A DNA stretch of 52,199 nt, taken from the IMG/VR virus record IMGVR_UViG_3300046011_003401, positions 1 to 52,199 of that record. One strand, written 5' to 3'. Shown in pieces: positions 1 to 52,199 of this stretch (position 1 is the stretch's first letter; the number at the start of each line of letters is the position of its first letter). The stretch is from a virus. The notes below the pieces were generated by a model. The model searched no databases, had not been told where the DNA came from, and saw only the letters and a program-made list of their open reading frames with translations. The position numbers were made by a program, and so were the translations under genes.

Positions 1-55
1 AAAAAAAAGCAACAAATAAATGCAAATATATTTATATTTATTTTCACAAAAGCTA

Positions 56-88
56 TTGACACCGCCCAATTATACATGGTATAATTGG
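56..88 (+). promoter_or_regulatory. Strong sigma-70-type promoter overlapped by a perfect dyad
   Basis: TTGACA (56-61) and TATAAT (80-85) are both perfect consensus hexamers, 18 bp apart. The arms CCAATTATAC (66-75) and GTATAATTGG (79-88) form a perfect 10-bp inverted repeat with a 3-nt centre that covers the -10, as an operator would. The same symmetry places TATAAT on the minus strand (69-74), 17 bp from a TTGGGT (92-97), so a weaker leftward promoter is possible. Repressor binding is inferred. Confidence 0.6.
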
Positions 89-91
89 CGC

Positions 92-127
92 ACCCAAATG
101 AGAACCATTCTCATTTGGGTTTGTTTT
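92..127 (+). terminator. Strong hairpin with T-rich tail
   Basis: ACCCAAATGAGAA (92-104) pairs perfectly with TTCTCATTTGGGT (108-120) around a 3-nt loop. It is followed by TTTGTTTT on the plus strand, so it looks like a rho-independent terminator for rightward transcription. It begins about where a transcript from the promoter at 56-85 would start, so that promoter would yield only a very short terminated RNA unless terminated transcription is prevented. The minus-strand side has no T run. Confidence 0.65.
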
Positions 128-311
128 AATCTTCTAAGATTAAATCAATAGATACAAAATCTTCGGGCTTTCCGCCTGTTCCGCATTTTCTATTGTTGTT
201 TGCTTTTTCCAAAGCCATTACAAATTTATCAATCAAATCTTCTTCTATCTTATCCAAATCAAAGGCATCCATAAATTCAAATTGTATTCTTTTAATATCT
301 TTTAATTTCAT
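126..311 (-). CDS. Small hypothetical phage protein (61 aa)
   Basis: The start at 311 is chosen because GGAG (320-323) lies 8 nt upstream. A longer frame opening at 341 would put its start inside a hairpin loop. The product is 61 aa with a charged N-terminal half (MKLKDIKRIQFEF) and an acidic C terminus ending LILED. No family is recognised. It follows the HTH-like gene 361-681 on the same strand, with the identical 15-nt leader GGAGAAATTAAAATG, so the two are probably one leftward unit expressed from the promoter at 744-772. The role is unknown. Its placement opposite the late genes suggests early expression. Confidence 0.6.
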   Translation of the reverse strand: MKLKDIKRIQFEFMDAFDLDKIEEDLIDKFVMALEKANNNRKCGTGGKPEDFVSIDLILED

Positions 312-322
312 TTTAATTTCTC

Positions 323-352
323 CAAAAAGTCCTGCTAACAAATGTTAGCAGG
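323..352 (-). terminator. Intergenic hairpin between two leftward genes
   Basis: CCTGCTAACA (331-340) and TGTTAGCAGG (343-352) form a 10-bp perfect stem with a 2-nt loop. Read leftward it is followed by ACTTTTTGG, a short U run. It may partly terminate transcription after the 361-681 gene, lowering expression of 126-311, or it may stabilise the upstream mRNA. Confidence 0.5.
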
Positions 353-360
353 TTATTACA

Positions 361-681
361 TTATTCAACCAAAGCTTTATAGATGATTTCCAATGTTGCT
401 TTATTTGCTTTTTCTAAGCCACCTAATTTTTCAGTGTCCACATTCAAAGCATTAGCAATCAATTCCACAAAAGTTTCTTTAGCAATCACAGTGCCACCTG
501 TTTTTGTTTTATATTCTTTTGCTTTATAAACACCTTCGCGAGATAGTTTTGCAATCACGCTTCGTGTTGATTTACCCAAAGCTGTTGCGATTGCATCAAT
601 AGATGCACCTGTCGCATATTGAGCAATCGCATTTGCTGTTTGCTCTGTTGTATAATTTACCGCCTTAGTTGATGTAGCCAT
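361..681 (-). CDS. Small putative HTH DNA-binding protein (106 aa)
   Basis: The start at 681 has GGAG 8 nt upstream (690-693). Residues about 10-55 look like a helix-turn-helix (TTEQTANAIAQYATGASID then ALGKSTRSVIAKLSREGVY), resembling resolvase- or SANT-type DNA-binding helices. A basic linker (KAKEYKTKTGG) and a mostly helical C-terminal half follow. Similar small proteins with the core RSVIAKLSREGVY occur in other aquatic phages, usually without known function. It is the first gene after the leftward promoter 744-772. It may regulate the divergent control region, but that is inferred. No enzymatic motif is visible. Confidence 0.6.
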   Translation of the reverse strand: MATSTKAVNYTTEQTANAIAQYATGASIDAIATALGKSTRSVIAKLSREGVYKAKEYKTKTGGTVIAKETFVELIANALNVDTEKLGGLEKANKATLEIIYKALVE

Positions 682-743
682 TTTAATTTCTCCAAAATTT
701 TATTTGCAATTCTTGATATGGTGAATTGCTAACCATTAAAAAC

Positions 744-772
744 ATTATACGCTATCTAATTAAAATAATCAA
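744..772 (-). promoter_or_regulatory. Leftward sigma-70-type promoter
   Basis: Read on the minus strand: TTGATT (772-767), a 17-bp spacer, then TATAAT (749-744). It sits about 60 bp upstream of the start at 681 and would transcribe the two small leftward genes. Confidence 0.65.
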
Positions 773-775
773 GTG

Positions 776-901
776 TTATATTTTAGATATTGATTTAACC
801 ATCTCACCTGTTGCTAGTGCAAAATGCCTAGCCATAGCTAGTGAGCTTGCAAAGAATGTGAATGTTGTATTATCTTTTCTAGTTGCTATATATTGTGTCA
901 T
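776..901 (-). CDS. Very small hypothetical protein (41 aa)
   Basis: This minus-strand ORF starts at 901 with MTQYIATRKDNTTFTFFASS and ends SISKI. A weak GGGA lies about 6 nt upstream. A TTGCAT-16-TATAAT promoter (967-940) sits just ahead, with a short leader of about 30 nt. It is co-directional with 361-681 and 126-311, and its stop abuts their promoter. It is kept because promoter, ribosome site and reading frame line up, but it is too short for family recognition and could be chance. Confidence 0.4.
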   Translation of the reverse strand: MTQYIATRKDNTTFTFFASSLAMARHFALATGEMVKSISKI

Positions 902-939
902 TGTATTTCCCGTTGCTTGTTTGTTGTCTTGATGTAGTT

Positions 940-967
940 ATTATATATGAATGATTAAATAATGCAA
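940..967 (-). promoter_or_regulatory. Leftward promoter candidate
   Basis: Minus-strand TTGCAT (967-962), 16-bp spacer, TATAAT (945-940). Its -35 overlaps the palindrome AATGCAAGCATT (961-972). It points away from the sigma-54-like site at 996-1012, so the two are divergent with starts under 100 bp apart. Confidence 0.45.
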
Positions 968-995
968 GCATTATATGTAAAATAAATAAAAATAG

Positions 996-1012
996 TTGGC
1001 ACGCTTCTTGCT
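996..1012 (+). promoter_or_regulatory. Sigma-54 (RpoN)-type promoter match
   Basis: TTGGCACG (996-1003), CTTC, then TTGCT (1008-1012). This matches the -24/-12 consensus YTGGCACG-N4-TTGCW, with the diagnostic GG-N10-GC spacing (998-999 and 1010-1011). It faces the terminase operon. Activity would need host RpoN and an enhancer-binding protein, neither of which can be seen here. Confidence 0.5.
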
Positions 1013-1207
1013 TAGACGGGGGCGGTAATGAGACACATTCGCATTTAGACCTGCTGGGGCCCATACACAGAGCCTAATTTTGGATTTTTTTCAAAAAGTC
1101 ACTTTGTACGCAGCGCCTACCACCGCCTCAGAAACTGACCCTAAGCCAACACAATCTTCCCAAATTTTCCACATTCCCCAAATCCCCAACCAATGCCTCA
1201 AAAATTT
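1013..1207 (+). other. GC-richer non-coding leader; candidate packaging (cos/pac) region
   Basis: No convincing gene lies between 902 and 1275. This stretch is visibly richer in G and C than the rest of the window. It includes GACGGGGGCGG (1016-1024 and on), a GGGGCCC block near 1055-1061, and a C-rich plus strand from about 1115 to 1195. GGCGGT (1021-1026) and ACCGCC (1122-1127) are inverted copies. In lambda-like phages the packaging site lies just upstream of the small terminase gene, so a cos or pac function is plausible but unproven. Confidence 0.35.
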
Positions 1208-1212
1208 TTGAC

Positions 1213-1241
1213 TTGCAGGAATTTTCTTGAAATGCTATAAT
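1213..1241 (+). promoter_or_regulatory. Promoter of the terminase operon (extended -10)
   Basis: TTGCAG (1213-1218), a 17-bp spacer, TATAAT (1236-1241) preceded by TGC, giving an extended -10 (TGNTATAAT). A second TATAAT lies at 1246-1251. The small terminase start follows at 1276. Confidence 0.65.
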
Positions 1242-1275
1242 ACTATATAATGTCAATTTAACCAGGTTACACAAC

Positions 1276-1752
1276 ATGAACAATATCGTACCCACCAACA
1301 CGCCAGCAGAGACTTTGCGAATAAGTCCCGAGGGTCTTGAAGTAGCCAATGCCTACCTACAATTACAGGATTTGCAAAAGGTTGCCACAGAACTTGATAT
1401 GCCTGTAGATATGGTAACTACCATGCTTGCCAAGCGCGAGGTTAAAACTTACATAGACAATGTATTTATGAATGTTGGATTTAACAATCAATTTAAACTC
1501 CGTAGTGCCATGGATGCATTAATAGGTCAAAAGTTTCAAGAACTTGAGGAGGCCGGAGTAGGGTCGGGCAAAGATATTGCAGACCTATTAGCCTTGTCAC
1601 ATAAAATGACCATAGAAACCTTAGACAGGCAAATAGCCTTAGAAAAATTAAAATCAGAAAGTGTAAAAAATCAAGTGAATGTACAAGTAAATGAGTTTGG
1701 TAGTGGGGCATATGGTAATCTAATGGAAAAACTACTAAAAGGTCAACTATGA
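1276..1752 (+). CDS. terS: Terminase small subunit
   Basis: This 158-aa protein would recognise the phage DNA at the packaging site and recruit the large terminase. The N-terminal part (about residues 15-60) reads as a helix-turn-helix (LQDLQKVATELDMPVDMVTT). The centre is helical, as in small terminases that form rings, and a polar tail precedes GNLMEKLLKGQL. The call rests on these features, the size, its position as first gene of the packaging operon, and the large subunit about 2 kb downstream. AGGT a few bases upstream may serve as ribosome site. The stop overlaps the next start (ATGA at 1749), so translation is probably coupled. The primary sequence is too divergent to assign a subfamily. 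Confidence 0.7.
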   Translation: MNNIVPTNTPAETLRISPEGLEVANAYLQLQDLQKVATELDMPVDMVTTMLAKREVKTYIDNVFMNVGFNNQFKLRSAMDALIGQKFQELEEAGVGSGKDIADLLALSHKMTIETLDRQIALEKLKSESVKNQVNVQVNEFGSGAYGNLMEKLLKGQL

Positions 1753-2957
1753 GATTGGAAGCAGCCCTAGCATACAACCGTGGTGTTGCACTATTAGAGA
1801 AAAAGTCTTATGACAAAGCGATTGGATTTTTTAAACGTTCAATTGCGCTTTTTCCATCAAAGGAAGCTTACCTAAATATAGCCACTTGCTATCGTGGCAT
1901 TGATCGTGATACACAGTGTTATACACACCTATTATTAGCTAATTCGGCAACTGTGCCCATGCTGGATGGTAGCTTTTTAGACACCGACTATACTTTAGCT
2001 TTATCTAACCTTGGCTTGTACTACTACTCGGTTGGCAACGATGAGTTGGCAATTGCACACTACCGTCGTGCCCTGGCCATTGATCCCAACTACTATAGTT
2101 GTGCTTGGAACCTATCGTGCGCACTGCTACGTGTAGCATGCAGTGGTCACCCCGAATTTTTCGAAGAGGGCTGGACTCTTTACCAAGAACGCTTCCGTAA
2201 GACACCTGCAATAAAAATTCAACTACCTAACCCCAATGTAAAATTATGGGATGGGTCGCAGGTCGATAGTATTCTTGTGTATGCAGAACAGGGATATGGG
2301 GACAACCTGATGTTTGCCCGTTATATACCATTGTTGAAAAACTTTTGTAAAAATATTTATGTTCAGTGCAATAATGATATCGCACCACTATTTGCTTGTT
2401 TAGATGTTACCACGGTATTAGACGGTCGTGATGCGCCTGCTACTCATGCAATTTTTATGCCCTCACTAGCGCATATATTTCCCATGATGCCCGGTGAGTG
2501 GATAACTGGTTTTAGCCGTGAGCCCATGGCAGATATTAATATAGGAATTGTATTCAGTGGTAACCCAAATCATGCTAACGATCATAATCGTAGTGTTAAT
2601 CCTCATAGATTCCATCCGCTAGCTAAGTATGCTAACTTGTGGTGCTTAACCCCTGGGTTTCGCGGAACTAAACATATTAAGTCACTTGGTACCACTGACT
2701 GGGTATCAACTGCTCAAGCTTGCATAAACATGGATTTAGTAATTTGCGTAGATACATCCGTTGCACACTTATGTGGTTCGCTTGGTGTTGAGTGCTGGTT
2801 ATTGCAACCATTGAAAGACACAGACTTCCGTTGGGGCAATACTAATAGCTCTAGCAACGCTTGGTACAATTCAGTACGAGTATACCGTAACCCCAATAGC
2901 TGGGATGAAGTATTTAAACAAGTAATTAACGATGCAAAGGATAAGTTTTATGGCTAA
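1749..2957 (+). CDS. TPR protein with glycosyltransferase-9-like domain
   Basis: This 402-aa protein has N-terminal tetratricopeptide repeats (about residues 5-135: YNRGVALLEKKSYDKAIGFF, then NLGLYYYSVGNDELAIAHYR). The C-terminal domain matches the GT9/heptosyltransferase-like fold common in bacterial TPR proteins: ILVYAEQGYGDNLMFARYIP near 175-195, GIVFSGNPNHANDHNRS near 270, and VICVDTSVAHLCGSLGVE near 330. GT9 enzymes transfer sugars from nucleotide-sugar donors; the acceptor here is unknown. It lies between the terminase genes with an FkbM methyltransferase downstream, so the pair may modify host surface glycans, virion proteins or another glycan. It is best seen as cargo inserted in the packaging operon. 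Domain assignment is firm; activity is inferred. Confidence 0.75.
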   Translation: MRLEAALAYNRGVALLEKKSYDKAIGFFKRSIALFPSKEAYLNIATCYRGIDRDTQCYTHLLLANSATVPMLDGSFLDTDYTLALSNLGLYYYSVGNDELAIAHYRRALAIDPNYYSCAWNLSCALLRVACSGHPEFFEEGWTLYQERFRKTPAIKIQLPNPNVKLWDGSQVDSILVYAEQGYGDNLMFARYIPLLKNFCKNIYVQCNNDIAPLFACLDVTTVLDGRDAPATHAIFMPSLAHIFPMMPGEWITGFSREPMADINIGIVFSGNPNHANDHNRSVNPHRFHPLAKYANLWCLTPGFRGTKHIKSLGTTDWVSTAQACINMDLVICVDTSVAHLCGSLGVECWLLQPLKDTDFRWGNTNSSSNAWYNSVRVYRNPNSWDEVFKQVINDAKDKFYG

Positions 2958-3084
2958 ATGGAGAATATATTATCAAGTTGGAACTATGATGCAGTCTGAA
3001 GAGTTTATTGGGACTCAGGCCGAATTACTACTGCAATTAGCAAAATATGAATTTATAATGGAAGTGCGTAGAATATATGATTAG
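2950..3084 (+). CDS. Tiny hypothetical protein (44 aa)
   Basis: The ORF begins at 2950 inside the end of the TPR/GT9 gene and its stop overlaps the methyltransferase start at 3077, so it bridges the two with overlaps of 8 bp each side. The product begins MAKWRIYYQVGTMMQSEEF and ends FIMEVRRIYD; it is not strongly hydrophobic. The start-stop overlaps at both ends are typical of coupled phage genes and are the main reason to keep it. No family is recognised. It may simply carry ribosomes across to the methyltransferase. Confidence 0.5.
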   Translation: MAKWRIYYQVGTMMQSEEFIGTQAELLLQLAKYEFIMEVRRIYD

Positions 3085-3802
3085 AAGTGTAGATGGTCGC
3101 TGGGGTAAATGCTTTTACTTTGGTAAAGATGAATATGTTGGTAGAAGTATTCACCACTATGGTGAGTACAATCCAGATGAAACAGAATACATAATCTCAC
3201 TAGCAGAACTAGCTGAGAGTGCTACAGAACAAGATATGCTAGTACTTGATATTGGGGCTAACATTGGCTGCATAAGCCAAGCACTAGAGTTTAGCGGATT
3301 TCAAGTAGTATCGTTTGAACCTCAACCCGAAGTCTTCAATGTGCTACAAAAGAATATGCTTGGCACCTGCTACAACTTAGGGTTGGGTAGTAAGGCTGAA
3401 ACCGCCAAAATGCCTAAGATTAGGTATGATGATAAAAATAATGTCGGTGGCATGAGCATTGGTAGTCGCGGGTTATTGGGAACTATAGATGTAGAAGTTC
3501 GTACACTAGATAGTTTTAATTTTGAAAATGTGGGGCTAATAAAGATTGATGTTGAAGGCTATGAAACAGAAGTATTACGTGGAGCTGTTGAAACTATTGC
3601 TCGTTGTAAACCTATACTATATATTGAAGATGATAGACCTAGCAAAAGCGCTGAATTACACAAATTCTTGGAAGAACTAGGATATACTTGGACTGCGCAT
3701 AATCCTGCACTTTACCGACCAGATAACTTCTTTAAACTTAAACAAAATATATGGGATAAGAACTATGTTAGCAAAAATATTGACTGCCGTCCGAAAGCCT
3801 AA
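3077..3802 (+). CDS. FkbM-family SAM-dependent methyltransferase
   Basis: This 241-aa class I methyltransferase shows motif I VLDIGANIG (residues about 56-64), the acidic SAM-ribose site in VVSFEPQPEVF (about 78-87) and the FkbM signature LIKIDVEGYETEVLRGA (about 154-170), followed by an ILYIEDDRP strand. FkbM proteins O-methylate small molecules, glycans or lipopolysaccharide sugars. The neighbouring GT9-like gene makes a glycan target plausible, for example capping a sugar on a receptor or virion. The length is normal for the family and all motifs look intact. The substrate cannot be read from sequence. Confidence 0.85.
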   Translation: MIRSVDGRWGKCFYFGKDEYVGRSIHHYGEYNPDETEYIISLAELAESATEQDMLVLDIGANIGCISQALEFSGFQVVSFEPQPEVFNVLQKNMLGTCYNLGLGSKAETAKMPKIRYDDKNNVGGMSIGSRGLLGTIDVEVRTLDSFNFENVGLIKIDVEGYETEVLRGAVETIARCKPILYIEDDRPSKSAELHKFLEELGYTWTAHNPALYRPDNFFKLKQNIWDKNYVSKNIDCRPKA

Positions 3803-3908
3803 TATACAAGTAAGTGTATTAGAAGTAGCTTTCTTTTTACTGGGTTTCTTTGTTAGCCCATGGTTTTATGTGTTGATGTGCGTAAGCAGTTACTATGCTT
3901 ACCATTAG
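3765..3908 (+). CDS. Tiny membrane protein (47 aa)
   Basis: The ORF starts inside the methyltransferase 3' end and overlaps the large terminase start by 14 bp. The product has a basic N terminus (MLAKILTAVRKP) and one hydrophobic stretch at about residues 18-40 (VLEVAFFLLGFFVSPWFYVL) that should cross the membrane. No family is recognised. The conserved-looking overlaps and the clear hydrophobic segment argue for a real gene, but one this short could be coincidental. It might anchor or regulate the glycan-modifying enzymes encoded just upstream, which is speculation. Confidence 0.45.
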   Translation: MLAKILTAVRKPNIQVSVLEVAFFLLGFFVSPWFYVLMCVSSYYAYH

Positions 3909-5181
3909 TAGACCAGAAATAACAGGGGACTTACTACAAGAATTTCCATCAGACCTAAAGTTTATAAAATTACCTATTGAAAACTACCTTAAGCTTATTA
4001 ATAGTTGGGATGAATTCAATAGACCCCAAACTGCATTGGTTAATGCGGTTAATAGTCCTAAGTATCGTTTTATTGTAGCAGCTTATTCTCGTCGAGTTGG
4101 CAAGACATATATTGCAAATGTAGTTGGTCAATTAGTAACACTAGTTCCAAATACTAATGTATTAATTATGTCACCTAACTATAACTTGTCAAGTATATCA
4201 TTTGAACTACAACGTAAGCTTGTAAAACATTTCGACTTAGAAGTTACTAAAGATAACATGAAGGATCGAGTACTGGAACTAGGTAATGGTTCTACTATTC
4301 GTATGGGTTCAGTTGGGCAAGTTGATAGTTGCGTTGGTCGCAGCTATGACCTAATTATATTTGATGAAGCCGCACTAACATCAGAAGGCGAAGATGCTTT
4401 CAACGTGGCACTACGACCTACACTAGATAAACCCAATAGTAAAGCTATATTTATCTCTACACCTCGTGGTAAGCAGAACTGGTTTAGTAAATTCTTTGAC
4501 CGTGGAAATGACCCAACTTTTGATGAGTGGATTAGCCTACACGCTGACTATACTGAGAATACTCGTATGTCAGAAAAAGATGTAGCTGAAGCCCGTAAAG
4601 GTATGTCAAAGGTAGAGTTCGAACAAGAGTACATGGCTTCATTTAATAGTTTCCAAGGTGCTATCTATAACTTACCAGATACTAATATTATTGAAGAATT
4701 TCCAGTTGGTGATATGGAAATATTTGCAGGACTAGATCCCGGTTATCGAGACTATACAGCGTTCTTAGTAATTGGATTTCACTACTCAACAAATAAATTC
4801 TATATATTAGACGAGTATTTAAATAACGAAGTTGGTACTAAAGACCATGCTATTAAAATACAAGAACTATCAGATAAGTGGGGAATCGAAACAATATTTA
4901 TAGATAGTGCAGCAGCTCAGATGGCACATGATTTAGCATATGAGTATGATATAGCAACTATCAAGGCCAAGAAATCTGTTTTAGATGGTATTGCTTATTG
5001 TCGTACTATTATTGAAACAGACCAGCTTTATGTAATGTCACATTGTACAAATGTAACAGATATGTTAGATCAATATCAATGGGATACTAATGCTAATCTA
5101 TTAAAAGAACGCCCAAAACATAATGAATATTCACACATGGCGGATGCGCTTCGCTATGCACTTTATAGTTATACAAGATAA
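3895..5181 (+). CDS. terL: Terminase large subunit
   Basis: This 428-aa DNA-packaging motor has an N-terminal ATPase with Walker A SRRVGKT (residues 65-71) and Walker B LIIFDEAA (153-160). An ISTPRG coupling motif (188-192) follows. The C-terminal RNase H-like nuclease has acidic residues at D281 (GLDPGYRDY), D337 (IFIDSAAAQ) and D417 (HMADALRYAL). It translocates DNA into the procapsid through the portal and cuts the concatemer. Domain order and length are normal. No strong ribosome site precedes the start, consistent with coupling to the overlapping upstream ORF. The small subunit is separated from it by about 2.1 kb of unrelated genes, which is unusual. Confidence 0.95.
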   Translation: MLTISRPEITGDLLQEFPSDLKFIKLPIENYLKLINSWDEFNRPQTALVNAVNSPKYRFIVAAYSRRVGKTYIANVVGQLVTLVPNTNVLIMSPNYNLSSISFELQRKLVKHFDLEVTKDNMKDRVLELGNGSTIRMGSVGQVDSCVGRSYDLIIFDEAALTSEGEDAFNVALRPTLDKPNSKAIFISTPRGKQNWFSKFFDRGNDPTFDEWISLHADYTENTRMSEKDVAEARKGMSKVEFEQEYMASFNSFQGAIYNLPDTNIIEEFPVGDMEIFAGLDPGYRDYTAFLVIGFHYSTNKFYILDEYLNNEVGTKDHAIKIQELSDKWGIETIFIDSAAAQMAHDLAYEYDIATIKAKKSVLDGIAYCRTIIETDQLYVMSHCTNVTDMLDQYQWDTNANLLKERPKHNEYSHMADALRYALYSYTR

Positions 5182-5183
5182 TT

Positions 5184-5420
5184 ATGGAACTTCAAGAAGA
5201 AATAGATAGATTAACCTTCCAATATAGTGAACTGGAGAAAGCCTATGACAAGATAATAAACCGAGATCAGTTTATAGTAGATTTACTAGAAGAGCTGTCA
5301 GCAGCTGAAGTACTTATTAAAAATATACGGGAGGATTCATTGCATCAAATCAGTTCTTTAAATGCTGAAATTGAAGCGCTGAGGTCAAGAAGTCTTTGGC
5401 AATGTATTTGTAGTAAGTAA
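5184..5420 (+). CDS. Small coiled-coil protein (78 aa)
   Basis: The gene starts 2 bp after the terminase stop (TAATT then ATGGAACTTC) and is the last of the packaging operon, followed by a terminator. The product is almost all predicted coiled coil (MELQEEIDRLTFQYSELEKA through LNAEIEALRSRS) with a short tail ending CICSK. Small coiled-coil proteins next to terminases may be packaging or head accessory factors, but no specific family is recognised. Confidence 0.65.
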   Translation: MELQEEIDRLTFQYSELEKAYDKIINRDQFIVDLLEELSAAEVLIKNIREDSLHQISSLNAEIEALRSRSLWQCICSK

Positions 5421-5422
5421 GT

Positions 5423-5454
5423 AAAAAAGCCTAGATTAACCTCTAGGCTTTTTT
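5423..5454 (+). terminator. Rho-independent terminator
   Basis: AAAAAAGCCTAGA pairs with TCTAGGCTTTTTT around TTAACC. It closes the terminase operon directly after the 5420 stop. The A run on the left arm makes it potentially bidirectional. Confidence 0.85.
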
Positions 5455-5489
5455 ATGTTTTATATTTTATACCAAAATAATTTTTCTCC

Positions 5490-5527
5490 TTGACCACAAG
5501 TTGCTATGATGCTATACTTTATAAAAT
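5490..5527 (+). promoter_or_regulatory. Late-type promoter P1 (conserved family)
   Basis: TTGACC (5490-5495), 17 bp, TATACT (5513-5518), N3, TAAAAT (5522-5527). This is the first of six near-identical promoters in the window and starts the HNH-portal-capsid block. Confidence 0.8.
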
Positions 5528-5544
5528 TGTAGAAGAATAATAAC

Positions 5545-6003
5545 ATGGCAACTAATACGAACAAGCGTGTAGCCATTAAATGGATACGAGATGGGGCTAA
5601 AGCAGCTTATATAAAGCTACCTAATTGTTATATTTGTGGAACTACACAAGATTTAGAATTGCATCATACACACGGACTTACCAATCTTTTTGAGAAGTGG
5701 GCTAGGGAAAAGAACTATAGTATAGAAACAGATGACGATGTTTTAGCAATACGGGAAGAGTTTATCAATACACATCATAAAGAGTTGTATGAAGACGTAT
5801 TCACGTTATGCAATAAGCATCACCAACAGCTGCATAAAATCTATGGTAAATCGCCTGCGCTTATTACTGCTTCCAAGCAAGGTATGTGGGTCGAAAACCA
5901 GAAAAGGAAGTTAAATGGAATGGAATCCGTTAAATTGGTTTCAGAAGAACAACCCAGCACAGGAGATAATCGCTCAAAACAGTGGTTCTCTAATTTCTTC
6001 TGA
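5545..6003 (+). CDS. HNH endonuclease-like protein
   Basis: This 152-aa protein carries an HNH/zinc site: CYIC (C28, C31), LELHHTHGL with H40-H41, and LCNKHHQQLH with C89 and H92/H93/H97. HNH proteins next to terminase and portal genes are widespread in HK97-type phages, where they stimulate or assist terminase cutting at the packaging site; this is known for several such phages and inferred here. It opens a new block downstream of promoter P1. Its last 89 bp overlap the portal gene in a different frame. A central charged insertion (about residues 50-80) separates the CxxC/HH half from the second half. Confidence 0.8.
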   Translation: MATNTNKRVAIKWIRDGAKAAYIKLPNCYICGTTQDLELHHTHGLTNLFEKWAREKNYSIETDDDVLAIREEFINTHHKELYEDVFTLCNKHHQQLHKIYGKSPALITASKQGMWVENQKRKLNGMESVKLVSEEQPSTGDNRSKQWFSNFF

Positions 6004-7105
6004 CCAACTAATAAATTATATACAAGCATTTAGTAAGTTAGAGACTGTAAATCGCGGCACTAATATGATTACTAGTTCTTGCGCTAGTCTCAACTATGAT
6101 ATTAAGGATAAAGTTTTTGACGGAGTTGCCACAGGTATTCGTGCAAAACAATTAAATAGTTTATTAAACTATAAACCTAATCCTTATCAAAGCATTCAAG
6201 ATTTTAGAACAGCAATCTTTACAGATTTCATTCTAGAAGGTAATATATTTATTTATTGGGATGGGGCTTTCCTATACCACCTACCAGCAAATATGATGGT
6301 AATTGCTCCAGACCCTAAAACTTTTATATCACATTACCTATATAATAATATTACAAAGTTCTCAACAGATGAAGTCTTCCATATACGTGATTTATCATCA
6401 ATAGGCATATATCGCGGAAGCTCAAGATTAGAGTCAGCAAAAAGAAGTTTAGATATACTATATCGTATGCAAACTTTCCAAGATCAGTTTTTTGAAAATG
6501 GTGCTGTTACAGGGTTAGTACTCGAAACAGAGAATACACTTTCACAGTTAGCAAAAGATAAAACAATAGAAAAATGGCGTACACAGTATAGTCCAAAGAA
6601 TGGGGCTAAGAAGCCAATTATACTAGACAGTGGATTAAAACTTAAATCAATGTCTACAGCAAGTTTTAAAGATATGGACTTTGATGTCTCTATCCAAACT
6701 CACGATACAAAAGTACTTAAAGCTCTTGGAGTTCCACCAATTCTTTTAGATGGTGGAAATAATGCAAATATAGCACCTAATCTTAGACTACTATATCTTG
6801 AAACAGTACTACCCATTGTAACAAAATATACATCAGCTCTTGAAAGATTCTTCGGTTATGATATCGAACCAATCACTTCAGGTGTTTCAGCATTACAACC
6901 CGATATTAAAGATGTTGCAGCGTATCACTCAACATTAGTAAATGCGGGCATCTTAACCCCTAATGAAGCACGTATTGAATTACGTTATGCTAAGTTAGAA
7001 GGGGCAGATGAAATAAGAATCCCAGCTAATATAGCTGGTTCTGCAGCAAATCCCTCGGTAGGTGGTAAGCCTAAAGCCGACCCAGCACCCCCAGGGAATA
7101 ATTAA
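5915..7105 (+). CDS. Portal protein (HK97 family)
   Basis: This 396-aa protein forms the dodecameric ring at one head vertex, the channel for DNA entry and exit and the docking point for terminase and tail. The HK97-type portal reads clearly: GNIFIYWDGAFLYHLPANMM (near residues 108-127), VFHIRDLSSIGIYRGSSRLE (about 150-170), the stem-region helices around MQTFQDQFFENGAVTGLVLE, and VLKALGVPPILLDGG (about 267-282). The C terminus is Pro/Gly-rich and disordered. The start at 5915 lies inside the HNH gene and has AAGGAAG at 5904-5910. The stop is followed 9 bp later by the protease-capsid gene with a strong AAGGAG. Confidence 0.93.
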   Translation: MEWNPLNWFQKNNPAQEIIAQNSGSLISSDQLINYIQAFSKLETVNRGTNMITSSCASLNYDIKDKVFDGVATGIRAKQLNSLLNYKPNPYQSIQDFRTAIFTDFILEGNIFIYWDGAFLYHLPANMMVIAPDPKTFISHYLYNNITKFSTDEVFHIRDLSSIGIYRGSSRLESAKRSLDILYRMQTFQDQFFENGAVTGLVLETENTLSQLAKDKTIEKWRTQYSPKNGAKKPIILDSGLKLKSMSTASFKDMDFDVSIQTHDTKVLKALGVPPILLDGGNNANIAPNLRLLYLETVLPIVTKYTSALERFFGYDIEPITSGVSALQPDIKDVAAYHSTLVNAGILTPNEARIELRYAKLEGADEIRIPANIAGSAANPSVGGKPKADPAPPGNN

Positions 7106-7114
7106 AGGAGCAAT

Positions 7115-9043
7115 ATGGATATAAAAGGTAAAGTCATTCGACTGGACTCGCTTTTCCAAAAAAGCGCCCCTTTACCCACAACTGGGGAAACTATAGACTC
7201 TATATTTATTGAAGGGTATGCAAATACTACTACGGTAGATAGAAGTGGTGATGTAATCCCTAAAACTGTTTGGGAAAAGGGACTTCAAAATTACCTTAAA
7301 AACCCTATTATTTTAGCGTATCATGACCATGACGAACCTATCGGCAGAATGTCAGAATACAAGATAGAGGATAAAGGTTTATGGATTAAAGCACGTATTT
7401 CTGCAGCCGCAGAAGATGTATTTAATTTAGTAAAAGATGGTGTTCTTACAGCTTTTTCTGTAGGATTCATAATCAAAGATGCAACTTATGATTCAATTAC
7501 TGACCTCTTTATTATTAAAGAGCTAGAGCTACTAGAAATATCAGTAGTATCAGTGCCTGCAAATCAAGATAGTACATTTAGTTTGTCAAAGTCTTTTGAA
7601 AGTGACGATGACTATAATTTATTTAAAAAACAGTTTTCAACTAATGAACCTGCTAAAGAGCAAAAAACATTAGAAGAACCAACCGTTCAACAAAAAGAGG
7701 AAATTTTTATGGATCCAAAAGATTTAGAAGCCTTATTGGCTAAGACTGCAGCTGCTGCTGCTCAAACTGTAATCGACGCTCAAGCTGCTGAAAAAGCTGC
7801 TGATGCAGAAAAAGCTGCTGAAGCTGCTGCCGTTGAAAAACGCATCGCTGACGCTGTTGCTAAAGCTACTGTAGTTACTTCAGGTACTTCAGGTGCTGAA
7901 CAACTTTTAGCTGATATCACAAAACGTTTAGATGCTCAAGAAGTTACTAATAAATCAGCTATCGCTGGCTTAGAAGAAGTAATCAAAGAAAAATCTAAAG
8001 AATTAGAAGCTATTCAAAAAAGCAAAATGAACTTTGCTGGCGATAAAGAAGGTGCTGCTTATGCTGAGAAAGAATCTGCATATCTACTTTCAAAAATCAC
8101 TGGTAAATCTATCCAAGATACTAAATACGGTGCTGGCATCGTTGAAAAAGCAGGAGCTCACGTTCCTTCAGCTACTTGGGAATTAGAAGTTTCATTGAAC
8201 ATGGAAAATGAAATCCGTCGTCGTTTAGTTGTTGCTCCATTGTTGCGTGGCATCAATATGCAAACTAACGTTATGACAATTCCAGTAAACCCAGAAGCAG
8301 GTGATGCAACTTGGATTACTAATGCTCAATTCGGTACAACCGCATCTCCAGGTTCTGCACAAACTCATCAATTGGGTGCTGTAACATTGAATGCATATAA
8401 AGTTGCAACAATGGAATACTTAGCATACGAAGAGGAAGAAGATTCATTGTTAATCTTGTTACCTACTATCCGTGATGCAATGATCCGTCGCGTAGCTCGT
8501 GCTGTTGATAAAGCATACTTAATCGGTGCCGGTTCTGGTTCTGATCCAGTTAAAGGTTTGTCAATCTATGACGCTACTTCAGTAGTTGTTCCAACAAATA
8601 CTGGCGTTGCTTCAATTGCTAACCTACGTGCATTGCGTAAAGATTTAGGTGCTTGGGGTCTAGAGCCTTCAGAATTAGCGTTTATCGTTTCTACTGAAGT
8701 TTACTACGATTTGTTAGATGATACAGCTTTCCAAACTATGGATAAAGTTGGTCCTGCAGCTACATTGTTAACAGGCCAAGTTGGTATGATTGGTAATACA
8801 CCAGTTCTAGTATCTAGCATGTTCCCAGCTAAAGCAGGTGGTGCAGCTACTGCAACTACTAATATCGGTGCATTATGCGTTGCCCCAGCTAACTTCTTAG
8901 CCGGTAATCAACGTGGTCTACGTTTAGATACACAAGATCTAGTAGAAACACAACGTAAAGTTCTAGTAAGTTCATTGCGTACTGGTGTTACTCAATTGAC
9001 TACTAATCTAGGTCAAGGCGTTTCAACATTACGTTGGAGCTAA
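7115..9043 (+). CDS. Prohead protease fused to HK97-fold major capsid protein
   Basis: This 642-aa polypeptide joins two normally separate genes. Residues about 1-160 are a U35/HK97-type prohead protease: IEGYANTTTVDRSGDVIPK, catalytic histidine candidates H70/H72 (AYHDHDEP), catalytic serine S115 in LTAFSVGFI, and ELLEISVVSVPANQDS. Residues about 200-300 are an Ala/Glu-rich helical delta/scaffold segment. The rest is the HK97 major capsid fold (for example RRLVVAPLLRGINMQTNV and AVDKAYLIGAGSGSDP). The protease should cut scaffold and itself during head maturation. Codon choice shifts after about 7700 to the GCT/CGT-rich pattern of highly expressed genes. Start 7115 has AAGGAG. An in-frame internal start at 7709 could also make free capsid protein. 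Confidence 0.93.
   Translation: MDIKGKVIRLDSLFQKSAPLPTTGETIDSIFIEGYANTTTVDRSGDVIPKTVWEKGLQNYLKNPIILAYHDHDEPIGRMSEYKIEDKGLWIKARISAAAEDVFNLVKDGVLTAFSVGFIIKDATYDSITDLFIIKELELLEISVVSVPANQDSTFSLSKSFESDDDYNLFKKQFSTNEPAKEQKTLEEPTVQQKEEIFMDPKDLEALLAKTAAAAAQTVIDAQAAEKAADAEKAAEAAAVEKRIADAVAKATVVTSGTSGAEQLLADITKRLDAQEVTNKSAIAGLEEVIKEKSKELEAIQKSKMNFAGDKEGAAYAEKESAYLLSKITGKSIQDTKYGAGIVEKAGAHVPSATWELEVSLNMENEIRRRLVVAPLLRGINMQTNVMTIPVNPEAGDATWITNAQFGTTASPGSAQTHQLGAVTLNAYKVATMEYLAYEEEEDSLLILLPTIRDAMIRRVARAVDKAYLIGAGSGSDPVKGLSIYDATSVVVPTNTGVASIANLRALRKDLGAWGLEPSELAFIVSTEVYYDLLDDTAFQTMDKVGPAATLLTGQVGMIGNTPVLVSSMFPAKAGGAATATTNIGALCVAPANFLAGNQRGLRLDTQDLVETQRKVLVSSLRTGVTQLTTNLGQGVSTLRWS
7696..7711 (+). promoter_or_regulatory. 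Internal ribosome site and start for free capsid protein
   Basis: AGAGG (7696-7700) lies 8 nt before an in-frame ATG (7709-7711), codon 199 of the fusion. It begins MDPKDLEALLAKTAA, just as a separate capsid gene would. Initiation here would make a 444-aa delta-domain plus capsid protein without the protease. The site looks like a remnant of two genes that lost the stop between them. Confidence 0.6.
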
Positions 9044-9070
9044 ATCAGTTTAGCTGAGTAAAACCAGCTA

Positions 9071-9143
9071 GGTAGTGCTGACTACCAAGTAGGGCTAGCA
9101 ATAGCCCTACTTCTTTAATATTCTAACAAGAGTATTAAAGAAG
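9071..9143 (+). other. Three consecutive hairpins after the capsid gene
   Basis: GGTAGTGCTGACTACC (9071-9086), then a stem AAGTAGGGCTA/TAGCCCTACTT (9087-9112), then CTTCTTTAATA (9110-9120) pairing with TATTAAAGAAG (9133-9143). The second is followed by TTCTTTAATA, a poor terminator tail. The third competes with the second for bases. The set could be an attenuator, an RNA-processing site or an mRNA stabiliser that lets capsid mRNA exceed downstream mRNA. Confidence 0.55.
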
Positions 9144-9159
9144 TACAAAGAGGACTAAT

Positions 9160-9732
9160 ATGGCAAATTTAATTACATTGGCTGAATATAAAGCCTACAA
9201 TGGTATAAATAGTACCACGCAAGATGCAGAAATAAATGTGCTGATTCCAAAAATTAGTCAGTTAATAAAAACTTACTGCAATCGCACATTTATTGATTTC
9301 TATGATGAAAACACCTATACTTATAGTGATGGAAATGTTCCATATATCTATTTAAAAGAGTGCCCAACAGTAAATATTGCTAGTGTAGAATTTAGTGAAG
9401 ATTTTGGTAGAACATACACAACACTAACTGAATATACTGACTATGTTTTAAACTTAACTCATGATAGAATTGAATCAACAGATGCAGTAAATGGTTTTGT
9501 AAAAGCACTTAACGGTTATAAAATAACTTATACTGGTGGATATGAAACTACCCCCGAAGAAATTAAATTAGCGGCACTAGACTTAATTGGATATTATATG
9601 AAATCTGATATGTCTATTAAATCTACAAGAAATGCTGGTGCTAATAATACTTCTATTGAATATGTAACAACCGCTAACCTTCCAGCACACATACGGAGAG
9701 TTTTAGACCTTTATCGTCTTGACTTAATATAA
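9160..9732 (+). CDS. Head-tail connector (gp6-like)
   Basis: This 190-aa protein resembles the HK97 gp6-type connector: ITLAEYKAYNGINSTTQDAE, then NVLIPKISQLIKTYCNRTF (residues about 28-47), a beta-rich middle (LKECPTVNIASVEFS) and a helical end (IKLAALDLIGYYMKS). The family binds the portal as the first connector ring. A good ribosome site AGAGGA precedes the start, and the stop overlaps the next start (TAATG). Position right after the capsid gene agrees with this role. Confidence 0.8.
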   Translation: MANLITLAEYKAYNGINSTTQDAEINVLIPKISQLIKTYCNRTFIDFYDENTYTYSDGNVPYIYLKECPTVNIASVEFSEDFGRTYTTLTEYTDYVLNLTHDRIESTDAVNGFVKALNGYKITYTGGYETTPEEIKLAALDLIGYYMKSDMSIKSTRNAGANNTSIEYVTTANLPAHIRRVLDLYRLDLI

Positions 9733-11261
9733 TGAGCGTAGCAGAGTTTTCCAACACACTTAGAAAACGAATGGCGGCATCCATTAGAACAAAGATAAGT
9801 AGAAAAAATTCTGCATTAAAAGGTTTTATTGGGGCTGAGGGTGATAAGGTATCTGCACTAAGAAATAGACTAAAGGCAGCTAAATATAATAATATAGTTA
9901 TTACTAAACAAGGCTTAGAAGAATTAGGTAGAAAATTAGTAGGCTATAATGTAGAATATAGTACATATACCCAATATATGGCATATAGAAGAGTTAATAG
10001 TGGTAAGCCAAGTTCTTTAAATGACTTAACTATAGGAAAAAATCCTAATGTAAGCCAATCTAGTAATCCAAATACTAAAGATCCTTGGACTATTATTAAA
10101 AATACTCCTTATGATAATTTATTTTTATGGACTAAGGAATATTTAGAATTAATTGGAGTACCACAAACCACAATTAAAGCCACATTAGGTGAATTCGAAG
10201 CCGGACATACACTAGGCTTAAATACCTTCAGAGCGTTAGTATCCTTTGGTTCCAGCGTAGACTTAAGTAATGGTGGAAAAATACAAATAAGAAAAGAGCC
10301 AGACTTAGCTGCTTTTGATAGATTAAGTCAACTATTGCTAGATTTAGACTTAGCTGCAACTAATTCTATAAAAACAGATACAGGTATTTATGTTAATGCA
10401 GTAAAAAACTTTAAAGAACATGCTCAATTTTATATTGAGTTACAAGTTAAAAATAATGCTGCTGGTACTGGAAATGCACAAACTGGGTCTTTGATTGCAC
10501 CGCTTGGAGCAGCCTTAGCTAAATTTGCAAAGGCTAACTTAACAAGTACAACAGTTAATCTTAAGTCAGAATTTGATAATATAATATCAAATATTATTAA
10601 AATAGAAGATAGAGCCAGAGCAATACTAGAGCAATATCCAGATTCATTAAAAGAAGCAGCACTAGAAAATTTAGATACTCTTGTAAATTTACGTGGTTCT
10701 CCTTCAATGAAAGAACATATACGGAATTTAACTATATCTACCTTAAAGGGTGAAAAGGTAAAATCAACCAAAGCATCCTTTAATAATATAGAATTAACTA
10801 AATTAGAAGATCCTCTTAAGAAAACTAGAATTGAAGTCCAAAGACTCATAAGAGAACTTAGAGCTGCAACAAAAAAAGCAAAAGTACTAGCTGAAAAGAA
10901 AAAATCAACCCAACTAAGGACTCAAAAAGGTCAGTTCATAAGTCCAGTAAGTATAATGAACTTACTTAATAGTAGGCTAGCACAACAGATACAAAATAAT
11001 ATGGGCAAGGGTACTGCAAAAGCAGTTCTTAATTATCGTACAGGTAGATTCGCAGAATCTGCACAAGTAGTAAATGTTAGTAGTAGGGATGGTGCTGTAA
11101 CCGCATTTTATAGTTATATGAAAAACCCATATGCAACATTTGCCCCTGGAGGTGCTCAAAGCTCCCCAGCCAGCAGAGACCCAAATAAATTAATACAACT
11201 TAGTATTAGACAGCTAGCCACTGGAATTATGGCAAATAGACTTAAGGTGGTACCAGTATGA
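9732..11261 (+). CDS. Putative head-tail joining / minor structural protein
   Basis: This 509-aa protein has no family I can name firmly. The N terminus is basic (MSVAEFSNTLRKRMAASIRT), the middle is mixed helical, and a lysine-rich helix at about residues 365-395 precedes a C-terminal part (GTAKAVLNYRTGRFAESAQV). That last part, together with YSYMKNPYATFAPGG, resembles the end of HK97 gp10-like/neck proteins. It starts by TAATG overlap with the connector gene and overlaps the tail terminator gene by 4 bp. By gene order it belongs to the neck, where smaller proteins are usual; the extra N-terminal mass is atypical. Confidence 0.6.
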   Translation: MSVAEFSNTLRKRMAASIRTKISRKNSALKGFIGAEGDKVSALRNRLKAAKYNNIVITKQGLEELGRKLVGYNVEYSTYTQYMAYRRVNSGKPSSLNDLTIGKNPNVSQSSNPNTKDPWTIIKNTPYDNLFLWTKEYLELIGVPQTTIKATLGEFEAGHTLGLNTFRALVSFGSSVDLSNGGKIQIRKEPDLAAFDRLSQLLLDLDLAATNSIKTDTGIYVNAVKNFKEHAQFYIELQVKNNAAGTGNAQTGSLIAPLGAALAKFAKANLTSTTVNLKSEFDNIISNIIKIEDRARAILEQYPDSLKEAALENLDTLVNLRGSPSMKEHIRNLTISTLKGEKVKSTKASFNNIELTKLEDPLKKTRIEVQRLIRELRAATKKAKVLAEKKKSTQLRTQKGQFISPVSIMNLLNSRLAQQIQNNMGKGTAKAVLNYRTGRFAESAQVVNVSSRDGAVTAFYSYMKNPYATFAPGGAQSSPASRDPNKLIQLSIRQLATGIMANRLKVVPV

Positions 11262-11695
11262 GTGCGAGAGCAAGTATAACATCAGCCTTAGTAGATACTT
11301 TAAAACTTATTGATGGGTCAGGTACTTATCAAACAAATGTTTTTAATAATGTTCAAAATAAACTTATATTTTGGGATGAACTCAATGATTTCCCACATAT
11401 TTGCGTAGTACCTGGATCAGAATCTAGAGAATATTTACCAGGTGATTTTAAATGGGGTTATTTAAACGTTTCCTTAAAATTATACACCAAAGGTGAAAAT
11501 CCTTTAGAAGAACTAGAAAAACTGCTCGAAGATGTTGAAAACGTAGTAGATAGTAATAGGGTATTAACATATGATGTAGCAACGAACGCTCGTACTACTG
11601 AAATACTTATAACCTCTATAGTAACAGATGAGGGTCTTTTAGCCCCATACGGTGTAGGTGAAATTAACCTACAAGTTAGATACCAAGTTCTATAG
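11258..11695 (+). CDS. Tail terminator / completion protein
   Basis: This 145-aa protein fits the minor tail protein U / tail terminator family by size, order and pattern: an N-terminal helix (ASITSALVDTLKLIDGSGTY), a beta region with FPHICVVPGSESREYLPGDF (about residues 50-70), WGYLNVSLKLYTKGENPLEE, and a final strand INLQVRYQVL. Terminator rings cap the tail tube and join it to the head. It overlaps the previous gene (ATGA at 11258), and the strongly expressed tail tube gene follows. Confidence 0.7.
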   Translation: MSARASITSALVDTLKLIDGSGTYQTNVFNNVQNKLIFWDELNDFPHICVVPGSESREYLPGDFKWGYLNVSLKLYTKGENPLEELEKLLEDVENVVDSNRVLTYDVATNARTTEILITSIVTDEGLLAPYGVGEINLQVRYQVL

Positions 11696-11759
11696 TATAT
11701 AACGCAGATAAATATCTAGCAAATAGAGTATAGAACTACAATATAAAGGAATTCAAACT

Positions 11760-13139
11760 ATGGCTTTAAATTTAAGTCGTAACACCAGAGTATGGTTTAC
11801 AACCAATGTAAACCCTACAACAGGCGTTTTGCCTGATTCAGCAACTGGGTATACTGCGTTTACTTCTGCAAATACCTATGAACTTCAAGTACTAGATGGC
11901 TATTCTTTTAGTCAAGGTACTGCAAATACTGCAATTACTTTAAGTGAAGCCGGCAATACACCTAACCGTGGTCAACGCTCATTTAATACCGCATTAAACC
12001 CAGTAGACTTATCATTCTCTACATATATTCGTCCACGTGTTGCTACAAACGTTACTTGTATTGAGAAAGTTCTTTGGAATGCTTTAACAGGTTCTGAAAC
12101 AATTGATTCAACAGGTGTAGTAGTTACTAACATCACTCGTGCTTCTACTTTATCCCCAACAGTTACTATTGTAGGTGCAACAGCATTTACAGGTTATGCG
12201 GTTGGTGATGCAGTAAATATTACTGGTGTTACAGGTACTTTAGATTGGAATAGTGCAGGTATAATTACTTCTAGTAATGGTACTGGTCCTTACACAATGG
12301 TTGCAACAATGGCCAAAGCTCCAGCAACTTTAACAGCAGCTTTAGGTGGTACACTTAAAGTATTTAAAGGTCAGTGGGCAGAAACTCCAACCAACGCATA
12401 TACATCTTTTGTAGGTTCTAATAAGAATCAACTACAAAAATTTGCAATGATTTTCATGGTTGATAATGCTATTTATATTGTTGATAATTGTGCACTTAAC
12501 CAAGCAGTAATTGATTTCGGTCTAGATGCTATTAGTATGATTGCATGGACTGGTTTCGGTACCGCAGTTAAGAAAGCAGAAACTTTAGCAATTGCTAACT
12601 TAAGTTCAGCCACAGCATTTAGTACTTCAGCAAACTATATTACTAATAAACTAAGTTCTACAACTTTAGTAAGTAATATTGGTGGCGCTTCAGGTACTAG
12701 TTATAGCGTGCCATTAACTGGTGGTTCTATTACTATCAATAATAATATTTCGTACATAACTCCAAGTAACCTAGGTGTTGTAAATACTCCAATCGGTTAT
12801 TATACAGGTACACGTTCAATTACTGGTTCATTAAATGCATACTTGAAAACAGGTACTGCTGGTGATACAGGTTCATTATTATCAGATATTCTTACAACTT
12901 CAGCAAGTGCTCCAGAAACTAAATTCAAACTACAAGTTGAAGTTGGTGGAAGTATTAATGCAGTACGTGTAGAATTAGATATTCCTGGTGCATCTCTAAG
13001 TGTTCCTACAATTGATATTGCAGATGTTGTTTCTACTACAATTAACTTTACTGCTCAAGGTTCTGATGCATTGTTAAGTACAAACAACTATGATATTACA
13101 GCAACTAATGATATGACTGTTCGTTACTACAGCTCTTAA
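11760..13139 (+). CDS. Major tail tube protein
   Basis: This 459-aa protein opens with LNLSRNTRVWFTTNVNPTTG and the LQVLDGYSFSQGTANTAITL segment typical of tail tube proteins in this kind of phage. A central Thr/Gly/Val-rich beta domain follows (about residues 120-200; GYAVGDAVNITGVTG), then VPLTGGSITINNNISYITP and a final beta domain ending NDMTVRYYSS. The size exceeds the lambda tube protein, suggesting an extra surface domain like the one on lambda gpV. AAAGGA precedes the start and a terminator follows directly, consistent with high expression. The position between terminator protein and tail chaperones supports the call. Confidence 0.8.
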   Translation: MALNLSRNTRVWFTTNVNPTTGVLPDSATGYTAFTSANTYELQVLDGYSFSQGTANTAITLSEAGNTPNRGQRSFNTALNPVDLSFSTYIRPRVATNVTCIEKVLWNALTGSETIDSTGVVVTNITRASTLSPTVTIVGATAFTGYAVGDAVNITGVTGTLDWNSAGIITSSNGTGPYTMVATMAKAPATLTAALGGTLKVFKGQWAETPTNAYTSFVGSNKNQLQKFAMIFMVDNAIYIVDNCALNQAVIDFGLDAISMIAWTGFGTAVKKAETLAIANLSSATAFSTSANYITNKLSSTTLVSNIGGASGTSYSVPLTGGSITINNNISYITPSNLGVVNTPIGYYTGTRSITGSLNAYLKTGTAGDTGSLLSDILTTSASAPETKFKLQVEVGGSINAVRVELDIPGASLSVPTIDIADVVSTTINFTAQGSDALLSTNNYDITATNDMTVRYYSS

Positions 13140-13147
13140 TTGAACTA

Positions 13148-13180
13148 AAAATAAAGCCCCTTAATTGGGGTTTTATTTTA
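13148..13180 (+). terminator. Rho-independent terminator
   Basis: AAAATAAAGCCCC (13148-13160), loop TTAATT, GGGGTTTTATTTT (13167-13179), with one mismatch in the stem. It closes the tail tube block 8 bp after its stop. Confidence 0.75.
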
Positions 13181-13204
13181 TCTATAGCACTAAAATTTTT
13201 ATCA

Positions 13205-13242
13205 TTGCTATTTCTATGCACTTGGTGTATACTAACTAAAAT
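13205..13242 (+). promoter_or_regulatory. Late-type promoter P2 (conserved family)
   Basis: TTGCTA (13205-13210), 17 bp, TATACT (13228-13233), N3, TAAAAT (13237-13242). It lies just after the tail tube terminator and drives the tail chaperones and tape measure. Confidence 0.75.
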
Positions 13243-13281
13243 ACGAAAGTATTTGAATTTATTTAACAAAGGGAATTATAA

Positions 13282-13686
13282 ATGTCAGCACTTAACCTAT
13301 CGACACTTTTAGTGTCGAGCAAAGAAACAGAAGTAGAATATCCTGGCTATCCAGGCTTTAAAGTAAATTTATGCTTTCTAAGCCGTGAAGAGCTAGTTAA
13401 AATCCGTAAAAAAGCAACTAAAATTACTTGGAAAAATCGCCAACAATCAGAAGAACTAAATGAAGATTTATTCTTATCTTTATATGTACAAAGTACAGTT
13501 AAAGGTTGGAGTGGTTTAAAACTTTCAATTCTTCAAAAGTTAGCACCAGTAGATTTAAAAGGTCAAAAAGATTTAGAAGCAACATTAGATTATACAGAAG
13601 ATAATGCACTTTACCTAATGAAATCATCAACTGAATTCGATTCTTTTGTAAGTGAGCAGGTTTCTGACCTAGCAAATTTTCAATAG
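13282..13686 (+). CDS. Tail assembly chaperone (gpG-like)
   Basis: This 134-aa protein is the unshifted product of a lambda gpG/gpGT-type pair: MSALNLSTLLVSSKETEVEY, then a beta/helical body ending VSDLANFQ. Chaperones of this type coat the tape measure before tube assembly and are absent from the virion. AAGGGAA precedes the start. A canonical slippery heptamer lies 4 bp upstream of the stop, allowing a minority of ribosomes to read into the following ORF. Position between tube and tape measure is the standard place for this pair. Confidence 0.85.
   Translation: MSALNLSTLLVSSKETEVEYPGYPGFKVNLCFLSREELVKIRKKATKITWKNRQQSEELNEDLFLSLYVQSTVKGWSGLKLSILQKLAPVDLKGQKDLEATLDYTEDNALYLMKSSTEFDSFVSEQVSDLANFQ
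13674..13680 (+). other. Programmed -1 frameshift site (A AAT TTT)
   Basis: The zero-frame codons are GCA AAT TTT CAA TAG, giving the X_XXY_YYZ heptamer A_AAT_TTT. A -1 slip reads AAA TTT then TCA ATA GAA CAG ATG, entering the next ORF without a stop. The fused product would be about 259 aa. Confidence 0.85.
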
Positions 13687-13691
13687 AACAG

Positions 13692-14060
13692 ATGGAACTA
13701 GTACTCAAGCAAATTGACTCATTCTTAAAAAACTCCGAAGTTTCTATGACTAAGGAACAGTATTTTGAGATGTGTCGTATGCTTGGGTCCGAACCATCGG
13801 AGGAAGAAATACCAGTTGAATTTGATGATTTTCCTTTAGAAGTACAAGAAGCATATTTACTATATAATATAATATCTGATAACTGGGATACCATGTCAGG
13901 TACTTACCTTGGTAAAAACTTGGTAGGAGTTAAAGATATTATGGAAATATATGGAATTGAAGATGCAAGGCTAACTCTTCAATTAATTAATAGTATAGAC
14001 TCTATAAGACGTACAATTATTAATAATAAGAGAGCCACAAAAAACCAGCCTACTAAATAA
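13692..14060 (+). CDS. Tail assembly chaperone C-terminal extension (gpT-like)
   Basis: This 122-aa ORF is in the -1 frame relative to gpG. It is open back to the slippery site at 13674-13680, so it is most likely made as the C-terminal part of a gpG-T fusion (SIEQ then MELVLKQIDSFLKN). A free ATG product is possible but no strong ribosome site precedes 13692. It is mostly helical and acidic in the middle (EPSEEEIPVEFDDFPLEVQE) and ends basic (NKRATKNQPTK). In lambda the T part recruits tube subunits to the chaperone-coated tape measure. Its stop lies within a terminator hairpin. Confidence 0.85.
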   Translation: MELVLKQIDSFLKNSEVSMTKEQYFEMCRMLGSEPSEEEIPVEFDDFPLEVQEAYLLYNIISDNWDTMSGTYLGKNLVGVKDIMEIYGIEDARLTLQLINSIDSIRRTIINNKRATKNQPTK

Positions 14061-14077
14061 TATAGAGGCTGGTTTTT
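14040..14077 (+). terminator. Terminator-like hairpin overlapping the gpT stop
   Basis: AAAACCAGCC (14041-14050) pairs with GGCTGGTTTT (14067-14076), followed by more T. The loop of 16 nt contains the stop codon, so translating ribosomes would interfere with folding. The tape measure start follows at 14093 with AAGGAG, and no new promoter is seen. The hairpin may therefore reduce, not stop, transcription into the tape measure. Confidence 0.6.
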
Positions 14078-14092
14078 TATTAAGGAGATACA

Positions 14093-17000
14093 ATGGCAGC
14101 AAATATGATTAATGTTGGTGTAAATGTTTCGGATAATGGAACAGTAGCCCAACTGCAGGCAAGACTTAAAGCCGCAACCAAAGATTTAGCGTCACTTAGA
14201 AACGTAATGCGCCAAACAGGTTCTGGTGTTGCAGGTATGGGTGGCCCAACTAAGCAAGAGAATATTGATTACCGCAATGCTCGCGGGGTTGCTGGTACAG
14301 GTGGTGGTGGTTCTCGTGACTTTGCAAAACAAGCTCAAGGGCTTGGAGGGTTAGTACGCTTATATGCAACGTTTGCTGCCAATATATTTGCTGTATCAGC
14401 TGCTTTTAATGCGTTAGATAAAGCTGCACAATTTGAACAAATGATTCAAGGTGCCAAAGCACTTGAGGCAACTACCGGTGCAGCATTACGTTCTATTGCT
14501 GGCCAAATGAAGGCTGTAACAGATGGTGCTTTAAGTATGCAAGAATCTATGCGTTTAACTGCATTAGGTTCAGCAGCAGGACTATCTGAAAAGAAAATAT
14601 TAGATTTAACTAAAGGTGCTAAAGGTGCTTCACTTGCACTTGGTCGCGATATGGGCGATTCTATTGACCGTGTAATTCGTGGTGTTGCTAAGTTAGAACC
14701 CGAACTATTAGATGAGTTGGGCGTAGTTACTAGGGCACAAGAAGCATATAAAAAATATGCACAATCTATTGGTACATCTGCAGATGCTTTAACAAGTTAT
14801 CAAAAAACAATAGCATATAGTAATGCTGTTAGCATAGAATTACTTACAAAATTTGGGGCAATAGCGGATAAAGTACCAGCAAATCCTTATGCCAAATTTT
14901 TAGGCCAATTAAAAGATGTAGGAACAGAACTATTAACTTTAGTAAACAATGTAATTACTCCAGTAGTATCAATGCTAGCTAATAATATTGAACTTATGTT
15001 TGCAGGTGTATTACTATTAGTAAAAAGTTTAACACTAAAAGCAATACCAGAAATTAGTAAAATGTTTAGTGTTTCTCCAGCAGTCGTAACTGCTAGACAT
15101 GCTGCTTTAACGTCTTTACTTGCAGATATTGATGCTGGTAATAGGGCTGAAGTAGAATCTACTAGAAAAGCTTCAGCAGAGATTATACAGATAAAAGAGC
15201 GAGAAGCACTTGCGTTATCTAAAATGGGTGCAAGAAATATTAATGCATTGGCAACAGCAGCATTTAAAACTTCTAGGGGTCAAACAGCTAAAAATCTACT
15301 AGAAGTAGGTTCTGTAGGTGCTATTGTAGATGATTCTACACTTAGAAAAGCAATACCTAGTGCCATGAAACGTGAATCAAAAATATTAACTGATTATGCT
15401 AGTGGTACAGGTTCTGCCAAAGAGGCAGACGCAGCAAATGCAAGATATGTAGCTTTAGCTAGTATAGAAAAAGAAATAGTAACAGAAGAAAAAAGACGTC
15501 TAGCATTAACAGAACAAATAGATATAGTATTAAAAGGACAAGAAGCTACAGAATTAAAAATAGCAGATACATTACGTTCTAAAAATAAATATTCTCTAGC
15601 TGAAAGAGAAGCAGCTATATTAAATTTAGAAGTTAAAAAGCTAGAAGGTGCTCAGATAGTACAGAATACACTATTTCTCAGAGGACAAGCAGCTGCTGAA
15701 ATAGAGAGAGCTAAGCAAGCTGTAATAATAGAAGAGGCAAGAAAAGCTAAAACACTTACTTCTGCATTTAATGTACGTGAAGGATATAATAAAGATCCAT
15801 CTGGTAAAGAAAATAAAAACTTTGGATTATCTGGTGAAATGGTACCAAATATATTTGGTAAAATAGAAGAATCTACAGATAGAGTAAAAAGTAAGATTGG
15901 TGAGATGGTATCTAAGGTTGGCTCAGGACTAGGAAAAGTAGTAGGTTTTTTAGGTACTTGGGGTATAGCTGCTATGATAGCATACGAAGCTTTAAGTTTT
16001 TTAGCGGATAAAGCTGGGTTTTTAAATAAAAAAACTGATGAATTAAATACTGCATTAGAAGAAGGAACCAAAGTATTAGAAACAGCAAAGTCTTCATATT
16101 TAAACTATACTAAGGCAGTAACTGCATCTACTTATTCATTGATAGCCTTACAAAGTGCAAATGATATAGCTGCTAATACATTTGAACAAGGTACTGCATC
16201 TATACAGAAACAAATAGAAGTATTTACAGCATGGAGAGAAGCAGGTGGCTGGATATCAAGTTTCTGGGATAAAATAGGTACTAGTAAATTTGATACTTTA
16301 AAAGAAAATATTTCAGGTCAAGTAGCTATTATGTCTAAAGAAGCTACAGGGGCACAAGCAGCAGAATTAAAAGCACTAGAAGAACGTATTTCAGGTACAA
16401 AAGATTCAGCAGAAGGATTACAAATATTAGCTTCAGCATATGTAAGTTTAGAGGCTTCAGCAACTAGAGCAGCTACTGCTAATAGAAATCAAAATTCTTT
16501 CTTAAAAGAGTTTCAAGATAAAGCAAACGCTGCTGGAACAGCTATTGATAAAATAAATGAAAAAGAGTGGATAAAGGATGAAAAACGTAGAACTATTGTA
16601 GAATTTTTAAAAGATTTACAAAAGGGATTAAACGATATAACTTTAACAGCAGATGAAAAAATTAATCTTTTAGCTAAAGTACCTGAAGGACTAAATACTA
16701 AGGCTGGTAAGCAATTAGAAGAAGTACGTAGAGTTGCCGCAGCTATACAAGCAATTACAGAAGCAATAGGTCTTAGACAAAAAGAATTAACTGATGCACA
16801 AGATATTTACTTAGGAAAATATAAGGATATTTCTAAGACAGATAGAGATAAATTAAATACTGGACCATCTAATGTTCGTTTGATGGAACTTGTACAAAAA
16901 GAAGCAGATTTATCACGTAAATTAATGGAAGAAAATCTATCTATTGAAGAAGTATTAAAAATTCAAAGTACACAAAAACTGCTTGCACTTGAAAAAGAGT

Positions 17001-19564
17001 ATGTATATAGTAATCAAAGGGATTTCGAAAATAGAAAATTAGAGGCATTAGATAAATATGCTAAAGATTCAAAAGATTACCAAAGTAAACTAGCTTCTTA
17101 TAATATAGAAAAAGACAAAGAAAGGTTATTACTTTTAAGTAATTGGGAATTTGGTACTAATATATTTGATAAAGCTATTGCATATTTTGAAGCTTGGTGG
17201 AACAGTATTAGTTTTATACCAAATATGCTTAAAACAGATCAAAAACCTACAGCCCCTAAAGCCCCCAAAACTGAAACTACTTCAGCTATGGATATTGCTT
17301 TAAAACCATATGAAAAAGAAATAAAAAGATTACAAGAGCAGTTAAAGCAATTAAATGCCGCAGAAACATTAAAAAAGAATATTGACGAACAAACAACTTT
17401 AGGAACTAATTCTACAGATGCGCAACTAAAACAAAACCAACAAAGAATGGATCTTCTTAATAATGAAATTACCGCACAACAAAAATTAATAGAATTAGAA
17501 GCAGATAAAATAGCAAATGCAGAAAAGTATAGTGGTCTTATTAGTATTGATCTTTTAAATTCTAAAGCAGCTTTAGAAATAACTAAAAATGAAAAAGAAT
17601 TTAAAAAACAAGAATTAGAGGCTCAAATGAGATTTAATTCTACTGAATTTAGCAAAGATTCTGATAAATCTCAAGCAAAAACCATAATGAATGAAGCCGT
17701 CGATGCAGCTAAAAAAGCACAGGAAAATGCAGATGCAAAAGTAAATAGTATTAAAGAAGAAGCTAAAAATGCGGCTAATCTTACAAATTATAAACGTCAA
17801 GAAGGTTTGCAAGCAGATATACTATTAGAAAATAGTAAGTCGGCAGTATCTATAGCTAAAGATCTTGGTAATTTATCTAACCAAGAAGTATTAGATAAAG
17901 AATATATTAATAATTTACAAACTATAATAAATAAAGAAGATGCATTAAATGCTGTTAAAAAACAAGGTAATCTAACAGATGTACAAACACTAGAGTTAGA
18001 GGGATTAGGAAGATCAAAACAAACATTAAACTTAGAAAAAGCAAAAAATGATATTTTAGAAGAAAGAGCAGCACTACAAAGAAAATTCGCTACTGACCAA
18101 GAATCCATACAACAAAAAATAGATGCGGGTTTAAGAAATAATACTTCTACTGTACAACTTGAAGTAGATTTAATACAGCAAAAGATAGCAGAAACTAAAC
18201 GCTTAAATATAGAAAATGGTCAAGATGGTAAAGAACTAGAACGTAATTTAGCATTACATAAAGAAATCTTAGCCTCTTTAGAACGTCAACACGAAGCCAA
18301 AAAACGTAACTTTATGAAAGAAGATAACAAACCACAAATAATCTATGATGAAGCAGCTAAACGAGCACGTGATTTTGCTGCAAACATGAAAGATACTGTA
18401 ACCGGTGTTTTTGATGCAGTTTATTCAGGCATGGATGCTGCTATAGATTCTATTACTACTAAAATGATGAATGGCACTAAAATCACATTTAAAGAAATAA
18501 GTGACTTATTCCGTAATACAGTTGCAGAAGGTTTCAGAGAAATGGCTGCAGAACAGATGAAATCTAGTGCTCGTAATATGATTAGAGATATTATGGGGGC
18601 TGTACTACCTGGTGTAGATATAAGTACTAATGAAGAAAAAGCACTTGATTATGCTAAAGACTCAAGGGATTATCTTAAAATTATTGCAATGGGTACAGGA
18701 GGTGCAGCAGCAGGTAATAGTAATCCAGTAACAGCAGCACCTAGTATTTGGAGCAAGTTATTTGGTACTAGACAAACAGGTGCTGGAGGTTTTGAAGACT
18801 ATAAAAATGCACCAGATACTGTCGATATGACTACTGAAGCAGCTACAGCAGCTAATGAAGCGTACTATGGTTCATTAACTAATATATCAGATGAAGTTGC
18901 TAATCTAAATACAAGTACACCATCTTTATTTGGTGGAATTGCAAATGGTTTTGGAAGTTTATTCGGTAGTAATGGTATCGTAATGAATTTACTAAGTGGT
19001 TTAGGTACTGGTATCGGAGGAATCTTTTCTAGTATTTTTAGTATATTCTCAGGCGGTGGAGCAGGTGGTGGAGCAGGTGGTGGATTAGGTGGTATACTAG
19101 GTAGTATAGGTGGTTTATTTAGTGGTGGTGGCATGGGTGATATTGGTGCTGCTATTGGTAGTTCTATGGGTATGGAAGGTTTTGGAGGTTGGTTATCTGG
19201 ATTATTCTTTGCTAATGGCGGTGTCATGAGTGAGTATGGTGCACTTAAACTAAATAAATATGCTAGTGGTGGTATTGCTAACTCACCTCAAATGGCAGTA
19301 TTTGGCGAAGGTAGAATGAACGAAGCTTATGTTCCCCTACCAGATGGTCGCACTATTCCAGTAACTATGCAAGGTAATACCGGTGGTGGAAGCGGTCCTA
19401 TTAGTGTTGTTGTTAATGTAGATGCTAAAGGTAATACTGATACACAAGCTACTGGTACTACTAATGCCCAAGATGCCAAACAACTAGGTATGATAATCAG
19501 CAGTAAAGTTAGGGAAGAGATTGTAAATCAACAACGTTCCGGTGGTTTGCTCAATAAGAGGTAA
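14093..19564 (+). CDS. Tail tape measure protein (gpH-like)
   Basis: This 1823-aa protein sets tail length and is ejected with DNA. Seen: N-terminal coiled coil (LQARLKAATKDLASLRNVMR), an early hydrophobic stretch (LYATFAANIFAVSAAFNALD), long helical/coiled-coil regions rich in Lys, Glu and Gln, a Gly-rich hydrophobic zone near residues 1615-1710, and the C-terminal gpH signature YASGGIANSPQMAVFGEG followed by NEAYVPLPDGRTIPVTM. This signature ties it to the lambda gpH family. It is about twice the length of lambda gpH, suggesting a tail about twice as long. AAGGAG precedes the start and a strong terminator follows the stop. Confidence 0.95.
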   Translation: MAANMINVGVNVSDNGTVAQLQARLKAATKDLASLRNVMRQTGSGVAGMGGPTKQENIDYRNARGVAGTGGGGSRDFAKQAQGLGGLVRLYATFAANIFAVSAAFNALDKAAQFEQMIQGAKALEATTGAALRSIAGQMKAVTDGALSMQESMRLTALGSAAGLSEKKILDLTKGAKGASLALGRDMGDSIDRVIRGVAKLEPELLDELGVVTRAQEAYKKYAQSIGTSADALTSYQKTIAYSNAVSIELLTKFGAIADKVPANPYAKFLGQLKDVGTELLTLVNNVITPVVSMLANNIELMFAGVLLLVKSLTLKAIPEISKMFSVSPAVVTARHAALTSLLADIDAGNRAEVESTRKASAEIIQIKEREALALSKMGARNINALATAAFKTSRGQTAKNLLEVGSVGAIVDDSTLRKAIPSAMKRESKILTDYASGTGSAKEADAANARYVALASIEKEIVTEEKRRLALTEQIDIVLKGQEATELKIADTLRSKNKYSLAEREAAILNLEVKKLEGAQIVQNTLFLRGQAAAEIERAKQAVIIEEARKAKTLTSAFNVREGYNKDPSGKENKNFGLSGEMVPNIFGKIEESTDRVKSKIGEMVSKVGSGLGKVVGFLGTWGIAAMIAYEALSFLADKAGFLNKKTDELNTALEEGTKVLETAKSSYLNYTKAVTASTYSLIALQSANDIAANTFEQGTASIQKQIEVFTAWREAGGWISSFWDKIGTSKFDTLKENISGQVAIMSKEATGAQAAELKALEERISGTKDSAEGLQILASAYVSLEASATRAATANRNQNSFLKEFQDKANAAGTAIDKINEKEWIKDEKRRTIVEFLKDLQKGLNDITLTADEKINLLAKVPEGLNTKAGKQLEEVRRVAAAIQAITEAIGLRQKELTDAQDIYLGKYKDISKTDRDKLNTGPSNVRLMELVQKEADLSRKLMEENLSIEEVLKIQSTQKLLALEKEYVYSNQRDFENRKLEALDKYAKDSKDYQSKLASYNIEKDKERLLLLSNWEFGTNIFDKAIAYFEAWWNSISFIPNMLKTDQKPTAPKAPKTETTSAMDIALKPYEKEIKRLQEQLKQLNAAETLKKNIDEQTTLGTNSTDAQLKQNQQRMDLLNNEITAQQKLIELEADKIANAEKYSGLISIDLLNSKAALEITKNEKEFKKQELEAQMRFNSTEFSKDSDKSQAKTIMNEAVDAAKKAQENADAKVNSIKEEAKNAANLTNYKRQEGLQADILLENSKSAVSIAKDLGNLSNQEVLDKEYINNLQTIINKEDALNAVKKQGNLTDVQTLELEGLGRSKQTLNLEKAKNDILEERAALQRKFATDQESIQQKIDAGLRNNTSTVQLEVDLIQQKIAETKRLNIENGQDGKELERNLALHKEILASLERQHEAKKRNFMKEDNKPQIIYDEAAKRARDFAANMKDTVTGVFDAVYSGMDAAIDSITTKMMNGTKITFKEISDLFRNTVAEGFREMAAEQMKSSARNMIRDIMGAVLPGVDISTNEEKALDYAKDSRDYLKIIAMGTGGAAAGNSNPVTAAPSIWSKLFGTRQTGAGGFEDYKNAPDTVDMTTEAATAANEAYYGSLTNISDEVANLNTSTPSLFGGIANGFGSLFGSNGIVMNLLSGLGTGIGGIFSSIFSIFSGGGAGGGAGGGLGGILGSIGGLFSGGGMGDIGAAIGSSMGMEGFGGWLSGLFFANGGVMSEYGALKLNKYASGGIANSPQMAVFGEGRMNEAYVPLPDGRTIPVTMQGNTGGGSGPISVVVNVDAKGNTDTQATGTTNAQDAKQLGMIISSKVREEIVNQQRSGGLLNKR

Positions 19565-19570
19565 ACCAAT

Positions 19571-19605
19571 AAAAGGCAAGGATAATTTTTATCCTTGCCT
19601 TTTTT
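19571..19605 (+). terminator. Rho-independent terminator containing a promoter -35
   Basis: AAAAGGCAAGGATAA (19571-19585) pairs perfectly with TTATCCTTGCCTTTT (19589-19603) around TTT. The right arm contains TTGCCT (19595-19600), the -35 of the next promoter. Confidence 0.85.
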
Positions 19606-19632
19606 ATGCACATCTGATATACTAGATAAAAT
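19595..19632 (+). promoter_or_regulatory. Late-type promoter P3 (conserved family)
   Basis: TTGCCT (19595-19600), 17 bp, TATACT (19618-19623), N3, TAAAAT (19627-19632). Its -35 lies in the right arm of the preceding terminator. It drives the tail tip genes gpM to gpJ. Confidence 0.8.
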
Positions 19633-19650
19633 AGAAAAATAGGAATAAAT

Positions 19651-19992
19651 ATGGCGAATACCTTTTCATACGTTCCCGATAGGGGTTTCAGTAAGACTAC
19701 CAAGCCTAGAGTATTACTTTATCAGTTCGGAGACGGATATGCTCAAAGAACAGGGGATGGCATCAATAATATGCCTTCAGTATATAATCTAACATTCAAT
19801 GGAAGAGATGTTACCACAGCCGAGGCCATCATAGCCTTTTTAGAGGATACAGAAGGTAGAACATACTTCAACTGGACCCCAGCTGGAGAGACCCAAGAAA
19901 TTAAAGTAATTGCTTCAGAATGGAGTATGGTTCATGATACTTCAATTTCTCGTAATATATCAGTAACATTTACTCAGGTCTTTGACCTTTAG
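19651..19992 (+). CDS. Minor tail protein (gpM-like)
   Basis: This 113-aa protein matches the lambda gpM family: FSYVPDRGFSKTTKPRVLLY at the start, QFGDGYAQRTGDGINNMPSV, and a C-terminal strand ISRNISVTFTQVFDL. gpM caps the tail tip hub together with gpL. It is followed 8 bp later by gpL, in the order M-L-K-I-J of lambda. AGGAATAA provides the ribosome site downstream of promoter P3. Full length for the family. Confidence 0.88.
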   Translation: MANTFSYVPDRGFSKTTKPRVLLYQFGDGYAQRTGDGINNMPSVYNLTFNGRDVTTAEAIIAFLEDTEGRTYFNWTPAGETQEIKVIASEWSMVHDTSISRNISVTFTQVFDL

Positions 19993-20000
19993 GATAATTT

Positions 20001-20708
20001 ATGCCATTAGACGCACCAGTAAGCATAACTTCCGAGATTCAGAAATTAGATGCTGATTCACTTATAGAATTATATGAGTTAGATACTACTAAACAGGGTG
20101 GACCGATTTATTATTTTCACTCTGATGTTAATACATTAAATGCAGAAGTAGTTTGGCAAGGCATAACCTATGTACCATTCCCACTAGAAGCAACAGGATT
20201 TGAATCTAGTGGCGTAGGTAGTCAAGCAAGACCAAAACTATTATTAGCAAATATATCTGGCATGATAGGTGAGCTAACGCTATCTATGAATGACTTAGTT
20301 ACTTGTAAATTTATACGCAAACGTACTTTTGTTAAATATTTAGATGCTGTAAATTTTCCAGACGGAATTAATCCTACAGCAGATAGTAATGCACACTTTC
20401 CAGATGATATATATTATGTGGATAGAAAAAGTAAAGAAGATAAAATACAAGTAGAATTCGAGCTTGCATCAGCACTTGAACTTACAGGGGTAGTATTACC
20501 ACGTAGACAAATAGTTAAAAATCTATGTTCTTGGAACTATAAAAGTGCCGAGTGTGGATATACTGGAACTAACTACTTCAATGAATTCGACGAACCTTGT
20601 GGAGTAAGCCTCGATAAGTGCGGGAAACGTTTAGGTTCATGTGAGATTAGGTTTGTCAATGAAATACTACCATTTGGTGGTTTCCCTGCAGTAGGATTAA
20701 TAAGATAA
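20001..20708 (+). CDS. Minor tail protein (gpL-like, Fe-S type)
   Basis: This 235-aa protein matches lambda gpL. The C-terminal domain has cysteines C176, C185, C207 and C214 with the spacing of the iron-sulfur ligands in lambda gpL (NLCSWNYKSAECGYTGTNYF, then LDKCGKRLGSCEIRF); an extra C200 is also present. The N-terminal half is the beta-rich hub fold (VWQGITYVPFPLEATGFES). gpL is part of the tail tip ring next to gpM and gpJ. Start and stop overlap the neighbours (TAATG at 20708). Fe-S binding is inferred by homology. Confidence 0.9.
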   Translation: MPLDAPVSITSEIQKLDADSLIELYELDTTKQGGPIYYFHSDVNTLNAEVVWQGITYVPFPLEATGFESSGVGSQARPKLLLANISGMIGELTLSMNDLVTCKFIRKRTFVKYLDAVNFPDGINPTADSNAHFPDDIYYVDRKSKEDKIQVEFELASALELTGVVLPRRQIVKNLCSWNYKSAECGYTGTNYFNEFDEPCGVSLDKCGKRLGSCEIRFVNEILPFGGFPAVGLIR

Positions 20709-21421
20709 TGACAATAGAAGAGTTGATTAATACACAAATATATGCACATGCAGAGCAACAAGCTCCTGTAGAGGCTTGTGGTGTAGTTATACTACTAAAA
20801 GGTAGATTAAGATATATACCTTGTACTAATCAATTAAATAGTGAAGATCACTTCGTTATTAGTCCAACTGATTATGCTGATGCAGAAGATTTAGGTGAGA
20901 TAGTTTATATAGTACACTCACACCCCAAGTCATCCCCTAAACCATCTCAAACTGATTTAACTAGCCTAGAATTAGATACCATACCATGGATTATAGTTAA
21001 CCCATTCTTGAAAGAATATACAATAACTAATCCATCTGGATATGTTCAACCTTTAATAGGAAGAACATATCATTATGGTGTAGTAGATTGCTATTCTATA
21101 ATCCGAGATTATTATAAAGAAAAATTCAATATAGATTTATTTAATTATATACGAAAAGATTTATGGTGGGAACAGGGGCAAGATTTATATAATGAGAGAT
21201 TTCCAGAACAAGGTTTTGAAGTCGTAACTGATGGTAGTGTACAAATTGGTGACTTATTCCTAATGCGCGTAGGCGCAAGTACAGAAAATCACGCTGCAAT
21301 ATATATAGGAAATAATAGAATATTACATCACCCAATGAATAGATTATCTTCCGAAGAGATTTATGGTGGTTGGTGGCAAAAAATAACTAGTAAGGTAATA
21401 AGACATAAATCACTTATGTAG
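20708..21421 (+). CDS. Tail tip protease/peptidoglycan hydrolase (gpK-like)
   Basis: This 237-aa protein has two catalytic domains. The N-terminal Mov34/JAB domain shows the JAMM motif: E22 (VEACG) and HSHPKSSPKPSQTD with H70, H72 and D83, a zinc peptidase site. The C-terminal NlpC/P60 domain has the nucleophile C128 (GVVDCYSIIRDYY) and H195 (ENHAAIYIG), typical for cutting peptidoglycan stem peptides. Lambda gpK is required for tail tip assembly and may open the cell wall locally during infection. Both catalytic sets look intact. It follows gpL by start-stop overlap and precedes the two gpI copies. Confidence 0.92.
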   Translation: MTIEELINTQIYAHAEQQAPVEACGVVILLKGRLRYIPCTNQLNSEDHFVISPTDYADAEDLGEIVYIVHSHPKSSPKPSQTDLTSLELDTIPWIIVNPFLKEYTITNPSGYVQPLIGRTYHYGVVDCYSIIRDYYKEKFNIDLFNYIRKDLWWEQGQDLYNERFPEQGFEVVTDGSVQIGDLFLMRVGASTENHAAIYIGNNRILHHPMNRLSSEEIYGGWWQKITSKVIRHKSLM

Positions 21422-21433
21422 AAGGGGGTACAA

Positions 21434-21997
21434 ATGTCCGTCGAATTAAAAACAGTAAAGCTATATGGACATTTGGGCAAAAAATTTGGAAAAAGTTTCC
21501 AACTAGCAGTATCCACACCTGCCGAGGCTGTAAGAGCTTTATCTACTAATATTAAAGGTTTTAAACAGTATTTAACTAAACATAGCGCACCAGGTTATCA
21601 TATATTTATTGATAAAAAAGATTTAGCTCAAGATGAACTCAACTATAAAGTATCTTCTGATATTATAAAAATAGTACCTGTTACAGTAGGTAGTGGTGGT
21701 ATTTTTAAAGCAATAGTTGGAATAGTATTAATTGTAGTTGGTATAGTAACTCAACAGCCTTGGATAACCAAAATAGGTATAAGTATGACTCTTTCCGGTA
21801 TTGCAGAAGTGCTATTTGCACCCCCGAAACCTAAGTCATATAATAGTGAAAAACCTGAAAATAGTCCATCGTATATATTTAATGGACCTGTTAATACTAT
21901 TTCTCAAGGGAACCCAGTATCATTATGTTATGGAAAAGTACGAGTTGGTTCTCAAGTTATATCAGCAGGACTTACATCTAGGGAGATACCAATATGA
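21434..21997 (+). CDS. Tail assembly protein, gpI-like copy 1
   Basis: This 187-aa protein matches the lambda gpI family: N-terminal ubiquitin-like domain (LKTVKLYGHLGKKFGKSFQL, then VSTPAEAVRALSTNIKGFKQ), a hydrophobic Gly-rich middle (FKAIVGIVLIVVGIVTQQPW) and a C-terminal NPVSLCYGKVRVGSQVISAG. gpI is needed for tail tip assembly and is absent from mature lambda tails. GAAGGGGG precedes the start. It is followed by a second full-length homologue with ATGA overlap. The two share nearly identical ends and differ in the middle, so this is a tandem duplication. Confidence 0.85.
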   Translation: MSVELKTVKLYGHLGKKFGKSFQLAVSTPAEAVRALSTNIKGFKQYLTKHSAPGYHIFIDKKDLAQDELNYKVSSDIIKIVPVTVGSGGIFKAIVGIVLIVVGIVTQQPWITKIGISMTLSGIAEVLFAPPKPKSYNSEKPENSPSYIFNGPVNTISQGNPVSLCYGKVRVGSQVISAGLTSREIPI

Positions 21998-22545
21998 GTG
22001 AATTAAAAACAATAAAACTATATGGTCATCTAGGTAAAAAATTTGGAAAAAGTTTCCAACTAGCGGTAGCAACACCATCAGAGGCTGTGCGAGCCCTATC
22101 AATAAATTTAAAAGGTTTCAAAGAATATTTAAAACAACATAACTTCCATGTATTTTTAGATAAAATGGATATTGGTAAAGAAGAACTTGGTTCTATTACA
22201 ACTGCAGATATTATAAAAATAATACCAGTAACAGTTGGTTCCGGTGGGTTTTTTAAAGTAGTTATTGGTATTGCTTTAATGATATATGCACCAGAGATGA
22301 GTTCTACATGGTTTTCAGTTGGTGCATCAATGGTTTTAAGTGGCATATCAGAAATATTATTTGCCCCACCAAGAAGAAATAAAGATACTAGTACAGAGAA
22401 GCCAGAAAATACACCTTCTTATGTATTTAATGGACCAATAAATACAACAGGTTCAGGTAATCCAGTTTCCTTATGTTATGGTAAAGTACGTGTAGGTTCA
22501 CAAGTTATTTCAGCAGGGCTTACCTCAAGAGAGATTCCAATATAA
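21994..22545 (+). CDS. Tail assembly protein, gpI-like copy 2
   Basis: This 183-aa paralogue of the preceding gene shares LYGHLGKKFGKSFQLAV at the start and GKVRVGSQVISAGLTSREIP at the end. The middle is different (NFHVFLDKMDIGKEELGSIT, then VVIGIALMIYAPEMSSTWFS). The ubiquitin-like N-terminal domain and hydrophobic core are retained, so it looks functional. It overlaps copy 1 by 4 bp and gpJ by TAATG. Two gpI genes in a row are unusual. They might act on different partners or as a heterodimer, for example one for the Hint-containing gpJ precursor; this is inference only. Confidence 0.85.
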   Translation: MSELKTIKLYGHLGKKFGKSFQLAVATPSEAVRALSINLKGFKEYLKQHNFHVFLDKMDIGKEELGSITTADIIKIIPVTVGSGGFFKVVIGIALMIYAPEMSSTWFSVGASMVLSGISEILFAPPRRNKDTSTEKPENTPSYVFNGPINTTGSGNPVSLCYGKVRVGSQVISAGLTSREIPI

Positions 22546-25500
22546 TGGCACAAAAAGAAATTATAGGTAGTGGTGGATGTTTTCCACAGTATGCTAAAGT
22601 TCTAACAACTTCTGGGTATAAAAATATATCTGAAATAGTTGTAGGTGATGAAGTAATCTCCTATAATGATACAGGTAGACTAGCTACATCAGTAGTAGAA
22701 GAAGTATTTTTCCATAAAAACAATGAGGTATCAAAATATACTTATTGGGGTGGTGAAATATATGCTACTGCTAATCACTGGGTTTTAAACCAACTTAACT
22801 CATTTTCAGAAATAGGTAATTTATCAACCCATGATTGTTTGGTTGATAGTGATGGTACCCTAAGACCAATGATAGTCTCAGAAGAGGCTGGCATTGAAGA
22901 TGTATATAACCTATCAGTAGTACCAGACCATACTTATATAGTAGATGGTATTCGTGTACATAATGGTGGTGGAGGTAAAGGTGGTGGTGCAAGTCGTCCA
23001 GCAGTAGAAGACCCCAATACATTACGCTCAAAACAATTTGCTAGAGTACTAGACCTAGTTTCCGAAGGGGAAATTGGGGGACTAGTCTCGGGTGATCAAT
23101 CCGTATTTATTAATGATGTACCACTACAAAATGCAGATGGAACCTATAACTTCAGAGATAGTTTTATAGATGTTCGTACAGGTACGCAAAATCAAGCAGT
23201 TATTTCAGATTTAAACTCAGTAGAAAATACTATTAATGTATCAACTAGAGTAGAACGCCCTAAATTATTAGAATCTACATATCCACATGCCACAACAGCA
23301 ACTACAAGTTTAACACTAACTTTAGCTAATCATGGATATTTATCAGGTCAAACTTTATATATAGCTTCTAAAACTGGAACTTTACCAGAAAATATATATA
23401 CAATAAATTCTGTTACTCCGGATACCTATACAATTACAGTTCCAAGTGCAACATATGTTGCTGGAATAGTATATGCCAATGCTAGTTTAGTTAATAATAT
23501 TAAAACCGGAACCCATGCAGCCTCTACTTTAGGAAGTACTAAAACTATAACTAAAACTGCACACGGTTTTCAAGAAGGTGAGTCCATTTATCTATGGGCT
23601 AAAGAAGAGCAAGGTGTTACATATACCATAGGTAAAAAAGGTCGTAGATATACGCCAGCAGGAGATTTCTTTCCACTATGCGTTTATACAGTAAAAACTG
23701 TACCAACCGCTAATACATTCACAGTTTTACTAGATGAACCATTAGCATTGAATGCTTCAAGTGTATTTATGCAAAGAGCAACTGGAACAGTCCGTTCAGT
23801 AACTAACCTAGAAGCAGATGAATGTTATATTACTATGGAAGTACCACAACTTACAGAGCAAGATACAACTACTGGAGATTTACACGGTAGTAAAGTATCC
23901 TTTGTAATTAATGTAAAAAATAGCGAACCTTATTCTAAATATGAAAGAGTAGGATTAAGTTATAATACTAAAAATAATGGTACATTGTCTGGTACCGAAG
24001 TTACAATACGTGATTTAGGTACTTACAATAGTACTTCAGGTAGTAGTTCAGTATTATACGCAACACCACCACCAGATGCTAATTCTGGTACAATGTATAT
24101 GTATGGAAATACAAATAGAAGACAATCAGTAGCTATAAAAGGTTATTCAGTATATACCGAAACAGAGGATGCAATAGCAAGTCAACTGGTACTTGGTTGG
24201 AGAACAACTAGTAATAAACAACAAAATATTTCTATAGGAGTATATAAACGTTTAGTTGGTGCCACTAATTGGGAAATACATGCTACAGTAGCATTTACTG
24301 GTAAGAATGAAACCAGAACAACTGCTTCCCAAGGTTTTGGTATTACTAATTCAGTATCTGTGCCAGTTTACACTACTAAAACAGTATTAGTTGAGCATAC
24401 TTTAGCTATTTATGAATATAAGTGCGAAGTTATTGGAGTTGCACAAGGATTATTTGGTTTTACAAATAGATCCTATACCGTTGCTTTCGATACCTTGGGG
24501 GTAATAGAGGGTAAAACATTAGCTAAATATCAACGTGGTTATACAGTACCTTTAAGGGGTGAAGGTCCTTGGCAAGTACAGGTAATCAGAGTAGAAGAAG
24601 AATCAGTAAAAGCAAGTATTTCAAACGAACTATATTGGAGTACATATACTGAAGTAGTAAAAGCTAAGTTAAACTATCCAAATAGTGCTATGATGTATTG
24701 TGCTATAGATGCTGAACAATTTTCAAGTATACCATCAAGATCTTATGAAATATATGGTATCAAATGCAAAATTCCATCAAACTACGACCCACTTAATAGA
24801 ACCTATACAGGTTTTTGGGATGGTACATTTGTAGTAGATTGGACCGATAATCCTGCCTGGGTATTTTATGATTTAATAACAAATACAAGGTATGGTTTAG
24901 GAGATATAGTAACTGGTAGTTTAGTAGATAAATGGACACTATATTCAATTGCTCAATATTGTGATGGTTCCGTACCTACTGGTTTGGGTATTTCTGGTGT
25001 AGTAGTAGGTTCAATATCTGGAACTACTTTAACTATAACTAACCGAAAAAATCTATCCTCTATAGGAGTAGGTTCTATAGTTACTGGTTTTGGTATAGAA
25101 GAATGTACTATTACTGCACTAGGAACAGGTACCGGAGGTATAGGTACATATACTATTAGTAAAGCGCAATCAGTGCCAGTAGGTTCATCTATTAATATTA
25201 TCATTGATGATGTAGAACCTAGATTTACTTGTAATTTATATTTACAAACCCGAGAAGACGCATATAAAGTAGTATCTAATCTAGCCTCTATATTTAGAGG
25301 TATGGTATTTTGGTCTACTGGTTTAGTTACTGCATCTCAAGATTCTCCTAAATCTGTAGATGCTATATATACAGCTGCTAATGTTATAGATGGTACTTTT
25401 ACATATACTGGTACATCGGCTAAAACGCGTCATAACGTAGTATTAGTTTCTTGGAATAATCCTAAAAATGGTTATGCTATTGAAGTAGAGTATGTACAAG

Positions 25501-28500
25501 ATGAGGCTTCTATATTACAAAATGGTATTATACAAACTGAACTATCTGCCATGGGTTGTACCTCTCAAGGACAAGCCCATAGACTTGGTAAGTGGTTACT
25601 ATATACAGAACAATATGAAACTGAAACCGTATCTTTCAAAACAGGTTTAGATGGATTACTTTGTCAACCAGGTGATGTAATCCAAACCCAAGATCCTTTT
25701 AGATCTGGAATTAGACTGGGTGGAAGAGTAGCTGCTGTACAATATAATACTGGTACTAATGTAATAGTAACTGTTGATAATCCTATAAAATTTACAACAG
25801 GTAAAACATATACTGCACTATTTACAAAAGATGACGGTACAGTTATAAGTTTACCATTATCTAACATATCAAATAATCAAAATCAAATAGACCTAATAGT
25901 TAATACAACGCAATCTTTTATTATTCCAGTAGGTTCAGTATGGATAGTATCAGTTAGTGATTTAGCACTACAATCTTGGAGAGTAGTATCAATATCAGAA
26001 CCTTCAAAAGGTGTTATGGGTATTACTGCTTTAAGCTATAATGAAGAGAAATTTAATAATATAGAATATAATCATAGACTACAACCAAAGAAAATAAATA
26101 CACAAACATTAGTTCCAGAACCAGTAGAAAATATTACTATTACAGAACATATGTATTTAATAGCACCGCAAGTACTAAGTAATATATTATCTATTTCATG
26201 GGAAAGCCCAGATACTACTATAGATACTTATCAGGTAACTTATAAAAATATAACTACAAATAGCAATGAAGTAGTAGTATATAGTAATTTACCAAATATA
26301 GAAATATCTTCTATCTCAGAAGCAGAATATACTATATCAGTACAAGCTATAAATTCTTTAGGTACTAAATCACAAAAAACTGAAGTAAATCATGTAGTAG
26401 TAGGTAAAACAGTAAATCCAGCAGATATAACTAATTTTAATTCTAGTCTAGCAAATGATGGGCTAACATTAAGTTGGTCAGCGGTGCCAGATTTAGATAT
26501 TGAATACTATGAGATTCGTTATGGTACATGGGGTTTAGATTCTGCAAATGCTGCTATATATCGTGGTAAAGATACTCAAGTAACTTTATCAACAAAAACT
26601 TATGTATCTGGAAAAACTCATTTATTTTATATAAAAGCTAAAGATACTTCTGGTAATTGGTCTGCTTCATATACATTATCAGGTAGTTTAATAGATAATA
26701 CAACAGCAAAAATACTTCTTACAAAAACTCCAGCACCTGCTATATTACCAATACTAGTAACTAATTCTGTTTCAAGTGTTAGTAATATAATAGCTTTGCC
26801 AAATCCAGCAACTAATGCGCAGCTTTCATTAAATGGTAATATTCTTAAAGTATCTTGGTCTGCACCAGTAGTAAATAGTAATAATATTTCTACATATGGT
26901 TATAGAATTTTTGTTACATCCAACGGTGTAGAATCAGCTGTAGCAGAAGTAACCGGTACATCATATGAATATTTATGGTTAGATAATATACTATCAAAAA
27001 CTTTCAGAATAGAAACTATTGATAATAGTGGGCAATCAAGTTTACCAGACTTATCAATTTCAAAAACATTTACACTACCAAATCAAGTAAATGGAATAAC
27101 CAGTACATTTTCAGCAAATAAATTAACTTTAAAATGGACAGCACCGGTAGTAGATTCTACAGATGCAGCAACTAAACTATATAGAATATATATAGATTCA
27201 GTGGCCATTGCCGAAGTAACTGGTACTACATATGAGTATACTTGGGCAGATAAAAATCTATCTAGAACATTTTCAATAGAAACAGTAGATATAATAAATA
27301 ATGTATCTCCAAGAGCTTCCGTAACTATTCCTGTATTAGTACCAGCAGCTCCAACTGGATTAACAAATACTTTAACAGGCACAACATTAAGATCTACTTG
27401 GAATCATTCAGTATTAGCAAGCAATAGTTTCCCAATAGCTAAATATAATATATATTTTGGTGATGTGGGAAATCCTATTAAAATAGGGGAAACTGTTGCT
27501 AATTCGTATTCTTTGGAATGGACTTATGGTGCAGGGACAAAAGCCATACATATTGAAGCAGTAGATATTAATGGTAATGTATCAAATACTAGAACTACAG
27601 TAACAACTGCTATAGTACCGCCTAATGCACCTAGTAATATATCGGCAACTATGAAAGAAAGTAAATTATTATTTTCATGGAATCCTGCAACTACTGCAAT
27701 CAATTCTTTACCTATCGAATACTATGAATTACGTGAAGGTGGAACAACTTGGGAAAATGCTACATTTGTAGCTAATATTCCTGCTTCTATTAATATACTA
27801 CAGTATTTATATGGTATAACTAATGTAACAGAGTTATCAACTGTACCGGTAGGTACATTAAAGTATAATCAGGCAAAAGTTTTTAGAATAGCATCAAAAG
27901 ATACTTTTGGTCTAGCTTCTACTACTCAAACAACTGTATCAGTAACTTTAACTAAGCCAAGTGCTATAAATAGTTTAAATGTAAATATTGTAGGTCAATT
28001 TATTAATGCAGCCTGGACTTCTATTATTACAGGCACTTTACTAGATGTATTTACTTTACCTATTGATAGATATGAAATTCGTGCAACCCGATCTGCTAAC
28101 GTAGATGAAACTGCATGGAATAATGCCACATCTTTAGCTTCATTAAGCGGTTCAGCAATAGCACTAGACCCTCCAATTAATCCCAGCGTAGATCCTTTAA
28201 ATAATGCCGATGGAACATGGTACTATTTAATAAGAGCATACGATTCGTTTAATACAGCAGGGGCTTTAGCAAATAAACAACTAACTATAACTAAACCAAC
28301 TAAACCACTTAATTTCTTTAATAAAGTTATTGATAATAATATACTATTAAACTGGGAAGATTCAGCGCAACATAGTTTCCCTATAGCTACATTTATGTTA
28401 AAGAAATCTTTTAGTCCATTAGCAACATATACTCAAGCAGAAACTATTGGTACTAAGTCAGGTAATTTTACTACAGTATTTGAAGAAACCTCTGGAAACT

Positions 28501-29627
28501 TCACTTACTTTTTAGTTGCCATAGATACAGCAGGTAATATTAGTGATATGTCTCATACAAATGCTGTTGTAAATCAACCACCAGATTATGTACTAACTGG
28601 TGATATTTACCGAGATAACTTTAATGTAACAACTTATGGTTCTAATACAGTAACTTCTACTAGAACTAATATAGTTAAATCCGATGCTTTAGGTACTACA
28701 GGTATTAATAAGCTTATTGGTCCTATGAGCCCTACTCAAACTTTTGAGACTCATTTTACTGGTAATTCTTGGACAATTATACAAGATCAACCAAATGCCG
28801 GATATCCTATATATGCACAACCATCAACAAATACTGGTACTTTAACAGAAGTTATTGACTATGGCATTATTTTTAATACCAATCAATATGTATCAATAGC
28901 TACTGATATATCTAATATATCTGGTACAACTGGTACATATCAAGTTATATTAAGTACAAGTACTGATGGTATTACATATACCTCTGCAAGTTCAGCAGTA
29001 CAACCAGGAACCAACATTAATACAACTTTCGGTGTATTTGCAAGTAGTTTTAGATATGTTAAAGTTGAGATAATTTTAAACTCTAATACTACTGGTATTG
29101 ACTTACTTCGTATCAATGATTACAGATTAAAATTAAGTATTAAATATACTAATGATGGTGGTAGTGGTCAAGTATCAGATAATGGAATCTATCAAATAAA
29201 TCTATCGGGTAGTGGAAGTGGTTATACCTCAATTCCTACAGTAACAATAGGTGGAAATGGTACTGGTGCTAAAGCTAGAGCAATTATATCTGGTGGAACG
29301 GTTACTGGTATTGAGGTAACTAACTCAGGTTCCGGCTATACCAGCATACTTCCAGCTAATATTACTATTACTGGCGGTGGCGGTGGCGGTGCTGTAGTTG
29401 CTTCAATCGTTAAAACATCCGCAACTTCAGGAACTATAGTTGCATTTAATTATGATTATTTAGATGTCAGTGGAATACAAATAACTTATGGTGGTACAAC
29501 ACCGGGAATAGCTATCTATGATTTTGTAGATACTACATATCCTAAGTTTTTTAGAGTATTATTATTTAATAATTCTGGTACTCCTATAACTGGTAACTTT
29601 TCATGGTCTGCAAAAGGAACAATATAA
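22545..29627 (+). CDS. Tail tip / central fibre protein (gpJ-like) with N-terminal Hint domain
   Basis: This 2360-aa protein is the lambda gpJ homologue, the tail tip hub and host-recognition protein. Residues 1-11 (MAQKEIIGSGG) and 141 on (GGGGKGGGASRPAVEDPNTL) are the Gly-rich N terminus of gpJ, here split by a 129-aa Hint domain (12-140). After it come RSKQFARVLDLVSEGEIGGL and the hub domains, then a run of FN3-like beta domains (about residues 1200-2000, including near-repeats TSYEYLWLDNILSKTF and TTYEYTWADKNLSRTF), and a C-terminal Gly/Ser-rich segment with GSGYTSIPTVTIGG and GSGYTSILPANITI. It is about twice the length of lambda gpJ. Host-binding specificity probably lies at the C terminus. 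Confidence 0.92.
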   Translation: MAQKEIIGSGGCFPQYAKVLTTSGYKNISEIVVGDEVISYNDTGRLATSVVEEVFFHKNNEVSKYTYWGGEIYATANHWVLNQLNSFSEIGNLSTHDCLVDSDGTLRPMIVSEEAGIEDVYNLSVVPDHTYIVDGIRVHNGGGGKGGGASRPAVEDPNTLRSKQFARVLDLVSEGEIGGLVSGDQSVFINDVPLQNADGTYNFRDSFIDVRTGTQNQAVISDLNSVENTINVSTRVERPKLLESTYPHATTATTSLTLTLANHGYLSGQTLYIASKTGTLPENIYTINSVTPDTYTITVPSATYVAGIVYANASLVNNIKTGTHAASTLGSTKTITKTAHGFQEGESIYLWAKEEQGVTYTIGKKGRRYTPAGDFFPLCVYTVKTVPTANTFTVLLDEPLALNASSVFMQRATGTVRSVTNLEADECYITMEVPQLTEQDTTTGDLHGSKVSFVINVKNSEPYSKYERVGLSYNTKNNGTLSGTEVTIRDLGTYNSTSGSSSVLYATPPPDANSGTMYMYGNTNRRQSVAIKGYSVYTETEDAIASQLVLGWRTTSNKQQNISIGVYKRLVGATNWEIHATVAFTGKNETRTTASQGFGITNSVSVPVYTTKTVLVEHTLAIYEYKCEVIGVAQGLFGFTNRSYTVAFDTLGVIEGKTLAKYQRGYTVPLRGEGPWQVQVIRVEEESVKASISNELYWSTYTEVVKAKLNYPNSAMMYCAIDAEQFSSIPSRSYEIYGIKCKIPSNYDPLNRTYTGFWDGTFVVDWTDNPAWVFYDLITNTRYGLGDIVTGSLVDKWTLYSIAQYCDGSVPTGLGISGVVVGSISGTTLTITNRKNLSSIGVGSIVTGFGIEECTITALGTGTGGIGTYTISKAQSVPVGSSINIIIDDVEPRFTCNLYLQTREDAYKVVSNLASIFRGMVFWSTGLVTASQDSPKSVDAIYTAANVIDGTFTYTGTSAKTRHNVVLVSWNNPKNGYAIEVEYVQDEASILQNGIIQTELSAMGCTSQGQAHRLGKWLLYTEQYETETVSFKTGLDGLLCQPGDVIQTQDPFRSGIRLGGRVAAVQYNTGTNVIVTVDNPIKFTTGKTYTALFTKDDGTVISLPLSNISNNQNQIDLIVNTTQSFIIPVGSVWIVSVSDLALQSWRVVSISEPSKGVMGITALSYNEEKFNNIEYNHRLQPKKINTQTLVPEPVENITITEHMYLIAPQVLSNILSISWESPDTTIDTYQVTYKNITTNSNEVVVYSNLPNIEISSISEAEYTISVQAINSLGTKSQKTEVNHVVVGKTVNPADITNFNSSLANDGLTLSWSAVPDLDIEYYEIRYGTWGLDSANAAIYRGKDTQVTLSTKTYVSGKTHLFYIKAKDTSGNWSASYTLSGSLIDNTTAKILLTKTPAPAILPILVTNSVSSVSNIIALPNPATNAQLSLNGNILKVSWSAPVVNSNNISTYGYRIFVTSNGVESAVAEVTGTSYEYLWLDNILSKTFRIETIDNSGQSSLPDLSISKTFTLPNQVNGITSTFSANKLTLKWTAPVVDSTDAATKLYRIYIDSVAIAEVTGTTYEYTWADKNLSRTFSIETVDIINNVSPRASVTIPVLVPAAPTGLTNTLTGTTLRSTWNHSVLASNSFPIAKYNIYFGDVGNPIKIGETVANSYSLEWTYGAGTKAIHIEAVDINGNVSNTRTTVTTAIVPPNAPSNISATMKESKLLFSWNPATTAINSLPIEYYELREGGTTWENATFVANIPASINILQYLYGITNVTELSTVPVGTLKYNQAKVFRIASKDTFGLASTTQTTVSVTLTKPSAINSLNVNIVGQFINAAWTSIITGTLLDVFTLPIDRYEIRATRSANVDETAWNNATSLASLSGSAIALDPPINPSVDPLNNADGTWYYLIRAYDSFNTAGALANKQLTITKPTKPLNFFNKVIDNNILLNWEDSAQHSFPIATFMLKKSFSPLATYTQAETIGTKSGNFTTVFEETSGNFTYFLVAIDTAGNISDMSHTNAVVNQPPDYVLTGDIYRDNFNVTTYGSNTVTSTRTNIVKSDALGTTGINKLIGPMSPTQTFETHFTGNSWTIIQDQPNAGYPIYAQPSTNTGTLTEVIDYGIIFNTNQYVSIATDISNISGTTGTYQVILSTSTDGITYTSASSAVQPGTNINTTFGVFASSFRYVKVEIILNSNTTGIDLLRINDYRLKLSIKYTNDGGSGQVSDNGIYQINLSGSGSGYTSIPTVTIGGNGTGAKARAIISGGTVTGIEVTNSGSGYTSILPANITITGGGGGGAVVASIVKTSATSGTIVAFNYDYLDVSGIQITYGGTTPGIAIYDFVDTTYPKFFRVLLFNNSGTPITGNFSWSAKGTI
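22578..22964 (+). other. Hint / bacterial-intein-like domain inside gpJ
   Basis: Residues 12-140 of gpJ carry all Hint splicing blocks: first residue C12 (CFPQYAKVLT), GDEVISY, block B TxxH (T75, H78 in ATANHWVL), and the C-terminal VVPDHTYIVDGIRVHN ending His-Asn (H139, N140). The next residue is Gly, not Cys, Ser or Thr, so a normal intein splice lacks its second nucleophile. This pattern resembles bacterial-intein-like domains, which cleave or splice by alternative steps. There is no homing endonuclease insert. Removal would restore a continuous Gly-rich N terminus like ordinary gpJ. Confidence 0.85.
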
Positions 29628-29630
29628 AAT

Positions 29631-31190
29631 ATGCCATCAGCTAATTGGAATCTACCGACCCTAACTAGTACCTACTCCAACTTTGTATCAGAACTAAATT
29701 CTAAATTAGATGATTTAGCACTAGGTTTAGATACTACACCTACTAACCTTCCCACTGGAGCAATCCAGTGGAAGGGGGCTAGTAATAAGTGGCAAAAGTG
29801 GAGTGGTACAGCATGGGCCGATCTTTCAAGTACTTATGCAATAAATGTAAGTACAGCAAATTCATGGAGTACTCCAAGAACTATTGCACTAACAGGTGAT
29901 GTTACTTACTCTACTACTATTAATGGTAGTGCCAATGTAACATCAGCCGCAACTTTAGCAACTGTGAATGCTGCAGTGGGTACCTATGGTTCCACTACAG
30001 TAGTACCAGTAATTACAGTAAATGCTAAAGGTTTAATAACTAATGTAAGCTCAGCAAGTCTAGCAAGCATGGCTACTCAAGCTGCATCATCAGTAGCAAT
30101 TACTGGAGGTACATTAGCTGGAATTACATCCCTTAATATACCTACAGGAGCTGGATCTACTTCCGAAGGTTTAGTTCAATGGGACACAGTTAATGATAAA
30201 TTAACTATTGGAACAGGAGCAGCTACTAAAACTTTTGTAGATTTAGATTCTGCTCAAAGTTTAAGTGGTAAACTCTTTGTAACTCAAGTTGCTGGTAATA
30301 GTAGTTTGCTACCAGCAACAACAGAGTTTGTAACTACTGCTAATAATTTAAAAGCTAATCTAGCTAGTCCTAGTTTTACAGGTACTCCAGTAGCACCTAC
30401 CCCACCAATCTTAGATAATACTACTAAGATTGCTACTACTGCATATGTTAATGCCAATGCCTTAATGTTGCAAGCAGACATTGGAGCGAGTATAAATTTA
30501 GATACTAGAACCAGTAATGGTGTATTTCATCAACCAACAGCTGCAAATGCTACAGTTTTATTAAATTATCCAGTAGCTTTAGCAGGTAAATTAGAGGTAT
30601 ATGTAAATGCAACTATAAATGCAGTCTATCAATACTATCATGTAGCTAATACTACGGATATTTATGTTAGAGCTAAACTTGGTGTAGGTGCTTTTACTAG
30701 TTGGAGCAGGTTGGCAAAAACTACAGATACTGTAACTGCAGCAACTTCTACAACCCATATTTTGGGTGGTGCTGCCAATCGAATAGTAGTTCAGTCTGGT
30801 GTAGGTAGTACTGGATTTGTAGCTGCTCCAACTATAACAAATACTTCTGTAATTTGGAATGGTTCATCCCTAGGTTGGGGTAATCCCCTAGCTACTGGTA
30901 TTTTAGGTGGTGCTAATAATCGCATAGTATTTCAATCAGGCGTAGATACTACTAGTTTTGTAGCAGCACCAACTATAGCAAATACAGCATTGATTTGGAA
31001 TGGTTCATCACTGGGTTGGGGTAGTAGTAAGGCAACAGTAGCAGATGATACTATGTATGAAAATGCTCAAACAATACTTTCATCCTATTCTATAACATTT
31101 GGAAAATCTGCTATGTCAGTAGGACCTATTACTATAGATTCAAATGTTACAGTTACAATTCCTAGTACATCACGATGGGTAATATTATAA
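29631..31190 (+). CDS. Tail fibre with pyocin-knob-like segment
   Basis: This 519-aa fibre protein has an N-terminal attachment region (ANWNLPTLTSTYSNFVSELN, then AIQWKGASNKWQKWSGTAWA), stf-like repeats (LTGDVTYSTTINGSANVTSA; YGSTTVVPVITVNAKGLITN) and LDNTTKIATTAYVNANA. A pyocin-knob-like stretch follows (VFHQPTAANATVLLNYPVAL, near residues 300-365), then two repeats containing HILGGAANRIVVQSG and GILGGANNRIVFQSG. The C-terminal cap GPITIDSNVTVTIPS ending RWVIL is shared with the fibre at 41711-42802. It follows gpJ by 3 bp with no strong ribosome site, so translation may be coupled. Likely role: receptor binding. Confidence 0.8.
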   Translation: MPSANWNLPTLTSTYSNFVSELNSKLDDLALGLDTTPTNLPTGAIQWKGASNKWQKWSGTAWADLSSTYAINVSTANSWSTPRTIALTGDVTYSTTINGSANVTSAATLATVNAAVGTYGSTTVVPVITVNAKGLITNVSSASLASMATQAASSVAITGGTLAGITSLNIPTGAGSTSEGLVQWDTVNDKLTIGTGAATKTFVDLDSAQSLSGKLFVTQVAGNSSLLPATTEFVTTANNLKANLASPSFTGTPVAPTPPILDNTTKIATTAYVNANALMLQADIGASINLDTRTSNGVFHQPTAANATVLLNYPVALAGKLEVYVNATINAVYQYYHVANTTDIYVRAKLGVGAFTSWSRLAKTTDTVTAATSTTHILGGAANRIVVQSGVGSTGFVAAPTITNTSVIWNGSSLGWGNPLATGILGGANNRIVFQSGVDTTSFVAAPTIANTALIWNGSSLGWGSSKATVADDTMYENAQTILSSYSITFGKSAMSVGPITIDSNVTVTIPSTSRWVIL

Positions 31191-31205
31191 CTTATAATAT
31201 AAGTT
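31189..31205 (+). terminator. Weak hairpin before promoter P4
   Basis: AACTTATAATATAAGTT is a short palindrome that overlaps the fibre stop region, followed by GGGGG, not a T run. Similar punctuation elsewhere has a strong terminator; here it is degenerate, so readthrough into the next block is likely. Confidence 0.3.
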
Positions 31206-31225
31206 GGGGGTAAATATTTTTATCC

Positions 31226-31263
31226 TTGACTTAAAGTACCATAGCTGTTATAATTAATAAAAT
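31226..31263 (+). promoter_or_regulatory. Late-type promoter P4 (conserved family)
   Basis: TTGACT (31226-31231), 17 bp, TATAAT (31249-31254), N3, TAAAAT (31258-31263). It drives the small appendage genes starting at 31280. Confidence 0.8.
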
Positions 31264-31279
31264 CAAAAAAGGATAAATC

Positions 31280-31714
31280 ATGGCAGGAACGGTAATAGCA
31301 GATATAGTACAAGCGGCTTCAACAAGCCAATTAAATATTAAAAATGGCGTTGCATTAACTCCGCCTACAATTGCTGATGTCAATAATGTGCAAATAGGTA
31401 CATTCTGTCGTGCTTGGATAAATTTTAACGGCACAGGTACTCCAGCCGCAAGGGCTTCATTCAATGTAAGCTCTATTACTGATAATGGAGTTGGTACATA
31501 TACAGTTAATTTCACAAACGCAATGCCAGACATAAATTTTGCTTGTGTTGGTGCTTGTGCATCTTTAACTGCACGAAATGGTATGACTGTTCAAATCACC
31601 AGACAAAATGCTACTACTGTTGCAAATACAACAACTACTCAAAGAATTTGGGTGGTAGATGATGCAGGTAATAATGGCGATGTGGATCATGTTAGTGTTG
31701 CATTTTTTAGATAA
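31280..31714 (+). CDS. Small tail appendage protein, beta-rich (144 aa)
   Basis: The product resembles short phage fibre-tip modules: VQIGTFCRAWINFNGTGTPA (about residues 35-55), ARASFNVSSITDNGVGTYTV and NFTNAMPDINFACVGAC. This AWINFNGTG...SSITDNGxGxYTVNFxxAMPD pattern is common in phage tail fibre C-terminal domains. It is first in a string of three short genes that share the leader GGATAAATCATGGC. It may be a modular receptor-binding tip, swapped between phages; function is inferred from pattern. Confidence 0.7.
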   Translation: MAGTVIADIVQAASTSQLNIKNGVALTPPTIADVNNVQIGTFCRAWINFNGTGTPAARASFNVSSITDNGVGTYTVNFTNAMPDINFACVGACASLTARNGMTVQITRQNATTVANTTTTQRIWVVDDAGNNGDVDHVSVAFFR

Positions 31715-31723
31715 GGATAAATC

Positions 31724-32317
31724 ATGGCTTCAGTAGTTATTAGTGGTGATACAAGCGGTTCAGTTACATTATCTGCACCGACAGTAGCAGGTTCATCAAC
31801 ACAGACCTTGGTTGCGGCAACAGGCACATTAGCACCATTAGTGCATGGTACAACAATAGCAGCTGCTGGGCAAACAAGTATAGACTTCACCGGCATACCA
31901 AGCTGGGTAAAACGAGTTACTGTAATGTTTCAAGGATTATCTACAAATGGTACTTCACCCGTGCGTATTAGAATTGGACGCACTACTTTAGTTACAACTG
32001 GATATGTGGGTGGAATGATTACATACAATACAAACTCTTTGGAAGGCAGTGGTGCAGTAACGGATGGCTTTCCTGTGGACATTGCCAATGCTAGTTCGTC
32101 TGCGACAACTGCTAGGCATGGGCTTGTAACAATAACTAACATAAGCGGGAATTCGTATGTCGCAACAAGCGTTATTGGTTTTTCACCAGGCGGTTTGGTA
32201 GGAGCTAATGGTGGTAGCAGTGTTACTGCTAACGGAGTTATAGATAGACTAAGTATTACCACAGTAATCGGCACTCAAACATTTGACGCTGGTTCAATCA
32301 ACATAATGTACGAATAG
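31724..32317 (+). CDS. Small tail appendage protein, beta-rich (197 aa)
   Basis: The N terminus (ASVVISGDTSGSVTLSAPTV, then GSSTQTLVAATGTLAPLVHG) is typical of phage fibre adaptors. The rest is Thr/Ser/Gly-rich beta (TSIDFTGIPSWVKRVTVMFQ; ISGNSYVATSVIGFSPGGLV), resembling fibre C-terminal domains that pack as trimers. It uses the same GGATAAATCATGGC leader as its neighbours, with its stop abutting the next leader. Likely a virion appendage; target unknown. Confidence 0.65.
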   Translation: MASVVISGDTSGSVTLSAPTVAGSSTQTLVAATGTLAPLVHGTTIAAAGQTSIDFTGIPSWVKRVTVMFQGLSTNGTSPVRIRIGRTTLVTTGYVGGMITYNTNSLEGSGAVTDGFPVDIANASSSATTARHGLVTITNISGNSYVATSVIGFSPGGLVGANGGSSVTANGVIDRLSITTVIGTQTFDAGSINIMYE

Positions 32318-32325
32318 GATAAATC

Positions 32326-32694
32326 ATGGCAGTTACAATAGACGGAAGTGCAAATACTATTAGTGCAAGAGCAACATTAGGTGCTACCAGTATATCTTGG
32401 ACTAACCTTATAACTCGATCTGTAAATACTTGGTATAGTCCAACAGTAGATTCTTATGTTACTGTAAGAGGGCTAGGTTCGTTTAGAAATGGATTAGATG
32501 TTTTAGCTGGTTCAAGCACTACGGTAAATACCATGATTGCAACATTAGGTGATGATATAAATAATAATACAAAAGGATTTTCATTCGGGTTTCCTGTAAA
32601 AGCTGGCGCATTTTATTTTATTCGCTCACCATCTACTTTTGTAGGAACTGATGCTTTTGAAACTGTAAATATTTATGAAGCGCCTATGTCATAA
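32326..32694 (+). CDS. Small tail appendage protein (122 aa)
   Basis: Begins AVTIDGSANTISARATLGAT and ends FETVNIYEAPMS, with a beta-rich body (WYSPTVDSYVTVRGLGSFRN). It is third in the run of short genes with the GGATAAATCATGGC leader. It shares style but no clear sequence with the first two. A virion appendage or fibre tip is likely from context. No specific family is recognised. Confidence 0.55.
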   Translation: MAVTIDGSANTISARATLGATSISWTNLITRSVNTWYSPTVDSYVTVRGLGSFRNGLDVLAGSSTTVNTMIATLGDDINNNTKGFSFGFPVKAGAFYFIRSPSTFVGTDAFETVNIYEAPMS

Positions 32695-32703
32695 GGATAA
32701 ACA

Positions 32704-32898
32704 ATGAAACGAATTATATATAAAACAGATAGTGGTGGTGTAGCAGTAATAATTCCTACTGCCGAATGGTTAGAACTTAACACTATTCAGCAACTAGCAG
32801 TCAAAGATGTACCAGCAGGTGCTGAGTATAAAATTGTAAATGCCTCCGATATTCCGTCTGACAGAACATTCCGTGACGCTTGGGAGTATGAAGTATGA
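32704..32898 (+). CDS. Small protein next to fibre genes (64 aa)
   Basis: Begins MKRIIYKTDSGGVAVIIPTA and ends SDRTFRDAWEYEV. A similar small protein with a terminal DRTFRDAWE motif is often found next to fibre genes in aquatic phages and is paired with a second helical protein, as here (32895). The pair may be fibre chaperones or attachment factors; this is inferred from context. The ribosome site is AAGGATAAAC. The stop overlaps the next start (ATGA at 32895). Confidence 0.6.
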   Translation: MKRIIYKTDSGGVAVIIPTAEWLELNTIQQLAVKDVPAGAEYKIVNASDIPSDRTFRDAWEYEV

Positions 32899-33116
32899 TA
32901 GTTATTAATTTTGATAAAGCTAAAGAAATAACCAAGGCAAGACTTCGTGCAGAACGTGCGCCTTTGCTACAAGCTCAAGATGTGGCATTTCAATGGGCAT
33001 TAGAGTCTGGCGCTGATACTTCAGCTATCGTAACCGAGAAACAACGCTTGCGAGATATTACCAATGAAGTAGATACAGTTACTACACTAGAAGATTTAAA
33101 AGCTATTAGCTGCTAA
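32895..33116 (+). CDS. Small helical protein paired with the 64-aa gene (73 aa)
   Basis: All-helical and charged: IVINFDKAKEITKARLRAER, APLLQAQDVAFQWALESGAD, then EKQRLRDITNEVDTVTTLED. The AKEITKxRLRAERAPLLxxxDVxFxxALExGADT pattern is frequent in phage fibre-gene neighbourhoods. It overlaps the previous gene by 4 bp, so the two proteins are probably made together. A fibre assembly chaperone role is likely but not proven. Confidence 0.65.
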   Translation: MIVINFDKAKEITKARLRAERAPLLQAQDVAFQWALESGADTSAIVTEKQRLRDITNEVDTVTTLEDLKAISC

Positions 33117-33129
33117 TAAAGGATTTAAA

Positions 33130-33420
33130 ATGTTAAATAAAATATTCTTACATATAAGAAAGATACTAGATACCATTTATATACACAATAATTATATTCC
33201 GGCAGATAAGCAGCGACACTTTATTAGTGGTGCAGTTGGTGGAATCTTATTATATTTATTTTTAGGTATATATAGTATATTAGTTATTTCTATTATTGCA
33301 GCAGCTAAAGAAGCAAATGATTATTTATATAAAGATACTCATACACCAGATATATTTGATTGGATAGCAACTACTGTTGGAAGCATAGTTAGCGTAGCAA
33401 TATTATTTTACATTTTGTAA
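33130..33420 (+). CDS. Small integral membrane protein (96 aa)
   Basis: Two to three hydrophobic segments are visible: GAVGGILLYLFLGIYSILVI (about residues 36-55, running into ISIIAAA) and WIATTVGSIVSVAILFYIL (78-96). The polar motifs DKQRHF (25-30), KEANDYLY (64-71) and DIFDW (74-78) resemble the DKxxHF...KExxD...DxxDW pattern of YfiM/DUF2279-like membrane-associated proteins. AAAGGA precedes the start. It is the last gene before a terminator and sits among fibre genes, not in the lysis cassette. It could be a second holin, a superinfection-exclusion protein or an envelope protein. Confidence 0.65.
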   Translation: MLNKIFLHIRKILDTIYIHNNYIPADKQRHFISGAVGGILLYLFLGIYSILVISIIAAAKEANDYLYKDTHTPDIFDWIATTVGSIVSVAILFYIL

Positions 33421-33424
33421 GTAT

Positions 33425-33466
33425 AAAAAATACCCCTCTATAGAAATATAGCGGGGTATTTTTTTA
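33425..33466 (+). terminator. Rho-independent terminator
   Basis: AAAAAATACCCC (33425-33436) and GGGGTATTTTTT (from 33453), with an inner CTATA-GAAA-TATAG stem-loop. Promoter P5 begins 4 bp later. Confidence 0.85.
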
Positions 33467-33469
33467 TCC

Positions 33470-33507
33470 TTGACTTAACCTCCCATAGCTGGTATACTAT
33501 TTAAAAT
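33470..33507 (+). promoter_or_regulatory. Late-type promoter P5 (conserved family)
   Basis: TTGACT (33470-33475), 17 bp, TATACT (33493-33498), N3, TAAAAT (33502-33507). It drives the main fibre block starting at 33533. Confidence 0.85.
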
Positions 33508-33532
33508 CATAGAAAATATACATAGGGGTTAT

Positions 33533-33742
33533 ATGAATATTATTTTAAATAATAATAAACTAGAGTCACTAGTGATAGGCGGTACTGGTCCTATGGGCCC
33601 TATGGGATATTTATCAAGTAGCCCTGACGTTGATACAACTAGTTTACAAGATGGATCTGTATTGGTTTACAAATCTTTAACACATAAATGGACTTCTTCT
33701 ACATTATTGAATTTACAAAATGTAGATGGTGGCGAATTTTAA
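33533..33742 (+). CDS. Short collagen-like fibre-associated protein (69 aa)
   Basis: Contains a short Gly-X-Y stretch (GGTGPMGPMGY, about residues 17-27) followed by LQDGSVLVYKSLTHKWTSST and the terminal motif LQNVDGGEF. The final DGGEF resembles the DGGTY that ends the next fibre (33757-35883). Proteins of this layout appear beside fibre genes in T4-like and other aquatic phages. A trimeric adaptor or fibre tip is plausible. AGGGGTT precedes the start. Confidence 0.65.
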   Translation: MNIILNNNKLESLVIGGTGPMGPMGYLSSSPDVDTTSLQDGSVLVYKSLTHKWTSSTLLNLQNVDGGEF

Positions 33743-33756
33743 CGGAGAAATAAATA

Positions 33757-35883
33757 ATGGCTTCAATTTTACGCATAAAAAGGTCCTCTGTTAGCGGAAA
33801 CCCAGCAACTCTTGCTGCCGGTGAGTTAGCTTACTCGGCTCTTACAGATACTGGTAGTAATGGTGGTGAACGTCTATACTTAGGTATGGGTACTGAAACT
33901 GCTGGAAATGCTGCTAATCATCTAGTTATAGGTGGTACTGCATTTACTAATTTATTAGACCATGCACCTGGTACACTAACAGCTAGTTCAGCTTTAATTA
34001 CTGATTCTAGTAGTAAACTAGATAACATCAAAGTAGATAATATTGACCTTAATGGCAATACTATTAGTACTTTAGATACTAATGGCAATTTAGTACTAAA
34101 TCCCAACGGTACGGGTATGGTTCAAATTGCTGGTACATGGACACTTCCACGAAGTGCTGGTACCAATGGATATGCTCTTATTACAAACGGTACTTCTTCA
34201 GCTTCATGGGTACAGATTAGTACTAATCTAACCGTTGCTGGTGATACTGGTTCCGATGTAGTATCATTAGTTACTGATACACTAACCTTTGCCGGTGGCA
34301 CAGGAATCACATCTACAGTTACTAATAATAATGTAGATTTTAGTATTGATAATACAGTAGCTACTTTAACTGGTACTCAGACTCTAACTAATAAAACTAT
34401 AAATTTAGCAAACAATACTTTAACCGCTACATCAGCTGAATTAGCCACTGCAATTAGTGATGAAACAGGTTCAGGTTCTCTAGTTTTTGCAACTAGTCCA
34501 AGTTTAGTAACACCAGTACTTGGTGTTGCAACAGCTACTTCAATTAATAAATTAACTATTACTGCACCTACTACTTCAGCAACACTAAGTCTTGCGGATG
34601 GTAGTACATTTGGTACAGTAGGAGCTTTTTCAACTACGCTAACAGCTACTGGAATTACAGCTCTTACACTCCCAACCTCAGGTACTTTGTCAACTTTAGC
34701 AGGTTCAGAATCATTAACTAATAAAACAATTGGTAGTGGTTCAACATATCAAGGTAATACAGTTGCCGTTGGTTATGGTGGTACAGGTACTACTAATGGT
34801 TCTATTACTGGTACAGGTGCTTTAACTTATACTGCTGGTGGTACAAATGCAAATATTAATCTAGTTCCAACTGGTACTGGTACTGTTGATGTAGCAAGTA
34901 AACGTATAACAAATCTTGCAGATCCAACAGGTGCACAAGATGCAGCTACTAAACAGTATGTAGATAGTGTAGCTCAAGGTCTAGATCCTAAGGATTCATG
35001 TCTAGTAGCTACAACTGCAAATATTACCTTATCAGGTACACAAACTATTGATGGTGTAGCTGTTGTTGCTGGTGATAGAGTATTGGTTAAAAATCAAACT
35101 CTACCACAAGCTAATGGTATCTATGTAGTTGCAGCAGGGTCTTGGACACGTGCAACTGACCTAAACCTTTGGGTAAAAGTTCCAAATGCATTTACATTTG
35201 TTGAAACAGGTACAACACAGTCTGATACTGGTTGGGTTTCAACATCAAATGCTGGTGGTACTCTTGATACTACGGCTATTACTTTTGTTCAGTTTAGTGG
35301 TGCTGGTACTTACTTAGCTGGTGATGGTCTTACATTAACGGGTAGTACATTTGACGTAATAGGTACAGCAGATAGAATATCTGTAGCTGCTAACTCTGTT
35401 GATATTGCATCAACATATGTTGGTCAGTCCTCTATTACTACTTTAGGTACAATAGGTACTGGTACTTGGCAAGCAAGTATAGTTAGTCCAACTTATGGTG
35501 GTACAGGTATTAATAATGGTACTAAAACTATTACTCTTGGTGGCAATTTTACACATACCGGGGCACATACTTTAGGCTTAACTACTACAGGGGCTACCTC
35601 TGTAACTCTACCAACTACAGGTACTCTAGCTACTTTAGCAGGTTCAGAATCTCTAAGCAATAAGACAATTACAGTATCAAGTTTTTCAGGAACTACAGTA
35701 GCTGCATCTGGATTATCAACATTTACAAATACTACAGATGCTTCAAGCTTAACTACAGCAGCTGTAATATTATCTGGTGGTCTAGCAGTTACTAAACAAA
35801 TATTTGTTGGTACACATTTAACAGGTGCAGGAGCCGCTACATCAACCTTAAGTGGTTTCGATATTGATGGTGGTACGTACTAA
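33757..35883 (+). CDS. Large repeat-rich tail fibre (708 aa)
   Basis: The N terminus ASILRIKRSSVSGNPATLAA with GELAYSAL is a common phage fibre attachment motif. The shaft has repeats such as VATLTGTQTLTNKTI (about residue 205), LPTSGTLSTLAGSESLTNKT and LPTTGTLATLAGSESLSNKT, and GYGGTGTTNG/TYGGTGINNG. A conserved adhesin segment lies around RITNLADPTGAQDAATKQYV and VLVKNQTLPQANGIYVVAA. It ends LSGFDIDGGTY. The product is likely a trimeric fibre for host binding. GGAGAAATAA precedes the start. It shares its modular style with 35916-39308. Confidence 0.85.
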   Translation: MASILRIKRSSVSGNPATLAAGELAYSALTDTGSNGGERLYLGMGTETAGNAANHLVIGGTAFTNLLDHAPGTLTASSALITDSSSKLDNIKVDNIDLNGNTISTLDTNGNLVLNPNGTGMVQIAGTWTLPRSAGTNGYALITNGTSSASWVQISTNLTVAGDTGSDVVSLVTDTLTFAGGTGITSTVTNNNVDFSIDNTVATLTGTQTLTNKTINLANNTLTATSAELATAISDETGSGSLVFATSPSLVTPVLGVATATSINKLTITAPTTSATLSLADGSTFGTVGAFSTTLTATGITALTLPTSGTLSTLAGSESLTNKTIGSGSTYQGNTVAVGYGGTGTTNGSITGTGALTYTAGGTNANINLVPTGTGTVDVASKRITNLADPTGAQDAATKQYVDSVAQGLDPKDSCLVATTANITLSGTQTIDGVAVVAGDRVLVKNQTLPQANGIYVVAAGSWTRATDLNLWVKVPNAFTFVETGTTQSDTGWVSTSNAGGTLDTTAITFVQFSGAGTYLAGDGLTLTGSTFDVIGTADRISVAANSVDIASTYVGQSSITTLGTIGTGTWQASIVSPTYGGTGINNGTKTITLGGNFTHTGAHTLGLTTTGATSVTLPTTGTLATLAGSESLSNKTITVSSFSGTTVAASGLSTFTNTTDASSLTTAAVILSGGLAVTKQIFVGTHLTGAGAATSTLSGFDIDGGTY

Positions 35884-35915
35884 ACCCAGCTATATAGCTA
35901 AATAAGGGAAGCCAC

Positions 35916-38900
35916 ATGGCAAATACAGTAAAAGTAAGACGTTCAGCAACACCGAGTGCAGTTCCAACAGTTGGACAACTTGCACTTGGTGAAATAGCCG
36001 TTAATACATATGACGGTAAGATGTTTATTAAAAAAGATGTAAGTGGTACACAAACCATTGTAGAAATAACAGGTGGTGGTGGGGCTACTATCACTCAAGC
36101 TATTGCTGGTGATACTGGCACAGATAATGTTACACTTGGTACAGATACTCTAACTTTTGTTGGCGGAACTGGAATAACTTCAGCAGTAACTAATAATACA
36201 GTTACTATGGATATAGACTCTACTGTTGCTACACTTACTGGCACTCAAACTTTAACAAATAAAACTATTGCTGCAGGTTCAAATACTATTACTGGTTTAA
36301 CCAATACTAATTTGTCTGGTACTGCAGGTATTACAAATGCAAACTTAGCTAATAGTTCTATTACTATTGGCACTACTGCGATATCTCTTGGATCTTCTAG
36401 CACAACAATAGCTGGATTGAATGATATTAATTTTAGTTTAACACCAACAGTAACTCTAGCTGCTGGTAAACAATATTGGAACGTTGATCATGGTGGTCTT
36501 GAAGTTGCATTTAATGCTAATACTTCTGCTACTCTCGGACAAGATAACTTCTATTATGTAAAAGCAAGTTCTGCTATCACCAAAGGTCAACTCTGTTATT
36601 TTACTGGTACAGTAGGTGCCAGTGGCATAATTACTGCTGCACCAGCAACTTCTGGAATTACAAACCCAAGTTATATGGTTGGTATTGCAGCTGAATCGAT
36701 ATCTCTTAATAGTTTTGGTTATATACAAAATCTGGGATTATTAAAAGGATTTGATACATCAGCATTTACTTCGGGTGCTATTCTTTATTATGATTCAGTT
36801 AATGGTGGTATGACTTCAACATATCCAACAACTGGCATTTTAGTTCAAGTTGCTGCTGTCATTAATTCTGGTGCTGGTGGTTCTGGTTCTGTATTAGTTC
36901 GTTTAACTACACAACAAAGATTAACTGGATCTGCAGGAGTTACTGTAACGCAAACTGCTACTGGGTCTGCATTTACAGTAGACTCAACAGTTGCTACTCT
37001 AACTGGCACTCAAACTCTCACTAATAAAACTTTAACTAGCCCAACCCTAACTGCTCCAGTATTAGGAACACCAGCTTCTGGTAACTTCAGCACTGGTACA
37101 TTTACATGGCCAACATTTAATCAAAGCACAACTGGTTCTGCAGCTACATTAACGACAGCAAGAACAATCAATGGTGTATCGTTCAATGGTTCTGCTAATA
37201 TTACTATTACTGCAGCAACTCCAAATGCTTTAACTATTGGCACTGGTTTAAGTGGAACATCTTACACTGGAGCATCTGCAGTTACTATCGCACTAGCTAC
37301 TGGTTACGGTGATACATTAAATCCTTATGCTAGCAAAACTGCTAATTTTGTACTAGCTGCACCTACTGGCGTAGCTGGTGTACCTACATTCCGTGCTATT
37401 GTTGCTGCAGATATTCCTACACTTAATCAGAATACTACTGGTACTGCTGCTGGTCTTTCAGCAACTCTTGCTGTTGCTTCTGGTGGTACTGGTGTTACAA
37501 CTTCTACAGGAACTGGATCAGTTGTATTAAGCGCATCGCCAGCACTTACTGGTACTGCTACAGCAGTCAATTTAACACTAAGTGGTGATTTAACTGTTAA
37601 TGGTACGACTACTACAATAAACTCTACAACAATATCTGTTGATGATAAAAATATTGAACTTGGTAGTGTAACAACACCAACAAATATTACTGCAGATGGT
37701 GGTGGTATCACTCTTAAGGGTGCTACAGATAAAACATTTAACTGGGTTAGTGCAACTAATGCTTGGACTTCATCTGAAAACTTAGCCCTTGCTGCTGGAA
37801 AAAATATTCTATTAAATGGTACTACATCTGGAACTATTACCTTAGCATCAACAGCAGTTGCTGGAACAAATACTATTACTTTGCCAGCTGTGACTGGTAC
37901 AGTAATTACTACTGGTGATACTGGAACAGTTACTAACACAATGTTGGCTGGTTCTATCGCCAATACTAAACTAGTAAATAGTTCTGTCACTGTTGGTACT
38001 ACTGCAATAGCATTGGGTGCTTCGAGCACTACTTTAGCAGGATTAACATCAGTTACTTCAACAGGATTTACTGGTGCTCTTACTGGTAATGCAGACACAG
38101 CAACATCGGCTGGTAAATGGACAACTGCTCGTAACCTTGCAGGTAACTCAGTAGATGGATCTGCTGCGGTGGCATTTGCAAATAAATTCATTGTTCAAGG
38201 AACTACTGATACTGGATTATCTGGTGCTCAGTTTTTAGGTTCTCTTGGAACTGGTATTGTTAAAAATACAACCACAACTGGTGTTCTTTCTATTGCAGTT
38301 GCTGGTGATTTTCCAACGCTTAATCAGAATACAAGTGGTACAGCAGCAGGTCTATCAGCTACTCTTGTTGCTACTTCAGGTGGTACTGGTCAATCTACAT
38401 ATGCAATAGGTGACTTGCTACAAGGTGGCGCAACTAATACGCTAACTAAACTAGCTGCAGTTGCAACAGGTAACGTATTACTTTCAGGTGGCGTTACTAC
38501 TGCATCTTCATGGGGTAAAGTTGGTTTAACTACTCATATATCAGGAACTCTTCCAGTAGGTAACGGTGGTACTGGTTTAACTACTTTAACCGCTAATTAC
38601 ATTCCTTATGGTAATGGAACAAGCGCGTTTCAGTCTAGTGCTGGCTTAACCTATAATTCAAGTGGACTAGGTGTTGGTGCTGCCGCAGCTACAATTCTTG
38701 ATGTAACTGCCACTGGCGGTATGATGCGAATTAATGGAGCATCAGGCAATAATTTAATACAAGCGCAAACAGGTGCTACTGTTGGTTTAGGGCTTTGGGC
38801 TGGTGGTAATTCACGATTATATTCATCAGGTGCATTAACACTTTCTGTAAATTCAACACTTACTACATCTGTTCCAACTGGATATGTAGATGCGGTAACA

Positions 38901-39308
38901 ATTCTTTCTGGTGGTAATGTAGGCATTGGTACTGCTAGTCCTGGCTATAAATTAGAAGTTAATGGTTCATTTGCTGCTACTACCAAATCATTCTTAATTG
39001 ACCATCCAACTAAACCTAACATGAAGTTGCGTTACGGTTCTCTTGAAGGTCCAGAAAATGGCGTTTATGTTCGTGGTAGATTAACTGGTGATACTATCGA
39101 GTTACCTGACTATTGGCTAGGTTTAGTTCATGAAGATTCAATCACTGTGAGTTTAACACCAATTGGACAACATCAAAAACTTTATGTAAAAGATATTGTT
39201 GATAATACTATCGTAGTTGGTAATGAAAATTTATTAGGCAAGACTAACTGTTTCTATACAGTATTTGCTGAACGTAAAGACGTCGATAAACTTGAAGTAG
39301 AGATTTAA
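35916..39308 (+). CDS. Very large repeat-rich tail fibre with conserved C-terminal domain (1130 aa)
   Basis: N terminus ANTVKVRRSATPSAVPTVGQ plus LALGEIAVNTYDGKMFIKKD is the standard phage fibre anchor. The shaft repeats VATLTGTQTLTNKT (twice) and LNQNTTGTAAGLSATL / LNQNTSGTAAGLSATL with SGGTG blocks. A segment near residues 415-505 is almost identical in protein to part of 41711-42802. The C terminus (KSFLIDHPTKPNMKLRYGSL, then EGPENGVYVRGRLTGDTIEL, then LVHEDSITVSLTPIGQHQ) is a domain found at the ends of phage and bacterial surface proteins, resembling those next to peptidase S74 chaperones. Likely a trimeric receptor-binding fibre. Confidence 0.87.
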   Translation: MANTVKVRRSATPSAVPTVGQLALGEIAVNTYDGKMFIKKDVSGTQTIVEITGGGGATITQAIAGDTGTDNVTLGTDTLTFVGGTGITSAVTNNTVTMDIDSTVATLTGTQTLTNKTIAAGSNTITGLTNTNLSGTAGITNANLANSSITIGTTAISLGSSSTTIAGLNDINFSLTPTVTLAAGKQYWNVDHGGLEVAFNANTSATLGQDNFYYVKASSAITKGQLCYFTGTVGASGIITAAPATSGITNPSYMVGIAAESISLNSFGYIQNLGLLKGFDTSAFTSGAILYYDSVNGGMTSTYPTTGILVQVAAVINSGAGGSGSVLVRLTTQQRLTGSAGVTVTQTATGSAFTVDSTVATLTGTQTLTNKTLTSPTLTAPVLGTPASGNFSTGTFTWPTFNQSTTGSAATLTTARTINGVSFNGSANITITAATPNALTIGTGLSGTSYTGASAVTIALATGYGDTLNPYASKTANFVLAAPTGVAGVPTFRAIVAADIPTLNQNTTGTAAGLSATLAVASGGTGVTTSTGTGSVVLSASPALTGTATAVNLTLSGDLTVNGTTTTINSTTISVDDKNIELGSVTTPTNITADGGGITLKGATDKTFNWVSATNAWTSSENLALAAGKNILLNGTTSGTITLASTAVAGTNTITLPAVTGTVITTGDTGTVTNTMLAGSIANTKLVNSSVTVGTTAIALGASSTTLAGLTSVTSTGFTGALTGNADTATSAGKWTTARNLAGNSVDGSAAVAFANKFIVQGTTDTGLSGAQFLGSLGTGIVKNTTTTGVLSIAVAGDFPTLNQNTSGTAAGLSATLVATSGGTGQSTYAIGDLLQGGATNTLTKLAAVATGNVLLSGGVTTASSWGKVGLTTHISGTLPVGNGGTGLTTLTANYIPYGNGTSAFQSSAGLTYNSSGLGVGAAAATILDVTATGGMMRINGASGNNLIQAQTGATVGLGLWAGGNSRLYSSGALTLSVNSTLTTSVPTGYVDAVTILSGGNVGIGTASPGYKLEVNGSFAATTKSFLIDHPTKPNMKLRYGSLEGPENGVYVRGRLTGDTIELPDYWLGLVHEDSITVSLTPIGQHQKLYVKDIVDNTIVVGNENLLGKTNCFYTVFAERKDVDKLEVEI

Positions 39309-39311
39309 ACC

Positions 39312-39959
39312 ATGGCAGTTAATTATAATACACGTATTATTACTAATGGTTTAAGAAACTCTACTGATTTATCTAATATTAAATCGTTTGTTTCTGGGCT
39401 TAATATTACGGATACAGTTGCTGGTGGAACAGGTTCTGCATTAATACCAAACTCTTCTGTATCTTGGATGAACGCTGGTGTTAGTTCAGTAACAATAACT
39501 ATAATCTTAACTAGATTAACAGCAAATGCTGCATATTCTACAAACCCACTCACCAAGTATGCTAGCACAACAGATTGTTCATTCTCTATTTACTTGTTTG
39601 GTAACTCTGCAGGTGCTGCACCAGCAGATGATGGAAAATTAGGATTATATAGTAATGCCGGTGGGACTTGGCAACAATTAGGTGCAATGTATTCTATGGC
39701 ATTAAACCAAACAGTAATTGCAACTTGGCAATATAATTCTAGCACTGGATGTCAAGCATGGATAAATGGTGTTAAGAATGGTGGAAGAAGTGGATCTGGT
39801 ATTTTTGGAACCGCAGCTAATACTACAGCTTTAGTTAGACTTATGCCTGCATCTAGCACAGTACTTAATATGAATTATACTTCAATATATGATAGAGAAT
39901 TATCAGATTCTGAAGTGGTTCAAAACTTTAACGCACTTCGTGGAAGGTTTGGTATATAA
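39312..39959 (+). CDS. LamG/concanavalin-like appendage protein 1 (215 aa)
   Basis: Beta-rich protein with NGLRNSTDLSNIKSFVSGLN at the start and a LamG-type end (WINGVKNGGRSGSGIFGTAA, then YTSIYDRELSDSEVVQNFNA, then LRGRFGI). LamG-like domains bind sugars or proteins. It is the first of three tandem proteins whose C termini share QNFNALRGR[FY]G[IL]. Its stop overlaps the next start. Likely virion appendages for glycan binding; exact ligand unknown. Confidence 0.78.
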   Translation: MAVNYNTRIITNGLRNSTDLSNIKSFVSGLNITDTVAGGTGSALIPNSSVSWMNAGVSSVTITIILTRLTANAAYSTNPLTKYASTTDCSFSIYLFGNSAGAAPADDGKLGLYSNAGGTWQQLGAMYSMALNQTVIATWQYNSSTGCQAWINGVKNGGRSGSGIFGTAANTTALVRLMPASSTVLNMNYTSIYDRELSDSEVVQNFNALRGRFGI

Positions 39960-41020
39960 TGGCACTAGCACATTCACCACAAGTAGTAACTAACGGTTTA
40001 GTATACTACTATGATATGAGCAATACTCAAAAGTCGTGGAAAGGTGCACCTACAACTAACTTGTTTGGTGATGCTGTAAATTATGCTGGCTTAAATAGTT
40101 ATTGGTACTTACTAAACAATGCCACAAATTATTTTCTATTAAGTAGTTCTTATAATAGTTGGTGTATGAGTTATGGATGTACTCTAGCTGCCTCTACTCA
40201 ATATACTGTATCTTTTGAATATAAAACTTCCCTCGCAGGAACTTTAACGATAGATAATGATGGGGTTGATGACAACACCTGGAATGCTACGATAAACACT
40301 ATTACATCTTGGCAAAAATATACATTTACTCGCACACAAATTACAGCTGGAGCATTAACATTATATTTTAGAAGAAATACAGGCGGAGATATAGAGGTGC
40401 GCAATGTTCAAATTGAGGCAGGCGCATTTGCTACTCCCTTTGTAAAAGGATCTCGAACAAATACACAAGCTATTGTAGATTTAACTGGTGTTAATACTGT
40501 TACCGCAACTAGTTTAACGTATGCTAGTGATAATACTTTTAGTTTTAATGGCACTGGGTCTATATCTTTTACTAACCCACTCTCTGCTCAAACTAATTTA
40601 GGACAAGAATGGACTGTGATTGCTTGGGTCAATATAGACACTTCGATAAACCAAAGATTAATAATTGGGCTTAATTCCAGTCTTTATCTAACCACAGGTA
40701 GTAACACCTCCCTACTCTATTTAAACGGTGGCGTAAATGATTACTACACTTATGGTGGTGCAATAGGTGGTGTAGGATGGTGTCAAGTAGTGTTTAGATT
40801 TAGGAACTCGGACGGAGCTAGAACAATTTACAAAAACGGAGTGAATATTTCCACTGGTGGGCCAAACCTCACAAGTATACCCTCTGGAAATTCAGGAACT
40901 TTTACACTTGGCACCGCCGTAAACGGTTTAATAAGTAATACTATGATATATAATCGATATATTACTGATGCAGAAGTTAAACAAAACTTCAATGCACTTC
41001 GAGGGAGATATGGATTATGA
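39959..41020 (+). CDS. LamG/concanavalin-like appendage protein 2 (353 aa)
   Basis: Begins ALAHSPQVVTNGLVYYYDMS, typical of phage LamG proteins. An N-terminal carbohydrate-binding-like beta domain (TQYTVSFEYKTSLAGTLTID, then ALTLYFRRNTGGDIEVRNVQ, residues about 75-150) precedes a C-terminal LamG domain (WTVIAWVNIDTSINQRLIIG, then RTIYKNGVNISTGG). It ends VKQNFNALRGRYGL. Both halves resemble sugar-binding jelly-roll folds, so glycan recognition is plausible. Overlaps both neighbours by 1-4 bp. Confidence 0.82.
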   Translation: MALAHSPQVVTNGLVYYYDMSNTQKSWKGAPTTNLFGDAVNYAGLNSYWYLLNNATNYFLLSSSYNSWCMSYGCTLAASTQYTVSFEYKTSLAGTLTIDNDGVDDNTWNATINTITSWQKYTFTRTQITAGALTLYFRRNTGGDIEVRNVQIEAGAFATPFVKGSRTNTQAIVDLTGVNTVTATSLTYASDNTFSFNGTGSISFTNPLSAQTNLGQEWTVIAWVNIDTSINQRLIIGLNSSLYLTTGSNTSLLYLNGGVNDYYTYGGAIGGVGWCQVVFRFRNSDGARTIYKNGVNISTGGPNLTSIPSGNSGTFTLGTAVNGLISNTMIYNRYITDAEVKQNFNALRGRYGL

Positions 41021-41688
41021 GTGCTTTTAGTGGTCCTAATGTAGAAACAACTGGTCTTATTTCTATGCTTAGTAATAAAAACCCTAAAGTAACTTTAGGG
41101 TCAAATGTAATTAAAGATATAGTAAATAATTCTGCAACTACTACATCTGGCTTATCTTATGAAGGTGATAATAAAACATATTATTTTAATGGTTCATCAT
41201 CTATTACTCTACCATACGTATCAAGTATGAATTTTAATAATAGCCAAACTATTATGATGTGGATAAAACCAACTGATACTACGGATGCTAGACGAAATCC
41301 ATATAATCAGGCATATGGTGGTGCAGGTACTATAACTTTTGAACCATCAAGGCAGTTTAATTATTTTTGGGGTACTACTGGTACTGATGGTATAACATAT
41401 ACTTCAATAACCTCTTCATTTACTGTTGCTCGAAATGAGACCGCCCATATAGCTATTACAAGAAATTCAACTACTACTAGTTGGTATAAAAATGGTGTAT
41501 TAACTAATAGCGTAGCTAATCCTTATGCAACTACAACTTTAACTGGTACAAGTCCTATAATAATTGGTTCTGGATATGCTGGAGGATATATTGGATACAT
41601 ATATTCATTTAAAGTTTATAACTCTGCCTTATCAGCAACAAAGATTAAACAAAATTTCAATGCCTTGCGAGGTCGTTTTGGCATATAA
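41017..41688 (+). CDS. LamG/concanavalin-like appendage protein 3 (223 aa)
   Basis: Single LamG domain: YYFNGSSSITLPYVSSMNFN, NNSQTIMMWIKPTDT, TTTSWYKNGVLTNSV and IGYIYSFKVYNSALSATKIK, ending QNFNALRGRFGI. It overlaps the second LamG gene by 4 bp. The three tandem genes look like duplications with different N-terminal parts, which would give the virion several related sugar-binding tips. Confidence 0.82.
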   Translation: MSAFSGPNVETTGLISMLSNKNPKVTLGSNVIKDIVNNSATTTSGLSYEGDNKTYYFNGSSSITLPYVSSMNFNNSQTIMMWIKPTDTTDARRNPYNQAYGGAGTITFEPSRQFNYFWGTTGTDGITYTSITSSFTVARNETAHIAITRNSTTTSWYKNGVLTNSVANPYATTTLTGTSPIIIGSGYAGGYIGYIYSFKVYNSALSATKIKQNFNALRGRFGI

Positions 41689-41710
41689 ATATATCAATAA
41701 GGGGTAAGTT

Positions 41711-42802
41711 GTGGCAGGTAAAATATTAATAACGCCTAATGCAGGCTCTACGACTGTAGACCCAACTATTGCCTTTCAAGGTGCTGGTGTTGCTACAGAT
41801 ATAACTTTACGAGTTCCTTCAATTGGAGGACTATCCTTTGAGGGTACAACAGGGCAATTATTCTCTATTTCAGATTCAATGTCTGGAACAATATTCTCCG
41901 TTAATGACATATCTGGAATACCCAGTATTGAGGTATTAGATACAGGTTTGGTAAAACTTGCCCAATACTCTGGCAATATGTTAATTGGAACTGGAACAGA
42001 TAATGCCACAGATAAACTTCAAGTAAATGGTTCTATTACAAGTACAGTATTAAAGTCTTCGATAGCAACTGGTACTGCTCCACTAACAGTTACATCTACA
42101 ACAAGAGTTTCGAACTTAAACGTTGCAACAGCTGGTACTGCAGATACACTAACAACTGCTAGAACTATTAATGGAACGTCATTTAATGGTTCTGCAAACA
42201 TAACAGTTACAGCTAATACAACTAACGCACTGACAATTGGTACTGGATTAAGCGGAACATCTTTTAATGGATCAGCTGCAGTTACTGTTGCATTAGCAAC
42301 TGGTTATGGCGATACATTAAATCCCTATGCAAGCAAAACGGCAAACTTTGTTTTAGCCGCACCAACTGGCATTGCAGGAGTTCCAACATTTCGCGCTATT
42401 GTTGCCGCAGACATTCCAAATGCAGCATCAGGGGCTTGGTTTAGTGGGGTTGTAAAAGTTGCAGGCGATGGGGTAATGGAAGTAGGTCGTTATATTGATT
42501 TTCATAGCACTAATGCTGGCACATCAGATTATGATGTAAGGATAGATTGTAGTGGTGTAGGTGCTATTGGTTTTGGAAGCGCAACAGTATCTGCAACAAC
42601 ATTTTCAGGGGCATTATCAGGCAATGCTACAACCGCAACATCAAGTTCAATAGCTGGCGGTGTAGTATGGGAGAATCATAGAGTAATATCAGCTAACTAT
42701 ACAATGACAGCCGACAAGTCTGGTATAAGTGCTGGGCCAATTACAATAAATACTGGAATTACAGTAACAATACCCAGTGGTGGTCGTTGGGTTATATTAT
42801 AA
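41711..42802 (+). CDS. Tail fibre protein with shared shaft and cap modules (363 aa)
   Basis: GTG start with AAGGGGTAAG upstream. N terminus AGKILITPNAGSTTVDPTIA is a fibre adaptor type. Residues about 150-235 (from TARTINGTSFNGSANITVTA to FRAIVAADIP) closely match the 35916-39308 fibre. The end (SGISAGPITINTGITVTIPS, then GGRWVIL) matches the end of 29631-31190. It thus looks assembled from modules of the two other fibres. Followed by a terminator. Confidence 0.82.
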   Translation: MAGKILITPNAGSTTVDPTIAFQGAGVATDITLRVPSIGGLSFEGTTGQLFSISDSMSGTIFSVNDISGIPSIEVLDTGLVKLAQYSGNMLIGTGTDNATDKLQVNGSITSTVLKSSIATGTAPLTVTSTTRVSNLNVATAGTADTLTTARTINGTSFNGSANITVTANTTNALTIGTGLSGTSFNGSAAVTVALATGYGDTLNPYASKTANFVLAAPTGIAGVPTFRAIVAADIPNAASGAWFSGVVKVAGDGVMEVGRYIDFHSTNAGTSDYDVRIDCSGVGAIGFGSATVSATTFSGALSGNATTATSSSIAGGVVWENHRVISANYTMTADKSGISAGPITINTGITVTIPSGGRWVIL

Positions 42803-42803
42803 T

Positions 42804-42842
42804 AAAAATACCTCGCATAGAAATTATAGCGAGGTATTTTTT
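42804..42842 (+). terminator. Rho-independent terminator
   Basis: AAAAATACCTCGC (42804-42816) and GCGAGGTATTTTTT (42829-42842) form a strong stem. Promoter P6 begins 5 bp later. Confidence 0.85.
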
Positions 42843-42847
42843 CATCC

Positions 42848-42885
42848 TTGACTTACCCCACCATACCTGCTATACTAAATAAAAT
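42848..42885 (+). promoter_or_regulatory. Late-type promoter P6 (conserved family)
   Basis: TTGACT (42848-42853), 17 bp, TATACT (42871-42876), N3, TAAAAT (42880-42885). It drives the block from 42903 onward; no further member of the family is seen downstream, so it may transcribe through the lysis genes. Confidence 0.85.
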
Positions 42886-42902
42886 TAATAAAGGATAAAA
42901 TC

Positions 42903-43496
42903 ATGGCAACCCCCGCAAAGGTAAATCTAGTAATTTATCAAGGCTCTACTTTTAGCGAAATCCTTCGTTGGGAGAGTAGCAGAAAAGTTTATAAACCTAT
43001 TACAGGTATAACTAATGCAGCGCCAGTTATTATAACTGCGCCGCTTCATAGTGTTCCAGATGGTTGGAGAGTTAGATTTACCAATGTAATTGGTATGAAA
43101 GAAATTAACTCAGCTGCAGATACTTATTCTACAGCAGTATTAAAAACAGAAAATACCATTGAAATTAATGCAATTAATAGTATTGCATATACTCCATATA
43201 CCTCAGGGGGTATTTTAGAATATAACGAACCAATAGATTTAGCTGGATATACAGCACGTATGCAAATACGTAATAAATTAGGTGATACAACATACTTATT
43301 AGATATGACTACTGAAAACGGTAGAATAATTCTTAATAATTCTGTTAAAACTATAGAATTAAAAATTACAGCTACTGATACTGCAGCTATTACTTGGACT
43401 AGCGGTGTATATTCACTAGAACTAGTATCTGCTGGTGGTGTAGTATCAACATTGATGAATGGTACTGTAACTGTAAAACAAGAAGTTACACGATAA
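42903..43496 (+). CDS. Conserved phage structural protein (197 aa)
   Basis: Matches a common phage protein pattern: KVNLVIYQGSTFSEILRWES at the N terminus, EPIDLAGYTARMQIRNKLGD (residues about 111-130), LLDMTTENGRIILNN and VYSLELVSAGGVVSTLMNGT ending KQEVTR. This family occurs near fibre and baseplate genes in many phages; it is probably virion-associated, with unknown function. The AAGGATAAAATC leader resembles that of 31280-32330. Stop overlaps the next ORF. Confidence 0.75.
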   Translation: MATPAKVNLVIYQGSTFSEILRWESSRKVYKPITGITNAAPVIITAPLHSVPDGWRVRFTNVIGMKEINSAADTYSTAVLKTENTIEINAINSIAYTPYTSGGILEYNEPIDLAGYTARMQIRNKLGDTTYLLDMTTENGRIILNNSVKTIELKITATDTAAITWTSGVYSLELVSAGGVVSTLMNGTVTVKQEVTR

Positions 43497-43630
43497 TGTT
43501 TGAAGATCAAATTATAGTACCTACGGTTATAGTTCCTGTAATTTTGACCCAACATACTTCTTCAACTATATATACAGTAGAATTTGATTCTACATATACT
43601 ACTCTGGTAACTACCAATGAATACTTATGA
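43496..43630 (+). CDS. Small protein duplicated from the next gene's 5' end (44 aa)
   Basis: Starts at 43496 by TAATG overlap. Product begins MFEDQIIVPTVIVPVILTQH and ends TTLVTTNEYL. Its EDQIIV motif is also in the N terminus of the following protein (MNTYEDQIIVRNVVETT), and the DNA carries a 20-nt exact direct repeat, so it may be a decayed or evolving partial copy. It overlaps that gene by 14 bp. No independent function is apparent. Confidence 0.45.
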   Translation: MFEDQIIVPTVIVPVILTQHTSSTIYTVEFDSTYTTLVTTNEYL

Positions 43631-43647
43631 AGATCAAATTATAGTAC
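43501..43647 (+). repeat. 20-nt direct repeat pair
   Basis: TGAAGATCAAATTATAGTAC occurs exactly at 43501-43520 and 43628-43647, 127 bp apart, each near the start of a small ORF. It points to a recent partial duplication, or is a possible recombination site. Confidence 0.8.
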
Positions 43648-43931
43648 GTAATGTAGTTGAAACTACTACTTTAGTATCCCAAGGGGCTCCCGGCCCTAAA
43701 GGGGATACTGGTATTCCGGAATCATCAGTTCCTTACAGTAAAAATGTAGATTTTGCATCTGATACTGTAGTATATAGGGCTGAAGCAGCAGTAGGCTCTT
43801 TAAATAGTGCGCCTGTGTGGAGAATTAGAAAAACAGTTATAGTTGGTGAAACTGTAACAGAAACATGGGCAAGCGGTACTGCCTTATTTAATAAAATATG
43901 GGATAATAGAATATCCTACATATATAGTTAA
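43617..43931 (+). CDS. Collagen-like small structural protein (104 aa)
   Basis: Contains a short Gly-X-Y stretch (GAPGPKGDTGIPE, residues about 25-37) that can form a collagen-like triple helix, then a body with VYRAEAAVGSLNSAPVWRIR and VTETWASGTALFNKIWDNRI. Many aquatic phages encode a similar short protein near fibre genes. Likely a minor virion protein. Followed after 9 bp by the membrane/PAS trio. Confidence 0.65.
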   Translation: MNTYEDQIIVRNVVETTTLVSQGAPGPKGDTGIPESSVPYSKNVDFASDTVVYRAEAAVGSLNSAPVWRIRKTVIVGETVTETWASGTALFNKIWDNRISYIYS

Positions 43932-43940
43932 GGGTATCGA

Positions 43941-44198
43941 ATGGAAAAGTTATTTATGTTATTTGCTGATGGTATTGCCAGCGGTGGACCGGCAGCAATT
44001 ATACTAATATTACTAGGGGTTATAGGAATATTAGTTTGGGATAGATTGGGTTTAATTAGATCTATGAAAGAAAACTCCTCACTATATCGTAGTGATATTA
44101 ATAGGGTTATTGATAAATATCAAGAAGGTCAAATTAATGTTATTCAAGCATTAAATGACATTAAACTAATCTTGGTAAAGGTAGAGGCTAAAGTATGA
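43941..44198 (+). CDS. Single-pass membrane protein with coiled coil (85 aa)
   Basis: Residues about 15-36 (GGPAAIILILLGVIGILVWD) form one membrane helix. The following SDINRVIDKYQEGQINVIQA region is helical and could coil. The layout matches small holin-like or antiholin-like proteins but also simple membrane anchors. The stop overlaps the start of the double-PAS gene (ATGA at 44195), so the two are probably made together. Whether it is a partner of the PAS protein or a lysis protein cannot be told from sequence; it lies about 4 kb from the lysis cassette. The ribosome site AGGG is weak. Confidence 0.7.
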   Translation: MEKLFMLFADGIASGGPAAIILILLGVIGILVWDRLGLIRSMKENSSLYRSDINRVIDKYQEGQINVIQALNDIKLILVKVEAKV

Positions 44199-45133
44199 GC
44201 CCCCTAGAAAGTTTATCTAACCTAATATTCTGGAGGAAGTCGTATAAAGATGCAATAGCCACTGATCTAAGTTCATTAGACTCTATTAATTCCAGATTAG
44301 AGGAGGTGGTATTAGATACTTCCTCTATTTCTAAACGTATTATTCGTAAACTCGAAAATAAAATTGAGTATATTCAACAGGAACTTTCTGAAAGGGAGGA
44401 ACTACTAGGTCATGTATTTTCAGGTGTATCTGACGTATTAATATTAAAAGATGGTGAAGGTCGTTGGAAACTTGTAAACTCTTATGGCAAAAAAGTATTT
44501 GGTATAGAACATAACGAATATAAAAACAAAACAGATTTTGAGATGTGTGATGTATCTCCAAGATTTAAAGAAATGTTTGAGTTATGTATAAAAACAGATA
44601 TTCAAGCATGGGAAACAAAAGAAATTATTGAAACTGAAGAACGTTCTGTAGATTCCTTTGGTGAAGAAGTAGTTTTTGATGTGATTAAAACCCCAATATT
44701 TAATGAAGACGGTTCCAGAAAGCATCTATTAGTTCATGGTAAAAATGTAACTGAAGAATTAGCTAATACAAAGCATATACGTATGCTAATGAATGCTTTA
44801 AATAAAGCATCAGATAGTATAACTGTTACAGACCATAATCATAATACTATTTATGCTAATGAAGCATTTTTAGACTTATATGGTTATAGCTTGGAAGAAA
44901 TATTAAATAAACCTAGAAAAATAGTAGCATCTGGTCAGACTCCAAATGAAACATATATTAGTATGTTTGAAAAAATTACCAAAGCTTTACCCTGGGCTGG
45001 TGAAATGATAAATAAAACTAAGTCTGGTGAAATATTGAATGAATTGATTTCAATAACTCCGGTTTTAAATGGGAAACCATATCCAATATACTATATTGCG
45101 GTAAATAGACCCCTCAATAAGGAAAATATATGA
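44195..45133 (+). CDS. Double-PAS sensory protein without output domain (312 aa)
   Basis: Layout: an N-terminal helix/coiled coil (about residues 20-68), PAS 1 (about 70-190: LLGHVFSGVSDVLILKDGEG, then KLVNSYGKKVFGIEHNEYKN) and PAS 2 with PAC (about 195-308: NALNKASDSITVTDHNHNTI, YANEAFLDLYGYSLEEILNK, LPWAGEMINKTKSGE, PYPIYYIAVNRPL). PAS domains bind small ligands, haem or flavin, or mediate dimerisation. No histidine kinase, GGDEF, EAL or HTH region is present, and the protein ends right after PAS 2. It is coupled to the membrane protein upstream and the Cys-rich protein downstream by ATGA overlaps. A sensor or adaptor role is inferred. Phage PAS proteins are uncommon. Confidence 0.88.
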   Translation: MSPLESLSNLIFWRKSYKDAIATDLSSLDSINSRLEEVVLDTSSISKRIIRKLENKIEYIQQELSEREELLGHVFSGVSDVLILKDGEGRWKLVNSYGKKVFGIEHNEYKNKTDFEMCDVSPRFKEMFELCIKTDIQAWETKEIIETEERSVDSFGEEVVFDVIKTPIFNEDGSRKHLLVHGKNVTEELANTKHIRMLMNALNKASDSITVTDHNHNTIYANEAFLDLYGYSLEEILNKPRKIVASGQTPNETYISMFEKITKALPWAGEMINKTKSGEILNELISITPVLNGKPYPIYYIAVNRPLNKENI

Positions 45134-45540
45134 GTGAAGTAGAACAATGCCCAACCGCAACAATGTATCCAGAAGTTAATTTAGCTAATCATTTAGCTTG
45201 TATAAAATTAGCTAATCTAGGTCCTGCAGATCCAAGACAACCAAGTGTTTTGTTTTGGGGTGATAAAATGATAAAGTGGCAAGTAAAAGAAGGTGAGGCT
45301 AGAACTCGTCTTTGTATGAATTGCGAATATTATGATAATTCACCAGAAAATCTACTATGTGTAGCTACTGGCCCTGGTGGACAACTAAAAGCATCTGCAT
45401 TACCAGTAGTTCCTAAATGGGCTGATATTGATGGTATGCCTTCTGCAGTTTGTACTAGATGGGGTATTACTTGTTCTGCTCTACGTACTTGTGATGATTG
45501 GGATCCAATTGTAGAAGAAGAAATAGATGAAGAGGATTAA
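45130..45540 (+). CDS. Cysteine-rich phage protein (136 aa)
   Basis: Eight cysteines: C7, C24, C62, C65 (LCMNCEYYDN), C77, C108, C115 and C121 (VCTRWGITCSALRTCDDW). The CSAxRTCDxW motif and the CxxC pair recur in phage proteins of unknown function. The arrangement suggests a metal or iron-sulfur site, with some likeness to HiPIP-like cysteine spacing, but binding is not shown. The end is acidic (VEEEIDEED). It overlaps the PAS gene by 4 bp, so it may be the partner or output of that sensor. A redox-linked role is speculation. Confidence 0.7.
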   Translation: MSEVEQCPTATMYPEVNLANHLACIKLANLGPADPRQPSVLFWGDKMIKWQVKEGEARTRLCMNCEYYDNSPENLLCVATGPGGQLKASALPVVPKWADIDGMPSAVCTRWGITCSALRTCDDWDPIVEEEIDEED

Positions 45541-45542
45541 TA

Positions 45543-45914
45543 ATGTCCACATCTCTAATAATTAATTTTGGTGATATTTTAAAAAGCGATACCGCAGCTA
45601 AATTTTGGGTATTTTTTACTACTTTGCCAAACTCAATAAATAATTTTGGACATACTGATGCTATACTAGTAAAAGATATTAATTCAACTGATATGACTGG
45701 ATTAATTGCAGGAGCTTCTAGTATTACATATACTTTTGATTACGGTAATAATTCACAGGGTGGTCGTACACCAAATACTCCAGTAGCTATTACAGTGGTT
45801 GGACTAGGCTTAGAAACTAGTCAATATGTTAAAGCTACTACAACTATTACGAATACCCCCTTTAACTCAGTATCTTTAGTGTCTTTACTTGAACGTAATT
45901 ACCTAAATAATTAA
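45543..45914 (+). CDS. Hypothetical structural protein (123 aa)
   Basis: Beta-rich, Thr/Ser-rich protein: INFGDILKSDTAAKFWVFFT, then SSITYTFDYGNNSQGGRTPN and VAITVVGLGLETSQYVKATT. It starts 2 bp after the Cys-rich gene and is followed by a longer structural protein. Its first residues resemble the C-terminal part of that protein (LKADTAVSFFYT), suggesting a shared fold. Virion association is inferred from composition and neighbours. Confidence 0.6.
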   Translation: MSTSLIINFGDILKSDTAAKFWVFFTTLPNSINNFGHTDAILVKDINSTDMTGLIAGASSITYTFDYGNNSQGGRTPNTPVAITVVGLGLETSQYVKATTTITNTPFNSVSLVSLLERNYLNN

Positions 45915-45925
45915 GGAAAGCAATA

Positions 45926-47515
45926 ATGACTGATTTCATTTCACTTCCACCAGATGGTGTAGGTAAAAAAGTAAGACATAGAGTATTAGCGGATTTAATT
46001 GTTATTAATCAATCAACTCCTCCACTAATCTATTCGACCATAGTAGGGTCAACATCTTTAGCAACTGCTATTATAGATAGTATTGATACTGATGTAAAAG
46101 GTAGATTAAACTATTACTTATCTGATATAACGGGCACATTTATAGCTGGCGAAGTATTAAGAAATACTACTAATACCGTTAACTATGCTACTATCTCAAC
46201 AGTAACTCCCAATATTTATACACCTCAAGTTAATATATCTGATGCTAATAATCCCTCTCATACTCAAAAGGTAGATAAACGAGGAGCAGCAGTAGCTACA
46301 TTCCCAGAAGGTACTCCACAATTTGATTCTTTTGGTCGTATGCAAGTATCACAAATGTTGGCTGTTGGTGAATACTACCATGTAGGTGCTGATCAGCCTG
46401 GTAAGTATTGGAATGATACTAATGGCACTGGTTCTATAACCTATAATCAAGCATCGAGTTCTATTAAATATAGTGCTGGTACAGCCTCTGGTGATAGAGC
46501 CTATAGAACTACTAATCAATATCACCCATATAAACCAGCAACATCTAATTTAATTTATACATCAGTAGCTTGTGGAGACGCAGGTAAAACTAATGTAATA
46601 CGTGAGTGGGGTTATTTCGATGACCTTAATGGTTTTGGGTTTAGATTAAATGGTACTACCCTACAAGTATTTATTCGTTCAGATGTTACTGGAAGTGTTG
46701 TAGATACCATAGTAAACCAAGCTAACTGGAATAATAATATTCTAGATAATAGTACAGCGTCAGACTTTGTTTTAAATCTAACTAAACTAAATATATTTTG
46801 GATGGATTTTGAATGGATGGGTGCAGGTACCATTCGTCTAGGTGTAGTAACTCCTGATGGAAGACGTATTACTTGTCATACTTTTGAAAATACTAATAAT
46901 GTTACTTTACCATTTATGCGTACGGCTACATTGCCACTACGTTGGGGTATAAAAAATACTGGCATATCTGCTAGTACATCTGAAATGAGTGTAGTTGCTG
47001 GTGCAGTATTTACTGAATCTGCCGATGTTCAATACTCTGGTACTTTAATTCATACAAGCCCACCAAATCCGATTGTATTAGTAAATTCTGATGTATATAG
47101 ACCTTTCCTATCTTTTAGACCAAAACTAACTGTTGGTGGATATCCTAATAGAATTATTGGTATACACGAGGCTTTTGATTGGGCAAGTATTGGTGATTCA
47201 GCAGTTCATATTGGAATATTCGTAAACCCTAGCTCACTAACAGGCGCTATTTGGTCTGATTCTATAGTTCCTACAAGTATGTTACAAGTTGATAGATCTG
47301 CTAGTGAAATGTCTCAAGACGGCACTTTAATAGAATCATTCCTTGTTGGTCCTAATAGTGCTGATAGAGTTACATTGGGTGATAGGTTAGAAAAATCTTT
47401 TGAACTACCAGCAGATGGTGTAACTCAACCAGTATTTGTATTTGCTGCTAAAGTACTAAAAGCTGATACAGCGGTTAGTTTCTTTTATACAAAATATTGG
47501 AAAGAGATTAGATAA
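45926..47515 (+). CDS. Putative virion structural protein (529 aa)
   Basis: Begins TDFISLPPDGVGKKVRHRVL and contains SDANNPSHTQKVDKRGAAVA, FDSFGRMQVSQMLAVGEYYH and a jelly-roll-like middle (VACGDAGKTNVIREWGYFDD, then GFGFRLNGTTLQVFIRSDVT). The FDSFGRMRVS-type motif is common in large virion proteins of aquatic phages. It ends VSFFYTKYWKEIR. Likely a tail or fibre-associated protein. AAGGAAAG precedes the start and the stop overlaps the next gene's start (TAATG). Confidence 0.72.
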   Translation: MTDFISLPPDGVGKKVRHRVLADLIVINQSTPPLIYSTIVGSTSLATAIIDSIDTDVKGRLNYYLSDITGTFIAGEVLRNTTNTVNYATISTVTPNIYTPQVNISDANNPSHTQKVDKRGAAVATFPEGTPQFDSFGRMQVSQMLAVGEYYHVGADQPGKYWNDTNGTGSITYNQASSSIKYSAGTASGDRAYRTTNQYHPYKPATSNLIYTSVACGDAGKTNVIREWGYFDDLNGFGFRLNGTTLQVFIRSDVTGSVVDTIVNQANWNNNILDNSTASDFVLNLTKLNIFWMDFEWMGAGTIRLGVVTPDGRRITCHTFENTNNVTLPFMRTATLPLRWGIKNTGISASTSEMSVVAGAVFTESADVQYSGTLIHTSPPNPIVLVNSDVYRPFLSFRPKLTVGGYPNRIIGIHEAFDWASIGDSAVHIGIFVNPSSLTGAIWSDSIVPTSMLQVDRSASEMSQDGTLIESFLVGPNSADRVTLGDRLEKSFELPADGVTQPVFVFAAKVLKADTAVSFFYTKYWKEIR

Positions 47516-48024
47516 TGTTAGCTAATATATTTGCTTTTTGGGACGATTTAATCGACCCGTTAAAATGTACTTTTGATGGGGAAAATAAGCTAATATATAT
47601 AAATCCAACTGTAACTACTCTAAATGTAAAAGAAGATATTTATTCAGCATTTAAACGCTGGATGTTTAGAGATACTAATGCTAAATATGAAATGGGTATC
47701 CGCTCTATTGGTGGAGACCCAATTTCAGTTGGTGTAACTGCTGGTGAGATGTACTTCTTAATTAATGGTTGGCAGGTCTATACAGACCATAATGTTAAAG
47801 TTAATGGTGTACTATATCATGATGACGGGTTGGATGTTTATATTGGTCCAGGTGGGGTTACTTCTGTAGTATCTAGTATTGTAACTGGATATGTGGTTTC
47901 TACACCGCAACAAATTGCAACAGCAGTTTGGACAGAACCTACTAGTACAGGTACTGAGGGCTCTTTTGGATATCATTTAACTAATAAAGTACTTACTGTT
48001 ATTAAATTCTTAGGGCTTAAATAA
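47515..48024 (+). CDS. Conserved phage virion-associated protein (169 aa)
   Basis: The core FDGENKLIYINPTVTTLNVK, EDIYSAFKRWMFRDTNAKYE, MGIRSIGGDPISVGVTAGEM and YFLINGWQVYT is a widespread phage pattern (DIYSAxKxW...IGGDP...FLxNGW) next to structural genes. The C terminus (ATAVWTEPTSTGTEGSFGYH, then LTNKVLTVIKFLGLK) is a short helix that may attach to the tail. Function unknown; virion role inferred. TAATG overlap with both neighbours. Confidence 0.75.
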   Translation: MLANIFAFWDDLIDPLKCTFDGENKLIYINPTVTTLNVKEDIYSAFKRWMFRDTNAKYEMGIRSIGGDPISVGVTAGEMYFLINGWQVYTDHNVKVNGVLYHDDGLDVYIGPGGVTSVVSSIVTGYVVSTPQQIATAVWTEPTSTGTEGSFGYHLTNKVLTVIKFLGLK

Positions 48025-48374
48025 TGCTTTCAACAATTTTATTTAGTTTAACTGTAGGTCAACTACTTACATATGGGTTTTTATTAGCAATAGTTATATT
48101 TATTATTGCTATCATATTAATTTCTAGAGATAGCAGAGTTAAATATAGATTAATTGACTTAATCAGTAATCCAGATGGTACAGCCTCATTAACTAGATTA
48201 CTTCAATTATCTGCTGGTGTTACTGGAACTTGGGTTGTAATTAAGCTAACTCTTGCCAACACTTTAACTGTAGATATATTTGGTGTATATTTAGCTGCTA
48301 TGGGTATTTCTGAAGGCTTTACTAAGTGGATTCAATCTAAAAAAGGTACTAATAATGATACTACTATTTCTTAA
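48024..48374 (+). CDS. Holin candidate (116 aa)
   Basis: Hydrophobic segments at about residues 13-33 (LTYGFLLAIVIFIIAIILIS), 65-82 (GVTGTWVVIKLTLANTLT) and 84-96 (IFGVYLAAMGISE). The C terminus is charged (KWIQSKKGTNN). It immediately precedes the spanin genes and the M15 peptidase, the normal position of a holin, which forms the timed hole in the inner membrane. No family-level match can be named, so the call rests on size, topology and position. It overlaps the i-spanin gene by 20 bp. Confidence 0.65.
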   Translation: MLSTILFSLTVGQLLTYGFLLAIVIFIIAIILISRDSRVKYRLIDLISNPDGTASLTRLLQLSAGVTGTWVVIKLTLANTLTVDIFGVYLAAMGISEGFTKWIQSKKGTNNDTTIS

Positions 48375-48723
48375 AACATATTTTAGACAAATAGCTTTTA
48401 TAATTATTTTAGGTATTGCTGTATTAGCAATATATAATAAAGGTTACCAATCTGGATATAATAATAGAGTAATACACTATGAAAAAATCCGTATCGAGGA
48501 TAGAAATATTTTAGTTGGTAAAATAGATAATCTAGAAGCATTAAGTATTGGTATGTCTAAAGATGTAGTTCGTAAACAAGTTAAATTAAGTAAAGACTTA
48601 AATAATCTTACTTTAGATATAAAAAATAATAAATCATTTGTTATAAAAAATGGTGAGTGTATCCCATCAGAATATTTTATAAATACATTTAATTCCGTTA
48701 TTGATAGAGCGAATCAAAAATGA
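48355..48723 (+). CDS. Inner-membrane spanin (Rz-like)
   Basis: 122 aa with one N-terminal membrane helix (about residues 11-29: QIAFIIILGIAVLAIYN) and a periplasmic, mostly helical charged domain (IRIEDRNILVGKIDNLEALS, DVVRKQVKLSKDLNNLTLDI). The next gene encodes a small lipoprotein, overlapping by 4 bp, as in Rz/Rz1 pairs. Such spanin complexes join inner and outer membrane and fuse them at the end of lysis. No sequence family is claimed; topology and gene pair support it. Cys and Pro near the end (GECIPSEYF) may aid dimerisation. Confidence 0.78.
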   Translation: MILLFLKTYFRQIAFIIILGIAVLAIYNKGYQSGYNNRVIHYEKIRIEDRNILVGKIDNLEALSIGMSKDVVRKQVKLSKDLNNLTLDIKNNKSFVIKNGECIPSEYFINTFNSVIDRANQK

Positions 48724-49016
48724 AAAATACTATAATATTTATACTTTTATTATCTTTAACGGCTTGTGGAACTTTTTTTCAAAAACAAGATTTGCCAATA
48801 ATTTTAACCGAGCAAAATACAGAGTATTTAGTACCTGAGGTTAATATTGACCAATATTTATTACTAGAATGTGAGCAATTAAATCCTTTAATTAAAACGG
48901 ATAATTTTACTGATATTTTATTAACTACTAAGGATAATGCAGCTTTATATACTTCTTGTAGAGATAAACACTCTGCATTAGTAAAAATATTAAAATCTTC
49001 ATTAAATATTAAATGA
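48720..49016 (+). CDS. Outer-membrane spanin lipoprotein (Rz1-like)
   Basis: 98 aa with a lipoprotein signal: basic start MKN, hydrophobic IIFILLLSL and lipobox LTAC with the lipidated Cys at position 16. The mature part starts GTFFQKQDLPIILTEQNTEY. Overlap with the i-spanin gene (ATGA) and placement just before the endolysin support the call. It would insert in the inner leaflet of the outer membrane and bind the i-spanin. A Gram-negative host is implied. A further Cys pair (about C51 and C79) could form a disulfide. Confidence 0.78.
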   Translation: MKNTIIFILLLSLTACGTFFQKQDLPIILTEQNTEYLVPEVNIDQYLLLECEQLNPLIKTDNFTDILLTTKDNAALYTSCRDKHSALVKILKSSLNIK

Positions 49017-49441
49017 GTAACTTTACAATAGAAGAACTCTGTGCATCTGAGTCAGCAACTAGATTAGGTATTAAAAATATACCTACTGCTAATTCACTAG
49101 TTAACTTAAATAGTTTAATAGTGCAATTAGAGAAAGTAAGAGAGATACTTGGTAATAAATCTATACATATTAATAGTGGATATAGAAGTCCTACTCTTAA
49201 TAGATTTATAGGTGGTTCTAATACATCTGCACATTGTTTTGGTTATGCGGCGGACTTTACTTGTAAAGACTTTGGTACACCAAAACAAATAGTACAAACT
49301 ATAAAAGATAGTGGTTTAAAATATGACCAACTAATCTATGAAGGCACTTGGGTTCATATCAGTTTTGATCCAAATAAAATGCGCCAACAAACATTAACTG
49401 CAACATTTTCAAAAGGGAAAGCGTCTTACTCTAATTTTTAG
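49013..49441 (+). CDS. Endolysin, M15-family peptidase
   Basis: 142 aa, M15_3-type zinc peptidase: HINSGYRSPTLNRFIGGSN (about residues 52-70), TSAHCFGYAADF with zinc ligands H74 and D81, and GTWVHISFD with H115. The family cuts D-Ala or L-Ala-D-Glu bonds in peptidoglycan stem peptides (as in phage T5 and VanX/VanY-like enzymes). There is no signal peptide, so it needs the holin for access. It overlaps the o-spanin gene by 4 bp and ends the lysis cassette. Full length for the family with all metal ligands present. Confidence 0.9.
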   Translation: MSNFTIEELCASESATRLGIKNIPTANSLVNLNSLIVQLEKVREILGNKSIHINSGYRSPTLNRFIGGSNTSAHCFGYAADFTCKDFGTPKQIVQTIKDSGLKYDQLIYEGTWVHISFDPNKMRQQTLTATFSKGKASYSNF

Positions 49442-49472
49442 TACTTCATTTTAATAACTACTTAAGGTAATT

Positions 49473-50165
49473 ATGTCAAGTAAAAAAGCCCGTAATTTTC
49501 AATTTAAAGATTCTACTAAACCAGAGGATTTTAAATCTAATTATCAGTTTAAAGAGGTACACCCTTTAAACTACATTCAAGGGGAGTATTTAGATGCTAT
49601 TAAGCATAACGATATTATATTTGGTATTGGTTCGGCAGGTACTGGTAAAACATTTATCGCAGCTTCGTATGCAGCGTCTGAATTGTTTCACCGCAGGGTT
49701 CAAAAAATAATTTTAACAAGACCAAATATAGAAACTGGTAGAGGATTAGGATTCTTACCAGGTTCTATAGATGAAAAATATGCACCATATTTATTACCGT
49801 TTGACGCTATATTTTCTAAAGCATTAGGTAAAGGCTTTTATGAGTATGCTTTAAAAAATAAAGATATAGAGCCAACTCCACTAGGTTTTTTACGTGGTTC
49901 TACTTTTGAGAACTGCATTGTACTAGTAGATGAGGCACAGAATTGCACTAAAGAAGAATTAAAAATGCTTCTTAGTAGAATTGGTAGAAATTGTAAAATG
50001 ATTATTAGTGGTGATACTGAACAAGCTGATATAGATTATTCTGGATTAAGCGATGCAGTAGATAGATTAGAGGGTATTCCCGGTATTGAAATCGTAGAAT
50101 TTCTTGATGAAGATATTGTGCGGAGTAAAATGTGTAAACAAATTATTATGGCTTACAGGGATTAA
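49473..50165 (+). CDS. phoH: PhoH-like P-loop ATPase
   Basis: 230 aa. Walker A GSAGTGKT (residues 53-60), followed by FIAASYAASEL; Walker B IVLVDEAQN (149-157), then KMIISGDTEQADI, all typical of the PhoH family. Such proteins are widespread in aquatic phages; ATP- and RNA-related roles are proposed, but the phage function is not settled. AAGGTAAT precedes the start. It lies between lysis and the final spike gene, not in a phosphate-stress cluster, and no pho-box could be confirmed. All motifs are intact. Confidence 0.92.
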   Translation: MSSKKARNFQFKDSTKPEDFKSNYQFKEVHPLNYIQGEYLDAIKHNDIIFGIGSAGTGKTFIAASYAASELFHRRVQKIILTRPNIETGRGLGFLPGSIDEKYAPYLLPFDAIFSKALGKGFYEYALKNKDIEPTPLGFLRGSTFENCIVLVDEAQNCTKEELKMLLSRIGRNCKMIISGDTEQADIDYSGLSDAVDRLEGIPGIEIVEFLDEDIVRSKMCKQIIMAYRD

Positions 50166-50166
50166 T

Positions 50167-50271
50167 ATGTCAACAACATCTTATTTTATGCTTCAGTGGA
50201 TGCGCAAGCGTAAAGAAGAACTAGAAAAACAAATTGCTGCTAAGAAAAAAGATAGCGCTATAACTAAATAG
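50167..50271 (+). CDS. Very small basic protein (34 aa)
   Basis: Starts 1 bp after the PhoH stop (TAATATG). The product is MSTTSYFMLQWMRKRKEELE followed by a Lys-rich helix ending DSAITK. It is mainly one basic amphipathic helix. It may bind nucleic acid or membranes, or be a small regulator of PhoH, but it could also be a chance ORF. It is followed by a 50285 gene with a good ribosome site (GGTGGG). Confidence 0.4.
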   Translation: MSTTSYFMLQWMRKRKEELEKQIAAKKKDSAITK

Positions 50272-50284
50272 GTGGGTAAATAGT

Positions 50285-50665
50285 ATGGCTGAAACTTATA
50301 AACCAACAGAAGGCATGGCTACTGCCGCTAAAAGAGCCTTAAAGTGGAAGGAAGAAGGTCGCCCTGGTGGTACTTTAGTTGGGCTTGCTCGAGCTAATCA
50401 ATTAAAAGACCGTGATCCACTTAGTGCTACTACTGTACTAAGAATGTATAGTTTCTTCTCACGACATGAAGTAGACAAAAAAGCTCCTGGATTTAATAGT
50501 GGAGAAGAAGGTTTTCCTAGTAAAGGCAGAGTTGCCTGGGACCTTTGGGGTGGCGATGGTGGTTACACTTGGAGCACAGCAAAGCGTAATCAAATTATGC
50601 GCGAACGTGAAGACATTAAAGACTTACAATTTGCAGCTGGATTTTTAGAATCTGGTGACGATTAA
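50285..50665 (+). CDS. Conserved phage protein of unknown function (126 aa)
   Basis: A well-known phage pattern: ATAAKRALKWKEEGRPGGTL, VGLARANQLKDRDPLSATTV, LRMYSFFSRHEVDKKAPGF, then FPSKGRVAWDLWGGDGGYTW. Proteins and domains with the YSFFSRHEVDKK...GRxAWxLWGGDxG core occur widely in phages, often beside or fused to head or protease genes. The role is unknown. Here it stands alone after PhoH. The start has a GGTGGGTAAATAGT leader. Full length of the domain is present. Confidence 0.8.
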   Translation: MAETYKPTEGMATAAKRALKWKEEGRPGGTLVGLARANQLKDRDPLSATTVLRMYSFFSRHEVDKKAPGFNSGEEGFPSKGRVAWDLWGGDGGYTWSTAKRNQIMREREDIKDLQFAAGFLESGDD

Positions 50666-50720
50666 ATAAAATAGAAGTAAAATTTTTATATTTATAAAGA
50701 TTTAATTATAGGAAACAAAA

Positions 50721-51839
50721 ATGTCAATATATTTATATGAAAGTATCTCTGGTAATGTAGTAAATGTAGGTAATTATGTAATAGGTGAGGATAAGCTAGA
50801 GCTAAAATATGGTGTAAGGGAACTAGATGAAGTATTGGGTGTTACTTTAAATAGATATATAGATGGTGTTCTAAATAATAATCCTATAGTTGATAATGAG
50901 AATTCAAATATAATTCCTGGCAGACTATATGTTAATCCAGGGGTAGCAGTAGGTGGGAATGGTTCTTTAGATGCCCCATTTAGCACACTACAGGCAGCAT
51001 ATGATGCAGCTAGTTTAATAGCATCAAGTACTAATACTATCTTTATTGTACTACTAAAAGGAAATACACAAGCCACATCAGAAACTGTTACTTTTAGCAA
51101 AGGACATATCTTCTTAGTTGGGGATATTAGTTCTGGTACTCATGCACCTATTATATTCTATGGTAATTTAATTTTTACAGGACCTAATGCGTCTATTAGT
51201 GAAAATCACTTTGCTATACAAGGTATTGAATTAATTGGCGCTTCAGGAACTGCTGTTATTACCTTCTCTGGCACATTTCCGCAACGTCTTTTTTTAAAAG
51301 ACGTTTGGATTACTGCTAATGGTAACATACACGGTATGTTAATGACTAATACAGGTACCAATTCTAGCGTACATGCTAATGAACTTAAATTAAGTCATAA
51401 TGGTACTGGGCATTTTCATTGTTTAGATATAACTGCAGGTACCGCTAATTTAGATGCATTAGAAACTTCAGGAGTTGGTGTTGCAGCAATTGGTGTAGAT
51501 GGTGGCTCATGCAATCTTAGAAATAGTGAGATTGAGTGTGGTGGAACATACGCAATTGATGTATATGCTGGAGGTACATTAACAGTAGCTAATACAATGA
51601 TTACTACAACTGCAGCTGCATCTGATGGTATTATATTACGGGCTGCAACTGCACTAGCTGTTGTAGGTAATACTTCTTTTAGAGTACCAAGTGCAAATGC
51701 TAATAATAGAGCTATTAATGGCGTAGCAGGTACAGCATTATACTATTCAAACCTATTCTTCTTCCCTGGATATACCGATAAAATTAGTAGTGGAATTACT
51801 AGTGCATTAATTGATTCTACCCCTACTTTTACAGTATAA
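50721..51839 (+). CDS. Beta-helix tail spike-like protein (372 aa)
   Basis: Residues about 68-95 (PGRLYVNPGVAVGGNGSLDA, then PFSTLQAAYDAASLI) are the typical opening of a right-handed parallel beta-helix (pectate-lyase-like/DUF1565 style). Repeating strands follow (IFLVGDISSGTHAPIIFYGN, ELKLSHNGTGHFHCLDITAG, GVDGGSCNLRNSEIECGGTY, YAGGTLTVANTMITTTA). The first 65 residues form a capsid/tail-attachment-like head. No glycosidase active site can be named. It could bind or degrade a host polysaccharide. It is separated from the other fibre genes by the PAS, lysis and PhoH genes, and ends at a bidirectional terminator. Confidence 0.75.
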   Translation: MSIYLYESISGNVVNVGNYVIGEDKLELKYGVRELDEVLGVTLNRYIDGVLNNNPIVDNENSNIIPGRLYVNPGVAVGGNGSLDAPFSTLQAAYDAASLIASSTNTIFIVLLKGNTQATSETVTFSKGHIFLVGDISSGTHAPIIFYGNLIFTGPNASISENHFAIQGIELIGASGTAVITFSGTFPQRLFLKDVWITANGNIHGMLMTNTGTNSSVHANELKLSHNGTGHFHCLDITAGTANLDALETSGVGVAAIGVDGGSCNLRNSEIECGGTYAIDVYAGGTLTVANTMITTTAAASDGIILRAATALAVVGNTSFRVPSANANNRAINGVAGTALYYSNLFFFPGYTDKISSGITSALIDSTPTFTV

Positions 51840-51840
51840 T

Positions 51841-51877
51841 AAAAAACCCGCAAAAGCTTTCGCTTTGCGGGTTTTTT
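51841..51877. terminator. Bidirectional terminator between convergent genes
   Basis: AAAAAACCCGCAAAAGC pairs perfectly with GCTTTGCGGGTTTTTT around TTTC. It lies between the rightward spike gene (stop 51839) and the leftward reductase gene (stop 51883), and has A and T runs on both sides, so it should act in both directions. Confidence 0.9.
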
Positions 51878-51882
51878 ATTAT

Positions 51883-52199
51883 TTACTTAATTGGACAAGC
51901 ACCGCTTGCGCAGTCATCTTGCACTAATTCATCAAAACTATCTATATTATCTAATACTACTTCGCGTAGTTGAGCAACGTACTCACGATAAGTTAATTCA
52001 TCTACTACTTCTTGTGGTAGATATAGATAACCTAAATCTTTAGCTGTCATACTTGGGTCTGTACGGTATAGGAAACTTACACCAACATAAATATCCCAAT
52101 TAGCTAATAACCAATCGATAACGTCTGGTACCTCATCTGGACTATAACTAACTGTTACGCTAGTATTTTGTTGAGTCCAGTTATTTTGAAGAATTTTGT
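51883..52199 (-). CDS. nrdJ: Class II ribonucleotide reductase, C-terminal part (cut by window edge)
   Basis: The minus-strand frame is open from the right edge to a TAA at 51883-51885, about 105 aa of C terminus. It contains VPDVIDWLLANWDIYVGVSF, YRTDPSMTAKDLGYLYLPQE and a final DDCASGACPIK. The end pair CxxxxC matches the redox-active cysteines of adenosylcobalamin-dependent ribonucleoside triphosphate reductase, which are re-reduced by thioredoxin. The enzyme makes dNTPs for phage DNA. The catalytic and cobalamin-binding parts lie beyond the window. Its opposite strand marks the change from late structural genes to the replication/metabolism side of the genome. Confidence 0.75.
   Translation of the reverse strand, partial: KILQNNWTQQNTSVTVSYSPDEVPDVIDWLLANWDIYVGVSFLYRTDPSMTAKDLGYLYLPQEVVDELTYREYVAQLREVVLDNIDSFDELVQDDCASGACPIK

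Follow-up and report, generated by a model that had tools for sequence, protein, structure and literature searches.

What does a Hint domain do in the N terminus of the tail-tip protein gpJ of a lambda-like virus, and is it removed from that protein after translation? The question is raised by the window analyzed here, a stretch of 52,199 nucleotides of viral DNA (IMG/VR record IMGVR_UViG_3300046011_003401), in which the gpJ homologue is translated as MAQKEIIGSGG, then CFPQYAKV...GIRVHN, then GGGGKGGGASRP, the chain running on after Asn140 as GGGGKGGGASRPAVEDPNTLRS (Table 1). Outside the Hint segment, the ORF is a genuine gpJ, matched by phrog_31 ('central tail fiber J') with an E value of 2.4e-219. 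The structure and assembly of gpJ are well studied in lambda. The gene order in the window is lambda-like, with gpL (Phage_tail_L), a JAB and NlpC/P60 protein as in gpK, two gpI homologues and gpJ last, and the same virus encodes a large terminase, a portal, head protease/major head and major tail proteins.

Table 1. Features of the gpJ locus, with positions in the window and residue numbers in gpJ unless given for the domain
Feature	Position	Strand	Evidence or remark
Two tandem gpI-like genes, directly upstream of gpJ	21434-21997 and 21994-22545	+	both match Lambda_tail_I PF06805
gpJ homologue ORF	22545-29627	+	2360 aa
N-flank leader MAQKEIIGSGG with the gpJ start motif I-x-G-[AS]-G	22545..22577	+	sequence; motif opens most Hint-free gpJs, e.g. 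MARIYGAGGGGGKGGG, MTTTIIGAGGGGKGGGG
129-aa Hint (mini-intein/BIL-like) domain, Cys1-Asn129, residues 12-140	22578..22964	+	Pfam, PDB, AlphaFold2, structure matches, 158 distinct relatives
Cys1 (Cys12), predicted nucleophile of the N-S acyl shift; context G-C-F	22578..22580	+	conservation in relatives
Block B T-A-N-H (residues 75-78)	22767..22778	+	T-x-N-H in relatives
Block F His (His129, domain position 118)	22929..22931	+	invariant across 75 distinct domains
C-terminal His-Asn (residues 139-140), Asn for predicted cyclisation and C-terminal cleavage	22959..22964	+	relatives; TIGR01443 intein_Cterm match
C-flank GGGGKGGG; +1 is Gly, start of the gpJ body if cleaved	22965..22988	+	sequence
gpJ body: tail tip/host specificity protein, hub domains, FNIII	22989..29627	+	phrog_31, phrog_1727, Phage-tail_3, FNIII-A_GpJ

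The segment between the two flanks is a complete Hint domain. Residues 12-140 scored against Hint models, a check named by an earlier, sequence-only reading of this DNA: Pfam PT-HINT (PF07591) scored 34.3 bits (E 3.4e-8), above its cut-off of 27.7, Pfam Hint (PF01079) reached its own cut-off, and PT-HINT was the best Pfam family, matching all 45 family members scanned. The bacterial intein-like (BIL) domain in PDB 2lwy was the top PDB match both with the single sequence (E 2.7e-7) and with the family profile (8.4e-14), and the profile found the gp41-1 intein at 6e-11, among many others. An AlphaFold2 model built with 45 related sequences had pLDDT values of 95-98 over the Hint domain. Foldseek ranked 2lwy first for this model (TM 0.80/0.87; rmsd 1.6 A), and the BIL, intein and Hedgehog structures overall gave VIA-align Z scores of 15-21, among them the Tetrahymena BIL2 domain (21.0), mini-inteins (about 20), 2lwy (19.9) and Hedgehog (1at0; 19.0). 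The best match among viral structure models was A0A218MKA3, an unannotated protein of an uncultured virus with 39% identity.

Seven independent IMG/VR contigs of the window clade carry the domain at 95-100% identity, which rules out an assembly artefact. Searching with the part of gpJ that follows the domain retrieved a dozen further contigs bearing a homologous domain in the same place, together with Hint-free gpJ homologues that join directly at the Gly run, in agreement with the insertion in this run that had been proposed earlier. Family scans confirmed at least 495 viral stretches, plus further sets, and yielded 158 distinct full-domain relatives, 157 of them in uncultured phages. The insertion site, in the Gly-rich gpJ N terminus, is identical in all 157 phage members, in a few of which the contig or reading frame stops before enough gpJ body to score. 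None of the 158 relatives contains an endonuclease, and a homing endonuclease in the window domain was dismissed because 129 aa leave no room for one. Among 84,980 bacterial and archaeal genomes, only two loci matched, both in MAGs and one of them (L167) encoding a non-phage protein, and a prophage origin was rejected on these grounds. A tail-gene Hint domain was absent from 50,697 isolate phage records, though 1,527 of these records match the gpJ body. In the open-licence literature searched on Hint, intein or BIL domains and phage tails, no paper describes a gpJ with a Hint domain; one in a subscription journal is possible. The insert has probably not been described before; a BIL-like Hint domain is a known kind, and its gpJ setting is apparently both widespread and unreported.

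Cys1 and the C-terminal His-Asn are present in all 158 distinct relatives, and block B reads T-x-N-H in 157 of them (T-P-N-Q in the exception), a figure partly favoured by search patterns some of which contained block B, with Cys1 and His-Asn outside those patterns; other family scans used patterns spread across the domain, one of which contained Cys1. Gly precedes Cys1 at position -1 in 155 of the 158. At +1, Ala predominates (130), ahead of Gly (24), Thr (2) and Ser (1); n = 157, one contig ending there. The limits 22578-22964 and the 129-aa length put forward by the sequence-only reading were exact, the Cys12 codon lying at 22578 and Asn140 ending at 22964. The Cys1, block B TxxH and terminal His-Asn that it had listed are all present, in addition to the block-F His; the full residue set that it had claimed for N- and C-terminal cleavage is there, and its comparison of the non-nucleophilic Gly at +1 with A-type BILs extends to the Ala or Gly found in 154 of 157. 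Between the window and its relative L005, dN/dS was 0.094 in the domain (25 synonymous and 10 nonsynonymous changes) and 0.237 in the gpJ body; other pairs gave 0.02-0.35 in the domain, and the near-identical pair of the window and L003 had too few changes for the ratio. The Hint domain is under strong purifying selection. Because its residues are conserved in 158 distinct relatives and dN/dS is far below 1, the domain is likely active. A second Cys, at domain position 87 (gpJ Cys98) within D-C-L-V-D, is found in 71 of 75 distinct domains and is replaced by Ala in 4. The rare Ser or Thr at +1 (L122, L096 and L170) would permit ordinary splicing. Among the Hint-bearing gpJs, which are known from uncultured phages, one lineage (L179-L181; L179:1154-) carries Gln in place of the block-B His (TPNQ) and keeps Cys1 and His-Asn. 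This lineage counts against activity at both ends and provides a natural test of the need for the N-terminal step.

Among known systems, the closest counterpart is the A-type BIL domain of Clostridium thermocellum (2lwy), which shares the size, fold, Cys1, block B, C-terminal His-Asn, non-nucleophilic +1 and lack of an endonuclease. The His-Asn without a conserved +1 nucleophile that defines A-type BILs is found here, and 2lwy as the nearest known BIL is an assignment from its being the best PDB match by sequence and by Foldseek. A-type BILs as described lie in variable regions of bacterial, often secreted or toxin-type proteins, whereas here the domain occupies one fixed tail-tip site in many phage lineages; the variable-length Gly-rich N terminus would fit a variable region, but one of a phage tail protein. 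To our knowledge, few natural roles of A-type BIL domains have been described; the present family is one BIL-like subfamily at one defined site of a well-studied protein. The PT-HINT domains of polymorphic toxins share the Pfam family PF07591, but here the gpJ body and no toxin domain follows the Hint domain, and a pretoxin Hint module was therefore rejected. Class 1 mini-inteins (gp41-1, Ssp DnaB) have the same fold, mini-intein size, Cys1, TxxH, block-F His and His-Asn, and the class 1 residue pattern (N-terminal Cys/Ser, block-B TxxH, C-terminal His-Asn) is found in the domain. In contrast, class 1 mini-inteins have Cys, Ser or Thr at +1 and a conserved active-site insertion, whereas here +1 is Gly or Ala, the N terminus is of low complexity and splicing is putative; the Gly in the window departs from the +1 rule of a canonical class 1 intein. 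A class 3 intein (WCT) was excluded by the presence of Cys1 and by a block F, VYNLSVVPDHTYIV, without Cys. The Hedgehog cleavage site is G-C-F, and the Hog domain shares this N-terminal junction as well as the Hint fold with the gpJ domain; the latter, unlike Hog, ends at His-Asn followed by GGGGKGGG with no sterol-recognition region, and a Hog domain was rejected on this point. Inteins, which are also Hint domains, occur in phage proteins (PMC3556154), including terminase, helicase and nucleotide enzymes, but they show only about 30% identity to the gpJ domain and none lies in an isolate-phage tail gene.

Taking the residues and their conservation together, we consider it quite probable that the domain is removed from gpJ, and probable, with somewhat less assurance, that cuts are made at both ends. 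In our preferred reading, held with that same lesser assurance, this is an active, endonuclease-free Hint domain like an A-type BIL that would remove itself from gpJ after translation. The domain would fold within the nascent gpJ N terminus, and the Gly11-Cys12 peptide bond would be converted into a thioester via Cys1, with the block-B His assisting. Cyclisation of Asn129, with the neighbouring His and the block-F His, would then cut after the domain and free a gpJ body with an N-terminal Gly. The leader MAQKEIIGSGG might next be lost by hydrolysis; alternatively, the new Gly amine might attack the thioester and ligate the flanks into an ordinary gpJ start, MAQKEIIGSGGGGGGKGGG. Ligation is doubtful because +1 is Gly, and in the window phage it would be a possible outcome and not the expected one. 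For A-type BILs, as for BILs without a +1 nucleophile in general, the products reported are mostly cleaved ones (PMC7664689). The class of 2lwy cleaves at both ends and partly splices without such a nucleophile (PMC7664689; PMC5874633), some A-type domains splice by another route (PMC5874633), and ligation by a BIL is possible even in the absence of a nucleophilic side chain (Aranko 2013, cited in PMC7664689).

The flanks differ between the window clade and the remaining phages. The gpJ start motif (I/V-x-G-A/S-G-G) is doubled in essentially every phage member outside the window clade whose contig continues, standing just before Cys1 and again 8-20 aa past His-Asn (e.g., MTRIVGAGGGG-Hint-AGLGLGIAGAGGGGGKGGGG); in the window clade alone, it stands before the domain only. 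Outside the window clade, cleavage after Asn would thus suffice for an ordinary gpJ start, whereas in the window clade only ligation would restore one. The earlier expectation that exact removal recreates an ordinary gpJ N terminus consequently holds for the window clade only if the flanks are ligated; in nearly all other members, C-terminal cleavage alone would be enough. These flanks leave some room, short of making it probable, for a C-terminal cut only, in which Asn cyclisation would shed leader and domain as one pro-piece and gpJ would start at +1; the window body would then begin GGGGKGGGASRP. The motif repeated past the domain (I/V-x-G-A-G-G-G, in all continuing phage members outside the window clade) and the non-nucleophilic +1 of 154/157 members accord with such a cut. 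The residues needed solely for the N-terminal step (Cys1, 158/158; -1 Gly, 155/158; block-B His, 157/158) are nevertheless conserved as well as the C-terminal pair, and the window clade has its start motif solely before the domain. True protein splicing, with leader and gpJ body ligated in every molecule as in an intein, is a tentative reading at best. It draws on the window clade, where ligation alone restores the leader followed by GGGGKGGG, an arrangement seen in Hint-free gpJs such as MSAAEWIEGAGGGGKGGGGSQRT, on the Thr at +1 in two lineages and Ser in one, and on the BIL ligation without a nucleophilic side chain mentioned above, but the Gly at +1 and the mainly cleaved products of A-type BILs weigh against it. 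The weights given to these readings overlap with those for removal and ligation and do not sum to one. Since no in-frame ATG, GTG or TTG lies between 22965 and about 23080, the gpJ body would not be made separately from a nearby internal start, and bypass of the domain by internal translation was rejected.

That the domain stays in place, uncleaved, and decorates the tail tip at the gpJ N terminus is improbable. This N terminus is known as a place where domains are added, and Guernseyvirinae gpJ has a tethered N-terminal domain (PMC13243795); the flanking Gly runs could act as tethers. Yet a mere decoration would have no need for an invariant Cys1, block-B His, block-F His and His-Asn.

To understand the history of the domain, its presence was mapped on a tree of 95 gpJ bodies, where it needs 9 changes, or at least 7 when only well-supported branches are counted. 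Forcing the carriers into one clade cost 1260 log units (p-AU 2e-29; quick tree, simple model), and a uniform single origin followed by vertical descent was rejected. L177 and L184 are 79% identical in the domain and 37% in the gpJ body, and L177 shares 70-79% with other domains against about 36% in the gpJ body; a likeness of the L177 and L184 domains so far above that of their gpJ bodies indicates transfer. The repeated changes on the gpJ tree mean that the domain comes and goes at a single site and passes from lineage to lineage, as a cassette that is gained, lost and transferred. The G-rich coding sequences on its two sides have identical stretches in common, as long as 18 bases in some contigs and 8 bases in the window, and recombination between such repeats could plausibly account for gain and loss. 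The Gly-coding-flanked cassette may have moved by recombination between G-rich stretches and not by homing, and it may be tolerated owing to clean excision from a tether-like N terminus. The nearest plasmid relatives of the domain are mostly named polymorphic toxin-type HINT proteins, and these non-phage relatives, together with a protein of a Flavobacterium MAG, suggest a cassette of bacterial BIL-like origin. In the Flavobacterium protein (L167:3375-5435), a closely related Hint domain with 52% identity to that of the window lies near the C terminus, 14 residues before the stop; the protein is overlapped by the next ORF, in what looks like a pretoxin-type arrangement.

The same tree bears on the suggestion of the sequence-only reading that self-processing has been recruited as a timer of tail-tip assembly, with gpJ, for example, inactive until its partners bind. 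The hub region, where gpJ contacts gpL and gpI, includes the gpJ N terminus (PMC10721106), and the domain persists without a homing endonuclease, but nothing found here ties its activity to partners, and closely related gpJs do without it: L024 and L053 lack it, while their sisters, L019/L040 and L116 respectively, carry it. Since carriers and close relatives that lack the domain are interspersed on the gpJ tree, gpJ assembly has no general need of it. The assembly-gating role is weakened by this patchy distribution, and we regard it as quite unlikely. A broader proposal, that gpJ of many uncultured lambda-like phages is routinely a precursor whose endonuclease-free N-terminal domain excises itself, by splicing or cleavage, where +1 is Ala or Gly, its activity being tied to tail-tip assembly, would make this the first Hint-driven virion maturation step in phage, an outcome that we hold to be unlikely although worth bearing in mind. 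The close pairs with and without the domain and the natural +1 variants (Ala, Gly, Ser, Thr) make the choices between cleavage, splicing and retention, and between passenger and maturation device, directly testable. Small mini-Hint domains whose junction is Gly-Cys-Phe could also be drawn from this family.

Further observations concern other parts of the virus. Positions 7115-9043 encode a 642-aa protein whose N-terminal part matches a head maturation protease and whose C-terminal part matches a major head protein, a fused protease-capsid gene. Compared with isolate gpJs, the gpJ of the window has additional sequence at positions 23200-24500 (about residues 220-650), between its N-terminal hub region and FNIII-A; the isolate proteins align to under half of that interval. 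The two tandem gpI-like genes are identical in their C-terminal 29 residues (GNPVSLCYGKVRVGSQVISAGLTSREIPI). In lambda, gpI forms a trimeric plug, and a mixed gpI plug would therefore be possible. The gpI duplication is also seen across the window clade and in the Hint-carrying phages L093, L094, L105, L109, L112 and L115, and two gpI copies occur in 21 of the 187 loci having gpI.

Follow-up and report, generated by a model that had tools for sequence, protein, structure and literature searches.

Only a small number of phages are known to sense and act on the state of an infected host; one of them is reportedly Vibrio phage VP882, with its PAS protein VqmA. Among cellular proteins, the closest described counterparts of the phage protein discussed here are NifL of Azotobacter vinelandii (PAS1-PAS2-GHKL), whose tandem PAS domains have no kinase activity and which regulates by protein contact, and the FAD-PAS redox sensors Aer and MmoS, which have a signalling or kinase output and retain the F-alpha tryptophan (PMC10468136). 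The phage protein also has tandem PAS domains, the second of which finds its best match in NifL PAS1 (2gj3) and falls in the same subfamily as the PAS domains of Aer and MmoS. Unlike NifL, it has no GHKL domain and no NifA partner. It is encoded directly behind a small membrane protein, and the two genes form a conserved phage gene pair that probably represents a small sensing unit, so far uncharacterised. Searches of the literature on phage PAS proteins and on HiPIP-like phage proteins found nothing specific.

The window, the whole stretch of DNA analysed, is an IMG/VR virus record of 52,199 nt from a tailed phage with a siphovirus layout (terminase, portal, protease-capsid, head-tail adaptor, major tail and minor tail genes). 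Three plus-strand ORFs, at 43941-44198, 44195-45133 and 45130-45540, encode a membrane protein, a PAS protein and a Cys-rich protein and are joined by two 4-base ATGA overlaps, in agreement with the preliminary description. The first overlap, at 44195-44198, is kept in the closest relative (locus L002 of record G001) at 5971-5974. Counted from the ORF list, about 8 of some 45 gene junctions in the window have ATGA overlaps, so they reflect dense packing and are by themselves no mark of a functional unit. The preliminary description regarded the trio as a sensing unit. The part of that claim concerning the membrane and PAS proteins stood, since the two genes are conserved together in five records and the PAS protein has no output domain, whereas the Cys-rich partner had to be given up, as discussed below.

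The membrane partner (43941-44198) has 85 residues and a single hydrophobic stretch of 19 residues (14-32; mean hydropathy 2.41), as expected of the single-pass protein that had been described, and its charge pattern is that of an N-out/C-in protein. The most conserved part is the cytoplasmic amphipathic tail, in which the motif KYQEGQI-x-V-x-QA is invariant in 5/5 aligned sequences. A profile of the membrane protein matches all five records with E values of 6e-36 to 1e-44, the profile having been built from these same sequences. Across the two lineages described below, the membrane proteins are 30-38% identical.

The PAS protein (44195-45133) consists of a long N-terminal helix or coiled coil (residues 3 to ~75), PAS1 (76-188) and PAS2 (206-293). 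Both PAS segments exceed the Pfam cut-offs (two stretches each for PAS_4, 58.3 bits against a cut-off of 23.1, and PAS_9, 60.2 bits against 27), which upholds the earlier reading of two PAS domains in this protein. Beyond the PAS stretches, Pfam recognises nothing in this protein, which thus has no output domain, as first described, and the 52-kb window record as a whole contains neither a HATPase_c nor a GGDEF domain. Between the PAS gene of the window and the L002 copy, 58 codon differences are synonymous and 16 are non-synonymous, indicating that the gene is under purifying selection. In an AlphaFold model of the protein (mean pLDDT 40) only the N-terminal helix is confidently predicted, and outside this helix the model is too poor for a fold search.

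The closest matches of PAS2 are NifL (2gj3, E 8e-17), MmoS (3ewk, E 6e-16) and Aer (8dik, E 3e-7). The alignment with NifL PAS1 is gap-free, with 34 of 105 residues identical, and allows the published FAD contacts of NifL (PMC8063818, PMC12540587) to be mapped directly onto the phage domain. Thr41, Tyr83 and Asn102 are retained, the last of these, a flavin-ring contact, being matched by Asn273 in PAS2. Five other contacts are altered (Ser39 to Thr, Trp87 to Phe, Glu70 to Arg, Tyr110 to Leu and His133 to Asn). Trp87 is the F-alpha tryptophan, on which FAD binding primarily depends according to PMC10468136, and its equivalent is Phe258 in both the window and L002. Judged from sequence, PAS2 is thus a descendant of the NifL/MmoS/Aer FAD-PAS subfamily for which FAD binding is not predicted, because this tryptophan is replaced. 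A flavin redox sensor, considered on account of the NifL-like PAS2, was set aside for the same reason.

The pair of adjacent genes is present in five phage records, the window included, from at least two lineages. In the closest relative, L002, both proteins are 95% identical to those of the window. Searches with the membrane protein led to three further phage records, namely contigs of 80 kb, 55 kb and 345 kb, the last from a jumbo phage. A scan of 2.9 million viral contigs for the KYQEGQI motif returned eleven stretches, four of which encode the small membrane protein with the PAS gene adjacent (4/4); in IMG/VR, four records besides the window were found to encode such a KYQEGQI protein, and in every one the gene directly behind it is of the coiled-coil/PAS kind. 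When about 85,000 bacterial and archaeal genomes were scanned in this way, no KYQEGQI membrane protein was found. Looser motifs, applied to both the viral and the genome collections, gave chance matches only, besides the known four; such scans detect motif-bearing relatives, and motif-less ones would escape them. Among 50,697 annotated phage records, no relatives of either protein were found, generic PAS matches excepted. Since three of the five known pair records come from related large phages, few independent events are represented.

The genomes that bear the pair are of at least two unrelated types. The 80-kb, 55-kb and 345-kb phages have TROVE, HD-like or SLOG-like neighbours in common (the HD-like and SLOG-like genes were recognised by eye, from their sequence motifs) and on this basis appear to be one lineage, the siphovirus of the window and G001 forming the other. 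In two of the large phages the pair stands by itself between genes of the opposite strand, with no recognisable structural block. The PAS proteins of the two lineages are 18-24% identical and the gene order is nonetheless kept; six coiled-coil positions (I21, L25, L35, T42, K52 and L64) are invariant. In the products of the three large-phage PAS genes, Pfam detects a PAS domain clearly in one and weakly in two, and weak NCBIfam PAS-kinase matches are also found. PAS2 is missing from the large-phage copies, in contrast to those of the window type, implying that the core function, whatever its nature, would be carried by the first PAS domain and the coiled coil.

Several other genes were observed in pair-bearing phages. 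One pair-bearing phage, G002 (IMGVR_UViG_3300012005_000004), encodes a 706-aa PAS-PAS-GGDEF-EAL protein (L189:2248-4368) with intact GGDEF and EAL motifs, which is predicted to be a phage-borne cyclic-di-GMP enzyme, and a second, weak GGDEF fragment lies at the start of this contig. In the 345-kb phage, about 2 kb separate the pair from a GHKL-ATPase gene (HATPase_c_3; L014:1-1974, minus strand), of a kind not present in the window. The gene that immediately follows the pair in the 80-kb phage (L008:6966-9335) has a 789-aa product containing a domain of glycosyl hydrolase family 16, and a bacterial sugar transferase (Bac_transf) gene flanked by SLOG-like and HD-like genes occurs by the pair at L015:2391-3065 (minus strand).

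How might the two proteins work together? The conserved amphipathic tail of the membrane protein and the long N-terminal helix of the PAS protein lead us to infer that these helices meet and that the state of the PAS domain is passed on through them. The PAS protein would be cytosolic, and the coiled coil formed by its N-terminal helix would dock on the cytoplasmic KYQEGQI-x-V-x-QA tail of its dedicated single-pass partner. A change in the PAS domain, caused by a ligand or by the redox or metabolic condition of the host during infection, would be relayed along the helix, with the membrane protein as the output that stands in for a kinase or cyclase. Physical contact, the direction of signalling, the ligand and the target of the membrane protein are all putative elements of this scheme. 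We tentatively favour such a two-gene phage-borne sensing unit, a PAS switch held by and signalling via its membrane partner, and rate its chance of being correct a little short of even. In its favour are the gene order kept between the lineages, the invariant tail motif and coiled-coil positions, the mostly synonymous codon differences and the lack of HATPase_c and GGDEF domains in the window. Against it stand the small number of independent events, the poor model of the PAS protein apart from its N-terminal helix, the Pfam-weak PAS domain in two of the three large-phage copies, the loss in large phages of PAS2, which is the part nearest to known sensors, and the fact that the protein is not predicted to bind FAD, which would have been the obvious signal. 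The broader proposition, that this is an undescribed signalling unit in which an output-less cytosolic PAS sensor works via its own single-pass membrane effector and which is common to unrelated phages including a jumbo phage, is possible and, in our estimation, doubtful.

PAS domains commonly dimerise. The PAS domains of this protein, if of cellular origin, could therefore pair at the membrane with the PAS domain of a host sensor kinase, chemoreceptor or cyclic-di-GMP enzyme and block or redirect it. The closeness of PAS2 to the cellular sensors NifL, MmoS and Aer is consistent with such a decoy or antagonist, and the full PAS-PAS-GGDEF-EAL protein of one pair-bearing phage suggests that at least one such phage may act on host signalling. 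However, the copies of the other lineage are without PAS2, and a decoy would not need a conserved membrane partner of its own, although an anchor is conceivable. We consider antagonism of host sensors unlikely.

The pair could instead time lysis, with a holin-like or antiholin-like membrane protein whose action is delayed or triggered by the PAS protein. The cytosolic RIII protein, which acts on the T4 holin, provides a model for a PAS protein that acts on a holin-like partner. In the window, the pair is situated about 3 kb upstream of a lysis cassette composed of a phrog_1322 membrane protein, an Rz-like spanin (a weak match, E 0.003), a small lipoprotein and an M15 peptidase (48024-49441), so the late-region location given in the preliminary description is correct. 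Three of the membrane proteins weakly match the bacteriocin/BhlA-type phrog_1625 (E 0.002-0.03), and the layout is similar, an N-terminal membrane span followed by a charged coil; BhlA/UviB-type holin-like proteins (PF10960, phrog_1625) are likewise small, with an N-terminal span and a C-terminal charged helix. Yet a profile comparison of the membrane protein of the pair with four BhlA-family proteins did not reach significance: it gave a probability of 11% over ten columns only, and 1 of 100 decoys scored higher. The BhlA proteins examined are also without the KYQEGQI-x-V-x-QA tail. Moreover, several genes, including a relative of virion structural proteins (45926-47515), intervene between the pair and the cassette, and the window encodes another candidate membrane protein, next to its endolysin. 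Around the pair in the three distant records, the genes that could be identified are of the HD-like, SLOG-like, TROVE and GH16 kinds, none of them a lysis gene. A role in lysis, which had been suggested from position, is not supported beyond that position, which is confined to one lineage and not conserved, and we regard a lysis-timing device as improbable.

The late location in the window, between phrog_1084/collagen-like genes and the virion structural protein homologue, would also suit minor components of the virion or of its entry machinery, in which the PAS fold would be structural. The isolation of the pair between opposite-strand genes in two large phages argues against a virion or DNA-ejection component, and we find this reading quite improbable.

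The third gene of the window (45130-45540) encodes a protein with eight cysteines (7, 24, 62, 65, 77, 108, 115 and 121) and a motif that reads CSALRTCDDW, both as first described. It is homologous to a family over a domain that contains C62xxC65, C108, C115, R119, C121 and W124; among 35 aligned members, C62, C65, C108, C115 and C121 are invariant and C77 is not always present. Relatives occur in seven public phage records, where they are annotated as 'high potential iron-sulfur protein', and in at least 581 IMG/VR stretches from uncultured phages. The cysteine order (CxxC...C...GYC-like) resembles that of HiPIP (PF01355), but the family differs in having the additional invariant C115 and C121 and an inconstant C77. 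PF01355 has no match in the window, and its best E value is 0.061, in one of seven family members. In a fold search with the model of the Cys-rich protein (pLDDT 82.5), HiPIP entries account for three of the six best PDB matches, with non-significant E values of 0.64 or worse. This weak evidence from sequence and model makes the protein probably HiPIP-like.

Members of this family are stand-alone proteins or domains fused to other proteins, and their genes adjoin terminase, PhoH, spanin or capsid genes. The fusion partners, named by eye, include a portal protein with the domain at its C-terminus (L032:3597-5369) and head-protease-like proteins (L040:3975-5375, L051, L073 and others), with further fusions at L084 and L092. 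Such fusions, of which we found no description, suggest a widespread role of the domain in phage head assembly.

Relatives of the membrane or PAS protein are encoded in none of the 80 Cys-rich loci examined. In L002, the PAS gene is immediately followed by the next virion gene, and a Cys-rich gene is absent from this site; a profile search of the 47.5 kb of G001 detected none either, although this contig stops before the lysis cassette and the gene could lie beyond. The other pair-bearing records have no Cys-rich gene. The three-gene order was therefore found once only, whereas the two-gene order recurs, and the trio as a unit was rejected because the third gene is absent from this site in a 95%-identical relative and its family lives elsewhere without PAS genes. 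By these comparisons the Cys-rich gene is best described as a bystander, a common phage gene beside the pair. A three-gene redox relay, from a possibly Fe-S-containing Cys-rich protein through the PAS protein to the membrane protein, would fit the overlapping genes, the weak HiPIP likeness and the resemblance of PAS2 to FAD-PAS domains, but it is largely refuted already, and highly improbable, given the missing third gene, the association of its family (more than 500 loci) with packaging and capsid genes and the lack of the FAD tryptophan in PAS2.

The pair of membrane and PAS proteins is missing from every annotated phage record that was searched. If it is movable as well as conserved, uncultured phages would carry small sensing devices that operate without kinases or transcription factors.
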